From Owenia fusiformis (lineage: Eukaryota > Annelida > Polychaeta > Sabellida > Oweniidae), in NCBI GenBank assembly GCA_903813345.2, contig CAIIXF020000003.1, positions 17,000,931-17,064,930 of the forward strand: a stretch of 64,000 nt of DNA. Direction: 5' to 3'. The position numbers and the translations under genes were made by a program. Below the pieces are notes generated by a model, which worked only from the letters and a program-made list of their open reading frames with translations, had not been told where the DNA came from and did no database searches. Shown piece by piece: positions 1-64,000 of this stretch (its first letter is position 1; the number at the start of each line of letters is the position of its first letter).

Positions 1-1115
1 TTCCCTAAAAAAGGAAAATTTTAAAATTCAAAATTATTCTTAACAAGGTGTTCGCCATTGACCAACAAAATGGGAGGAATTAGTTGATTTAGAATGTATT
101 GTTTACTTAAAATGATCTCAAATACTTGAGGTATTGTGACACTAGAATTTTCCAAAGTACTAACTCATACAGTATTATGTTAGAATGTTCTAAATATTTA
201 CTCATGTAGTACTGTTATGTTGAACTTTTCTCAAGTATTTATTTATGCATGGTTGTAGTATTAGCAATTTTTGAAGTACTTACTCATGCAGTATTGTTAT
301 GTTGAGCTTGTACTCTTGTAGAAAGTCATCACACTTCAGTCTAGTGCCACTGATGATACCAAATGCGTTGAGAAATTTAGCCATGTTTTCTGCATCTGTA
401 AACCAACAAGAGAAGAAATACTATGGCAGAGGTTTCATTTGGAGTATTCATTTTCGTTTTTCATCTGGAATTGTAAAGTCACTCTATCAAATGAAGCCAA
501 CTGATTTTCTATTTGAGTGCCTATATGTCAGCAAGTGGAAACATTGTAATCTGAAATCATCTAGTCTAAAATCCATACTATGGGTGAATAAGTATAGGAT
601 ATCCTTTGAATGATACAATTTTTATCCACGAGTTGATATCACTATCTGGACGACTGAGCGTAGCGAATGAGTGTAGATATTGATATTAATGAGTGGATTA
701 AAATGATATCATGTCAAGATTACAAAGTTTGTTTCTGAGGAAAATTAAGATATCTGTAGAATATTCTCCATATTCCACAGATATCGCTTTTTCCACGCAT
801 TTGCAAAATATCATACACATATTTCCATGTTATCCTACAGATTTGACCTCAACTATGGGATAAGGGAAATTATTAAATAACAAACATTGTACTGATATAA
901 TCCACTTAAACCTACCATCTGTTTCTCCCTCTTCACTGGATATGAGTATAGTCCCTTTGCCATCATCGATCTCAACATCTGGGGCCACCATGTTAAACTG
1001 GCCTTTGATTATCTGGAGGAGACAATAAATACTTCAACTAAAAAAAAACACTTCAAAAAATTAATAAGTTGAAGGAAAGATTAGTATTCATAAATTTTGA
1101 GATAACTTATACAGG

Positions 1116-1346
1116 ACATCTACTAATTTGGCGCAACTTATTTTGGCGGATTTACTGTTTTGAACATTTGGCATTTACTTAATATGGCGGACTTGCAATT
1201 TTAGAATTTACTACAGAATTTACATTAGAATTTACAGTACTAATTTACATGGTAATGAAATTACTCGGGAATTTGGCCACTGCTTAATTTGGCAGATCGG
1301 CCATATAAAAAAAAAAGCCTCCAAATTAAGTAGAAGTACAGTATCA
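1116..1346. mobile_element. MITE with CTACTTAATTTGGC motifs, copy 1
   Basis: Repeated TTTGGCGGA motifs and a right end AATTAAGTAGAAGTACAGTATC. Two further copies (13911-14069 and 50279-50491) carry the inverted left end GATACTGTACTTCTACTTAA or a close variant. In intron 11 of the UBA2 duplicate. Confidence 0.6.
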
Positions 1347-1892
1347 ACCATTTAGTCATTTTACATATGAGAAAATAAGACATTAAAAATGTTTAACTTT
1401 TACCTTTTCCTCCAGTGTTTTGAGTGTGAGAGTGGTTGTGTTGACCTTGACAGTAACCTCAGGTTTGGCTGAGCACACATAACATTTAGGATTTGGCTTA
1501 TCCAGGAAGCAGGGCACTAAAAGTTTCTTGCGTACATTTGGTTGTCTATTGAGATATATCTAAATTAAAGGAAAAAAATATAAAGATTTAAAGCCATTGA
1601 ATATGTAGAGTGTTTTGTAAAGACAGTAGCAGTAAAAATTTTGATAGACTTCATTAATTTTTAAAAACAGATCAAATATGTATATATGTATATGTTTTAA
1701 CCATATTTGAAAAAGAGAGAATATCACATACATGGACTTACAGTTTTACATGTTTCTATTGCACCAGATAAAATCTTCATGCCTTCCATCACAATGAGAG
1801 CAGCTATGACAGCATTGGTGGTTGCTATAGCAGGGATGATGTTACCTGCCATTGCTATAACAACAAAAGTAAACAATGAGGGACTATGATGG

Positions 1893-2478
1893 TAGTGGTG
1901 TCAATTAACCGCTTGAGCATTAACCGGTTAACCGGGGGTTTTTACCGGTTAAAGTCGGTTAACCGACGGGAAATTTGAACTGATAATTTCAAATGAAATC
2001 TTCATCTTCGATCTTGAAAGTTGAAAAAAATTGGATAAATGATATATCTGCGTTTATTTTTTACGTTCGTCAAGCGTTACTCTATTCTATGTAAGTAAGC
2101 GCGGGAAAGCAATGTGGCAGGGATTAAAGTTGCTGATTGGATGTTTGTAAGGAATTATCGGACCTATCACATGTATGAGTAGCTCACATGAAACTGACGC
2201 TTGGAAAACAAACAGATTAAAATGCAAAGTAAGCGCGGAAAAGCAATGTGACAGGGATTAAAGTTGCTGATTGGATGTTTGTAAGGAGTTATGGGACTTA
2301 TGACATGTATGAGTAGCTTACGTGTAACTGACACCATAAAACCAAACGGATTAGCATGCAAAATAAGCGCGAGAAATAACAAAATTATACACGGTCAACT
2401 AACCGCCCATAAAAACACAGACCGGTCAAGGCATTATCGGCGGTTAACCGGTTAACCGGTTAATACTTGACACCTCTA
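1893..2478. mobile_element. hAT-type non-autonomous element, copy A (586 bp)
   Basis: Ends are TAGTGGTGTCAA and TTGACACCTCTA (inverted), with TTAACCGG-rich subterminal repeats. It is flanked by a perfect 8-bp target duplication TATGATGG (1885-1892 and 2479-2486), the hallmark of hAT insertion. The matching site in the functional UBA2 intron 9 (about 27300) is empty. An imperfect ~130-bp internal duplication is present. No transposase. Confidence 0.93.
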
Positions 2479-3348
2479 TATGATGGCATTGGTGGTTGCT
2501 ATAGCAGTTGGATGATATCTACCATTGTAACAAAGATAAACATTCATTGCTATAACATAATCAGATAACAAACAATCATTTTAAAGCTAAAAAGCTGATG
2601 TAGAAACATTTAAGAAAAATATCAATTCAAAGGTTCAATGTCACAGAAATTAGATATGGGTGCATATTTCAAACTTACATTTGATGTCAAATCGAGACTT
2701 GAGAGGAATGCCAAATATGTAAGCTCTAATGTTAGCTGCACAAGTAACAAAGTCCATGGCTGGAGAATCATCCTGAAAGAATATGTAAAGTGATTTCTCA
2801 GTGATGTATATGTAATAACGTAATACATACACTTTGTTCTTATTGTATTTGTATCTTGTGAATGTAAACTTGTTCAAATCTTACCTTTGGACTGCGGGTA
2901 AAGCCTCAGTCATATTTGCTTTACGGCAGAAATACGGCTGCCAAACTTCAAATAAAATGTTACCATCTAATTGTAATTGATATAACAAAAGTGTAACCAT
3001 TTGTTACAGAGACCAAAAGCCATTCTCTAATGCTCAACACTAGTCAGAAGTCACTTAGTAAGACACTGACACTTAATTCTGAACCTACAGTTAGTAGGGA
3101 GTTTAAGCTTGCAACGTTTTTCACAACCTGAACGTGAACTGAAAATATTTAAGCGATGCATTTGTATGGGTGATTGGTCATATGTACAGGTTGGCGTTTT
3201 GATTTTATATTCAAGCTTAAACTCCCTAGTAGCTCGTTTCATTAACTTACATGTATATTATATGATTTCTAGTAATACTTTACCTTATCCCACACTAGCG
3301 TACCCCCTTCTCCTTGTGCTGCCAGTTGGTCCTTCAAAGACTTAATGC

Positions 3349-3934
3349 TAGTGGTGTCAATTAACCGCTTGAGCATTAACCGGTTAACCGGGGGTTTTTA
3401 CCGGTTAAAGTCGGTTAACCGACGGGAAATTTGAACTGATAATTTCAAATGAAATCTTCATCTTCGATCTTGAAAGTTGAAAAAAATTGGATAAATGATA
3501 TATCTGCGTTTATTTTTTACGTTCGTCAAGCGTTACTCTATTCTATGTAAGTAAGCGCGGGAAAGCAATGTGGCAGGGATTAAAGTTGCTGATTGGATGT
3601 TTGTAAGGAATTATCGGACCTATCACATGTATGAGTAGCTCACATGAAACTGACGCTTGGAAAACAAACAGATTAAAATGCAAAGTAAGCGCGGAAAAGC
3701 AATGTGACAGGGATTAAAGTTGCTGATTGGATGTTTGTAAGGAGTTATGGGACTTATGACATGTATGAGTAGCTTACGTGTAACTGACACCATAAAACCA
3801 AACGGATTAGCATGCAAAATAAGCGCGAGAAATAACAAAATTATACACGGTCAACTAACCGCCCATAAAAACACAGACCGGTCAAGGCATTATCGGCGGT
3901 TAACCGGTTAACCGGTTAATACTTGACACCTCTA
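3349..3934. mobile_element. hAT-type non-autonomous element, copy B, inside exon 8 of the UBA2 duplicate
   Basis: Same 586-bp element as 1893-2478 and identical to it as far as I can read. It is flanked by an 8-bp duplication CTTAATGC (3341-3348 and 3935-3942). It interrupts coding exon 8: removing element and one repeat leaves exactly the 137-nt exon, and the empty site is seen at 32056-32063. Confidence 0.95.
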
Positions 3935-5052
3935 CTTAATGCTGTTGTTTAAGATATCGGCACATTGCTGAACACTCCATAGTTGTTGGTCTCTAATGGG
4001 TCCATCCACAAACTCTGTAAAAGACAAACAGAATAGAAAGATTATTTTATTTCAAACATTCTAGCCTGAAATGTATGACATAATTCTAGCCAATTTAGTT
4101 TCCTTGGTTCATTAATCGAGCTATGATTTTATTGGAAAGCTCTATTGATATAGGCCTGTATTTAAAACATATTTACATATTGTATAACTTCTGTAAAAAT
4201 AACTAATTTCGTTATATATGTACCTGTTTATAGAAATACAGTTAAAGTTTGCATATGAAATGCTCTCTATAGTACCTTTTATATTGTTTCTTTTTATAGA
4301 CAGATGTTTCTTTTTAACAGTATTCAAGTAAGGTAATGGGACCTAGTCCTCTTGAGAACAGTTACACTGGCTGATTAGGGGGTGGGTGGGCCCAGAAAAA
4401 AAAAATTGGGCCCAAAATAATTTTGGGCTAAAAAAGGCCTTTAGGCCCCGAAAAGTGGGCCTTTTTGGTCATAACTGGGCCTTTTAAGTCCTTGTTTTTT
4501 AATTTCAGGCCAAATTTTGAAGAAAATGGGCCTCAAAATTTCAAAATTTGGGCCCACTTTTGGTTTTAGGGGCCCAAAATTTTTTTCCGCACAATTGCGG
4601 AACTTTTTTTCTCTGACCTAAAATTTGGGCTCCTCCCTTGTTGGTTCCCAGATCCGCCCCTGAGTTATGTGTAGGGTACTTCATACAGAGAGTTGCTTCA
4701 TGACAGATTTGACTGTAATAATATCAATGATTCAATTTACAGAGAAAATGAAGAACCACAAGCATTGTGTACACAGAAATCTGGAAGCCTTACGATGTAC
4801 CTGTGGAGGGTAGTTTATCCCAGTCAAGTGGAGTTGGTGGACGTCTTTTCTTCCAAAGTTTATCCATGGATAGCAAGTACTTAATGTCATCACGGAACAA
4901 CTACAATTGAAAAATATGATTTTTTAAAAATTGTGCTTTTAATATAGGGTCAAAAACACGATTGTTATAATGAAGATACTTGGAAGATACTCAGCCAGCA
5001 CCACATTGGAAACCACTTCCACTAAGAGTAACAAGAACACAAATGTGTACAA

Positions 5053-6130
5053 TACAGGGTGTTCCAAAAGTAACAGGACTGGTGCTGGCATTTCGACAAT
5101 TTTGCACTGAGTGTCTTCAAATTTTCAACTTGTACTTTGAAGTATTGCAACTAAAATTGTAAAGTTTCAGAAACAATGATGAAATGCGGTTAGAGTTATG
5201 GTTACTATAGTAACATGACATCCCAATACCCGGGGCAACTTTTTTCCTGAAAATGTGATATCTAACATTTTTGTATTGCTGAAGAAAGTATCTCATTCAC
5301 CTATTATAACACAACATTCCTTGTTTATTTTCTTAGTTGCTTTGTTGTAAAGGTGTTGCTATACAATTCAGATACAAGTATAATTTCATAATGATAATAA
5401 TATTTATTCAATTTCCTTGAATATCACTATGTATAACAGTCCGAACAATTCACGGTTGAGATTTTGAAAAGACCCAATTTGAAGCCAGTCATCTACCTTG
5501 ATAGCGCGCCTGCCCGCAGGTCACCATTGAAGACCATCCAGCTATAGAGGAGCTATGTCTTGAGGTCTAAAACCATGCATCATACTCTTCTGATCATGCA
5601 ATATCTAATTTTTACTTATATTGAGAACGGAATGCTTATCAGTGCTGTAAGACGTACCTTTAAAGATGAGAATGACCTTCTCCAAATTGTCCAATCGACC
5701 CTGCGTGACTTGTCCTCAAATGGGTTCACTCATGTGTTTGGGTCATGGATACAGAGTACTACTCTTGTACTGACCAAAGAGGAGCCTATTTTTCAAAGTA
5801 GGGGATCAAAAGGAATATCAAATGATGTAAAACAAATGTAATTCCTACCAGTTGTTGCATTTCAACTTTGATATGACATGTACAAAATGATATGGCATGT
5901 GCAAAATGCTTAATGTCTCTGTAATTTTTTTTGCGTGGAATGTTGCCCCGGGTATTGGGATGTCATGTTACTATAGCAACCATAACTCTACCCGAGTTTA
6001 ATATATTTTGTCGAAACTTTGCAATCTTAGTAACGATACATGAGAGTAGATAATGTAAAACTTTGAAGACGATTGGTGCATATTTGACAAAATGCCAGCA
6101 CCAGTCCTGTTACTTTTGGAACACCCTGTA
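5053..6130. mobile_element. TA-flanked element with long terminal inverted repeats
   Basis: TACAGGGTGTTCCAAAAGTA at the left and its complement ending TACTTTTGGAACACCCTGTA at the right. The inverted similarity continues inward for roughly 190 bp (ATGGTTACTATAGTAACATG versus CATGTTACTATAGCAACCAT). TA borders suggest a Tc1/mariner-like origin. No recognisable transposase remains; a 93-codon frame at 5560-5841 is unassigned. It lies in intron 6 of the UBA2 duplicate. Confidence 0.75.
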
Positions 6131-7539
6131 TGTCCCCACCAATGGGTGATCCCGTCAAATGATTATCCTGAAAATGAGTAGACAAGACTTTACCGTTACA
6201 ATTTTGGGACAGTAAATGCAAAATGGCCACCTTAAAATTTACCCAGAATGCCCAAAAATTAGTCAGCTTTAGATTTTCATACTGCGAACTAACCCTGAAA
6301 ATTTGAACTGTCAAACAGTACACCAGAAAACGCGTAAACAAGACTTCACAGACAAGATTTTAGGACTGAAAAATCCAAAATGGCTGCCTTGACATTAGCC
6401 CAGAATGCCAAAAAACTAATCAGTTCTAGATTTTCATACTAAGAATCATCCCTGAAAATTTGAAATTGATCTACCAAACGGTTCACCTGAAAACGCGTAG
6501 ACAAGACTTTACTGACAAGATTTTAGGACGGAAAATCCAAAATGGCTGCCTTGACATTTATCCAGAATGCCAAAAAAACTAATCAGTTCTAGATTTTAAT
6601 ACAAGGAATCATCCCTGAAAATTTGAATTTGATCTACCAAAAGGTTCACCTGAAAACACACAGACAAGACTTTACAGGCAAGATTTTAGGACGGAAAATC
6701 CAAAATGGCTGCTTTGACATTTACCCAGAATGCCAAAAAACTAATCAGATCTAGATTTTCATACTAAGAATCACCCCTAAAAATTTAAAATTGATCTACC
6801 AAATGGTTCACCAGAAAACGCTTAGACAAGACTTTACAGACAAGATTTTAGGACGGAAAATCCCAAATGGCTGCCTTCACATTTACCCAGAATGCCAAAA
6901 AACTAGTCAGATATAGATTTTCATACTAAGAATCATCCCTGAAAATTTGAAATTGATCTACCAAACGGTTCACCTGAAAACGCGTAGACAAGACTTTACA
7001 CACAAGATTTTAGAACGGAAAAATCCAAAATGGCCAATAATAAAAAAGTGATTATGAGTTTTTGCTGATTTCTTTTTACAACATTATCACATATCACTAC
7101 TGTTAACAATAACATAGGCTTCTAAAATAAAGTACACCTGGAATTATTTATAAAGCTACTAAATAGTTAAAGTATGAAAGCTCAAAAACACCGTTCAATA
7201 TGATACAAAGCATTATCGCGCGCTAACTTTTCTTAAGACATTCAAAATGGCTGCCACGACTGAGCTAACAGGTCCAAAACCTAATCAGATGTAGAATGAA
7301 GTAAGCTGAACAAGATGTTTAAAAGCAACCGTATAGCCGTTTTTCTTTGAGTTTGCAGACAAGGATTTTAGCATTTGACTTCAAAATGGCCGACAGGAAG
7401 TAGGTATCGAGCTAAAAGTGTTTCGTCCACATCTGTATCCACTCATAAGTTATCCCTGAAAATTTGAAGGTGATATCTGTAGCGGTTTTGGAGAAAACTG
7501 CCGGACGTACGTACGGACGGACGAACGGACGGACGGACG

Positions 7540-7582
<43 letters not shown>

Positions 7583-7644
7583 GGACGGACGGACGGACCC
7601 GCCTATGCCGACAATATAGCCCCACACTATGTGGTGGGGACATA
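6129..7644. mobile_element. Element with tandem-repeat core and ACGG/ACAG microsatellite
   Basis: Bounded by TATGTCCCCAC and GTGGGGACATA. It contains about five imperfect ~165-bp repeats (6170-7040; landmarks AAAATGGCTGCC, AATGCCAAAAAACTA, GAAAACGCGTAGACAAGAC), a diverged segment, then a tetranucleotide run (ACGG/ACAG)n at about 7503-7598. This architecture (short inverted ends, satellite-like core, adjacent microsatellite) recalls the 'pearl'/Helentron-derived elements described in bivalves. That family assignment is from memory and tentative. Confidence 0.7.
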
Positions 7645-9791
7645 ATAAAAAGGAAATACCAAAGACAATGAGGCAATTTGAGAGAGTTTTAAGATGTAAC
7701 AACATGAGATTAACAGATTAAACAAGGGGGATCAATGGAGGCACTATCAAAATTTGCAGTGTTTGAGTCAAATAGGCAGTTGACCTAAAAGCCATCTGGA
7801 TCTGCCACCGTGTTTTTCTCACTTTTAACAATTGCTATATCATATCAGTTTAAAATAACTAATAAAAATCAAGCAACTAAATCAATGGGTGCCAATCCAA
7901 GTGAAATTCTATATATCATACCTTATTGAATAGTTTCACTGTGTCGTAACCTGTTTCTGCTGCCCATCCCCGTGTAGATTTACGCTCTATACCTCCAATA
8001 CTATTTTTAGCCTCATTTCCAAGAGCCTTTTCTCCTGCATCTCCTATGTAATGTTAAAAATATGATACGAAGTAAGTTAAATTCTATTATGGTGGAATTC
8101 AGAGGTTCATATTCATTATAAGACATTCTAACAAACAAGACATTGAACATGCAAAAGGTCACAACCTGCCATTTGTTAAAGACCCTGACCACCAAATGCC
8201 AACTGCCAAACACCAACTGCTGAACACTGTCCGCAAAAATGGAGATGCTTTGTGAATTCAAACATTTTTCTAGTGCTAGAAATATTCTAGATCTTATACA
8301 AGAAAAAAAAATTGCCATTATGCATGTTCCTGGCCAGGCTCATACCTGTTAGCTCCGGGTCCTCTGTATCTGGAGACACATCCTGATCTGGATCTTCCTC
8401 ACCAAACAGCTGATTGAAAAGGTGTTTGGCCCATACAATGCAATGGATTGGCTCTGAGGGCGTGTTACGTATGGTACACCCTGGGAATGTCTTCTGCGTA
8501 GGCTTTGGTTGACACTCATAACATTCTGTCAATCCCTAGAGGCGGGAAATAAATTTTGCATTTAATCTTACCTTTTTAATAACAGTCACCTGGCCCAAGT
8601 AGCCTGCTGTACCACTCTCTACCAGTGGAACATCTGCTGCCAGACACATTCTGTTCACATGATTCCTTGCAGCTGGAATTTACACAATACAATGACATCA
8701 CATATGAATGATGACATCACGCAATACAATGACATCACCAAGGATTGGCTCCCAGTCCCAGGGTATCAAGTCGATATTCGACCTTGACTTGATTGATGAC
8801 AACATTGAAAATTTCATTATTTTCTGATATTATAACTGACTATAAATTCATATTCAGCGATTCAAAAGATCTGAACTAATATCTTGATCACTTCTTGTGT
8901 GTTATGAATTTTTTCTGTTATCCAACGCATTCATCACCAAGCTAAACTGTTTGAAATATTCTGTACCATACTCAGCACTGAAAGTAAATATATAATTTTA
9001 GGCTAGCATTTAATTTTTCATTTACAATATCTGACACAAGAAGGGCCTAACCCCTATAAGAAGCCCTTATATTTTATTCATTTTTGCTTTATTATAAAAT
9101 AACCAGAACTGAAGCTGCAAATTCACTGTCTTGATTTGAGTATAGGACTTTAGTATTGTAAACAATGCAATTTTGATTACATTTTGTCATGAATGACTGT
9201 CAAGACCAAATAAGTGTTTGTGTGTTAAATTGCATGATTTCACGTATTAATATGATTTAGACACTTTCTCATCAAATCAGATAGAGTGTGAATAAATGGT
9301 GTATTCCAAACAAGGCATTAAACATGCAAATTGTCACCACAAGCCATTGCCATATTACAGACGCCGAACACCAACCCCCACCACAAAAGAGTTGGAGGTG
9401 TCATCAATTGTGTCGGTGGCATAAAAACTAAATGTACAACAATTTCTCTCTTCAAATTCATAATTTTTAATTTTGACAAGTATTTTTGCATTTTTACAGA
9501 GGCAATACCCCTTACAATTTTGCACTGATGTCTTACCTCATTACACTGTTATGGTGGGCACCAATCTAATATCAAAACGAGGTAAGGGGCTATATCGGAG
9601 TAATCGGGCAATATCGATGGATATAGCCGCTAACATTCCCATTGACTTCCATACAAATGCTTCGTTAAGTATGCTATACATGTATTAATTGTATATGTTT
9701 GTCATAAAAAGTGTGTGTGAAACTAATATGATCAAATGCTTGATATTTACTCAAATCCAAACTTGCTTAGGAATAATTCCTATCTTTGCAG

Positions 9792-12700
9792 ATGTGATAT
9801 TGAAATACAGGGACAGGATAGCTCAGTTGGAGACAGATGCTCTGGAAGTTATGAAACTTGAGAAAGAAGAAAAACATATACGAATGTCAGAAGCTCAGGC
9901 AACATTAAGTGCAATACAACTAAGTTTGGAAAAATATAGAAAGGGTAATGAAAAATTCTGACTGGTTTTTAGCGCAGATTTGCTCTCAGATCTACTGGTC
10001 CAAGTGGTATTCAGATGAGATAGGTTTTAATTTAAAGTTTATATGAGAGAGGATTCACTCCTGAGCAATTTTAGGGGTGAGTCTTACATACATGTTGTAC
10101 TTCAATTTAAGTCATGTATGCAAAATATGTATTCAATTTATCAAAACACATAAAAAGAAACTTAACTTTCAGTAGCATACCTGTAGCTTTTCAATGTATC
10201 ATAATCCATTAAAAAGAACTCAACTTTTAGTAACAGCTTTTAGTGTATCATTGTACATTCATAGATATTATCCATATATAGGTGAGCAAAGCTAGAAAAC
10301 AACTAGAAGGTGATGCCAATCTTGGTGACAGACAGAGAACCTGGTTCCAGAGCCATAGAGAACGAATGCAGGAACAAGGTACACTGAACTGTTTATTCAG
10401 TCATATAATAATTAGTTTGAAAACAAAAGAAGCGGTTGTATTCTAGATGTGGGTCAGGTCTGTTCAGATCTGGCTGCTGGCTTCATGAATTCAACCGGCT
10501 ATTTGTGGTCATTTCCTATGACATCACCGCATAGTTAATGAGCACTTATTTAGCATGTGTTCCTTCCATTTTTCTGATTGGTTGAGAAAGGGTCAGCGTG
10601 GTAGATTTGAAATGATTTTAACCTGGGCTGTCACAGGTACCAGGGGCAGGGATGCTAAACTGTAATGTCTATACTAGGCAGAGGGAAGATTATAACCAGA
10701 CTCTGCGCGCAGGGTAATTTGTGGAAGAAGTAGGCCTCTATTTGGGAATCTTGCCATTCTTAATCCTATATTCATTAAAAGATGGCAACTTTAATTTCAG
10801 ATCGCTACTGCCATCTTTCTGTTGATAGAAAACTTTCTTTCCAATTTTAAATGAAATTGAGTTGATTTTCGTAACTAATTTTACTAAGATGTCGGTAAAA
10901 TAAGTTGAGAACACTTTATCTTCAATTTGAAGTAGCTGCAATGTTGGTTGAATGATGTAGAAAATCAGCAAATAATTTGTTATTTGATGTTTTTGTGGAG
11001 CACATCCGTATGATTTTGTATCAACCAAGGCTAACATAATGCAGACTACTACAGTTTTGATGGTTTGTCAGAGTTCTAACTGAGAAGAGATATTCTGTTT
11101 GAAAGTTGTCTGTGTACGGGCACAGATTGGTTCATAATATTGTTGAACACAATGACTTTGGACCCATGTGACCAATTTGCGACTGTGTCACTTGACCCAT
11201 CTCCAAGGAACGGTGTCTCATCAGTTGACATAACTATTGTTTTATTTGTGACGTGTCAATAGTATTTGTAACAAATTGTTACATTTTTATTTCAGATGCC
11301 TTGAGATTGGGGGACTTCTCAAAACTTCCATCCAACAGTAAAAAATTAAAAAATAAGATTAAGAAAAAAGAGTTCACAGTAAGTATTATGTCATAGAATT
11401 ATTATAAAATTTATGATGAAAAAATGAAATGGTTCTCATAATGAAAAAGTCTCAGTTATCAGGCAATACATATTATGGATTGTGAATTAAAGGCCAGTAA
11501 TTGTTTAAGGTCATATCAGGAAAGGGGATCCATTTTATGATATGGGCACCCCTCATAGTCTCTTGCTTGTTCGAAATCGTAGTAGTAACATTTCTGTTAT
11601 TATTTTCAGTTGTAGAAATGACTTTCAACTCCAAATACACCTTCCTACCATGCAATATGCACTCTCCCTTCTCTCATTATTTATAATTATAACAACTTTG
11701 TAACCATTAAGTTCAGTCAATAAAAGGTTATACTCGAATAAATAAACATTTTAACATACGATATGACCATTGATCAATGCTTATAAATTCTACACGGTTT
11801 CAAATTATTTGACTTTTTAGCCTGATGAGCGTGTGGAGTTTGAAATGACAAAGACACAAGCCTTCCAGGCACGTCATGCTAAGCGAGAACGTCAACAGAA
11901 ACGTATGCATGTCTTTGACGATGACGAAGATAAACCTAAAGGTGGGTAGCTCTGTTATATAGTCCCTAATCTTGTGTAAAGTATCAAAGTGGTTAATTTT
12001 TGGCAATAAACTTGGACATATACTGTACATCTTGATTTGTTGCTTAAAACAGCACCAAAGAATAGAGATTTACATGTTGAAAGCAATCTTTTTAAAAAGC
12101 ATTTCAATGTTTCTTTTACAATTCTTATTTCATTTTCTGAAAATATAGTGGAGACGTTTGATCAAAACATAAAAAGTGTTAAGATGCAGAAATGTTCATT
12201 AGAATTTATGCTAGATAACCTTACAAAGTATTGACAAAGTAAAAAAATGACAAAGTGGCAAAAATACCGTTGAATCCAAGAAATTAAAGAAATGATAATT
12301 GAACTTCTTATAGCAAAATTGTTTAACACTTTAACCACGGAAAATTATGATGGGATGTTTAACCTATAAGTAATTCATCATTATAAATAGTTTGTATAAG
12401 ATTTCACAATTTTGTTTTTTGAAAATTTTGTAAGAGGGAGCAATGTTGAAGCACTTGATTTTATTTATGAGTACATCTTGACACAGTGATATTTTATTGA
12501 CAAATCAATTGCTCTACATATTTACTTAATACATTCATTACTCAAGGTAACCCATGATAAAGTACTTCTGTATTTAGAGGCTCAAAAATGCTATTACGAT
12601 ACATTACTTTTTTGTTACCACCTTTTCGTTTTTGTTAAAGATAGGCATTGTTTTTTAAGAAATCATTTTTTCATTGAGTTATCAGGATTTCTATGTCAGT

Positions 12701-15700
12701 CCAATTTTATAATGGTTATAATTGAAATTTAAATGTTGTCTTTATTATCCCATCGAACAAAGTTCGGAGGGATATAGGGAACGCCTCCGTCCGTCCGTCC
12801 GTCCGTCCGTCCGTCCGTACGTACGTACGTCCGTCCGTCCGGGCAATAACTCAAATACCGTTGGCCCGATTTTGTTCATATTTTGTACACATATACCCTA
12901 TGGGGGTACAAGTTCTGCTCGAAAGCCGATTGTCAAAATGGCCGCTCATTTCAAAATGGTGGCCATTTTAGTGCCGATTTTACAGTAATTTAGGTGCAAT
13001 ATGTAAAACTGTAATAGCAATATGTTTTAAATATAAAAAAATTATAAAGGACATTAATAATGCTACAAATGTAGATATTAAAGAAGCGCATGGCAGCCAT
13101 CTTGAAACATGGCGGCCTTTACTCGTCATTTTACGATTTTTGCTGTAACTCAAAAAATAGTGGAGCGATTTTGTTTATATTTGGTATGTGAATACTATAA
13201 ACATTGCACACTGTCTAAAGACACTTTAACGTATTTTACTATAACTCGAAAAGTAGTGGAGCGATTTTGTTCATATTTGGTATGTGAACACTATAAGCAT
13301 GGCACACTGTCCTATGACATTTTTGTTAGAAGGCGGCCATTTTGAAATTTTTTTTGAAAAATGGCCGCCATTTTAACGTATTTTACTATAACTCGAAAAG
13401 TAGTGGAGCGTTTATGTTCATATTTGGTATGTGAATACTATAAGCATGGCACACTGTCTATTTCTAATGACACTTTTGGTAGAAGGTGGCCATTTTGAAA
13501 AATGGCCGCCATTTTAACATATTGTACTGTAACTCGAAAAGTAGTGGAGCGATTTTGTTCATATTTGATATGTGAATACTGTAAGCATGGCACATTGTCT
13601 AATAAAACTTTGGGGAGTAGTCGGCCATTTTGAAAAATGGCCACCATTTTTATGTGTGTTATTTTAAAAGTACGTGTGCGATTTTTCAAAAATTTTAGAG
13701 GTGGCTACTTAAAAGCATTTTATTTCTTCTGATGACAACTTGGCTAGTGAGCAACCATTTTGAAAATGGCGGCCTTTCTGGTGTGTTGTTTTATGATATT
13801 TGCTCTACGTTTGTAAAAATGCCAGCCATCTCTGTTCGATGGGATTCGCTACGCTTTGGCGTTGCCGTTGTTCTGGTTTGTATAGTTGATATTCCTAGTT
13901 GATAAATACTGTACTTCTACTTAATTTGGCGGCCGTTTTAATTTGATGGATTCCCCAAATTGTTAAAGTCCACCAAATTAAGTAGCCACAAAATTCAATA
14001 TTTCATATATCAATGGTATTGTAAGTCCGCCAAATTAAGTAGCTGCCAAAGTAAGTAGTGCCAAATTACACAAAAGTAAACATAGATCTTTAATTTATGC
14101 CCACTTTTATTCACTCTCTATGTTATAGTAAATCAATTTCTAAAGAATTTTAAACACACCCGCAGTGTCAAAGTCTATGTCGGTATTTATTTTTACCATA
14201 AGATTAGACATTAAATTATGACTAACAATGTCAAGGCAGATAATGTTGGTGGGAACATATATATGTAATAGGACGCTTATATTCATCAAATTGTATCACT
14301 GTATACATAAATTCAAACCAAAAGCAAAAAAATATTATTTCAACAATAAAATATGCCTGACTTCTGAAAAAGATCATATGATACTAACAGTTCCACTGAA
14401 GATTTGTTTTAAAAAGTTGTTTTCCAATTATATATTGAAATTCTTTTGCAATGTGATGTGTTCCTAGCTTGCGTTTAAGACAGATGTATATCCTATTGCT
14501 AAATTGAGTACCTGCAAATCTAACATTTGAACATTGCAGGTAAGAAGCCAAAGAGAAAGCCCTCACAGCAAAGGTCAACATTTGAGAGGGAGTTAACCAG
14601 CACAAGTGGCAAGGCCCTTAAGCAGATCAGAGCTGGGTATGTATAAGTTTGAATTTTGAGACATTAGAGAGATTTCGCACATAAGTGAAGTACAACTTAT
14701 ACGTATAGTTTAAAGGGTCATGTCGAACTATTATATTTACTAAAATCAATTTTAAATTGTACTTAATGGAACATAACTATTCCCGATACAGAAAAGCTCC
14801 ATCAACCAGAGACTGTGAATGCACTGTCATCTGCACGTGTAGATTATGCACATTATAATTAAATGCTTGCTTCAGTTTCCGAGTAGTTGTAGTGTATTCT
14901 AAACACGATCCTTTAAAGTGAGTCAGGATCCTTTCAAGTGAGTCATTACATAAACAAGTTGATTATTTCAGTTTTCATGATCAGTATAAGTTCAATGAAC
15001 TTACAAAATTGTATATACACGTAGATGATAAACGTATACAGTTGGATCTACGTATAAAGCTTTACCTACATGTGTGTGGAACAATTGACCGCAAGCATTT
15101 TCTAAATTAATCGGCTGAGTAGGAACAGTATCCAATCAAATACTTTAACCATCAATTTGAAACACCAATCAAACCAGTAGGTTCTAGCAATTCCTGGAAA
15201 CGACCCATTCAGTAGCTCAACAAATGACATACAGGGTGTTTCATAACGAGTATCTCCAAAAAGTCAATTTGAGAAGAGATGGGTCTATATGTATGTACTA
15301 TATATGAGCCTATTTTATTCTAGACAAACACATTTGGATCAACTAAACATGCTACAATTCAAGAAAGTACAAATGGCATCCCTTTGACCTTTATTTATTA
15401 CAGTCCGAGATCTTACCTGACGAAATACCCACATTATGAAACACCTTGTATGTCTTCTTATAAGTATAAGTATACGTTATAAGTTGTATTTTACGTATGT
15501 GCGAAATCTCTCTATTAAATCAGCCATTTTTTGACTAATCTGAGAAAAGAAGAGCCATTTAGGTCAATGGATCACCCAAACATGGAAGCTAATGAAATTG
15601 CCCACATATGTATACATATGTCTGACCATTTGTTTGTCCATCTGTGTATTTCACTGCCCATCCATCGATTTTCTGGACAAATAAAAATTGACTTTGTCTG

Positions 15701-16171
15701 AACTAATATTTATAACTACGTTTATGGGGATTCATAACTTAAACTGTAGTAAATTATTACATTGTAGGCCATCACGGTATGAGAAGAAACAAGCGGCATG
15801 AGGTGGTCAGCCACAAAAGGGGGGAAACAGGGGCCCCAAGGGAAAATTTAAATCTAAAAGCAGGTAATTATACATGTAGATCATTTACAAAGACACACAA
15901 TCAACATTGGAGAAGACATAATTTTAGAATAAGATGTCATAACGTAGAGTTCTGTTAGGATTTTTGACACTAGTATCTTACATACATGCATGTACATACA
16001 TACATGTAGTGCATCAGAATTACAACAAAATCCTTTTGGATCACATACACATTACTGTTTTAAATATGTTAAGAGTTTTCATTGTCCTTCATTCTATGTT
16101 ACTGCCATGGTTGTTTTAGAACTTTTTTATATCTTATCAAATATTTCCGTTTCAGATTTAAGAGGAGATGA
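9792..16171 (+). CDS. DDX27: DDX27, C-terminal exons (partial; internal in-frame stop)
   Basis: The 3' seven exons of the nucleolar DEAD-box helicase DDX27 (yeast Drs1 family, large ribosomal subunit maturation): 9792-9944, 10292-10378, 11296-11378, 11821-11941, 14540-14636, 15768-15863, 16156-16171. All junctions are GT-AG and phases agree. Family landmarks in order are YRDRIAQLE, KSEAQ-like MSEAQAT, RTWFQSHRER, FEMTKTQAFQARHAKR, a K-rich segment, SGKALKQIRAGPS and a final KSKSRFKRR. The helicase core is absent. The first visible exon opens with an ordinary acceptor in mid-codon, so upstream exons probably lie left of the window, beyond the inserted UBA2 copy. Oddity: TGA at 15799-15801 stops the frame 25 codons before the natural end, although the frame beyond it still encodes the conserved basic tail across a correct splice. 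The second exon must use the acceptor ending at 10291; the AG at 10281 would give a stop. Confidence 0.85.
12747..13845. mobile_element. Element with ATCCCATCGAACA termini, CCGT microsatellite and tandem core
   Basis: Inverted ends ATCCCATCGAACA (12747-12759) and TGTTCGATGGGAT (13833-13845). Inside are (CCGT)n with CGTA at about 12787-12840, then four or so ~130-150-bp repeats (landmarks ACTATAACTCGAAAAGTAGT, GGTATGTGAA, AAAATGGCCGCCATTTT). It is in a DDX27 intron. Same general design as the element at 6129-7644 but unrelated in sequence. Confidence 0.72.
13911..14069. mobile_element. MITE with CTACTTAATTTGGC motifs, copy 2
   Basis: Starts AATACTGTACTTCTACTTAA and carries several GCCAAATTAAGTAG motifs in the inverse sense, ending near GTAGTGCCAAATTA. 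In a DDX27 intron, directly after the 12747-13845 element. Confidence 0.6.
15230..15450. mobile_element. Short TA-flanked MITE
   Basis: Ends TACAGGGTGTTTCATAA and TTATGAAACACCTTGTA with TA borders, about 221 bp, inside the last long DDX27 intron. The outer TACAGGGTGTT motif is shared with the larger element at 5053-6130, so they may be related Tc1/mariner-type families. Confidence 0.7.
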
Positions 16172-19100
16172 AAGAGCTGAAACAACAGATTTGATGCAAT
16201 ACGCTAAAGAACGCCCTCTAAATTACCATCCCATAAACGGACATTTCTCAATATTAGCTATTCTTGCAATCTTAGATTCAGGGATTCTTTGCTAATAATA
16301 AGCAGATTGCAAAGAAATATTTGACTTATTCAGGCTTTTGTACAAATTAGCCTGGGAAAGGCTCTATTTCAATACTAATGGCACAAATGGAAATATCCTG
16401 GCCTTTGTGCCAATTTTCTGAATAAACTAATTTTTAAAGACAAGAATGCATGAAATTACAGTGCAACACTCATTATTTTAATGTCATTACAGAACCCTGT
16501 GCCATATGACATTATAGCAAAAAATATAAATCATTTAAAACGTGAATTTCGTGTATTCATTGATGTTCTTGTAATAAAGTAAAGGTAAAATATTTACTTC
16601 TTCGTCTTATGTTTTTATGTATAACTCTCATAAATAAATTTGGATTGTAAATCTCAGACACATACATAAATACTGGTGATAAGGGTACTTATAAAATACA
16701 GAGCATATTATAAATGTTACAATGTTTAGTTTGGTGTCTCAAGTATTTCTGCTTTAAAAGGCCTGAAAGAGTTTGTACATTAATTGTGATGTTAAAGTCC
16801 ACCAGTAAATCTAACTCAACCCCTATAAAATATTTGGCAACTAAAGTCACTTTTTTACCCCTTGGTCGCCTGATCAGTTAGTCAGAAATCTGACTTTTTG
16901 TAATTGAGAAATAAAATAAGATTCAATCATCAGCATGATTTTAACCTGGTATCATATGGTCACTTGACTCACTTCCGGTTACCGAGCGAATGAAGGGGGT
17001 TATATAGACCCTAGCTGACATTACTTCAGTGGGCTACAAAGAAAAGAGACACTGAGATCAACTTTCTATGGAGTATTCTTACTGCAATATTCCCTGTCAT
17101 GCCTATTTTTAAAAGGTTTAATAGTTCATGATAATCATTTGATTTATATAGTTATTTGGCATTAATTTTGAACAGTAAATCAGCATGTGATTGTTTATGT
17201 ATTTGATTAATTGCCAAGTACTTTGTAATACTTTATTTTTCAATTTATGTTTAGAGATTTCTAGACATCCAATTCAGAATTAGAACATATTTCAATGATG
17301 TGAATTTTACTAACCAGATAATCTAATGTAATTCTCATTGAAAAATACAAAGTCTATATAATATGAGACCAGTTTACATTCATTGGAGTTATTAATGAAG
17401 TATAGGCTGGTATTATCTCTAAAAATGAAAAATCGAGGTTATCATCTCTAGTTTATTATGATTTTATTAGAAATATTACTTTTTTACTCAGATTGAGGGG
17501 ACACTCACCTCTTTTGTAAAATAACCATCAAATCACCAATCAGTGTCATAAAGTGGTAACATTTTCAGACGCCGATTTTTGTGACATGCCTGGACCTCAA
17601 AAGACACTTTTTACAATAAACTTACTAACTGTTGACATTTTTCAAGTCAAATGCCTATATTTTCTGTTTTCCATAAAAACGTTTTCTTGAGGAAGATCCA
17701 ACCATTTTTAAGATATTGCTTAATAACAATAGCCACAAATGTGCAGTTATGCGTCGATACAGAAAACTGAGAGTCCGGATGTGGAGGATCTGCATATTCA
17801 TCTTGGTCCATGAGGTTCCTCCATGGACAATGATTTTTCCCATCATTATCTCGGAAGCCCGCTCGGAAGTAGGACCATGTATTGCACATAAAGATTTCGT
17901 AGCCAACTGCATACAGCACGGGGCATGCAATTTATACAGAGATTAAGAAAAACACAAGTGGCGAGGTGCAGATTTTGATTCATCATGCATATTTAATATA
18001 TTTAAGCTCTCTAAATCTCAACACGCCGTGCTTGTAAGTATGAACTCGATCGTGTCTTGTTTCTAGTAATCTACATCTACTGCTTGATAATTTATATACC
18101 CCTTGATTTAACTTTTTATGTAAATTAATGATACAAGGTTACAGGGTCAGGCGATAAAGTTAGCGTCATCTTGGTGAAGAAGGTATGAGTGCGTTGTGAG
18201 CGACACCGCAACCGCACCGCAATCAGTTTTAGATTTGATGTCTACACGCCTTGATGGATCGGGAGGTAAGGCGATTGATTCTACAATATTGCATGAATAT
18301 TGTAAACATATGGACATTTAATGATTATACTTAATCATCTGTTTATTTGATTGTAGTTGTAAATGAAAATGTTCAACGCTCGTAGAATTCTCTTGATGGC
18401 ATGCCATAGAAAACTGGCGTCGTTGATCACAAATGGAATTACGTTCGCCAGTAAACTGACATGCTGGATACGTAAGAGGTATCATGAAAAAATGCATTCA
18501 CTTGCAACTGGTTTGTTACCTTAGCTACTATCATTCATCTTCGACTCCAAAGGCCATTATAGCAACTGGAACATTGTGATTCAAGATGATTATTATCAGC
18601 ATACAGGTCAATAGAAAGAGGGCTATAGTATAGTGGTCTTGGTTTACATCTAAGAATGGTTTAAAGTATGTAGAAGAGTTTTTGGAATAAATCGATTCAA
18701 TTTTGTGACATTTTGAGCTATGTAAATCTATTTTGACTTTTATTTAATATTGGTTGACAGATTCAGGATATTTGAGGGAAGAGACCTTTTGGTTATTCCA
18801 CATATTCATAATCATTTTCAAAATATTAGTGGTATTTTTGTATGTTTATGAGTGTTCAGAACAAGTGTCAGATCTAACTCATCTTGAAAGATGGTATCAT
18901 TTAAAATAATACTTTGTATGCCTGTGCTCAAATATAATCCAATTTAGTTCCAAATGGAAAAGAAATTAACAGATTAAACCTCCCTTATTACCTTTCTCTA
19001 AAAGCCCTTAGCCAAATTAGTTGTTTGATTTATTTGTAGAAACGTTATTGATGTACTTATATTTATTTATATATATGCATGACAAAAAAGAGAAACAAAA

Positions 19101-19540
19101 AAGAGAACAAGGCCTTCGAAGCGCTTCTTTTATTTTAAAAAGGTGATCCAAGTTAAAACAAAATGCTCTACTTAATCCATTGAGAAAAAATGTCTTCTTA
19201 ATTCAAAAAAATATTGAGGATTCAATTTGTTTTCTTATATGCACCCATAATACTGAAAATAAACTTGGGTACGATTTGTCTTTGGTACCAGTTGCCTTGG
19301 GTACAAGTTGTCCTGGGTACAATTTGTCTTGGGTACGAGTTGACTAGGAAGCATCATTAACTTGTATAGTATCTACATGCCTGCGACCTATCTTATACAA
19401 TAACACATTATCTGTAGAATATGTTGTGCTGAGCCTCAAATGCGAGTACCCATGTTTAATTCCTTTAGGATAGTTCACTTATTCTAATCGGCTACTCGGC
19501 GTAGTATCCGCCTTTTTATTTACACATACAGGAGACCTCT
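16172..19540. other. Intergenic region between DDX27 and the CARD-NHL gene
   Basis: No gene I can name. A 90-codon open frame on the minus strand at 17919-17647 (with FRAGFRDNDGKNHCPWRN) is unassigned. A possible 5' UTR exon for the downstream gene ends at a GTAAGG donor at 18266, which could splice to the acceptor near 19785. Neither has further support. Confidence 0.4.
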
Positions 19541-19670
19541 GTAAGTGGAACAGTGTTTCTAAAGTCCCATGGCCTATCTATTGGCCTCTACTCCATGTTA
19601 ATGAAGCTCTGTAAGTGGAACACCTCCCAAGTGGAACACTTCCACTTGCACAGGTTTTACTGTAAATGTA
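19540..19670. repeat. AAGTGGAACACC repeat family, copy 1
   Basis: Several TAAGTGGAACA and CAAGTGGAACAC motifs ending in GGTTTTACTGTA, just upstream of the CARD-NHL frame. Relatives are at 36419-36575 and 43858-44050. These look like a degenerate MITE family and could affect the CARD-NHL promoter. Confidence 0.55.
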
Positions 19671-19820
19671 AACATGTACCTGGTGTATAGGTTCTGCGTC
19701 TATGTATCACCAGCATCTGGGACAGCGAATCGCCCTTTGCAAAATGTAAAGTCTAGTTCTAAACAATTTCAAAATGTTTTTCAGGTGGTGACCATTCAGA
19801 GAAAAAGTCGAGATAATAAA

Positions 19821-22004
19821 ATGTCTCATTCCCCTCTATCCACGGCACACAAAGATGCGCTCAGATCATGTCGCGTTCTCTTTGAGGACAGTCTTAACGT
19901 TGATGATATATTAGCACAATGCCTCCAAGACGATGTCATATCTATTAGAATGAAGGCCAGGATTGAGGCGAAACAAACTCCACATGAAAAATGTAGTGCT
20001 TTTCTTGATATTCTACAGACACGTGGAAGACAAGCGTTCGATGACTTTATTGTGGCTCTTAAAGTGGACTATGGGTTTCTTGCGCGTTCCCTTGAAAAAG
20101 AACTACGTATAAAAGCGTTATCACTTGTAAATGCTGGTCTTGTTTCCGCCAATGAGATAATTGTAGCTGATGAAAAATTGGATTATAAAGAAAGTGACAA
20201 AGCTAAAGCTTCAATAAGAACCATTCAGGCACTAATAACTCAACTCAAAACCACAGTTGGAATTCCAAAGTCAATAGCCCCACGAGTATCCAGGTCAAAT
20301 ACTACAGATGCATTTACATCTCCGTTGTCTGAAGCCCATAAAGCAACGCTCAGATCCCAACGCGTTTTGCTTCAGGAGAGTTTAGACGTGCAGCATATAT
20401 TACCTAGGTGTATCCAAGAGAGAGTATTATCCCAAGAAATGAAAGAAACAGTTTTAAGTCATTCGACCCGTCACCAGAGATGTAGTGCGTTTTTAGATAT
20501 TCTAGAAACACGTGGAAAACAAGACTTTGACAGTTTCGTATCCTCCCTTCATGACGACTACCTGTATTTGGAGCTTCCTATAAAAAGAGAGTTGCGTCTA
20601 CAGGCACTTAAACTTGCCACTGATGCTCTCGCAAACGCCAATGACATTTTCGATCGTGAAGTCCAATCTGATGAGCAACAATCAACCAAACTGGCGTTAG
20701 AGAGCATAGAAAGTCTTATATCCCAACTGAAAGTAACCATTGGCATCGAAGAGGAGTTTGTTGATTCTACAGCATCTGTTTCATCAGAACCATCCCCCAT
20801 GATGGTCACTTCCTCGGTATCTGTCAAATCCATTGTGTCCAAGATGTCCACTTTGGAAAGTCCATCAATGAATCTGACGCCGTCTCAAGTACCACACGCA
20901 GCAAGATCCTTGATCAGTGTAACAAAGCCGGAATCTTATATTGTCAAACAAACGCCTCTTAAGCCTACGCTCGATGTTCCTCTTACCCTCAATCAACCCC
21001 CCTTGTCCAGAGATCCACAAACACAGCCGTTAACGACAGAACCTCCTGATAATGTTAGAGCACAACTGCCACCTAGTAGTGATTCTCCCTCAGCCTCCCA
21101 GATCCCTCCTACAACAGGCCCGTCGTCGGTCGTTAAATCTCAACTCACACTGCAGCAACCTTCTACTAGTCATGAATCAACCCCCTCAACCAGTCTGGTA
21201 AAACAACTTAAAACACTTAATCTGTCGTCTGGTCATCTTAGTCTTACATTAACTCGTAAGATCGAGCTACCCGCTGAATGTTTCGGTCTTTGTAGTAGTC
21301 CTATGGGAGACATCATAGCATCAATATATCAGCATGGTATATTTGTGTACAACAAGGATTATACGTTCAAGTTAACGTTTGCATTAGAAGATCAATCTGA
21401 TGTAGTCTGTCTCCCCACTGACGAGATAGTGGTGTGTTCATGGAGGAATAACTGGGTGAAGGTGTTCGACATGGAGGGGAATTACAAGCGACAGATATGT
21501 AAATATGTTAATAAACCATATGGACTCGCATTCCACCCACAATTAGGTATTGTAGTTATTGGTAGGGACCCAATGTGTCTCAACATATGCTCTATCAGTG
21601 GTCAGGTACTCAGAACCATCACAAATGCATCATTCAATAATCTCTATAGAGTTGCCATCAGTCCATACAATAAAACATTGTTGGTGACTGACTACAAAAC
21701 CAGCACTCTTCACTGTCTGGACTGGGAGGGAAATAATGTATTTGCATACAAAGGTGATGGTGATGATGGACTTGATGAACCAGATGGTATTTGTTGCACT
21801 GATAAACATTTACTATTAGTGGACAGTTGTAACCACAGGGTGTTTTTATTATCTCATGATGGGGACCTGCTGAAGAATCTCCTCACTAAGGAGGATGGTC
21901 TGGAGTTCCCTCATGAGGTGATGGTAGATAGTAGTGGGAACATAGTAGTGGGAGAGAGCAGTTCAGGTCCCAATTATCTGTATGTGTTCAAAATAGATGA
22001 CTAG
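19821..22004 (+). CDS. Tandem CARD - linker - NHL beta-propeller protein (727 aa)
   Basis: A single long open frame. I prefer the ATG at 19821 because the conserved part begins there and a good acceptor (tttttcag) lies at about 19785. The in-frame ATG at 19674 would add 49 residues of no clear character. Residues ~8-95 and ~172-260 are two CARDs of the caspase-2/RAIDD style, with FLDILQTRGRQAFDDF and FLDILETRGKQDFDSF at the matching position. Each CARD is followed by a helical extension ending in KTTVGI or KVTIGI, so the whole ~140-residue unit is duplicated. Residues ~311-477 are Ser/Thr/Pro-rich and probably disordered. Residues ~478-727 form about six NHL-like blades (KPYGLAFHP, YRVAISP, DEPDGICC, FPHEVMVDSSGNIVV), as at the C-terminus of TRIM-NHL proteins. 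There is no RING, B-box, protease or NTPase motif. Likely a cytosolic adaptor that oligomerises through its CARDs and recognises a ligand with its propeller; the function is inferred. The CARD and NHL calls are strong. Confidence 0.88.
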   Translation: MSHSPLSTAHKDALRSCRVLFEDSLNVDDILAQCLQDDVISIRMKARIEAKQTPHEKCSAFLDILQTRGRQAFDDFIVALKVDYGFLARSLEKELRIKALSLVNAGLVSANEIIVADEKLDYKESDKAKASIRTIQALITQLKTTVGIPKSIAPRVSRSNTTDAFTSPLSEAHKATLRSQRVLLQESLDVQHILPRCIQERVLSQEMKETVLSHSTRHQRCSAFLDILETRGKQDFDSFVSSLHDDYLYLELPIKRELRLQALKLATDALANANDIFDREVQSDEQQSTKLALESIESLISQLKVTIGIEEEFVDSTASVSSEPSPMMVTSSVSVKSIVSKMSTLESPSMNLTPSQVPHAARSLISVTKPESYIVKQTPLKPTLDVPLTLNQPPLSRDPQTQPLTTEPPDNVRAQLPPSSDSPSASQIPPTTGPSSVVKSQLTLQQPSTSHESTPSTSLVKQLKTLNLSSGHLSLTLTRKIELPAECFGLCSSPMGDIIASIYQHGIFVYNKDYTFKLTFALEDQSDVVCLPTDEIVVCSWRNNWVKVFDMEGNYKRQICKYVNKPYGLAFHPQLGIVVIGRDPMCLNICSISGQVLRTITNASFNNLYRVAISPYNKTLLVTDYKTSTLHCLDWEGNNVFAYKGDGDDGLDEPDGICCTDKHLLLVDSCNHRVFLLSHDGDLLKNLLTKEDGLEFPHEVMVDSSGNIVVGESSSGPNYLYVFKIDD

Positions 22005-24332
22005 TTATATGAATCATAGAAAAGTCATAAATAAGTAAAATCAACCCCCTAGTGAATTATGAATGTATTGGTCACCTATTAAACTGGTATGTGACAGGGT
22101 TACTTCCAATCATTACAAGTTCCATCTGATGACATTGCATTGCATTTCAACATGGCATTGCTAAAGTGATATTGTAGTTGATTATAGTTTGTTTAGTTCC
22201 TAGAAGTCCTTCAAATACAAATGCGAATGATAGTTTTATGTTTCTTATTGGACTGTATCAGTATGTTTATCTAAATCGCTTGCTTAAAAAAATGCTCCGG
22301 TAACTTTAAAATTGGTAGGTAAGAGTCAATTGTTTTATTTATCTCCTGAGCATATCTTTAATGCACATCGTTCATGTAATAGTGCACATATTTGTATTCC
22401 ATACCATCTGAGGATCTATATAATATGAGGGTGAAGATCTCACAAACTTAACTACCTTTTAAGACAAAGAAAATATGTACCTAAAGTACGTTTTGGAATT
22501 TTGGAACTTAATGAGATATAATGTACATACGGACCCCAGGGCCCTCAATAGGAGTGGAATACATTTGTTATGTACAGTCGGTTTTGGATACATAGTTTAC
22601 CGCGGGATATACAGTATGCGTATCAAGTTCACATATCTCCCTTTGGATAAACTCTGTATCCAAAACCTCCAAGTACATAACCATTATGTATATATGGCTA
22701 ATTAATGAGATACATTTTAAAGTGAGGTGGCAATATTGTTTTGCAAAATGAACATCCCTGTAAAAATGTATATTTTGAAATCCATTTTCTATAACCACTG
22801 GTACAGGAAAGTAATGTTACTGTAAAAACATGAGCTTGCAAAGGACATTGGTCAACAAAAATCCAATAATATCACCTGTATTTGTAAAAATTATATATAG
22901 ACTACAGACGTTATCAATTATAAGACATACAACAGTAGCACTAGTACTGTTATACATGAAACCATGTACTGTACTGAACATATGCCATTATGATTAAATC
23001 CTGTAAAATCAAAATTGGCACCACTGTTTTTGGTTATTCCATACATTAAAGGCTGTGATATCAGCATCAAGCTGGGTATTCCAAGCACATGAAGATTTAT
23101 AGGCTTTAAGGGATATCACCTTGATTTTTACTTTTTAAAAGGATCTCTACCCTTTAAGTATATTCATCTTAAACTCAAATTTCATATTCATTTTAGGTTT
23201 AATCAGGGAGATATCTTCAATCCAATATAATTTCTCTTGATATCATGTATATGCTCGAATTGATAAAAATAATATCATTCAAAATCATAAGATATCTAAG
23301 TATCATATATGAGCGATATCCCACGCTCCCGGGAATTTTCAAAGAATTTGTTTTCATTCAGTGTAAATAATTTAGTTAAGTGTAAGTCAAAATGGCAGAC
23401 GAACCGAGTAGATTCAATGTATTTCAATGTTAACCTATGACTTAATAATATTAGGGATGTTTAGCTAGACAGTGATATAATAAAACAAATATTTCACTCT
23501 ATTTTCGGTGAATAGCTGTAGCACTTTCACAAGGTGATATTCCACTTGCCCTTCGGGCTTCGTGGAATATCACTTGTGAAAGATGTACAGGTATTCACCT
23601 CAATAGAGTGAAATATTTGTTCAATATCAATTTTTGTAAAAACACATACTTTAGAAAGTAATATAAAATATATATTTATTCTGTATTTCTCTCAGTCTGT
23701 CTTCATTATGCGTACAAGATTTATCATGATTAGTACACAATTTCTTCAAATAACAAATGAATCTAATTGAACAGAATAAACATGTCATTTTGTTAATGTC
23801 ATCAGAAACGTTTTGTTTAAATTGCACTGCGAGTACAAATATGGTACAGTTAAACCTAGGCCTGTGAGAGATAAGATCCGTCTTCAGTGAATGCACTTCA
23901 CACAATAGAAACTGATTGAACAGAATAAACAGAATTATAAATGTTATAAATGTTATCAGAAATACGTTTTAAGTTGCACTGAAAGTACTATAATTTAATA
24001 TGGTCCTGGTACAGTAAAACCTGTGAAAGTTTTATATAATGTCAATAGTGAATGTGATTTTTTGTAGGTTTTACTGTACTTATCCAGGGACATTGTCTCT
24101 TCTGTTAAATGCTCCATACTAATCATATTCAGCTCTTTTTTCAATAAGCAAATCTACTTCCAGGCAAAAACGATTCATGTTTGTAATGAAGAAACCAGTT
24201 GTTGGTGTCATTAAAACGTTGATTTCTGGGGCATGTTATCAAACTAATTCTTTACTTTAGTGAAGGAAGAAAAGGCAAAGGGATAGTCATAGCATAAAAA
24301 GAATACCATGGAATAATCTGATAATTAGATAA
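22005..24332. other. 3' flank of the CARD-NHL gene, non-coding
   Basis: Contains an ATTAAA poly(A)-like signal near 22078, the small MITE at 22568-22680, and AT-rich sequence with a GATATC-rich foldback-like stretch around 23100-23620. No supported gene. Confidence 0.5.
22568..22680. mobile_element. Small foldback MITE, copy 1
   Basis: TTATGTAC...GGTTTTGGATAC pairs with GTATCCAAAACC...GTACATAA, giving a ~113-bp hairpin-forming element downstream of the CARD-NHL gene. A relative is at 61571-61700. Confidence 0.65.
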
Positions 24333-24704
24333 TTTAAAGGTGCAACAATTAGTGCAGAAGGGCCATTCAACGATCATGGACCAGTGTCAAAATGTATTTA
24401 AGTTTGGATATTATATCACAACTAACATCTATTTTTATTATCTACAAAGAAACCCTCTAGATAAACATTATTTTAGCTGATATTCCTATTGAAACATGGT
24501 GGATCTTAAAATTGAAAAAGTGGATTTCCCCTTTTTCAAGCTTTGAACTGAATTTACACTTCTTAATGCTGAAATTGATAGTTTATCCATATATTTTAAG
24601 AAAATAGGTATGTCAAAGAAGATGTTAAGCCAATGTTGCCTTGTTAGCTCAGAAAAAGTTAAAATTTTCCTATTTTCTCTCTACAGGCCTTGTTGCCCCT
24701 TTAA
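24333..24704. mobile_element. TTAA-flanked MITE, copy 1
   Basis: TTAAAGGTGCAACAA at the left and TTGTTGCCCCTTTAA at the right. TTAA borders fit piggyBac- or Kolobok-type insertion. About 372 bp, just past the UBA2 stop codon, so it may supply part of the UBA2 3' end. Closely similar to 28917-29287. Confidence 0.78.
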
Positions 24705-24786
24705 GGCAGTTTTCCATCTGGATTCAGTCCATACTTCCTTTTTGGCAATTCACTATTACATAAAGTTTCTCCAATAATTATTTAGC

Positions 24787-27700
24787 CTATATGATCATTA
24801 TCTCTTCTATTTCAGAGTTGTTTTTATTTTCCTCTGATGCATTGTCTGTTTTTGGTTTCTTCAATGTTGGAGTGTCCTCATTGCTGTCTGCTTTCCGTTT
24901 TCTATCAATAGATGGGGCTGGCGTGCTGTCGTCATCTTCAAGGACCATGAGATCATCTTCCTCGTCTTGTACTGAAAGATGCAATACAAACAATATCAAT
25001 ACACTCAAATGGATGATAATTTTGTATGTTTAATATAACTGTTGAACCCTCGAATCTTGATCTTTTGTCTATATTATTATGTTCCAATGCCCCAAGTCCA
25101 CTTAAATGTTATACAAAAGTGCTATGCTGACCTTTTTTTAAGGTAAAGTAAGATTAAAAGGAGCAATGGCTAGGAGCACATTGGAAATGCTTTGGAAGGA
25201 GAAACCATTCAATTAGCCAGAAGGATATTGCAAGAATTAAATACCAGATGACTGAGATTGCTTTTGTTCACTAGTTGCGGTACCATTGCCATTTTTGGTT
25301 TCAGTGTTTTCTTCCTGACTAGGCCCAGCTTTAGGCTGTAATTCATCCAAGTCACCTATTACTTCAAACTCTTTTTGGTCATCCAACTCTTCCCTAAAAA
25401 CAGAAAATTTTAAAATTCAAAATTATTAAAACAAGGTGTTCGCCATAGACCTACAAAAATGGGAGGAATCAGTTCATTTCATTTGTTAATGTTCCAAAGG
25501 AGTAGCTCATGCAGTATTGTATTTGTTAGAATGATCTCAAGTACTATTACTTATGAGGTATTGTGAACTAGAATTTTCCAAAATTACTAACTCATACAGT
25601 ATTATGTTAGAATGTTCTAAAGTATTTACTCATGTAGTACTGTTATGTTAAACTTTTCTCAAGTATTCATTTATGTGTGGTTGTATTATTAGCATTTTCT
25701 GAAATACTCACTTATACAGTATTATGTTAAAATGTTCTAAAGTATTTACTCGTGTAGTACTGTTATGTTAAACTTTTCTCAAGCATTTATTTATGCGTGG
25801 TTGTAGTATTAGCATTTTCTGAAATACTCACTCATACAGTATAATGTTAGAATGTTCTAAAGTATTTACTCATGTAGTACTATTATGTTAAACTTTTCTC
25901 AAGTATTTATGCGTGGTTGTAGTATTAGCATTTTCTGAAATACTCACTCATACAGTATTCTGTTAGAATGTTCTAAGTATTTACTCATGCAGTACTGTTA
26001 TGTTAAGCTTTTCTCAAGTATTTATGCACGGCTGTAGTATTAGCAATTTTTGAAATACTCACTCATGCAGTATTGTTATGTTGAGCTTGTACTCCTGTAG
26101 AAAGTCATCACACTTTAGCCTTGTGCCACTAATGATACCAAACGTGTTGAGAAATCTAGCCATGTTTTCTGCATCTGTAATGCAAAAAGAGAAAACTACT
26201 AGATTGTCTGCTCCCCATGACACCCCAGAGACAATATAACTGAACAGACATAACTTCTGGAATAGAAAACTCACTCAAATGAAGCCAACTGATTTTCTAT
26301 TTGAGTGCCTATATGCAATCAATTGCAAATATTATCATCTGGAAACGTCTCATATAATCCATAAGGCAAAACATTGAATTACAAATGTTGGATTGATAAA
26401 ATGCATTTAAACCTACCATCAGTTTCTCCCTCTTCACTGGATATGAGTATAGTCCCTTTGCCATCATCAATCTCAACATCTGGGGCCACCATGTTAAATT
26501 GGCCTTTGATTATCTAGAGGACAAAATGAATACTAACAACTAAAGAATCTGCTAATCAAAACTAAGACATTAAGAACACCAAGAATGATTAGTATTCATT
26601 CTCAAAATTCAACACAACTTATAATCATTTTACATTGAAGCAAATCAAAGATGTAGAATTATTTCAGTTTCCCACAGTGTTCCTAGTGTGACAGTGGCCA
26701 TAGTGTTTGGCTTGACAGTAACCTAATCAAGGTGATTTTAAGTACAGCAATGAATAGAATATTTCTACAAAATTCTGTTTAACTTTCTCCTTTAGCCATT
26801 CTATTTTGGAGCAAATCAATGAAGTTGAATTATTACCTTTTCCTCCAGTGTTTTGAGTGTGAGAGTGGTTGTGTTGACCTTGACAGTAACCTCAGGTTTG
26901 GCTGAGCACACATAACATTTCGGATTTGGCTTGTCCAGGAAACAGGGCACCAACAGTTTCTTGCGTACATTTGGTTGTCTATTGAGATATATCTAAATTA
27001 AAGGAAAATATAAAGATTTAAAGCTATTGGATATGTATGTGTTTTGTGAAGACAGTAGCAGAAACATTTTCGATAAGACTTCATAAACAGATCAAATATG
27101 TAATGTATATGTATGTTTTAACCATTGAAAAAAGAAAATATCATATACATGAACTTACAGTTTTACATGTTTCTATTGCACCAGATAAAATCTTCATGCC
27201 TTCCATCACAATGAGAGCAGCTATGACAGCATTGGTGGTTGCTATAGCAGGGATGATGTTACCTGCCATTGCTATAACAACAAAGGTAAACAATGAGGGA
27301 AGCTGTGATGGCATTGGTGGTTGCTATAGCAGTTGGATGATATCTACCATTGTAACAAAGATAAACATTCATTGCTATAACATAATCAGATAACAAACAA
27401 TCATTTTAAAGCTAAAAAGCTGATGTAGAAACATTTAAGAAAAAAATATCCATTCAAAGGTTCAATGTCACTGAAATTAGAGATGGGTGCATATTTCAAA
27501 CTTACATTTGATGTCAAATCGTGACTTGAGAGGAATGCCGAATATGTAAGCTCTAATGTTAGCTGCACATGTGACAAAGTCCATGGCTGGAGAATCATCC
27601 TGAAAGAATATTATGAGTGATTATTAAGTGATTTCTCAGTGTAGTATACAATACATACATTTCGTTTTTATTGTATTTGTATCTTGTGAATGTAAAATTG

Positions 27701-30700
27701 TTCAAATCTTAAAATTTTACTGTGGGTAAAGCCTCAGTCATATTTGCTTTACAGCAGGAATACGGCTGCCATAGCCACATACAAGGCATTAACATGACAA
27801 AATGTCACCACCTAAAACAATTTGGTCAATTTAAAGCAAGTTGGAAAATACCTTTTGACCTTAAGAAGGTTTTTGAAGATTTGAGCTTCTGGGATCTTGT
27901 AGATGATTTTGAAAAAAGAAATTGTTCAATCTGAAGCAAGTTAAAACTAGTTGCACACAAATCTTAAGTCAGATTTGAACTTCTCAGAACATGTAGATGA
28001 TTTTGAAAAAAAAATTCGTCAATTTGAAGCAAGTTGAAAAAATACCTCTTTGACTTTTTTTGACATTGAGAAGGTCATTGAAGGTCAAATGTCAAATGTA
28101 AAGTCAGATTTGAACTTCTGAGAACATGTAGATGATTTTGAAAAAAAAATTAAGTAAAGGACGATTCTCGGTTTGGAGAACGACGTTCATCAATCTAAAT
28201 GAGCATTATCCCTGCTTCGGACAAATTTGATTTTTTTCACATAATATAGATTTGAATGTCTTCTTTTGAATGGTCATAATTTAATTTGGGTAATATTTCT
28301 AGATTTTTCGCAAAAAAAATATTAGCGCAGTACACTATTGAACTTCTTTCCCCAAATCGAGACTTGAATTTTATTGAATCGGTCTAATTGAGCATTATCC
28401 CTGCTTCAGACAAATTTGTTATTTTTACATCTTGTAGATTTATGTGTTCTCTTTTGAATATTCAAAGTTTAATTTGGGTAATATTTCTATATTTTTCATG
28501 AAAAAAATTATTAGCCCAGGAGATTGTTCTCCAAACCGAGAATCGTCCTTTGAAGCAAGTTGAAAAAAGACCTTTTTGACCTTGAAAAGGTCATTGAAGG
28601 TCAAATGTCAAATCTAAAGTCAGATTTGAACTTCTGAAAACATGTAGATGATTTTGAAAAAAAATTAGTCAATTTGAAGCAAGTTGAAAAAAGACCTTTT
28701 TGACCTTGAGAAGGTCATTGAAGGTCAAAGGTCAAATCTAAAGTCAGATTTGAACTTCTGAGAACTTGTAAAGTCAAATTTGAACTTCTGAAAAGATGAA
28801 GATGATTTTGAAAAAAAAATTTGGTCAATTTGAAGCAAGTTGAAAACAGACTTTTTTGACCTTTTTTGACTTTGAGAAGGTCATTGAAGGTCAAATGTCA
28901 AATCTTAAGTCAAATCTTAAAGGTGCAACAAGTAGTGCAGAGGGGCCATTCAACGATCATGGACCAGTGTCAAAATATATTTAAGTTTGGATATTTCATC
29001 AAGACTAACATCTATTTTTATTTTCTACAAAGAAACCCCCTAGATCACATTATTTCAGCTTATATTCCTCTTGAAACATGGTGGATCTTAAAAATATAAA
29101 AGTGGACGTCCACTTTTTCAAGCTTTGAAGTGAATTTACACTCTTTAATGCCGAAATTGATAGTTTATCCATACATTTTAAGAAAATAGGTATGTCGAAG
29201 AAGATGTTAAGCCAACTGTTGCCTTGATAGCTCAGAAAAAGTTAAAATTTTCCTATTTTCTCTCTACAAGCCTTATTGCCCCTTTAAGTCAGATTTGAAT
29301 TTCTGAGAACATGAAGATGATTTTGAAAAAAAAAATTAGTCAATTTGAAGCAAGTTGAAAAAATACCTTTTTGACCTTGAGAAGGTCATTGAAGGTCAAA
29401 TGTCAAATCTAAGGTCAAATCTAAAGTCATATTTGAATTTCTGAGAACATGTAGATGATTTTGAAAAAAAAATTTAGTCAATTTGAAGCAAGTTGAAAAA
29501 AGACCCTTTTGACCTTTTTTGACTTTGAGAAGGTCATTGAAGGTCAAATGTCAAATCTTAAGTCAAATCTAAAGTCAGATTTGAATTTCTGAGAACATGT
29601 AGATGATTTTGAAAAATTTTTTTAGTCAATTTGAAGCAAGTTGAAAAAATACCTTTTTGACCTTTTTGACCTTGAGAAGGTCATTGAAGGTCAAATGTCA
29701 AATCTAAAGTCATATTTGAATTTCTGAGAACATGTAGATGATTTTGAAAAAAAAATTTAGTCAATTTGAAGCAAGATGAAAAAATACCTTTTTGACCTTT
29801 TTTGACATTGAGAAGGTCATTGAAGGTCAAATGTCAAATCTAAAGTCAGATTTGAATTTCTGAGAACATGTGGATGATTTTGAAAAAAAATTTTAGTCAA
29901 TTTGAAGCAAGTTGAAAACAGACCTTTTTGACCTTTTTTGACCTTGAGAAGGTCATTGGTCAAATGTCAAATCTTAAGTCAAATCTTAAGTCAGATTTGA
30001 ATTTCTGAGAACACGTAGATAATTTTGAAAAAAAAATTTAGTCAATTTGAAGCAAGTTGAAAACAGACCTTTTTGACCTTTTTTGACCTTGAGAAGGTCA
30101 TTGAAGGTCAAATGTCAAATCTTAAGTCAAATCTTAAGTCAGATTTGAATTTCTGAGAACACGTAGATGATTTTGAAAAAAAATTTAATCAATTTGAAGC
30201 AAGTTGAAAACAGACATTTTTGACCTTGAGAAGGTCATTGAAGGTCAAATGTCAAATCTTAAGTCAAATCTTAAGTCAGATTTGAATTTCTGAGAACACG
30301 TAGATGATTTTGAAAAAAAAATTTAGTCAATTTGAAGCAAGTTGAAAACAGACCTTTTTGACCTTTTTTGACCTTGAGAAGGTCATTGAAGGTCAAATGT
30401 CAAATCTAAAGTCAGATTTGAAGGTCAAATGTCAAATCTAAAGTCAGATTTGAATTTCTGAGAACATGTAGATGATTTTGAAAAAAAATTTAGTCAATGT
30501 GAAGCAAGTTGAAAAAAGACCTTTTTGACCTTGAGAAGGTCATTGAAGGTCAAATGTCAAATCTAAAGTCAGATTTGAACTTCTGAGAACATGTAGATGA
30601 TTTCAGTCAATATGGTACAACGAAAATGGGACTTCTGCGCATGTTAAAATTTTTCGTCAAAACTCAACTTTTGTTCAAGTTGATACGATTGTCTTTCGAA

Positions 30701-33700
30701 CTAGAGACTTACCTCATTCGAAAGATCATAAAAGACTTTATCTATACTGAAAATCTTAGATCCAAACATAGTAGAATACGCCGTCAGTCCGCATTTGATT
30801 TTTTGAAGTGAGTTTCGTAGATCGTCAGATTTCTCCGACTGATATCGGGTTATCTCAAACTGGTTCGTTTATAAATACGAATTTGTTTACCGTTGTAAGG
30901 CGCATGCGCAAAATTGATTTATAAACCTTATTGGTTGATGGTTTTTCTCCTGCGCATGCGTGAAGTCTGATGAACACTTATGACGAAGACCGGAGCAAAC
31001 ATTACTAGCTCTTGAACGAAATTCCAAGATTCAGGTCATTTCGCCGTGTTTGCTAAGCGTGTATACGTGAATGACAAGCTGTTTTGAGTAGATCGGGTAT
31101 CTGTTTTAGACACAACATTGATTTAGCTTGACATTGATGTGCACACTGGCACTTTTGAGCATGTTAATACAAGTTTTTACACTCTTAGCACGAGACGGGT
31201 TTTCGAAAAATCTGTTATCTGATTCACTCGATTATCGTATGGATATGTATTTCTGCTGACATTTCAACACCACATCACATAGAATTACGATGCAGAATGA
31301 TAATAAAACACAAAACAACTACTAAATTCCACTTGTTATTTCACAGGAGGTAAAAATGCAAACTGCCTAGATTCTTTGTAAGGGTCGTCAGACATCGGAT
31401 TGGCCGCCATATTTGAAATGAAAATATCACTAAATAGAGGTCTGCGCATGCCTCAACATTTCGACTGATTTAGAAAAAAATTGAAGTCAGTCTAAACAGT
31501 ATTTGTTAAATTATAGGAAGTTGTAAGAAATTGTTACAGACGCCGGACGCCAACCACCGGACGCCAACCGCCGTCGCAAAAAAAACGGAGACCATAACAA
31601 TATGTCACCACTTTTGGTGGTGACATAAAAAACGGAGACCATAACAATATGTCACCACTTTTGGTGGTGACATAAAAATGTTACCATCTGATTGTAATTG
31701 ATATAACAAAAGTGTAACCGATTGTTACAGACACCAAAAGCCATTATCTAATGCTCAACACTAGCCAGAAGTCACTTAGTAAGATACTGACGCTTAATTC
31801 TGAACCTACAGATAGTAGGGAGTTGAAGCTTGCAACGTTTTTCACAACCTAAACGTGAACTGAAAATATTTAAGCGATGCATTTGTATGGGCGATTGGTC
31901 ATATGTACAGGTTGGCGTTTTGATTTTATATGCAAGGTTAAACTCCCTAGTAGCTGGTTTCATTAACTTATGAATGCAATGTGATTTTAAGTAATAATTT
32001 ACCTTATCCCATACTAAGGTACCCCCTTCTCCTTGTGCTGCAAGTTGGTCCTTCAAAGACTTAATGCTGTTGTTTAAGATATCGGCACATTGCTGAACAC
32101 TCCATAGTTGTTGGTCTCTAATGGGTCCATCTACAAACTCTGTAAAATACAAACAGAATAGAAAGATTATTTTATTTCAAACATTCAAGCCTTCAAAGTA
32201 TGACATAATTCTATTCAATTTATTTTCCTTGGTTCATAGAAGGGAGCTGGGACTTTTGGAATATTCTATTGAATATTAAAATATTTAAAGCAAATTAACA
32301 TGTATAACTTTTATAAAAATAACTGTTTTCGTTATATATGTACTTGTTTATAGAAGAACAGTTAAACTGTGCATACAAAATGCTCTCCATAGTACCTCAT
32401 GTATTTTTTCCATATACCTTGCATTGTTTCGTTTTATGGACAGATATTTCTTTCTAACAGTATCCATGTAAGTTCTCTTGTGAACTGAATGTGTGACAGA
32501 TTGTACTGTAATACTCAACAATATACAAAGGAAATAGAGTGGCACAATCACTGAATACACTGAATTCTAGTAGTCACTGAATTCTGGTAGTCACTGAAGC
32601 CTTAAGATGTACCTGTGGAGGGTAGTTTATCCCAGTCAAGTGGAGTTGGTGGACGTCTTTTCTTCCAAAGTTTATCCATGGATAGCAAGTACTTAATGTC
32701 ATCACGGAACAACTACAATTGAAAAAATGATTTTTAAAAAATTGAGCATTTAATATAGGGTCAAAACATGAGTGTTATAATGCAGATAATTCTCGAAATC
32801 GTCGTTCCCTCTTCAAAAGAGGAGACGCGAAAATCTTTCCGTATAAGGTCAAAATATTTCCCATGATGCAGTTCGCGGAGGAACAAATTTATACTTCCTT
32901 GTTTTCCCTCATAGGTTTAACATGGGGATTTTCACACCTATTTTCAAACGATATAATCGTTCATATTTCCGTACGAGAGTACAGAAAAAAATATTAGAAA
33001 CGATTGATCTCTTATTAATCTTAATGTATCAACTATTTTTTTCATTGTATTGATTCATAGCATGGTGAAAACCATGATTGAAAAGTGAGAAAGTATTCCG
33101 GAAGAGAAGGTCACGTGATCAGTTGACTAGTCGCCATCTTGGAAAAAACAATTCCATTCGACTTTCAATACTTTCATGCCAATCTTACCACACTACAAAC
33201 TGCAACATCGATGCAACAACTGAATAAAAGGATTCATCTTCAAATTACATTATAGAGTTACGTTCAAAACTCACAAACAACTGAGCAGTAGACCAAAGAA
33301 GACGCGCCGCTATTATCTAGGTCAATCTGTTCAGTGGTCTGAAAGCAAATCTGTAGTACTCGTTTCCGAATTTTGTTGTTCATTGTACAATCTTTTCTTG
33401 ATTAAACTCGGTATACTGACTATTAAAGCAATGACAAAGAAGAAAGAATACTTCCGATGGTGTCATTGTTTTATTTAGCGTGCGGGTGTCAAAACAAAAT
33501 TGCGTAATTAGTTTGATTAAGAACTTTCGGGTCACGCAAATAGCTACGCGAAATGCATAGTGGGAAAGAATTGACCAATCAAATTTTGTCCTTTTTGAGT
33601 GCTTATTCAGTACATATTTGCGAATGTTCTGATTCAAAGAGCGAACTGCGAAATGGAGAATTGGATTTGGATGTTAATCCATCCAGTATACCATTGGAAA

Positions 33701-36700
33701 CCACCTTTGCCAAGAGAAAAAAAGGGAATACCAACGACAATGAGGCAATAGAGCTTTAAGATGTAACACAGATTAAACAAGGGGATCAATGGAGGCACTA
33801 TCAATAACTTGCATTGTTTGAGTCAAAGAGGCAGTTGACCTAAAAGCCATCTGGATCTGCCACTGTGTTTTTCTCACTTTTAACAATTGCTATATCATAT
33901 CAGTTTAAAATAACTAATAAAAATTAAGCGACAAAATCAATGGGTGTCAATCCAAGTGAAATTCCATATATCATACCTTATTGAATAGTTTCACTGTGTC
34001 GTAACCTGTTTCTGCTGCCCATCCCCGTGTAGATTTACGCTCTATACCTCCAATACTATTCTTAGCCTCACTTCCAAGAGCCTTTTCTCCTGCTCCTCCT
34101 ATATAGTGTTAAAAATATGATAAGACGTAAGTTAAATTCTATAATGGTGGAATTCAGAGGTTCATGTTCATTCTAAGACATTCTAACAAACAAGACATTG
34201 AACATGCAAAAGGTCACAACCTGCCATTTGTTACAGACCCTGACCACCGAATGCCAACTGCCAAACACCAACTGCTGAACATTGTCCGCAAAAATGGAAA
34301 TGCTTTGTGAATCAAACATTTTTCTAGTGCTAGAAATATTCTAGATCTTATAGAAGCAAAAAAAATGCACGCCATTATGCATGTTCATGGCCAGGCTCAT
34401 ACCTGTTAGCTCCGGGTCCTCTGTATCTGGAGACACATCCTGATCTGGATCTTCCTCACCGAACAGCTGATTGAAAAGGTGTTTGGCCCATACAATGCAA
34501 TGGATTGGCTCTGAGGGCGTGTTACGTATGGTACACCCTGGGAATGTCTTCTGCGTAGGCTTTGGTTGACACTCGTAACATTCTGTCAATCCCTAGAGGC
34601 GGGAAATAAATAATTTCATAATTTTGCATTGAATTTTACTTAAACATATTAAATACATAATCAGTTTACCCTATTTTACTCTAACTTTACTATAACCATG
34701 ACCATAACTTGGCTAGTTTAGCAATTTGATTCGGCAGGATATGTCTTTCAATTTCAATTCTCCCTCACACCAAGTTACAGTACTGCCAGTTTGAATTTTT
34801 CATTTACTGCAAATGCAGAACAATTCTTCCAAAATAATTTATCAACCCATCATATTTTGATCAACTTCCACCCATATAAAAATGTCCATTAACTCTTGTC
34901 TCCACCCATTGTGAGAGTGCATTTAGAATTTGATGCAGTCATGTAAACTTACCTTTTTAATAACAGTCACCTGGCCCAAGTAGCCTGCTGTACCACTCTC
35001 TACCAGTGGAACATCTGCTGCCAGACACATTCTGTTCACATGATTCCTTGCAGCTGGAATTTACACAATACAATGACATCACATATGACTGATGACATCA
35101 CGCAATACAATGACATCACCAAGAAGGATTGGCTCCCAGCCTCCCAGGGTCTCAACTCAATATTCGACCTTGACCTTGATTGATGATAACATTGTCATTA
35201 TTTTCTGATATTATAACTGACTTTGAATTCATAATCAGCGATTCAAAAGATCTGAACTAATATCTCGATCACTTCTTGTGTGTTCAGAATTTTTTGTTTG
35301 GAAATAAGATCAAAACTTGCAATTCAAATTTTGAAGTAAAAAAATTTCTTTGATGAAATAAACAAAGAAAATGTCTAGTAAATATCAATACCTCTGTTAT
35401 CCAATGCATTCATCACCAAGCTAAACTGTTTGAAATATTCTGTACCATACTCAGCACTGAAAGTAAATGTATAATTTTAGGTAAGCATTTAATTTTTCAT
35501 TTACAATATTTGACACAAGTAGGGCCTAACCCCTATAAGAAGCCCTTATATTTGACTTATTTTTGCTTTATTAAATGGCCAGAAGCTGCATATTCACTGT
35601 CTGATTTGAGTTCTTAGGTATTGCACAATATCACAAGACATTAGAGGATTTAGTAAACAATGCAATTTTAGATACATTTTGTTTTATTCAATCATGAATG
35701 ACTGTCAAGAAAAAAATGAGTGTTCATGTGTTAAATTGCACAAAATTTCACATTTCAATAAGATAACTGAGACACTTTCTCATCAAATCAGATAGAGTGT
35801 GAATAAATGGTGCCTTCCGAACAAGGCATTAAACATGCAAATTGTCACCACCAGCCATTTGTTACAGATGCCATATTACAGGCGCAAAACACAAACCACC
35901 ACCACAATAAGTTGGATAAAATAAAAATATGTCATCACCATATTACAGACGCTGGACACCAACCGCCGCCATAAATAAGTTGAATACTATAACAATATGT
36001 CATCAATTGTGGCAGTGACATAAAATCTAAATGTATAACAATTTTTCTCTCTTCAAATTCATAATTTTTAATTTTGACAAGTATTTTTGCATTTTTAAAG
36101 AGGTATTACCCCTCACAATTTTGCACTATGTCTTACCTCATTACACTGTCATGGTGGGCAACAATCTTAGCATCTGGATTGAAACTGAGTGCGCTTTCTC
36201 TGGCCACCTTAGCCTTGGATTTCCCTACATGTTCCTTACGAAAGAGGAATTGTCTGTTTAAGTTACTCACATCAATGGTGTCTAGATCAATCTGAAAATA
36301 AATGTGAAAAATTTATTACAACAAAACATATTTCTACCAAATATGAAGAAAATCTTCAATGGTATTTGAGTTGAAGCCCAGCGCCCACCCCAAAACATAC
36401 AGAGGTCTTCATGATAATACAGTGAAACCTGTAAAGTGGAACACCTTTAAAAGTGGAACACCTATGATAGAGGAACACTTTTCAGAGCCTCAAGACCAAA
36501 TGATTTTTATGTTGAATGAACCTTTAAGTGGAACACTCCTCAGGTAAGACACTTTTTAGAGGTTCCATAGGAGTTCCATTTAGCAGTGCACAAATAAGTT
36601 GTCCGACACGAAGCATTTTACATGTGTAAATTGGAAATGACTGGTGAAGCTCAAACTTGCCCAACGAAATGGAAGTAGCCTTTTTCTTCAAGATTATGAG

Positions 36701-39700
36701 CCCCATATTTGATCCATCAGCCAAATATTAACATAGAAATGTGTACCGTGACACCATCCACAAAAAAACTTGGTATGTTACCACTTGTAGTGGTGACATA
36801 GCTAGATAGAGTTAGTCTCATCAAAGTGGTAGACAAAATTTGCTTGATATTGACAAACATTTGATTTCAGCTAAACCTAGCAAAATATAGATTTCAAATA
36901 TTTTGTCATGGTGAATTGACATGTTAAAGTTAGTCTCAACGAAATGCTTGAGCATTTCTTTATAGTTGGTTATATTCTGAATTTTATTTGTTTGCATCTA
37001 GCAAAATACTTTGAATCATTATTCAGATTTGTTTTAGCTGACATCGGTTTTGAACAAAGCTTGTCCAACATTTTTGATGGGACTAACTCAAGTTAGTTTC
37101 AATCTGCTGTGGACTTGTCGATATGATCTAATAATCAAAGGTCATCAAACCCATACAGGAAATGATGAAACTTGAATACCCAAATGTTATAAATTATCTA
37201 AATTCCAGCATTTTGAGCTAGATAAATTGTATGTTTAGGGTGAATATGAAACTGGTATTTCAACATCTACAGCTGCCAACGCTTTATAAAAGAAATACTT
37301 ATTAATAATTAGGTATGTGGTCAGGGTTGCCTGGAAACTTATATTTGACAACATATATGCATACAGTTATCTCCCCAGGATTTTCTCAGGTGGATGCAAA
37401 ATTCTCATTTTCACAATTCAGACCAAAATTGGTCAAAATATGCCAATTTTCATGATTTTTCTCATATTCAAGTGAGTGCAAATGGATTTTCAGGTGGGTG
37501 CAAGTTTATTTTCAAAATCTCAGGTGGGTGCTACGCCCACTTGCTTAAATGCTGGGGAGATCACTTGCATATGGTCAAATGATGGTAAATGTGACACGTT
37601 TTAAAGGAACTCTGGAGCTGGAGGTGATTTACATGTTGTTAATAACCCTGCAAGTGTACATGTAACAGATATAGCCAATATGACCTCTGAGCACACTGGG
37701 ACACTGTTATGCCGCATCTGAAATTCGTGGTTGAGTTTCTCAGCTGAGGACAACTAAGCCAAACAATGTTTTGAATACAAGTCAACCTCTCAACAGTATG
37801 ATTTATATTACATGTACATGACATAAAGATACATACATAAAGTTAGCATGATAAAATGTTGATAATATAGAACACAAAGGTGCGTAAATTAAAGTTTGAA
37901 GAAAAGTGATTTTGCATTATTTCAAGCAGTAACTGACATTCCATTGATGTTAAGCCAAATGTTACCCCGATAGCTCAGAAAAAGTAAAACTGTTTGAATT
38001 TTCTCACGGCTTTTAGACTCCAGAGATTCTTAGATCCTCTTGCTCCAGAGACTAATCCCGGGAGTCTAATAGCTTTTCAGGAATCTAAAATGTTTTTTCC
38101 GGAGTCTATTATTTTACATTTTTGTCTCATAGTGTTCCAAATGGTAGTGAAAACTGGTGCCAGTGTTACTGTGACTCAACACCTTACCATTACTGAATAG
38201 TGAATACCATAATTTTTAAACCATGTTCCTGAATTCATATATTTCTGTGACTTTGCCAAAGCGTTGGTGATGAATTTGATCCCTTTCATAAAAATGCAGT
38301 TTATAGCCTCAATGTTTTCAGTAGGTTTGTCCAAGATTGCATCCCTGGGATGTAACGATTTTCAAAAAATGCGTCTCCCCTCAACTGCGTCCCTTGAATG
38401 TTCTTGGGAATTCAAAGTCACGCTTTTACACTAACCAAAATAAATTTGATGATATTTTGTATCGCTTTTGCTATTTATTGGTCTAAATCAGTGTTCTGGC
38501 GAGTCAAGTATGTCATTAAATGATACAGATACCATCACTTGCAAGGTACTTATATTCAACCATTAGAAACACATTTTATTTGCATATTTTGAAGCAGTTA
38601 GACAGAGATCACGGTAGACGTTCGCCATTCGCCAATCGCGAATTTTCGAAAGAGGTGGCGAAAAATATGTAAAGGTATTTCGCAGTTATGGCGAATTAGA
38701 GGTGCCACGCCGGTTTCCCGATATTGGACCGAATTTCGGTCCAGATGCTTCGGTTCGGGACATGGGACAGAAAGGGTTAATATCGGTACATAGATTCCTT
38801 CCCTAGAATCCATAAAAACGTGTATAAATAGCGAGGAACACCTCCGACTTCGTTCTGAAAAATTAAATATTTTCACTTACCTCGTACCTAGTTTACACTT
38901 CTTTGCATTGAAAAGTGTTATTAACGGACCCGCGATTTCAGGTAGATGGTAATGCTTGTTCGTAAATTTCTTCATCGTCGTTCGCAAATCGAGTGCATTA
39001 TCAGTATGCCGGATGTAGGAAAGAAATTGAAAAATCGAGCCGGCATCTTAGTCGAAAAAGTCGGCAGTTTGGAAGTATTTTGGGACTCCGATATCACAAG
39101 GTAAACGAATTGGTGATATTACACGGTGCAGACTATGTGAAATGCCGATCACATTCGCGGCAGATGCTTTACATTCAATTTTAATTGAGGTTTTTTTATT
39201 TCTGAATATTATTTTGAAAAGTGAAACTGAAAGTGAAACTGTCATTATCAGACATTGCATCATTTTTAATGTTCCCTTTTTTACGGTTTTTCAAAATGGC
39301 TAATTCATATTTTGGTTGGCGAAATTTTTTTTGGAAGATTTAGCCACAATGGCTAACAAGTTTTTTCAACTATCGTGATCTCTGCAGTTAGATACTGATT
39401 TTGCTTTAGTTTAGGGGCAATCTGCGCGAGGTTCAACTTTTTGGTTCAGTTTCTTGCGCATTCTTAAATAATGACCTTGTGATCGCACTTGACCAATAGA
39501 AAATGGTTTAAATCGGGTCTTCAGCTAGCGGCCAATCATAAGACTCGTTCTGACTACTGCTCAGATATCGAGTATTGGATAATTATTTGTCCTATCACAT
39601 GCCTCGTACTATTTCGATCAGAAATCAACTTCCGGGAAGGAAACTTCGAAAGAAAATTTTATTTCTTTTAGAAATTGAATTATTTAGTGGATTCACGAAG

Positions 39701-41327
39701 TGATTTACGAAATTCAAATCGTGTCCCAAAAACGTAATTATTTTTTTAATTTACGTCCACCCAATCTTGATTTATGTCTTCTCCATTGAAGGATGCCGTT
39801 AATGAAACCTCTGAGCCTTGATTTATCAATGTCTCTCCTGATTATCGATAATACCTGCATTGAATTGAGTCATATACAGTCAGATATGTAACATAATCAA
39901 AAAAAATAAAATAAAAACATTTTCATTTTTTTACCAGTTGTTCTGCTCGCTAGATGGCACCCCTAACTCTTCAAAAAGAAGACAAAAACAACACAAACAT
40001 TTTTCTCTTCACTGTTTAGTGATGTTTAGCATTTGATTTTGCAATTTCTGGTAAGTTTAATTGATTCTTTACATATTCCGGTATTAGGTATTGAAATTTT
40101 AGTACTGGCATTAGGTCAGAATGCCACAGTAATGGTACTTCCAGCAAAACAGCAGATCACTATTGTCACAGGCCCAAGAGATGTCATATCAGAATAAGGC
40201 CAAGACTAGGTTTACTTTACATAGTGCAAGAACTGAGTCATACATAATTAGTCAATGCTAAACAGCTGAGCTACTTAGGTATAGTGTTGTCGCGATTAAT
40301 CGATACATCGCGATATACATCGCCAAAGCTGATTCTGGCGATGCATCGATGTTTTTAAAAAAAATTAATTTGCTAAATATCACCCTTTCTTATCTTATTT
40401 TGATGCAAATCGCTTACCTTTCTCATGTCTTATTTCATTTCTTTCGCTTTAAAACTCAAAATCGAGTCTACAGTTGGGGACATAAATAAATGACAGGTGG
40501 ATTTGCTGAAGTGAGGATTTCCCATGTTAAAAATAAGAGAATTTACAAGAGGCCATACATCAGTGGATGAGATTATACAAAATGTAAAATATACAAATTT
40601 TAAGGGATATATATCTAGACAATATTGGAAATTATGGGCTTTCAGACTACCATAATTAGGAAATGGTGATCGAAAATCGACCTGTCATTTATTTTTGTCC
40701 CCAACTGTAAATGAACCGCCATTAATCTAAAAAAATTTACTTTACTTTACTTTCATTTCATCGTTACTAGAAGTTCCAGGATGTACCAGCGTACTTTTAT
40801 TAATTTGTTCTGTTCAGTATTTTAGTTCAAGAACATTCGGTATTTCAGTGCACTTTTCTCGGACTTTTTCTCGATGTACATTGCGATGTGCATCGATGTT
40901 TACTACTGAAAATTGCCGATTCATCGATGTACGATTATGGCACATCGCAACAATACTTGTAAAATTATTTACCAAAATAAATCTTTGATCTTAGTGGACG
41001 AATTTTGGGACTGACTGTCAGACACACAGAGAGCTTCATTATATTCCCATCGAACTTTATTTGAGGCTATTATTCGAATTTAATTTATTCACATGCTCAA
41101 GAAAGATTCACACTCTTTGCTGATTCAGATGAAATAAAAGAGAAAGATATTGATTTAATTCTAACGTAAGTATACAATCTTACCACTTCTAAATCACAAA
41201 ACCCGGTGAGTACAAGATTCTTTATAAGTTCACATCCTATGCCACCGGCACCAACCACTAATATACGTGATAATTGCACTTTTTCACGGACATTTTCGTC
41301 CAAAACATTTTTCAATCCGGCTGCCAT
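24787..41327 (-). CDS. UBA2: UBA2, SUMO-activating enzyme subunit 2 (complete, 15 exons)
   Basis: Catalytic subunit of the SUMO E1, which pairs with SAE1 to adenylate SUMO, hold it as a thioester and pass it to UBC9, mainly in the nucleus. Exons (minus): 41327-41184, 36291-36137, 35456-35392, 35053-34953, 34592-34403, 34098-33977, 32712-32613, 32139-32003, 27599-27506, 27271-27159, 26992-26837, 26513-26417, 26174-26063, 25393-25245, 24971-24787. The sum is 1920 nt, or 639 residues plus stop, against 640 residues in human. All phases agree. Visible motifs: GAGGIG nucleotide loop at 26-31, [17 protein letters not shown] at 50-66, catalytic Cys175 in [15 protein letters not shown], zinc cysteines 160/163 (CYEC) and 433/436 (CYVC), a ubiquitin-fold region after 440, and a C-terminal acidic/basic tail with RKRK and KKPK nuclear-localisation-like clusters. 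The start is the ATG giving [13 protein letters not shown]. Upstream in-frame residues (from 41393) are unlike the family. Head-to-head with HAUS4. Confidence 0.96.
25505..26062. repeat. Tandem repeats in UBA2 intron 13 resembling the exon 13 donor
   Basis: Units of roughly 110-120 bp with CATGTAGTACTGTTATGTTA and TTCTCAAGTATTTATT landmarks, four or more copies up to the exon 13 border. The repeated block resembles the last ~25 nt of exon 13 plus its donor. The duplicate locus (about 130-290) holds fewer units. Confidence 0.7.
28156..28551. mobile_element. TIR element inserted in the tandem array
   Basis: AAAGGACGATTCTCGGTTTG at the left is matched by the inverted CAAACCGAGAATCGTCCTTT at the right. 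About 396 bp, with an internal ~190-bp partial duplication (GAGCATTATCCCTGCTTC occurs twice). No coding capacity seen. Confidence 0.8.
28917..29287. mobile_element. TTAA-flanked MITE, copy 2, inside the UBA2 intron 8 array
   Basis: Same family as 24333-24704. It interrupts a satellite unit exactly at TTAA. Neighbouring uninterrupted units (for example near 30119-30150) read AAATCTTAAGTCAGATTTG and serve as the empty site. A truncated third relative is seen at 37949-38006. Confidence 0.85.
31601..31674. repeat. Tandem pair of perfect 26-bp palindromes
   Basis: TATGTCACCAC-TTTT-GTGGTGACATA-type palindromes at 31601-31626 and 31649-31674, with an identical AAAACGGAGACCATAACAA spacer, so a 48-bp unit is duplicated. 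These look like fused ends of the GTCACCAC-terminated repeat family. Confidence 0.7.
36419..36575. repeat. AAGTGGAACACC repeat family, copy 2
   Basis: ACAGTGAAACCTGTAAAGTG followed by repeated GTGGAACACC motifs, with GACCAAATGATTTTTATGTTGA matching the interior of copy 3. In UBA2 intron 1. Confidence 0.55.
37949..38006. mobile_element. Truncated fragment of the TTAA MITE family
   Basis: About 60 bp matching the 3' part of the elements at 24333 and 28917 (GTTAAGCCAAATGTTACC, then TAGCTCAGAAAAAGT), without the left end. Located in UBA2 intron 1. Confidence 0.5.
38602..39383. mobile_element. hAT-like element (782 bp) in UBA2 intron 1
   Basis: Inverted ends AGAGATCACGGTAG and CTATCGTGATCTCT, flanked by a perfect 8-bp duplication GCAGTTAG (38594-38601 and 39384-39391). 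Subterminal TTCGCCATTCGCC and GGCGAAA motifs. No transposase frame seen. Confidence 0.85.
40282..40955. mobile_element. hAT-like element carrying a nested MITE
   Basis: Left end TAGTGTTGTCGCGATTAATC and inverted right end CATCGCAACAATA, with ATCGAT-rich subterminal regions typical of hAT-derived sequences. The flanks (CTTAGGTA and CTTGTAAA) are only partly alike, so the target duplication is eroded or the ends are approximate. Confidence 0.65.
40469..40709. mobile_element. TA-flanked MITE nested in the 40282-40955 element
   Basis: TACAGTTGGGGACATAAATA at the left and the inverted TTTTTGTCCCCAACTGTA at the right, about 241 bp with TA borders, Tc1/mariner-like. It lies wholly inside the hAT-like element, which is therefore older. 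Confidence 0.82.
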
Positions 41328-41497
41328 TTTACGGAGTGAAGGTTCAGTTGTATTCTGATTGGACGTCGTTATAAATAGGTCATGAATATCCACAAAAAAT
41401 TAACCCGCCAAATGCAAAAGTGACATTTTGACTTCTGAAATAGATGTAATGTATGTAATTTATCAGATCTAATGCGTCTTACTTCGAATAATCAAGA
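41328..41497. promoter_or_regulatory. Shared divergent promoter of UBA2 and HAUS4
   Basis: Only 170 bp separate the two start codons, which point away from each other, so one short region must hold both 5' UTRs and core promoters. Visible motifs are ATTGG (inverted CCAAT) at 41358-41362, TATAAATAG at 41370-41378, CCCGCCAAA (E2F-like, inverted TTTGGCGGG) at 41404-41412, and TTCGAA (CHR-like) at 41483-41488, 9 bp before the HAUS4 ATG. CCAAT plus CHR and E2F-type sites are typical of cell-cycle genes. Their use here is inferred. Confidence 0.6.
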
Positions 41498-44400
41498 ATG
41501 TCTGCACACCAAGGAAGTTCATCTTCTCAATCCTCTAGAGCATTTATTGAAAGAGGTGAGCCTAATTGATTTCAAGTCAGTTTTTTGCCAAGTTTGGGAG
41601 TTGGAACTTGATAGATTTTTTCTATTAAATATCTATTCTTAAGCTTAGGTTAGACTCTCTCAGACTGAAAGCTTAGAAAAGTATATCCCAGAATCATGTG
41701 CAGCGCAGTTCAACTAAAGTCTAGAACTCAATGTACAGCTCTAAGAAAGATCTAGGTGCATTCATGCACCCTCTGGGTCTCTGAGGATCGTGTTGGCCCC
41801 AGGATGGACGCAAGTCCATACAACAATCCAACGCATTAGAGGCGATGTTCACCATCTAGGAAAGATCAGAATAATAAAGAAGTCTTGGACGCACAGGAAC
41901 TTGTATCAACACCTGACATCTATTGGTGGCCCAACCTGGAAGACCCAGATTAGACAATCAGAAGCTCATTACAGTACATGTATTTCAGGTTTGGCGATCA
42001 ATCAATAGATATCGGGTTTTGATACAGGTTCCTGGGCTTGGACTTCTAAATCTACATCTTTTTTCAATTCACCATGGGCTTTCAAAAGCCAGTGAATTCA
42101 CTGACTAAGATTGGATTGTTGTTTATTTTCTGCAACATTTTTCTCCTGGAGGGCTAGGCCAACATAAGGCAATATAAGTTAAATTTTAAGCATAGAATTA
42201 TTCTAATTTTAAAAGAGAAACTGTTATTAGATAAAGGTGACAATAATAACTCAGGCCCGTAGCCAGAATTTTCCAAGGGGGGTTCACTTTTCCCAAAAAT
42301 TCTAGCGGGGGTTCACAAAAATTTGGCCAAAAATCATACAAAAAATGGTCAGAATGGTGAAAAACTGCATGATTTTGAAAGAAATTTTGGCCAAGGGGGG
42401 TTTGCCCGAACCCCCTGAACCCCCCCCCCCCCCCCTGGCTACGGGCCTGTAACTACAAGAGCATGGCTTAAGGTTCAGCTGGAAGAAAGTGGAATTTACA
42501 AAAACTCCCCTAATTTCTTTAAAATAGACTGATCCAGTAGATTCGCCTGAAGCCACCATATTGTTTTCATACGGGAAGCTTATCTTAACCCTTTAAGTAT
42601 ATAACCATTGAAAGTCATGATGATCTGTTTAAAAAGATCTTATTGTTTGATTTCTCAGTTATTAAAGCTTAACGCATATCGTTGTGCAAATTGAACGCTC
42701 TTTCTGGTGTTGCTCACCGTTTAGTGTAAAAGGCCTGATCCCGGAATAATACTCAAGGCCGAGTCAAGGGCTCATGGGCTTGAGGTCGTTGTGTCAACAC
42801 CTCTGCCTGTTATTCTCTGTTGACCTCTTACCAGGTTTACTTAAAGCAGACAATGTGATGATACTTTCCTGAAAAAAAGGACACATGCCTATAGAACGCA
42901 CATTATTTTGTCCAGGAATTATCATGTGTAGGTATAGCAATTTGTAAAAAAATGTTTTTTTACACATCTTAAATGACCAAGGACTGTCAGTTGTATGTAG
43001 AATGAATCAGGGGAGTTTTTTCATGTATTTCACTTATGTTTTTCATCTAAAAATCATCAATACACTGTAAAGCATTCTATTGATTATAAGATTACGCCAT
43101 ATAATCGAAAAAAATATTTCTCACTTTCAAAGATATAATCTATAAACCCAGGTATTTTCATTTTTCAAACTTTAGAGGGCTTGGAATCATTGATAATCAA
43201 CGCTTTTGAATAAGATAAATGCTGTTTTAAAAAGATTTCATGTATCTCACCGGAATAGCCTGACAACGGTAAAGTCAGATACTGTTGTCACAAATGGCGG
43301 ACATAAGCATTGCTTCAACTGTTTAATCACTAGGTCCTCATTTCATGGGATTTTATCGTCGCTAATTCTGTGCATGTGGTAAGCTCTTGTGATAATGTAT
43401 CATATGAAATCCCATTTTTGATCAAATTGGGTCGTGAATTGCCACAATATAGCTTCTTCGATATTGTCAATGATAATGGAATCTGAATTTGAGTAATTTA
43501 GAAAGACAACGGCATGTGGTAATTACAGTGTCCGTTGTCCCATATCTCATTTTGATCGGTTTAATGAAAGACTTTATTTCGACGGTAGAACATTATTAAC
43601 TATACAATGAGTATAAAGACTGATTGATTGTTTCCAAAGGAATTTAATCTAGATTAAGGAAGGAATTTAATCTAGATGCTCTATTATTTTTAAATTCCAG
43701 CGAACAGTAGCTTGCCACTAAAGCTCACAACTGAAGATATTGAGAGCAGTCCACAGTTTGTTCAACTCCTATCTTCTCTCTCACGTCACCTGACACCAGA
43801 GGGTGTCAGTGTCACAAAAGACAAGGATCTTAAAGAGGTATATTGATATTGTTAGTACACTGAAACCTTTAAAGTGGATGACTCTAGAAGAAGAACACCT
43901 CCATTATTGGAACACTTCGTACAGTCCCAAGACCAACTGCTTTATTGTTAAATGAACCTATATAAGTGGAAAACCTCCCAAGTGGAACTTTTTTAAGAGG
44001 TGCCAAAGGTGTTCCACTTACAGGTGCTAAAGGTGTTCCACTTACAAGATACAAGATTAAGTGTACTTTAATCTAAATACTCAATTTTGATTAATTAAAC
44101 AGCCAGTGGTCACTAGATAATTTGTTTAAGTATCTTGAACCTGCAAAATATCAATTTCAAATGCATCAAACTATTACAAGCAAATGTAATTAAAAACAAT
44201 TTCAACTGTGTTTACCCAGTTTGCAAAATATAATGACTGGCACTTGCATTGAAAGATGGCGGCTGCGTCAAACATACAGTACCTTGTCTCCCTATGTTTC
44301 AGCGACTCTGTTTTGATGATGTTACCATTTTAGAAAATGTCATATCATATTGAAACTATGATATGGCATTTTAAGTTAACAGACAAAAATCTATAATATA

Positions 44401-47400
44401 CATGTAGACATATTTCTAGTCGGTTTTAAGTGATCAACCGGCAGAAAGTAAGTTATACATGACTATAATGAGAAAAAATGAATAATAGGGCAAAATGATT
44501 TTACATGCAGTTAATAGGTTATTGAAGCGTCAATGCTCTTGTGAAAATTGTAGTTGCATGCAGTGGAGTTTTACATTAATCCGATTGGAGCTTTTTGATA
44601 AATTTGATAAAGATTAATTGAACATTTTTATTCATGTTTCTGTCATTTTAGGCCCAGGACTCTCTAAAGCATGAAAAGCATCTTTGGTTGACTGCACATA
44701 TTCTGCATCTAGAGTTGCAGGAGTTGGTATTGGACAATGAATTGAAGAGTCTTGAGATAGCCCCCAGCTCTTCTCAAGCACAGGTACTTTGATTGCACCT
44801 ACTGAATGATATCCGTGATCTTCTCTGCATTGGAGCAATAATGAACTCTGCTATTGAGATTTTTGGATTAGGCACCAATGGTATATTCCCCTAGCACCCC
44901 AGGTTCTTGAGAAAACACCTCACAAGAATCCCAAGTGGCTGATAATGCCTTCAGCAAAGCCACTACAAGTGTACAATGTTTATGTATTGTATATGTATTT
45001 GTAAAATAAATTCTATGAATAAAAAAATAATTGTTGAAAGATGAACAGGTATTCACCTCCATAGAATGATATAGGCCTACATGTTGTAAAGTATCAAAAT
45101 AAATGTGTCAATTTGTCATTTTTCCATGAAACTCTCTTTTAGAGAAATGAATATTGAGTTGAAGAGGTGATAATGGACTAATAAGAATTGGCTGACATTT
45201 ACATTATAAAGATATTGTACATGAATGTGGGGTCGGACCCTCTCATATAAGTTTGGCGGAATAAAATATTGATAATCCAGTGTTCTCCCCATAAAAAATT
45301 TTCAACTGGTGCAATTTTTCAAGTCTGAAAAATTGGCGCTCGCAACTCTTGTGATATCTCCAGGTGCCTCTTTACGTCACTCATTTTTCAAATCAGAAGT
45401 TGAAGTGGAGGGTACCAACTGGGGAGCCTTTGGTTTCAAGAAGGATCCCCCCTCCCCCGGTAAAAGAGACATGGGGAGATCACTGTAACCCAACCCAGTC
45501 CCTAATTGAACATACTTCATTTAAGATATTTTCTTTTATTTCAGTATGAAAAGGCTGTAAAGCAAAATCTGTCACTGAATGAAGTTGCTGACTATATTGA
45601 CTGTGATGTGGACCCATGTAGAGGGGCAGCATTATTGGGCCTCACTAAGCAAGAAGTCTTAAGAAATAACCCCCACAGGAAGGTAAGTTTTTATGATAAA
45701 TGACCCTTTTAAAAACACCTTCCACGGTTAGACCACCACTCTGGTTCAAGTTTCTCCACTCAGTTTAGATTATCACCACCGTCATAATTTCTGACGATGA
45801 AGTGATTGTATTGTCTTTTCTCTAGGAAAATCTGAAACAGGCCTCTGAACAGGCCTCTGAACCAATTATTCATCCTCCAATCACAGGGCTTCAAAATACT
45901 TCTTTCTTTTTACCCCCTGTGATAAGCAGTTAGCATTTCCCCGATTAAGAACTCGCAATTTGATTCGCGACACAGCAATCATGTATACGTCATCGGCGCA
46001 TAATTAGATCACGTGATTCAGTTTTATCGGGCACTTCCAAATTGGTTTTAGCAGGGGGAAGGAAGGAGGTACGGATTCTAGACACCTGCTTAGGAGGATG
46101 CCAGTTACATGTATTTAGAATAATGTTATTGCTGTAAAAATTTTAAAATGAATGCTGTTTTTGTGTCATTCAGAATATGAAGGGTATACAGCAGAAACTG
46201 ATTCCCCAGCTAGAAGAGAGATTGCGGCAGAAATGCGACAACTTGGTGACTTTCCATCAAACATCGACAACTCAAGGTAAAATATTGTGCATTAAGATTC
46301 TATATTTTATATTGCGAAATCATCATAAATTCTCATAAATGTTACATCACATGAATAATATTGATTTATTGGTCTATAATGGTCTAATGGGGCATGTGTG
46401 GTAAGTATAGACCAGCAAATGTATGATGATTTATGGCATACATGTACTTTTTATTAGAATCATAACAAAGGCTTCTATGATTAATGATTATGACAAATTG
46501 CCAAATACTTCCTCAATAGCTGGATGATTTTTTCAGTCTCTTAACCATGAGAAGAGAAGAGAAGCTGAGGTTTAGAATGTATGTCATAAAGATTGAGTTC
46601 AAATTTTCCAGGATGTTTTAATGTATCTAAAACAAACTAGAGTTTACTTTTCTCAGAACTTTATTATTACTACAGTATTTAATCCTCCAGTTTCTATCTT
46701 TTAAACATACCAGTCTACCACTTGATCATTTTTGAAACAATATGTATGAAGTTTTATAATAAGAACATTCAGGCTCGTAGCCATGATCTGCCAAAGGAGT
46801 TCACTTTTTGAAAAATTCCAAAGTGGTTCACATTTGACAAATTTTGCCCAAAAATGGCCAAAATCACTCAAAAAGTGCTCAGAATGGTGAAAAACTGCAT
46901 GATTTTGAGAGAATTTTTGGCCCCCCCTGTCTATTGGCCTGACATTGATACCAGTAACCTGTTCATGCTATAGTAGGAGTACATTTGATACCAGTTCATG
47001 CAATAGTTTATACAGTTCAAATAGATAGTATCATTTTAATATTTGCAGTTCACATAATGTAATAATAACAGCTGATTGCTTCTTAAGAAACAATTTCCTT
47101 TCCATTTTCATTCTGAATTTTCCATTTTTGTTTAAGATGGGATTTCTGAAGAGAAAGTTTCACAAATTCCTGTATATTCCTTGGCTGGGATGTTACTATC
47201 GAGTCCCCACTTCTACTGTCTGTTGCTATTGCATCATCTAAGACAGTCTCAATTCCCGTAACACGAACTATAAATGATCGGTAATCATTTATATGGATCC
47301 CAATATCGATTGTGTCACTGTTTTCTACGATAAGGCCGAAAGGATGGAAGAAAGGGTAGCGAATGAAGTTATTTCGAACGATTGGAATGTTGTTGTAGAG

Positions 47401-50400
47401 GTCCGGGTGGATTCTCAAACGCTCGCTCACATAAACGATTCTGAATGGGTAAGCTTTGAGTAGTACAATGTGCGCACCATAGAGGGGGCTAGTGGAATTT
47501 TGGTTATCCTTGTATGATAATGTCGATAGGGCCACATTGATGTAATACGACTTCTTATAGGGCAAGAAAGATGAACCACCATGCAGAAAATCTGTATTTT
47601 GATTGAATGGATATTTTTCTAGCGTTGTATCGATAGACTTGATGAAGTGGCAAGTTATATCCATGTTTTGTTCTTTCGTACATTTGAGAACTCTCAGTGG
47701 ATCCATCGTGTAAACAAAATGAAGTGTATCGTCAACCACCAGGGGCACCCAATTTGAATCAATCTGAGCAATATTGTGATCCAAAATTTTTGGTTTCTTC
47801 AAAATCTTACGATCATAATCCAATAAAAATAGATGTCCGATATTTAGACCCTTATTGTCTCTCATTGTCATGTAAAAGAGAACCATGAGTGATCCCATCC
47901 AGTTGAAAATTTTTGGGTCAGAGCAGCCAGCATTTGCCACATATTGAACTGGTACAGGGATACCAAGTATTTCACCTGGAGATGTAGGTTTCATATTACC
48001 ATCAAACATTTGCGAAAACAGATAATTATCAATCCATCGATTTATCTGATCTGCCTTATCCAATTTATAACGACGTTCATAGTTCAACCAGACTCTCGCC
48101 ACAACCATAATATTGCCTTTATATGGCAATATAGCTGGACTTATAACATAGAACTCAAGTTGATGGTTAGTTCCATTTCCATCGATAAACAGGTTTTCGA
48201 CTCGGTTTTCAATGTCCGGGGAGAATTCATGCAATAGTGATGATTCCATTGGCTCACTTTTATAATGTAATTGGTTGTTACCAAGAATCAAAGACATCAT
48301 TTGAAACCTGTATTTGTAGCGTTTGCCTGCTTCGATGTTGTTACCATCTACTTCGATGAAGTGTCCTTTTTTGGTGTCGTGATTTCTGTCTGCCTCAGTT
48401 TCTACCACTTGTAAAATGTTCCCATTACGCTTGACTTCAACTTTTGTTTTATCCATGGATGCCAACTTTGAAATGTTAAGGTATATAAGGTAAAGCAACA
48501 GGATGGTACATCCTACTGAAATATATCTTCTAGTTCTTGCTCTTGCCATCATTCGAGGCTTTTGTTAGTCTAGACCTATGATACAAGTAAGTACATGATA
48601 CAGTATGTATGTTTGGCTCCAGTTCAGAACTGAGTTGTGAACTCATATTAAACTAACACTTTTATGCCCAGCTATTTTTAGTGTTGAGTGTACAGGTAAA
48701 AGTCATTCAGGTGTGAATCAAGTAAACAGGTAAAGGCATTGTATCCAACTGTGTATGTGCTTTGTTATTGGTCATACCACAGTCAATCGCTGCAGTGGTC
48801 TCAGTACAGTTAACTTGATTAAGGTAGTTCCACATGCATGAAACAGTTGATATTTTGTGCATTTTTAATGTAGATATTTACAGATTATGCAGACTTGCCA
48901 ACCTCCTTTTTTTACAGGAATCTCCAGTAAAATTTTTGTTTTTCCGTAAAAAATAACAAAACTCAATACGCGATAACGTTTAGTTTTAGTTCAGTTTAGT
49001 TACCTCCTGTTTGAAGAGCTCTCATGTATGGTACAACTTCGTCTACATCCGGGTTCTTTCCCATTGGATTACACAGGGGTGCTATTTTCAATGCCTGTTA
49101 AAACTCCAGTTTTTTTAAAAACTTCGATTTTTTCAAAAATCTCCCGCAAAAACTACCACTTTTTAGAGAATTGACCACCAAACTATGCTTTTTTTTAGAA
49201 AAAAAACTGGAGATAATCTGCCTTTTTAATTAAAAAAATTGTCCCCAAAAACCGTAAAAACTCCTCTTTTTTCATAATCTATCGCAGAAACTCCAGTTTT
49301 TCAAAATCTACCGTACTACTGTTTTCCTAAATTATTCTCAATTTTTGTCAATGTGTAGAACTACATGTACGTTAGTATTATACACTGGTAAAACAAGACC
49401 CCATGCACTTTTATTAAAGTTAACCAAAAAACAATAAAAGTTGTAAAAGTGATAGCAATGATAAAGCATAGAATCAGCAGATAATAGGGAAAATATTTAT
49501 GATAGAAATAGTGATAAAAACAATCAATATACTCAAACCCAGGTCTGAAGAAATTGGATAATAGCAATTAATATTAAAAGTTATAATATTGACAATAGGT
49601 ATAATAGTGATAATATTGACAATAGCAATAATAGTGATAATATTGATAATAGCAATAATAGTGATACTAGCAATAATGATGATAATATTGATAGTAGTGA
49701 TAATATTGACAATAGCAATAATAGTGATAATATTGATAATAGCAATAATAGTGATACTAGCAATAATGATGATAATATTGATAGTAGTGATAATATTGAC
49801 AATAGCAATAATAGTGATAATATTGATAATAGCAATAATAGTGATACTAGCAATAATGATGATAATATTGATAGTAGTGATAATATTTACAATAGCAATA
49901 ATAGTGATAATAGCAATAATGGTGATAATATTGATAATAGCAATAATAGTGATAATATTGAAAAAGGCAAGAATAGTGATAATATTGATAATAGCAATAA
50001 TAGTGATCATATTGATAATACTTGACTGCATCAGTGGTTTTAGTTCAGTTTACTTTGTTGTCAATGGTATTATGCCAAATAATTCAGCTAATAGCTGAAA
50101 TATATCCATGACCTTAAGATGGTACTCACAGGGGCTGTACCAATTGCTTGTTCCTGCTAAATGCATGGGGCACTTTTTAGTATTTGAAATGGAAAAAAAA
50201 ACAATTTTCATTGTTGTACAAAATGAAGTCCAGTTCCTACACAATTTTATATTGACATATCCTACATTTATTGGGACAGATACTGTACTTCTACTTAATT
50301 TGGCAGATCCGCCAAATTGTTAAAGTCCACCAAATTAGCAACTGCCAAATTCAATATGTCATATTTCAATCGTAAATATGTATATAATACATTTCAATAT

Positions 50401-52991
50401 TGCAATCCCGCCAAATTAAGTAGCCGCCAAATGTTCAAAACAGCCAATCTGCCAAAATAAGTAGCCCCAAATTAATTGGAAGTTCAGTATCATAGATGAA
50501 GCAATAGTGATTCACTAGTATGTAATGGAGTGAAACCTGTCTAATATTAACACCTCTGGGACTGGTAAAAATTATTTGGATCAGCAGGTGTGCATATTCC
50601 AAGGTGTCACACTGGCGTAATACCTATGCCCCCCCCCCCCCCCCCCCAGGATAGGCCCAGAATTTCTAATAGAACCTCAATTTGTGGAGCTTTTTGGGCA
50701 TAATTTGGCCTTCTAGGCCTTATTTTTTAATATTAGGCTAGATGACCCCCTTGTTAGCTTCCAGATTCCCACTGTAATATGTGAATCAATGGGAGATAAC
50801 AAAGTAAAAGTGTTCAAATTGAGAGATGTTCAAATTGACAAATTAGAGAGGTGTTCATATTATATCAGGTTTTACTTTATACAATACATGTATATAGTGT
50901 TTATTATTTTAAAGATACAGAAGAGATGACCTATGCCAAGGCATCCCAACTGCCTACATTTATAGAGGCAGATATAAGAGGTTTGGAGGCTGAGAAGAGC
51001 ATGTTAAAGAAAGACAGATCCAACAGGGAGGCACAATTCTGGATGTACTATAAGGTACTGTTTGACTAGTATACATGTACTATACATGTAACTTCTCTTC
51101 AGGCCTACCCTTTGCATTCGTTTGACTTCACTTCTTAAAAGAGAGCTTCGTCTTCACTCTTTCAAACTAAAATAAACCTGTGAACTCACCGTGCCAATCA
51201 GTGTTCGTCGGCCAAATTTGACCAACGTTCTTTATATGGTCATTCCTTGTGACGTCATCGTTGAGCCCGGAATTGACCAATGACATGCGCATATTTAATT
51301 AGAACGCCTAAATGTGGTAGTAAAGTTTGACTTATTTGTGAGCTAACCTATTGAGGGTTTGGAAAAAACTTGTGATTTCACCAGAAATTAAGCAGGAAGT
51401 AGCCCATTTGATTTGAGTTAAAAAGGCTCAGTGCACCCATTTGAAGACCCATATAATTTGTTCCTACTTTAACAAAATATTTGACCGTATTTTGGCCATT
51501 TTTGGGCAAAACTGAGATGATAAAAGCTTTTCCCTTTTTGAGAGAAAATCATAGGGTGAACACTGTAAATTGTGAAAAAAACTTAACTCTGATGGTATCT
51601 TCTCTGAGTGACAGCAGTGTACTGTACTCATGGTAAATGCCTATGCTTTCTATCTTTTTATGGCTTTTTACAAAGATTACCAGTAAATAATTGCATCATT
51701 ATGGGTTCTTTATGGATATACTAACACTACCAGCAGGCCTGTAGCCAAGGGGGGTTCGCAGGGTTAGGGCGAACCCCCCCCCCTGGCCAAAAATTCTTTC
51801 AAAATCATACAGTTTTTCACCATTTTGAGCACTTCTCAAGTGATTTTAACCATAATTGGGCCAAAATTGTCAAATGTGAACCTCTCCCTGAAAACTGAAC
51901 CCCCCCCTCAGCAAATCCTGCCTACGGGCCTGACCAGTATGTTATTTTATCATTATAGGCTTTGATGGAGAGTATGGGTGTACTGGAGGAACTACTGGGC
52001 ACATACAGGCTGCAGTCTCAGAGCGAAATTGACCTCATTAACAGTGAATGGCTTGTAGCACGGGCAGATGCACTAGAGCTGAAGCTAAAGTAATTATACA
52101 TCATTTACATTTTTACTCTTTGAGCAAACACCATGTATGTAACCCCACTGTTCTCTTTCTTAGAACAGTGTATATATTTTGATATACGTATATGAACTTG
52201 TTATAAAGAAGAACAAAAACCTTAAAAGTAAAATTTTAAAAAGCATTTTCATTGTTTTGTGTGTTCTATTCCAAATCACTGTGGTTGGCTACATTCTGGG
52301 ACGATGTTAACTTCTTTTCTGTAAAATTGAAAAATATGGGCAAGTAGTTTTTTTCAATTTGGAATTTTTCATGATTTACTAAAATATGTTTTGTTCCCTG
52401 GAACTGCTGCTTTTTTCTAGTTGACATATTGATTTATAGGTTACTAGATGTTGAACTGCAGTGTGAGACCTATTATGATGCAACTGTTAAAGCACTCACT
52501 ACTATACGGTAAGTAATATATAAGTAAGTTAATAATATAAAATGGTCATACCACTTACAAATAAGTTTATCTAACCCTCCCCAACCCCTGGGCCCCATAA
52601 AGCTAAAATGATCAGCTATAGTTAATTCACCAATTATTTGCCAATGATCAGTGACTCTTTAACACTCTGTTGTACTGCTGTTTTCATCATTATAATATTA
52701 CCACTGCTGCGTATTGGACAGGGCTGCATCTTTAATTTGGCAGTTTCGAGATGTAAATAAACAGGTCATTAAATTTTGCTAAAGCATGATTAAATTTAAC
52801 TTTCCAGACGTCATTTGGATGTTGCATTGCATGATGGGAAAAAGGAGAAGCGCCATCTGGAGGACCAGTTACAAACTTATAATGCAGTTGGGATGGGATT
52901 TGATGACATTGTGTCTGAGTATACTAAACTCAAATCAGACATTGAGAATAAAACATGGGCACTTGAAGCCTTTAACAAATACAACAAGTAA
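41498..52991 (+). CDS. HAUS4: HAUS4, augmin complex subunit 4 (complete, 9 exons)
   Basis: HAUS4 is part of the eight-subunit augmin/HAUS complex that recruits gamma-tubulin to spindle microtubules for branching nucleation in mitosis. Exons: 41498-41555, 43701-43837, 44652-44783, 45545-45682, 46174-46276, 50915-51054, 51959-52089, 52440-52508, 52808-52991. The total is 1092 nt, 363 residues plus stop, the same length as human HAUS4. All junctions are GT-AG and phases agree. Matches to the family include HLTPEGVSVT near the N-terminus, LLGTYRLQSQSEIDLINSEW (human LLQEHRLKTQSELDRIN), DDIVSEYTKLK and the C-terminal ENKTWALEAFNKYNK. The protein is mostly predicted helix and coiled coil, with no enzyme motif. 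It starts 170 bp from UBA2 on the opposite strand. Intron 5 (46277-50914) contains an antisense intronless gene. The translation start MSAHQGSSSSQ is the only ATG upstream in frame in exon 1. Confidence 0.93.
42252..42449. mobile_element. MITE with CAGGCCCGTAGCCAG ends, copy 1
   Basis: CAGGCCCGTAGCCAG at the left and CTGGCTACGGGCCTG at the right are perfect inverted repeats. The interior has G-runs, C-runs and GAATGGTGAAAAACTGCATG. It lies in HAUS4 intron 1. Relatives are at 46770, 51734 and 55014. Confidence 0.8.
43858..44050. repeat. AAGTGGAACACC repeat family, copy 3
   Basis: ACTGAAACCTTTAAAGTGGA, then GAACACCTCC, AAGTGGAAAACCTCC and two inverted GGTGTTCCACTTACA motifs. It begins about 20 bp after HAUS4 exon 2. 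Confidence 0.55.
46770..46941. mobile_element. MITE of the CAGGCCCGTAGCCAG family, copy 2 (degenerate)
   Basis: Left end CAGGCTCGTAGCCATG, shared interior GAATGGTGAAAAACTGCATG, right end eroded to CTATTGGCCTG. In HAUS4 intron 5. Confidence 0.65.
47083..48552 (-). CDS. Type II membrane protein with glycosidase-like beta-propeller, nested in HAUS4 intron 5
   Basis: An intronless 489-residue open frame on the strand opposite to its host gene. Residues ~11-28 (ISVGCTILLLYLIYLNI) form one hydrophobic segment after a short Arg-rich N-terminus, which predicts a type II protein with a luminal or extracellular domain, as in Golgi carbohydrate enzymes. Propeller-like strand motifs recur: CSDPKIFNWMGSLMVLFYM (~210-228), SNWVPLVVDDTLHFVYTMDP (~266-285), LHGGSSFLPYKKSYYINVAL (~323-342), HIVLLKAYPFRIVYVSERL (~361-379) and FFHPFGLIVENSDTIDIGIH (~401-420). 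The pattern 'DP-K/R-I' followed by 'NW-P' and 'GG-S' recalls five-bladed GH43/GH130-type folds and beta-mannosyltransferase-like proteins. I assign the fold tentatively and do not name a reaction. NGTN at ~126 and NST at ~352 are potential N-glycosylation sites. Lack of introns suggests a retrocopy or an ancestrally intronless gene. The intact frame argues that it is functional. Confidence 0.75.
   Translation of the reverse strand: MMARARTRRYISVGCTILLLYLIYLNISKLASMDKTKVEVKRNGNILQVVETEADRNHDTKKGHFIEVDGNNIEAGKRYKYRFQMMSLILGNNQLHYKSEPMESSLLHEFSPDIENRVENLFIDGNGTNHQLEFYVISPAILPYKGNIMVVARVWLNYERRYKLDKADQINRWIDNYLFSQMFDGNMKPTSPGEILGIPVPVQYVANAGCSDPKIFNWMGSLMVLFYMTMRDNKGLNIGHLFLLDYDRKILKKPKILDHNIAQIDSNWVPLVVDDTLHFVYTMDPLRVLKCTKEQNMDITCHFIKSIDTTLEKYPFNQNTDFLHGGSSFLPYKKSYYINVALSTLSYKDNQNSTSPLYGAHIVLLKAYPFRIVYVSERLRIHPDLYNNIPIVRNNFIRYPFFHPFGLIVENSDTIDIGIHINDYRSFIVRVTGIETVLDDAIATDSRSGDSIVTSQPRNIQEFVKLSLQKSHLKQKWKIQNENGKEIVS
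49579..50027. repeat. AATAGTGATAAT minisatellite with 90-bp higher-order period
   Basis: Built from 9-bp-like units of GATAATATT, GACAATAGC and AATAATAGT. A 90-bp block recurs (the marker GTGATACTAG starts at 49661, 49751 and 49841). It stays open in several frames on both strands because the unit is a multiple of three without stops. In HAUS4 intron 5. Confidence 0.9.
50279..50491. mobile_element. MITE with CTACTTAATTTGGC motifs, copy 3
   Basis: GATACTGTACTTCTACTTAA at the left, and AATTGGAAGTTCAGTATC (degenerate inverse) at the right, with GCCAAATTAAGTAG in the interior. In HAUS4 intron 5. Confidence 0.65.
51734..51932. mobile_element. MITE of the CAGGCCCGTAGCCAG family, copy 3 (inverted)
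   Basis: CAGGCCTGTAGCCAAGG at the left and TGCCTACGGGCCTG at the right. The interior is in the opposite orientation to copies 1 and 2. In HAUS4 intron 6, ending 27 bp before exon 7. Confidence 0.7.
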
Positions 52992-53811
52992 TGTTTACAG
53001 GGGTGTTACAACTCACAAGGATAAACGCAAGGCAAGAAAAATGAAAATAGGCAAGTTTAGTCTACATGTGAATGAGGTTCATGTTTTTGATCAATACATT
53101 TGTAAATTATTGGTGAGCTAATACTGCCTCACTTGCCTTATAACTGGCTACACTTATCGTTTATATCACCGCTAAAGGACTGATATATTGTTGTGTACCA
53201 TTTGCATTCGTTTGACTTCACTTCTAAAAAGAGAGCTTCGTCTTCCTTTGCACGCAGGGTAATTGTTGTGGTTACTACTGTCAAATATTTCCCCAATTTT
53301 GGAATCATTGTCAACATCCACAAAAGGATCAAGTTAGATTTGTTATGGAAAATTATTTTAGACTGTCATATCTGTCATTATTGCAGCATATCTCTTTAAA
53401 ATACTTTGTTTTTCTCAAAGTAAGATTCCCAGAATAATAAAAATCATTTTAATCCAACTCTCCAAATACATGAAGGACCTGTCTCAAGCAGACATACACT
53501 GTATTATCCAAAATTAAGAGTTTGCCTTTCTCATTTTTTATTGCATTTTTTGATAACTTTTTTTAAGTTTGTCTTTTGATCTGAAATTTTGTGGCTTTTC
53601 TTAAAACTGAATTAAGCATGTTTTAGGGAAAAAAAATACACCTTCCTATAATTTATCGTTTCCGAGATGATGGGGGGAGGCAGAACTGCCACTGTCACCA
53701 GGGCCGATCCCCCAACCGTTGGTGTAATTCTCATAGCCTAACCGTTTAAGGGTTAATTAGATAATGCTAAATGGTGTTGAACGTTTAAGGTTGGAATGGT
53801 TTTTCAAAGTC

Positions 53812-53874
53812 GCCCATGGGCTTGAAAGAGGGTTACATGAAAAAGCCCTTTCCCTCTTTGAATGCCCATGGGAG
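53812..53874. repeat. Short inverted repeat
   Basis: GCCCATGGGCTTGAAAGAGGG is matched by the inverted CCCTCTTTGAATGCCCATGGG about 20 bp later, forming a stem-loop between HAUS4 and the vWA gene. Confidence 0.6.
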
Positions 53875-54191
53875 TTCTTTTTGAGAGCCTCTAAATAAAC
53901 TCCCACTGGGCAAACATTTGAAGAAAAGGTTTTCAACGTCCACCGGTCACAAATCTCAAGTGGCGACATTTAATACCCGGTTTCTGTTTTATAACTAAGT
54001 ATAGAATAAATAATATTGTCGGGAGCTAGATCTTTTTTATTTCATATTTTGTATCTCACACTTAGCTTAATCCTGTAAGTTCAATTAATCGCCGTCATTG
54101 AACAAGTCATGTAGCACAACGTGCGAAACAGCACAAAACAGTATCAAACTGGACTTCGTGAATTCTCTCATGCGTGGTCGCGCGCATACAC

Positions 54192-54342
54192 TATACAGGC
54201 CTTCTAGACTTCCATTAACGCGACCATCAGTTCCGACCTCGCGAACCACGGTTCTCATAACCGTGGTTCCGGTGGAAGGAGCATAGTTCGCGAGGTCGGA
54301 ACTGATGATCGCGTTCGTGGAAGTCTAGGAGGCCTGGTATAG
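54192..54342. repeat. Long imperfect palindrome with an inner hairpin
   Basis: The left arm (~54195-54247, containing CAGTTCCGACCTCGCGAAC) pairs with the right arm (~54285-54338, containing GTTCGCGAGGTCGGAACTG). The centre holds a second hairpin, AACCACGGTTCTCATAACCG followed by TGGTT. GC-rich compared with its surroundings. Probably a foldback element; located between HAUS4 and the vWA gene. Confidence 0.85.
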
Positions 54343-54781
54343 CTATTTAATAAACAGGCGATACAATTGCCCCCACTTAATTTTGAATACTGAAAATATA
54401 TTTTTAGATGTTTGAAACTAAAATTATTAAAATTAGATCATCATCATTCTTCATCGTCCATTGTATTTTCCTCCTCTTTTTTGTATCCTGGCTACGTCGT
54501 TGGCATGTAGTCAAACTGTCGATAATCATCAAAAACCATTTTGGTTTATTACATCCTCATGCATCACCATAATTGCATAGCCATATGAATTCTGTTTCAT
54601 CGTCACCAATACGTTTTAGTTCTATGTAACCTTGACACTACCACTCCTTTGGGCAGTTGGGCAGGTGTGCCCACAATCTGAAGCCACATTTCCAGCGTTT
54701 ACGCCATATGGTCTACTAACACTACGTAAATATATTCTCTATTTTGTAGAGGTTGTACATCCCCAAGGTAATGCCTTTTAT

Positions 54782-57700
54782 CTATACCAATCGGGTTGTG
54801 AGGTATTCGACTGCTCTAAAGCACCTATAGGTGGCGCAATAGAATATATGGTTCCCGGATGAAGCTATCAGCGACAGTTCTGATTCGTTGACGTTAGGTG
54901 TGAACCCCATAGCGAATATCTCTGCACCTTGAATATAAATAATACGTCATCGTCACAACATAAAACGGACACCGCACTATACCCAAGCTAAAGGATATCA
55001 AATAAGAATATTTCAGACCCGTAGCCAGCTTTTGCCAAGGGGAGGGGGGTCACTTTTAAAAAAGTTCCAGGGGGTTCCTTTTTGCCACTTGAAAATTGCT
55101 CAGCATGGTGAAAACTGCATGATTTTGAAAGAATTTTTGGGTGGGGGGTGCGGTCATTCGAAGGGTCTGATTTCTTGTGATTACAAATGAATTGATTTTG
55201 GCCTCCCTAAATTTAATGTGTATTTTTCACAGTGCAAATATTTCTGAATTTTTCCCTACCTCTAGCCTTCATGTTCATTGCAATTCTAACTGGGCTTGGC
55301 TCATGAGGCCCATTCGTTGGACCATCCGTCAGTAAAAACAAAACCTTTCTCGCGTTACGCCGCCCTTCTTTTGCAAACATTTCGTCTGCTAGTTTTAAAG
55401 CTGACGTTGTCTGGCTCCAAATACCACCTAAAATAATAAGACAGTTGAATATCTTGATAATCGGTTAGAAATTGATTCTGAAAACATTAAAGTGGATCGT
55501 CAATGCAACACCAGTGAAGAGAGTAGCCTAAACTTACCATTCTTTTTGATTGGACATATTCGTATATTCTACATTACTTTACATTTGATCATTTGGGACA
55601 GTATTGAGTATTCACTATCAAAAGCAGGGGAGATTCAAAAATAGGCGAGGTTTTCAACAGGCGATAGCTATCCCATTTGAGAATCATTGGACTTTGATCG
55701 TAACATTTGCCTCGCTTGTCCCAGATCTAGCTACGCCTATGGAATGACACCTTCTTATTCACAATTTCGCCAAACGGGATTTTTCATCATTCCAAAACTT
55801 GAAAGTGTATTATCAGTGTATGCATACACATTTTTATTGATTCTAAATTCTAAACTCCCAGACAAGACAAGACACATCACACATGCGATACGTACCCTGG
55901 TAAGAAATGTCGTTGATAGCAGACTTGAGCGAAGCCACAGTTGAGTAATCGCTAAAGCCAAAGTTTTTGGTCGTCATCGCTCTGTCTGAATATGTGATGG
56001 CGCCTACCCTAGTACCAGTCGTCGAGATAGAGGGGATGTTGTCCAGCAGAAACTAAAATCAAATTATTGACTTCACTTATTATCAAATCATTAAAAGATG
56101 TAAATAATAGGCCTATTGACTTTGAACATTTTTCAAAAATTCAATTTTGATTCGAAGTTGGTTAATGAAAACACAGAATGAAATACTGTGCTAAGGGCTG
56201 GTGTGAAAAAGTCAGTCCACCCAAGTGGGGATCTGGAAACCACGACCCCTCGCATCCGGGTGAGTGCACTACCACTGAGCTACAGGATCGGCTGACTTTT
56301 CTACATCAACATTGCATATATAGCATTGCAGCTGCGTCTAACATGCCCAGTATTCTGGATCCCATTTTACCCGTCTTTCCTGAATATCAAAAGTTATAAA
56401 TCTTTCAGTCCATTTACCTTCATGAACTCTTTAATAACTCTAAAGTTTGCACGGCCGATACTTCCACTGCTATCCACGAGAAACAGGAGATCGGTGCCTT
56501 GCACTTGATTATCGGGGACCACACCACTACCGCCGCGTTCAAGTGCTGCGTTCAGGCCAATTTGGCCCAGAAAATATGTTTTTACTGCATACGTTGTTTT
56601 AGAGACAGAAGGAGGGCCACCTGGAAATCATTTCACTACACGTTAACGAAACTGCAACTAATTCTTGAGTTGAGTAAAACTTTAAAACATTTCCAATATT
56701 TTTTGCCCCACTATTTCGTGTCACTTGCTCCATCAGATATCACACAGTTTAATCATTTTCAGACATGGAATTCTAGACTATAAAGGCTGACATTAATATT
56801 TTTACTGAAAGTATTGCTTCCAACTATTTACACTACCATTTTGGCCGATCCACATTTATATGTTTTATAAGGTAGACACATGTGAGTAATGCAATAAATA
56901 TCTGAGGAGCGAACGTGTCCTGATTACAGGATGTGTTTTGTTTTAGAATGTGAATTGGTTCTGACAGATTTTCTGTATTCAGTTTTCACTGTTTTAGTAT
57001 ACAGTGAAATACAAATGTTTTCAATTTTGATAACAAAATATAAATCCTTAATAGGTTTTCCAATTGTCACATTTTTGGGGATAGATATTAAATTATAGGG
57101 ATAATAAATGGTAGTTACATTCACGCTTCATCTGGACCAAGTTTGGGACGAGACAATTCTTTCTGATTCCGACAACATCACGAGTCTTGAAAACCATACC
57201 ACATTCGAAGATGTTCGGTTTTGTGCTCCATTCACCCCAATCTGTTACCTGAATAAATACATATAATTAAAATTTCATTTTATTAACCCAGATGCGAGTA
57301 GGTAGTAACTAGTTTCACCACCAGGTGGCTCATTCGGGTCAGATAGCATGGCAGATATAGTAGAAAGTTTCATTTAACATGAATATTCATCAGTTTTAGT
57401 GGATCAATTTCCATATCACCCTTATGTGTTATATAGCCAATACAAGAAAAGATATATTTCACTTTTTGTTATCTTATAACATGGGGTCTATGGGGAATTT
57501 CCCCGAACGAGAAGTTGCATTTTCAAAAAAATATATTTCTATGTTGAGAAACAATTTTTGAAACCACATTTTAAGATGTACTTATTCATTATTATTTTTA
57601 TATGTAGATTTCAAATATGACATCACTTTGACTGAATTTTGAATATTAAATGACGTAAATCAAGATTATTTCTACTCCACCTGATCCTATTTGAAAATTT

Positions 57701-58332
57701 TATAATTAATTGAAAATACATGTTCAATACTGAAATTCATACTCTTAATCCTTGTCACCTTCCTCTTTGGGGAGTGTCTGTTTCAACTACATTTAGAAAT
57801 GCATTTATCTATTTTCACGGTGCTATTTTTATTTAATTGTGCTTTTAGGAACAACTAATTGAAGAAACAAGATGACCTTAAATTGATCCCATCTGAACAT
57901 GGGAATTTATAATTTTCACGTTACGGACATAGCTAATTACTTCCGTGACAGGAAACACATTTTAAACACAATTTGTCAAAATCAGCAATGAAGTTTTTAA
58001 GTTTTTGCTACTATGGTACTACACATGAACATGGCACGAAAAACTCATTCCTCACGTCGACAGTACGTGGACCACAACGGAGATACTCCATAAACCTCAT
58101 CACAAGTATATGGGTCGCTCGGAATGAGTATTTCAAATCGCACAGAAGGATTATCACGCGGCCCTACCTTGCATGTTGTCGCTGGATTGTATCCCACAAA
58201 TGACGGTGGCCCGCCGAGTCCAACCATCCCACCAAGGCCTCCGATTCCGCTCGTACCCGGTAACGATCGTCCATGCGATGCTACTATAGCGACCACAAAT
58301 GTGAAGCACGTTAAGTTTATATCCAGTAACAT
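54782..58332 (-). CDS. Secreted von Willebrand factor A-domain protein (6 coding exons)
   Basis: Exons (minus): 58332-58087 (or to 58056), 57248-57125, 56620-56418, 56052-55896, 55427-55260, 54927-54782. With the 58087 donor the total is 1044 nt, 347 residues, with all phases consistent. Residues 1-~22 look like a signal peptide (hydrophobic LTCFTFVVAIVAS). A Gly-rich stretch follows (GIGGLGGMVGLGGPP), then two cysteine-bearing modules. The second (VTDWGEWST, ECGMVFKTRD) faintly resembles a thrombospondin-type W-x-x-W-S repeat. Residues ~166-347 form a vWA domain with MIDAS elements DSSGS at 173-177, Thr at 250/251 and TDG at 277-279, and a closing AEIFAMGFTPNVNESELSLI. This predicts metal-dependent adhesion or matrix function outside the cell. 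The stronger donor at 58056 (GTGAGG) is phase 1 and would skip exon 2 in frame, so two isoforms are possible. A 5' UTR acceptor is seen at 58366-58367. I do not recognise a named orthologue. Confidence 0.82.
55014..55169. mobile_element. MITE of the CAGGCCCGTAGCCAG family, copy 4 (degenerate)
   Basis: CAGACCCGTAGCCAGC, then GGTGAAAACTGCATG, with the right end reduced to AAGGGTCTG. Located in the last intron of the vWA gene. Confidence 0.6.
56203..56293 (-). mobile_element. tRNA-derived SINE-like sequence
   Basis: Read on the minus strand: CCTGTAGCTCAGTGGTAGTG (A-box-like), ACCCGGATGCGAG (anticodon-arm-like), then GGTCGTGGTTTCCAGATCC (degenerate B-box). The acceptor stem does not close properly, so it is not a functional tRNA. 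In an intron of the vWA gene. Confidence 0.55.
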
Positions 58333-60256
58333 TGAGATAATGTTTTAAAACTGTCTGTTTCCGATCTGAAAATGAAATTAAATATGAACTTGAAAACTGA
58401 AACGGTGCTCTACAATAAGGGCTTAGGATGTCTAAGTGGGCGGTTTGTTGTGCTTGGAAGTTGACACCGATTTACACATAACAGATACCGGACCTTTAAA
58501 GATCCCCGGAGAAGATCAAAGGCCTTTTACCAATTTCAAAGAAATGTTTATATTCTTCAATTGGATTTTTTGAACCGTAATAGCTGTGCAATCAATTTAG
58601 TTCCGTTTTACACGAGAACATGTATGAAAAAATGAGCACATTACAAATTTCAACAGGGATACTTTAATAGTTCCCAGCAGAGTAATAACACGATCAAGTT
58701 TCACCAGTACGTGTGGAGAACAACCCTTGTCAAAGTTGGCATCCATCCAGTCGTTGAATTTCTCCTTCCGAGATAACCGATGCTATCGAATTAAGCTGAT
58801 TTAAATCAATAAACGGAAATTGTTTGAAAGTGGGGTAATGTGAGCTGCAATTCGTTGTCAACTATACATGCTGTATATCATTATTTTTGAACATTTGAAA
58901 TAGTGCATTTTTATTACCTTTTCCAAAGGGTGAGTTTTATGATAGATCACTTTTCATGAATGTAATATAGTGATGCTTTTTAAGGAACTGATAGGCCATT
59001 CAGTATGGTGAAATTCAGCACGAGTTGAGCAGAATGTCGTACAGAAGGTAAGTGCATTGATTTGTACTGACATGCTCCATTGTGTAGAATTTCACCTGAA
59101 TAGCCTAGTATTATGTATTCCAACATAACCGTGCTCTAATTGAATTTCGAATGTGTTTTCTTCCATTCCCTGAAATAAGAGTGCGATTTTTTATTTTGTT
59201 TTGTCACTTGGTTAGCGGGAATCTGACAATTTCTGATAGCGTTATCCGCTGTCCATTTTGAAAAATGTATTCACTACGTGTACATTAGTCCATTGCAAGA
59301 AACCAAGGAGTTAATAAAACTGATTCAGATGACACCACTGACCGAAGCGATCGGGAACAAAATGCTAAAATGTATCTCTCCCGCCATTTTGAAAATTGAG
59401 TAAATAGTGCGGAACTGAAGTCATCGTTTAAAAGGCCCCTGTACTGCTACGTACACTGTGACATCAGAAAACAATTTAAATTAAAACCATCACTTACTTC
59501 GTATTTGGTACAGCTGTTTAAAGGACTTATTCCTCGTGGTTAGGGTGTTGTTTCAGGCTTGGTTGTTGATCAGTTCTATTATTTTCCCATGTACTATAAG
59601 TAAACTGGAGTATAACACATACTCGAAGATATATATATCACCTTAATTTGAGATATGTGATTGTATGGTTGCCAGTTTCCGGCCAAAATAAATTTTACGA
59701 TAATTGTCAATTTGGCAGGATTCTGCAAGCGAATTATGGAAGATAGCGTAATCTGGCTGTTTGAACCCACACAATCCGGACTTGTAATCTTTACAAATAC
59801 CTAATAAATCTTCACTGCTTTGCTACGTCAAGACCATTAGAACGAACAGAATTCGGCATTTTATCTGTTGTTAAGTACTACGCGTTACGAGTTCCATCCA
59901 AGGGGTTGCTAATAAATCTAATTTGTCAAGTAACTTATAATTTCACACTGTTCCGATTGGCTTGTTTAACTCAGGGGTTGTGGATATATTGGCAAAGATG
60001 TAACCTTGTGTTATCTTTGTTACGCTTATTATCATCCGTGTGGAAAATATGTTTCCGTTCGGGTGATCAGTTATTAAAAACTGTCAACCCGATTCATGCT
60101 GTAGTTCCACTTTAAAAGGATGTTGTTGATAAAAATTGAAACGTTGCGTAAGAAAACGACGAAGAAGAAATTAACGTCATGTCAGCATCACTGATTGGTC
60201 GAAAAACATTTATTTGGTCACTTTACTAAAATGTTATTTTTGGCGTACTTAGGCAA

Positions 60257-60425
60257 TATACTCGTATATTATATATATTTACTCCATATTATATATATAT
60301 TATATATATATTATATATATTCAGTTGCCTGAAGATTTGAAGAAACTAGTTGCAACGAAATGAAGTCATCTTGTGTTTTTATTTAAATTTTATTATATAT
60401 ATATATAATATATATATATATATTG
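60257..60425. repeat. AT dinucleotide-rich tracts
   Basis: Two runs of TATATA (about 60257-60320 and 60392-60424) flank a ~70-bp segment containing CTGAAGATTTGAAGAAACTA and GCAACGAAATG. No coding potential. Confidence 0.85.
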
Positions 60426-61570
60426 TACATGAAGATAAAAGCAGATGCATGTCAGTAAGATATCACATCGGTGTGTTATATTCAGTTTACAACTAGGAAC
60501 ATCGCATCCGACCAAACCTAAAGTTTATATCCAATGTAATACAAAATGTACACCTGACTGTTGTTCTTAAAATAAGCTAAAACAATATTGACACATTGAC
60601 TTACTTTCAATTCAAAATGGCTGCTCAAACAAGAGTAGTAAAGTATGTAATCAATTTATTTAACTTGACAACCATTCAACGAATGACCTTGGGTGGGTTA
60701 TTGGTTATATAATGCATTGTTGTTATATGAAATAATGCATTCGGATTGGCTGGAATCGGACACACCTTGCCTAGATACTAGTATGTGTGAACAAAAGTTT
60801 ATCCATCACCGTTTATGGGCCCGATAGGGATAGACTTGGATATCCAACAATTAATAATTGCCAGCAACTGTTATATGCGGTGGTGAGATCAGATCCACCA
60901 TAATGGGTGTAATGGCAACGTGCCTACATACATGACATATCTATCTATGTCTAATGAGTTATTGATACCATCCCTTTTGGCACTTGTGCGTCCATGTTTA
61001 CCTTAGTATTGAACATAAACATTTTTATTTGCCTAATGCTTCTCTTTACTCACACTTACAATGGCAAGTATAATTTTGAAGACTGCCATATTTCAGAGGG
61101 GTATGTATTATTAAAGAAAATAAAGAAAACGAAGAAGAAATTTAGTTATTACTAGTTTCATTTTAAATCTTCAGATACCTGTACATATTTTTGTATATAT
61201 TTAATGTTTGTTTTGTTACTATTGGTAACATTTTTTATTTATTAATTATGTATCTCATACTTGAGTGGGTTTGGGGTAGATGCCACCAGAGAAAATATAT
61301 CATATCTGAGGAGCGGGCAAATGCGGGGAGATATTATATATCCATCCCGCTCCAGGGAATTTCTCAAAAGTTCAAAAAAAAGTTTAAAAATTTCAAAAGT
61401 TAAAATGTTTTAAAAAGTTTAAATGTTACAATTTCATTGTATTGAACTAAAGGAATAATTACGACAATGTTAAATATAACTTGTGCTTTTTCAGTATAGG
61501 CCTATCTTGTCATTTGAAAAAGTTGGGAAAGGTTACTACCCCAAACCCTCTCAAGTATGAGATACACCAG

Positions 61571-61700
61571 TTATGCACGGTCGGTTTTGGATATAGGTTA
61601 TATCCTTTATTTATATCTCCCCTTGGTCCCTTTGGTCTCTCGGGGGGATATAAGTATATCCCTTAGGATATACCCTATATCCAAAACCTCCCAGTACATA
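61571..61700. mobile_element. Small foldback MITE, copy 2
   Basis: Relative of 22568-22680: TTATGCACGGTCGGTTTTGG at the left and TATCCAAAACCTCCCAGTAC at the right, with a GGATAT-rich inner stem. The interior has diverged from copy 1. Confidence 0.65.
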
Positions 61701-62415
61701 CAGACATAACCCAGTTCAAATAGAAAGGCGTATGAGCACTTACTCGTCGAAGCTAAATATAATCTTGAATGTAGACCGTGGACTACTTCACCAACAAAAG
61801 TTTAGAAGGGACATCCGCAGGAAGGGGTACATGGGTGTTATAGCAGTAGAGTCATTTCGACTCTTCATCTTGATTTGTTCCTTAGAATTAAGTAGCTTAT
61901 GCGTTCGTTACAATATCTGTTACAATATAGAACTAGCTATATATAAAGATGGCAGGGCAATCCAAAACATTCACCAAGCTGTGTATTCGATAAGAGGAGG
62001 GAAAACCCCAGAGCTTTAGAGGTAACTGATAATTAGGTCAGTGTGATGATTTAATTGATGTAGGCATTGACTTTATAATGAAATGACTTTATCCTGCATA
62101 TCTGTTTTCTACGTGTAGATCTGATATGCAGGATAGCATCCCCATGTGAAGTCAATGGCACCTTTGCTCGGAAATCCTCATTTTCTCAGACTGATGGAAG
62201 AGTATTGGTAGAATCCATTCTCAAAAGTAAATGGGGGCTCTTGAACAGGACCATGGGCTGAGAAACAAAGCTCCCTTTTTGAATTCGGTGGAACTAAGGT
62301 GTTTTGAACAATTATTTGTAGCCTTGTAAAACTACTCTGATAAAAGGCGCAATTTAAGCGAAGCCTCGTTCTGAAATCAATTCCTCTACAAAATTTTATC
62401 AGCACTTGCATGAAA

Positions 62416-62488
62416 GCCCGGCTAGCTCAGTCGGTAGAGCATGGGACTCTTAATCCCAGGGTCGTGGGTTCGAGCCCCACGTTGGGCG
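62416..62488 (+). tRNA. tRNA-Lys (anticodon CTT)
   Basis: A complete 73-nt cloverleaf. Acceptor arms are GCCCGGC and GTTGGGC plus discriminator G. The D-arm/A-box is TAGCTCAGTCGGTAGAGC, the anticodon loop CTCTTAA has CTT at 62449-62451, and the T-arm/B-box is GTGGGTTCGAGCCCCAC. No intron. A T-run about 15 nt downstream can serve as the Pol III terminator. Strong match to the eukaryotic tRNA-Lys(CUU) pattern. Confidence 0.96.
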
Positions 62489-64000
62489 AATATTTTTAAT
62501 TTTTTTACAAGTAGTGGTTTCTTGGTACATAAGATAAAATAAAGCGAGCAATTATGATAATACCCATGCTTATAATATACTTATAATATAGATCCAGTTC
62601 AAAATGCACTAGCTATTATAGTAGAATAAAATGACATCAATTTTTCTGAACTAGTCATTGGCAATATAGTTTACCATTCATTCATTAATGACACGACTTC
62701 CACTGCTTTTAGTCGGTCATCAGAAATTTTTCGATAGTATACAGGCCATATTACGATACGTGTATTAGTGTATTTAATCAATTAATATAACAATTAAAAC
62801 AGATTTTATATTAGTCAAGTAGGGGATTCGGTGTTACCAAGCATTTAGAGGAGGGTATATGTCATAGCGTCCCTTTAATTCGGTGTATTAAATATTTATA
62901 TGTGCCATTCAAATGATTAAAAAGGTTTTTAGTGTGTTGTAAAAGACAATGTAATACGAGATCCCGTAAAAATAAACGTACGATATGGGCCGAAGGATTA
63001 TAATGAATCGTAGCTAGCTGTGAAGACCATAGCAATATTCAGTAAACTCCCGGTTATAAAATTCAACACACACTGTTTAGATAGCATTAAGGAAGCCTGT
63101 ATATACCGGATTTTAACCCGTTTAAAAGCGCATCTGAGAAAATTGTACATTATATTCAATAGTCGCCAGGTAAAGATGACATTCCGTATAGAATCTGATT
63201 AATTTATTGTAATCATATGAAGCAAATTAAAGGTAATACAAAAGAAAAACGTAGTTATGCAACATAAATGGATTGTGGATTACCCATATCACAGGATTCC
63301 CTTCTCGGCTTTGGCATTAGTAACGTATTATATCGCGGACTTAGAAATCGAATGCTTTTCACGGAATCATATCAAATCGGTCTCTACTAACTAGAATAGT
63401 ATAATTATGCGATATCTAGAAAATTAACTGAGGAAAGTGTAATTTCACAACAAAGTGCACCAGGACGGATGTATTATTTATTTATTATGGAAATATGAAT
63501 ATGTATCAAAACACTCAGGAAAAATAAAGGCACTACAAACTGACTTGTTTATGCGGAAGAGATTGTTGATTTGGTTGATTTGCGGTCAGTTTTGAATGAA
63601 AATAATTATTTCTAGTGTACAGTGTGAATCGAATCGGAGTGATAGGGCTTAATAAGATATAGGTATGATTATACACTGAAAAGATGAGATGCAGATTTAC
63701 CTGTTGGATATTTTTATACATACTTGACTCTGAGATACAAGTATATGGACGTCTGTTCAATATTGGATTTTTTGCTCCAAGAGATGAGGATTGGGTGGCA
63801 GCGTCCTCTAGCGTCGGGGCATTTCTACTCGCATTGGGGCATACTGAATCAGGACCACTGGCCGGACATACATTCAAGTACGTATTGGGATTAAAGGGTA
63901 ATGAGTCGGATAAAAGCATAAGTCAAATTTGACTTTTGATGGCGCCGGTGTGAAAGAAATTATGGTCCCCGGGGATAATGGTCGACTTTCTTAACGGCCC
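62489..64000. other. Window right end; one possible minus-strand exon at about 63919-63702
   Basis: On the minus strand a frame starting MLLSDSLPFNPNTYLNVCPA runs to a CAACAG-GTAAAT donor at about 63702-63701 (last residues MYKNIQQ). Its composition, with spaced cysteines, is protein-like, but I recognise no family. The plus-strand frame over the same bases (63684-63932) is also open, so the strand is uncertain. Confidence 0.25.

Follow-up and report, generated by a model that had tools for sequence, protein, structure and literature searches.

The Owenia fusiformis gene described here encodes a protein of 727 amino acids made of tandem CARDs, a linker and a TRIM-type NHL domain, without a RING or an NTPase, an architecture that is confirmed at the level of sequence. 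All positions refer to the window, that is, the whole stretch of 64,000 nt that was analyzed (contig CAIIXF020000003.1, forward strand). The open frame runs from 19674 to 22004 (+), and from its ATG the coding exon (19821 to 22004, + strand) comprises 727 stop-free codons (19821 to 22001) plus the stop. Besides the frame itself, the tandem paralogues and the low dN/dS of the first CARD (see below) mark this exon as a gene.

Architecture of the coding exon

A Pfam scan of the complete protein returned PF00619 (CARD, E 6e-26) over two stretches and PF01436 (NHL, E 2.2e-7). Scored singly in the genome search, CARD1 (19854 to 20099, converted from genome coordinates) reached 50.4 bits (E 9.1e-11) and CARD2 (20343 to 20570) 52.4 bits (E 2.1e-11), against a curated cutoff of 23.9, and the single NHL repeat that Pfam recognized (residues 651 to 675, 21771 to 21845) scored 31.0 bits against a cutoff of 20. 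The sequence-only reading of this locus had placed two CARDs and an NHL domain in one intact frame and had named such a profile search beforehand as the test that could overturn it; both CARDs and the NHL domain were found above the cutoffs, in a frame that is intact. The duplication of the CARDs together with their helical tails, also part of that reading, was recovered as repeat unit 1 (residues 1 to 159, 19821 to 20297), seen in the structure model as well, and repeat unit 2 (residues 165 to 316, 20313 to 20768), whose limits we set from paralogue and self alignments; residues 1 to 159 and 159 to 318 are 43% identical, tails included. The predicted Ser/Thr/Pro-rich linker was borne out too (residues 313 to 469, 20757 to 21227; 46% S+T+P), and the rest of the protein is the NHL beta-propeller (residues 470 to 727, 21228 to 22001). 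All these features lie on the + strand.

Structure models were built from one or two sequences each. The model of unit 1, in which unit 2 served as the second of two rows, had a mean pLDDT of 62.5 and showed CARD-like helices followed by long tail helices, the helices of the six-helix death fold being present in the predicted model of this unit. Most of the 50 Foldseek rows obtained with it were CARDs, including those of Nod1 (best E, 0.067), Apaf-1, CARD8 and NLRC4, with target TM values reaching 0.82; also among the rows were a few BAR domains and one designed protein. VIA-align gave a Z of 11.6 to CARD8 across 83 residues, a value that the designed protein equaled, and since it lies where helical bundles need care, the identity of the CARDs rests on the profile match.

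For the propeller, the best one-stretch match over the domain in a phmmer search of solved structures with the single protein was the NHL domain of TRIM2 (E 1.3e-13). A profile of six close copies matched TRIM2 at an E of about 1e-24 over profile positions 25 to 253 in one stretch, and its alignment was likewise uninterrupted across the complete NHL domain in the solved structures of TRIM2 and TRIM3. Ranked by summed score, both the single protein and the profile had as their first row 2ymu, a WD-40 protein of highly repetitive sequence whose match was spread over several stretches. The propeller model (mean pLDDT, 54.2) had clear strands only at about model residues 73 to 225, with both ends poor. 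Foldseek placed Brat, TRIM71 and Thin first (best E, 2.5e-8, Brat-NHL), with WD40 and YWTD propellers scoring nearly as well, and the structure matches do not separate these from NHL. As regards a closed six-bladed fold, the observations are the one-stretch alignment to the TRIM2 and TRIM3 NHL domains and a low-pLDDT model with strands in its middle part. The models are of low confidence and would not suffice by themselves; what they show is consistent with the profile matches.

No RING, B-box, NACHT, NB-ARC or helicase model, nor any other effector domain, was among the seven Pfam rows of the protein at E values of up to 10, and no RING or B-box pattern occurred in the six frames of the whole window, in line with the earlier claim that the protein has neither a RING nor an NTPase. 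When the N-termini of seven fetched TRIM loci were searched against the window, they gave chance-level matches only (best E, 0.084), which, together with the absence of patterns, led us to reject a split TRIM gene with a hidden upstream RING/B-box exon. The nearest B-box match on contig C3 was about 0.9 Mb away among the 150 listed (150 of 285 candidates were scored). A pseudogene or a chance frame was ruled out by the intact 727-codon frame, by CARD dN/dS values far below 1 where computable and by tandem copies of the same layout. TRAF-binding motifs, searched as patterns, were not found in the linker; the only NCBIfam match, to the propeller, was weak and fell far short of the cutoff, and PADLOC gave no match to the protein. 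Elsewhere in the window are large tandem-repeat arrays (6167 to 7034, 25569 to 26074 and 29284 to 30603), a tRNA-Lys (62416 to 62488) and a 489-residue frame (47083 to 48552, - strand) with a weak beta-mannosyltransferase match below the Pfam cutoff.

Upstream of the ATG, a CAG after a T-rich stretch (19782 to 19784, +) is a probable 3' splice site at a distance of 36 nt, with a second CAG at a distance of 21 nt. A YAG within 60 nt upstream with at least 8 pyrimidines in the preceding 15 positions was present in 14 of the 15 family members examined, compared with 1642 of 3000 random upstream stretches; with at least 10 pyrimidines, the counts were 8 of 15 and 723 of 3000, and a plain YAG within 60 nt is frequent by chance (2415 of 3000 random stretches). 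The spacing between acceptor-like site and ATG is not constant modulo 3 across the family, which makes a coding upstream exon with a conserved junction unlikely, so that this exon is probably noncoding. Judged by these sequence signals, the gene probably has a single coding exon behind a 5' untranslated region (5'UTR) intron, and the stretch between the acceptor-like CAG and the ATG (19785 to 19820, +) would be the putative 5'UTR part of that exon. The single intact exon of the first reading therefore stands for the coding part and is refined by a likely separate upstream 5'UTR exon.

The CARD-NHL family and its TRIM background

The genome search, in which locus counts are lower bounds, revealed at least 16 CARD loci of the focal type in the same genome (the focal gene, L001 to L013, L015 and L016). 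CARD matches were found in all 16 and NHL matches in 15, that is, in 12 of the 14 frames of alignment A1 and in the separate frames of L006, L007 and L008. The locus with no NHL match, L015, is cut short and was counted in the family by its alignment to other members. Two CARDs occur in four of the 16 loci (the focal gene, L001, L002 and L007). A stop codon separates the CARD and NHL parts of L007, the propeller of L006 is split over two frames, and L008 has its CARD and NHL in two neighboring frames. Adjoining L013, a second partial NHL frame (L013:469-852, - strand) nearly repeats the end of the L013 propeller.

A tandem trio, its copies spaced about 25 kb apart (C3:16,970,466, 16,995,107 and 17,020,751), consists of the focal gene together with L001 and L002, which are 75% and 74% identical to the focal protein, respectively. 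The linker is shortened in L002 and almost missing in the single-CARD copies L003 to L005. Divergence between the focal gene and L001 is mosaic: dS is high in tail 1 (1.25) and CARD2 (1.41) and lower in CARD1 (0.29), tail 2 (0.15) and the linker (0.12), a patchwork that suggests gene conversion between the tandem copies. No relatives of the focal protein were found among viral contigs, and the propeller of a close paralogue retrieved from a collection of genome contigs a single 24%-identical bacterial stretch (L035).

Propeller trees were built with 14 CARD-NHL propellers (L006 and L015, with a split or missing propeller, were left out) and with 15 further NHL loci, or 13 when L036 and L048 were removed. 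Group I, composed of the focal gene and L001 to L005, was sister to L014 (support, 100/99). About 3 kb upstream of the L014 NHL frame and on the same strand, there is a frame (L051:785-1309) that resembles TRIM RING/B-box regions; each of the five TRIM N-termini used as queries matched it (best E, 1.4e-14), and from its position we infer that it and the NHL frame belong to one gene. A single clade of all 14 CARD-NHL propellers was rejected (p 1.8e-5, and p 3.9e-4 without L036 and L048). Because group I is sister to L014 and the single clade is rejected, the unrooted tree implies that the N-terminal module changed at least twice, either by two CARD gains or by one gain and one reversal. Along similar lines, we examined the 20 CARDs of the CARD-NHL genes, for which a single clade was not rejected (p 0.41) in a short, weakly resolved alignment; of the 18 other CARD loci fetched, those not belonging to the CARD-NHL genes, this tree included 14 and omitted the partial frames of L028, L031, L033 and L034.

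The TRIM background in this genome is large, with at least 150 B-box matches (150 of 285 candidates scored). Pfam, applied to four NHL loci, recognized a RING and a B-box in L037 and L047 and neither in L036 and L048; the remaining NHL loci were judged by eye, and the frame of L043 starts after the RING region.

Differences among copies and proposed function

The codon ratios place the CARDs under purifying selection wherever they can be computed. In CARD1, dN/dS was 0.17 between the focal gene and L001, the other two pairs of the trio being saturated at synonymous sites, while CARD2 gave 0.14, 0.28 and 0.15 for the three pairs. In the whole propeller, the ratio was 1.2 between the focal gene and L002 (dN 0.103, dS 0.086) and 0.59 and 0.58 in the other two pairs. 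To locate the differences, strands were taken from the predictor's DSSP and not from the variation, and model residues 73 to 225 were scored; following the usual naming of propeller loops, B-C and D-A were considered top loops and A-B and C-D bottom loops, labels that depend on the propeller model with its mean pLDDT of 54.2. Among the sites so labeled as top loop are residues 541 to 542, 562 to 567, 583 to 585, 625 to 628, 653 to 655 and 669 to 670.

In the trio, 17 of 38 sites in top loops were variable, compared with 2 of 28 in bottom loops and 11 of 87 in strands (Fisher 2.6e-5), and none of 152 circular shifts of the labels reached this excess. Six of the eight sites at which all three copies differ were in top loops. 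These p-values are post hoc, since the idea of a variable top face arose from the trio alignment, where the differences seemed to lie close to the blade ends. Among seven sets, two of which overlap, top loops varied more than bottom loops at p <0.05 in four, including three of the four TRIM-type sets (L041/L043/L050, L038/L039/L040/L045 and L037/L046). The excess was not significant in L003/L005 (Fisher 0.087; 26 of 152 shifts), L003/L004/L005 and L042/L049/L044.

Selection was evaluated in six groups with our own fixed-sites codon model, which gives the top loops a separate omega. For the trio, omega was 1.41 in the top loops and 0.80 in the rest. The top-loop value exceeded neither 1 (p 0.52) nor that of the rest (p 0.42) significantly, because the top has a raised synonymous rate as well (rate ratio, 2.64). 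In none of the six groups was omega significantly above 1. It was significantly higher at the top than in the rest in three groups, all of them TRIM type; for the four TRIM-type sets, top omega values were 1.18, 1.13, 1.84 and 0.69, with p values against the rest of 0.25, 0.018, 0.036 and 0.012, respectively. In L003/L005/L004, the top omega was 0.27, significantly below 1. The model-based geography of the differences has support from the trio and from some of the TRIM-type sets, with no significant positive selection, and the tight turns of the bottom face may simply be more constrained. In the available parts of a study of human TRIM NHL domains, the blade-connecting loops and the top opening are described as a diverse putative binding site, and some of the loop changes as possibly serving structure (PMC9634614); LIN41 binds RNA on the upper face of its propeller, according to the accessible portion of PMC5908797.

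Our preferred reading, to which we give an even chance, is that of an intracellular sensor-adaptor in which the top of the propeller would bind a variable ligand and the CARDs would nucleate signaling. The top face, which differs from copy to copy, would bind a ligand, the likeliest being a microbial protein or peptide or a host molecule that has been modified. Binding would gather several molecules or free their CARDs, which would then stack, and by analogy with CARD biology the stacked CARDs would recruit CARD-bearing effectors through CARD-CARD contact. Candidate effectors in the genome include the partial CARD match of L034, with a caspase match some 0.7 kb behind it, and CARD frames beside SH2-tyrosine kinase frames; the caspase is a possible partner of the focal protein. 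The variable top face of the trio would fit an innate immune sensor. The sequence-only reading had likewise cast the propeller as ligand sensor and the CARDs as assembly platform, a view that gains indirectly from the top-face variation of the trio and from purifying selection on the CARDs, but the top omega is not significantly above 1, L003/L005 lack the pattern, and the pattern was seen before it was tested. More tentatively, and with the balance somewhat against it, NHL propellers may act here as a diversifying recognition scaffold. A large TRIM-NHL repertoire and a smaller CARD-NHL one would share the propeller, its top face varying like the ligand site of a receptor, and the output module (ubiquitin ligase or CARD signaling) would have been exchanged at least twice, giving NTPase-free CARD sensors.

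The absence of an effector domain among the Pfam rows would also suit a negative regulator, that is, a CARD decoy capping the CARD filaments of caspases or adaptors, with the propeller as an anchor to a scaffold or substrate. Caspases are present in the genome, one with a CARD match nearby, and the structure matches include ICEBERG and ARC, whose entry titles label them as inhibitors, alongside many CARDs of the activating kind. However, a decoy would need neither two CARDs in a row nor several copies whose propeller tops differ, and we regard this role as unlikely. Another reading takes the protein as a housekeeping scaffold of cell death or development under ordinary constraint, in which the variable top would reflect relaxed constraint after duplication instead of recognition. 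It would accommodate the trio top-loop omega, the patchy divergence between tandem copies, which complicates any reading of selection, and the lack of a significant top-face excess in L003/L005, but top loops exceed bottom loops in more than half of the sets, most of these TRIM type, and the copy number is high for a core scaffold; we hold this reading to be improbable too. Least probable, and in our view quite doubtful, is an RNA regulator whose propeller binds RNA like those of Brat and LIN41/TRIM71 while the CARDs drive condensates or filaments on mRNA: Brat and TRIM71, which lead the structure matches of the propeller, are NHL domains that bind RNA, but the trio propellers are acidic (net charge, -10, -10 and -5), with 0 to 3 K+R against 7 to 10 D+E in their top loops, which, by these overall counts, are unlike the basic pocket of LIN41 in the accessible portion of PMC5908797. 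This argument from acidity is limited to the trio, because L003 to L005 are near neutral (-1, -4 and +2).

Related systems and other CARD loci

In the usual description, an animal CARD sensor combines a CARD with a motor (NTPase or helicase) and a sensor part, and NHL domains are best known for RNA regulation in development. With the TRIM-NHL proteins (TRIM2, TRIM3, TRIM71, Brat and Thin), the focal protein shares the C-terminal NHL domain, alignable in one stretch to TRIM2 and TRIM3, and the nearest propeller outside group I belongs to a locus with a TRIM-like RING/B-box exon (L014), but tandem CARDs take the place of the RING and B-box. RIG-I, MDA5 and NOD2 have two N-terminal CARDs in tandem, as the focal protein does, which in contrast lacks a helicase, a NACHT and LRRs and gives each CARD its own helical tail. 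Fish TRIMs are multigene TRIM-type sensors and resemble this family in their varying C-terminal domain, which is there a B30.2 accompanied by a retained RING. NLRs and Apaf-1 also combine an N-terminal CARD with a C-terminal repeat domain, consisting of WD40 repeats in Apaf-1 as stated in the available text of PMC2246300, but place a NACHT or NB-ARC between them, absent here. In lophotrochozoan RLRs, N-terminal domains, death-fold ones included, have been swapped ahead of a conserved sensor part, a similar grafting of N-termini, although that sensor is the RLR helicase with its C-terminal domain (PMC8998645, in the portion available).

No description of a CARD-NHL protein was found in titles and abstracts among the matches listed in a full-text search of literature open without subscription, which covered papers and not protein databases, and the terms CARD-NHL and NHL-CARD did not occur in the full texts searched. 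Within the available text of PMC2575513 and PMC2246300, the word NHL had zero occurrences. The combination may be recorded elsewhere. A CARD placed directly on a TRIM-type propeller would amount to a motor-free design of CARD sensor. If the top face is a variable ligand site, NHL would join LRR and B30.2 among the recognition scaffolds of antibody-less animals, and the question of the ligand would be directly testable with single small domains.

CARDs were also found in other contexts in this genome. In L017, L019 and L020, an SH2-tyrosine kinase frame comes after a CARD frame of like orientation, an arrangement that suggests CARD-SH2-kinase genes. CARD frames lie beside or are joined to ankyrin-like repeats, identified by eye, in L025, L028, L030 and L031, and L029 has a CARD-LRR frame. 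Finally, a single frame of L023 (L023:2042-3238, + strand) combines a CARD (E 4.4e-15) and a Ras-type small GTPase (E 1.5e-35) with a stretch that looks helical.
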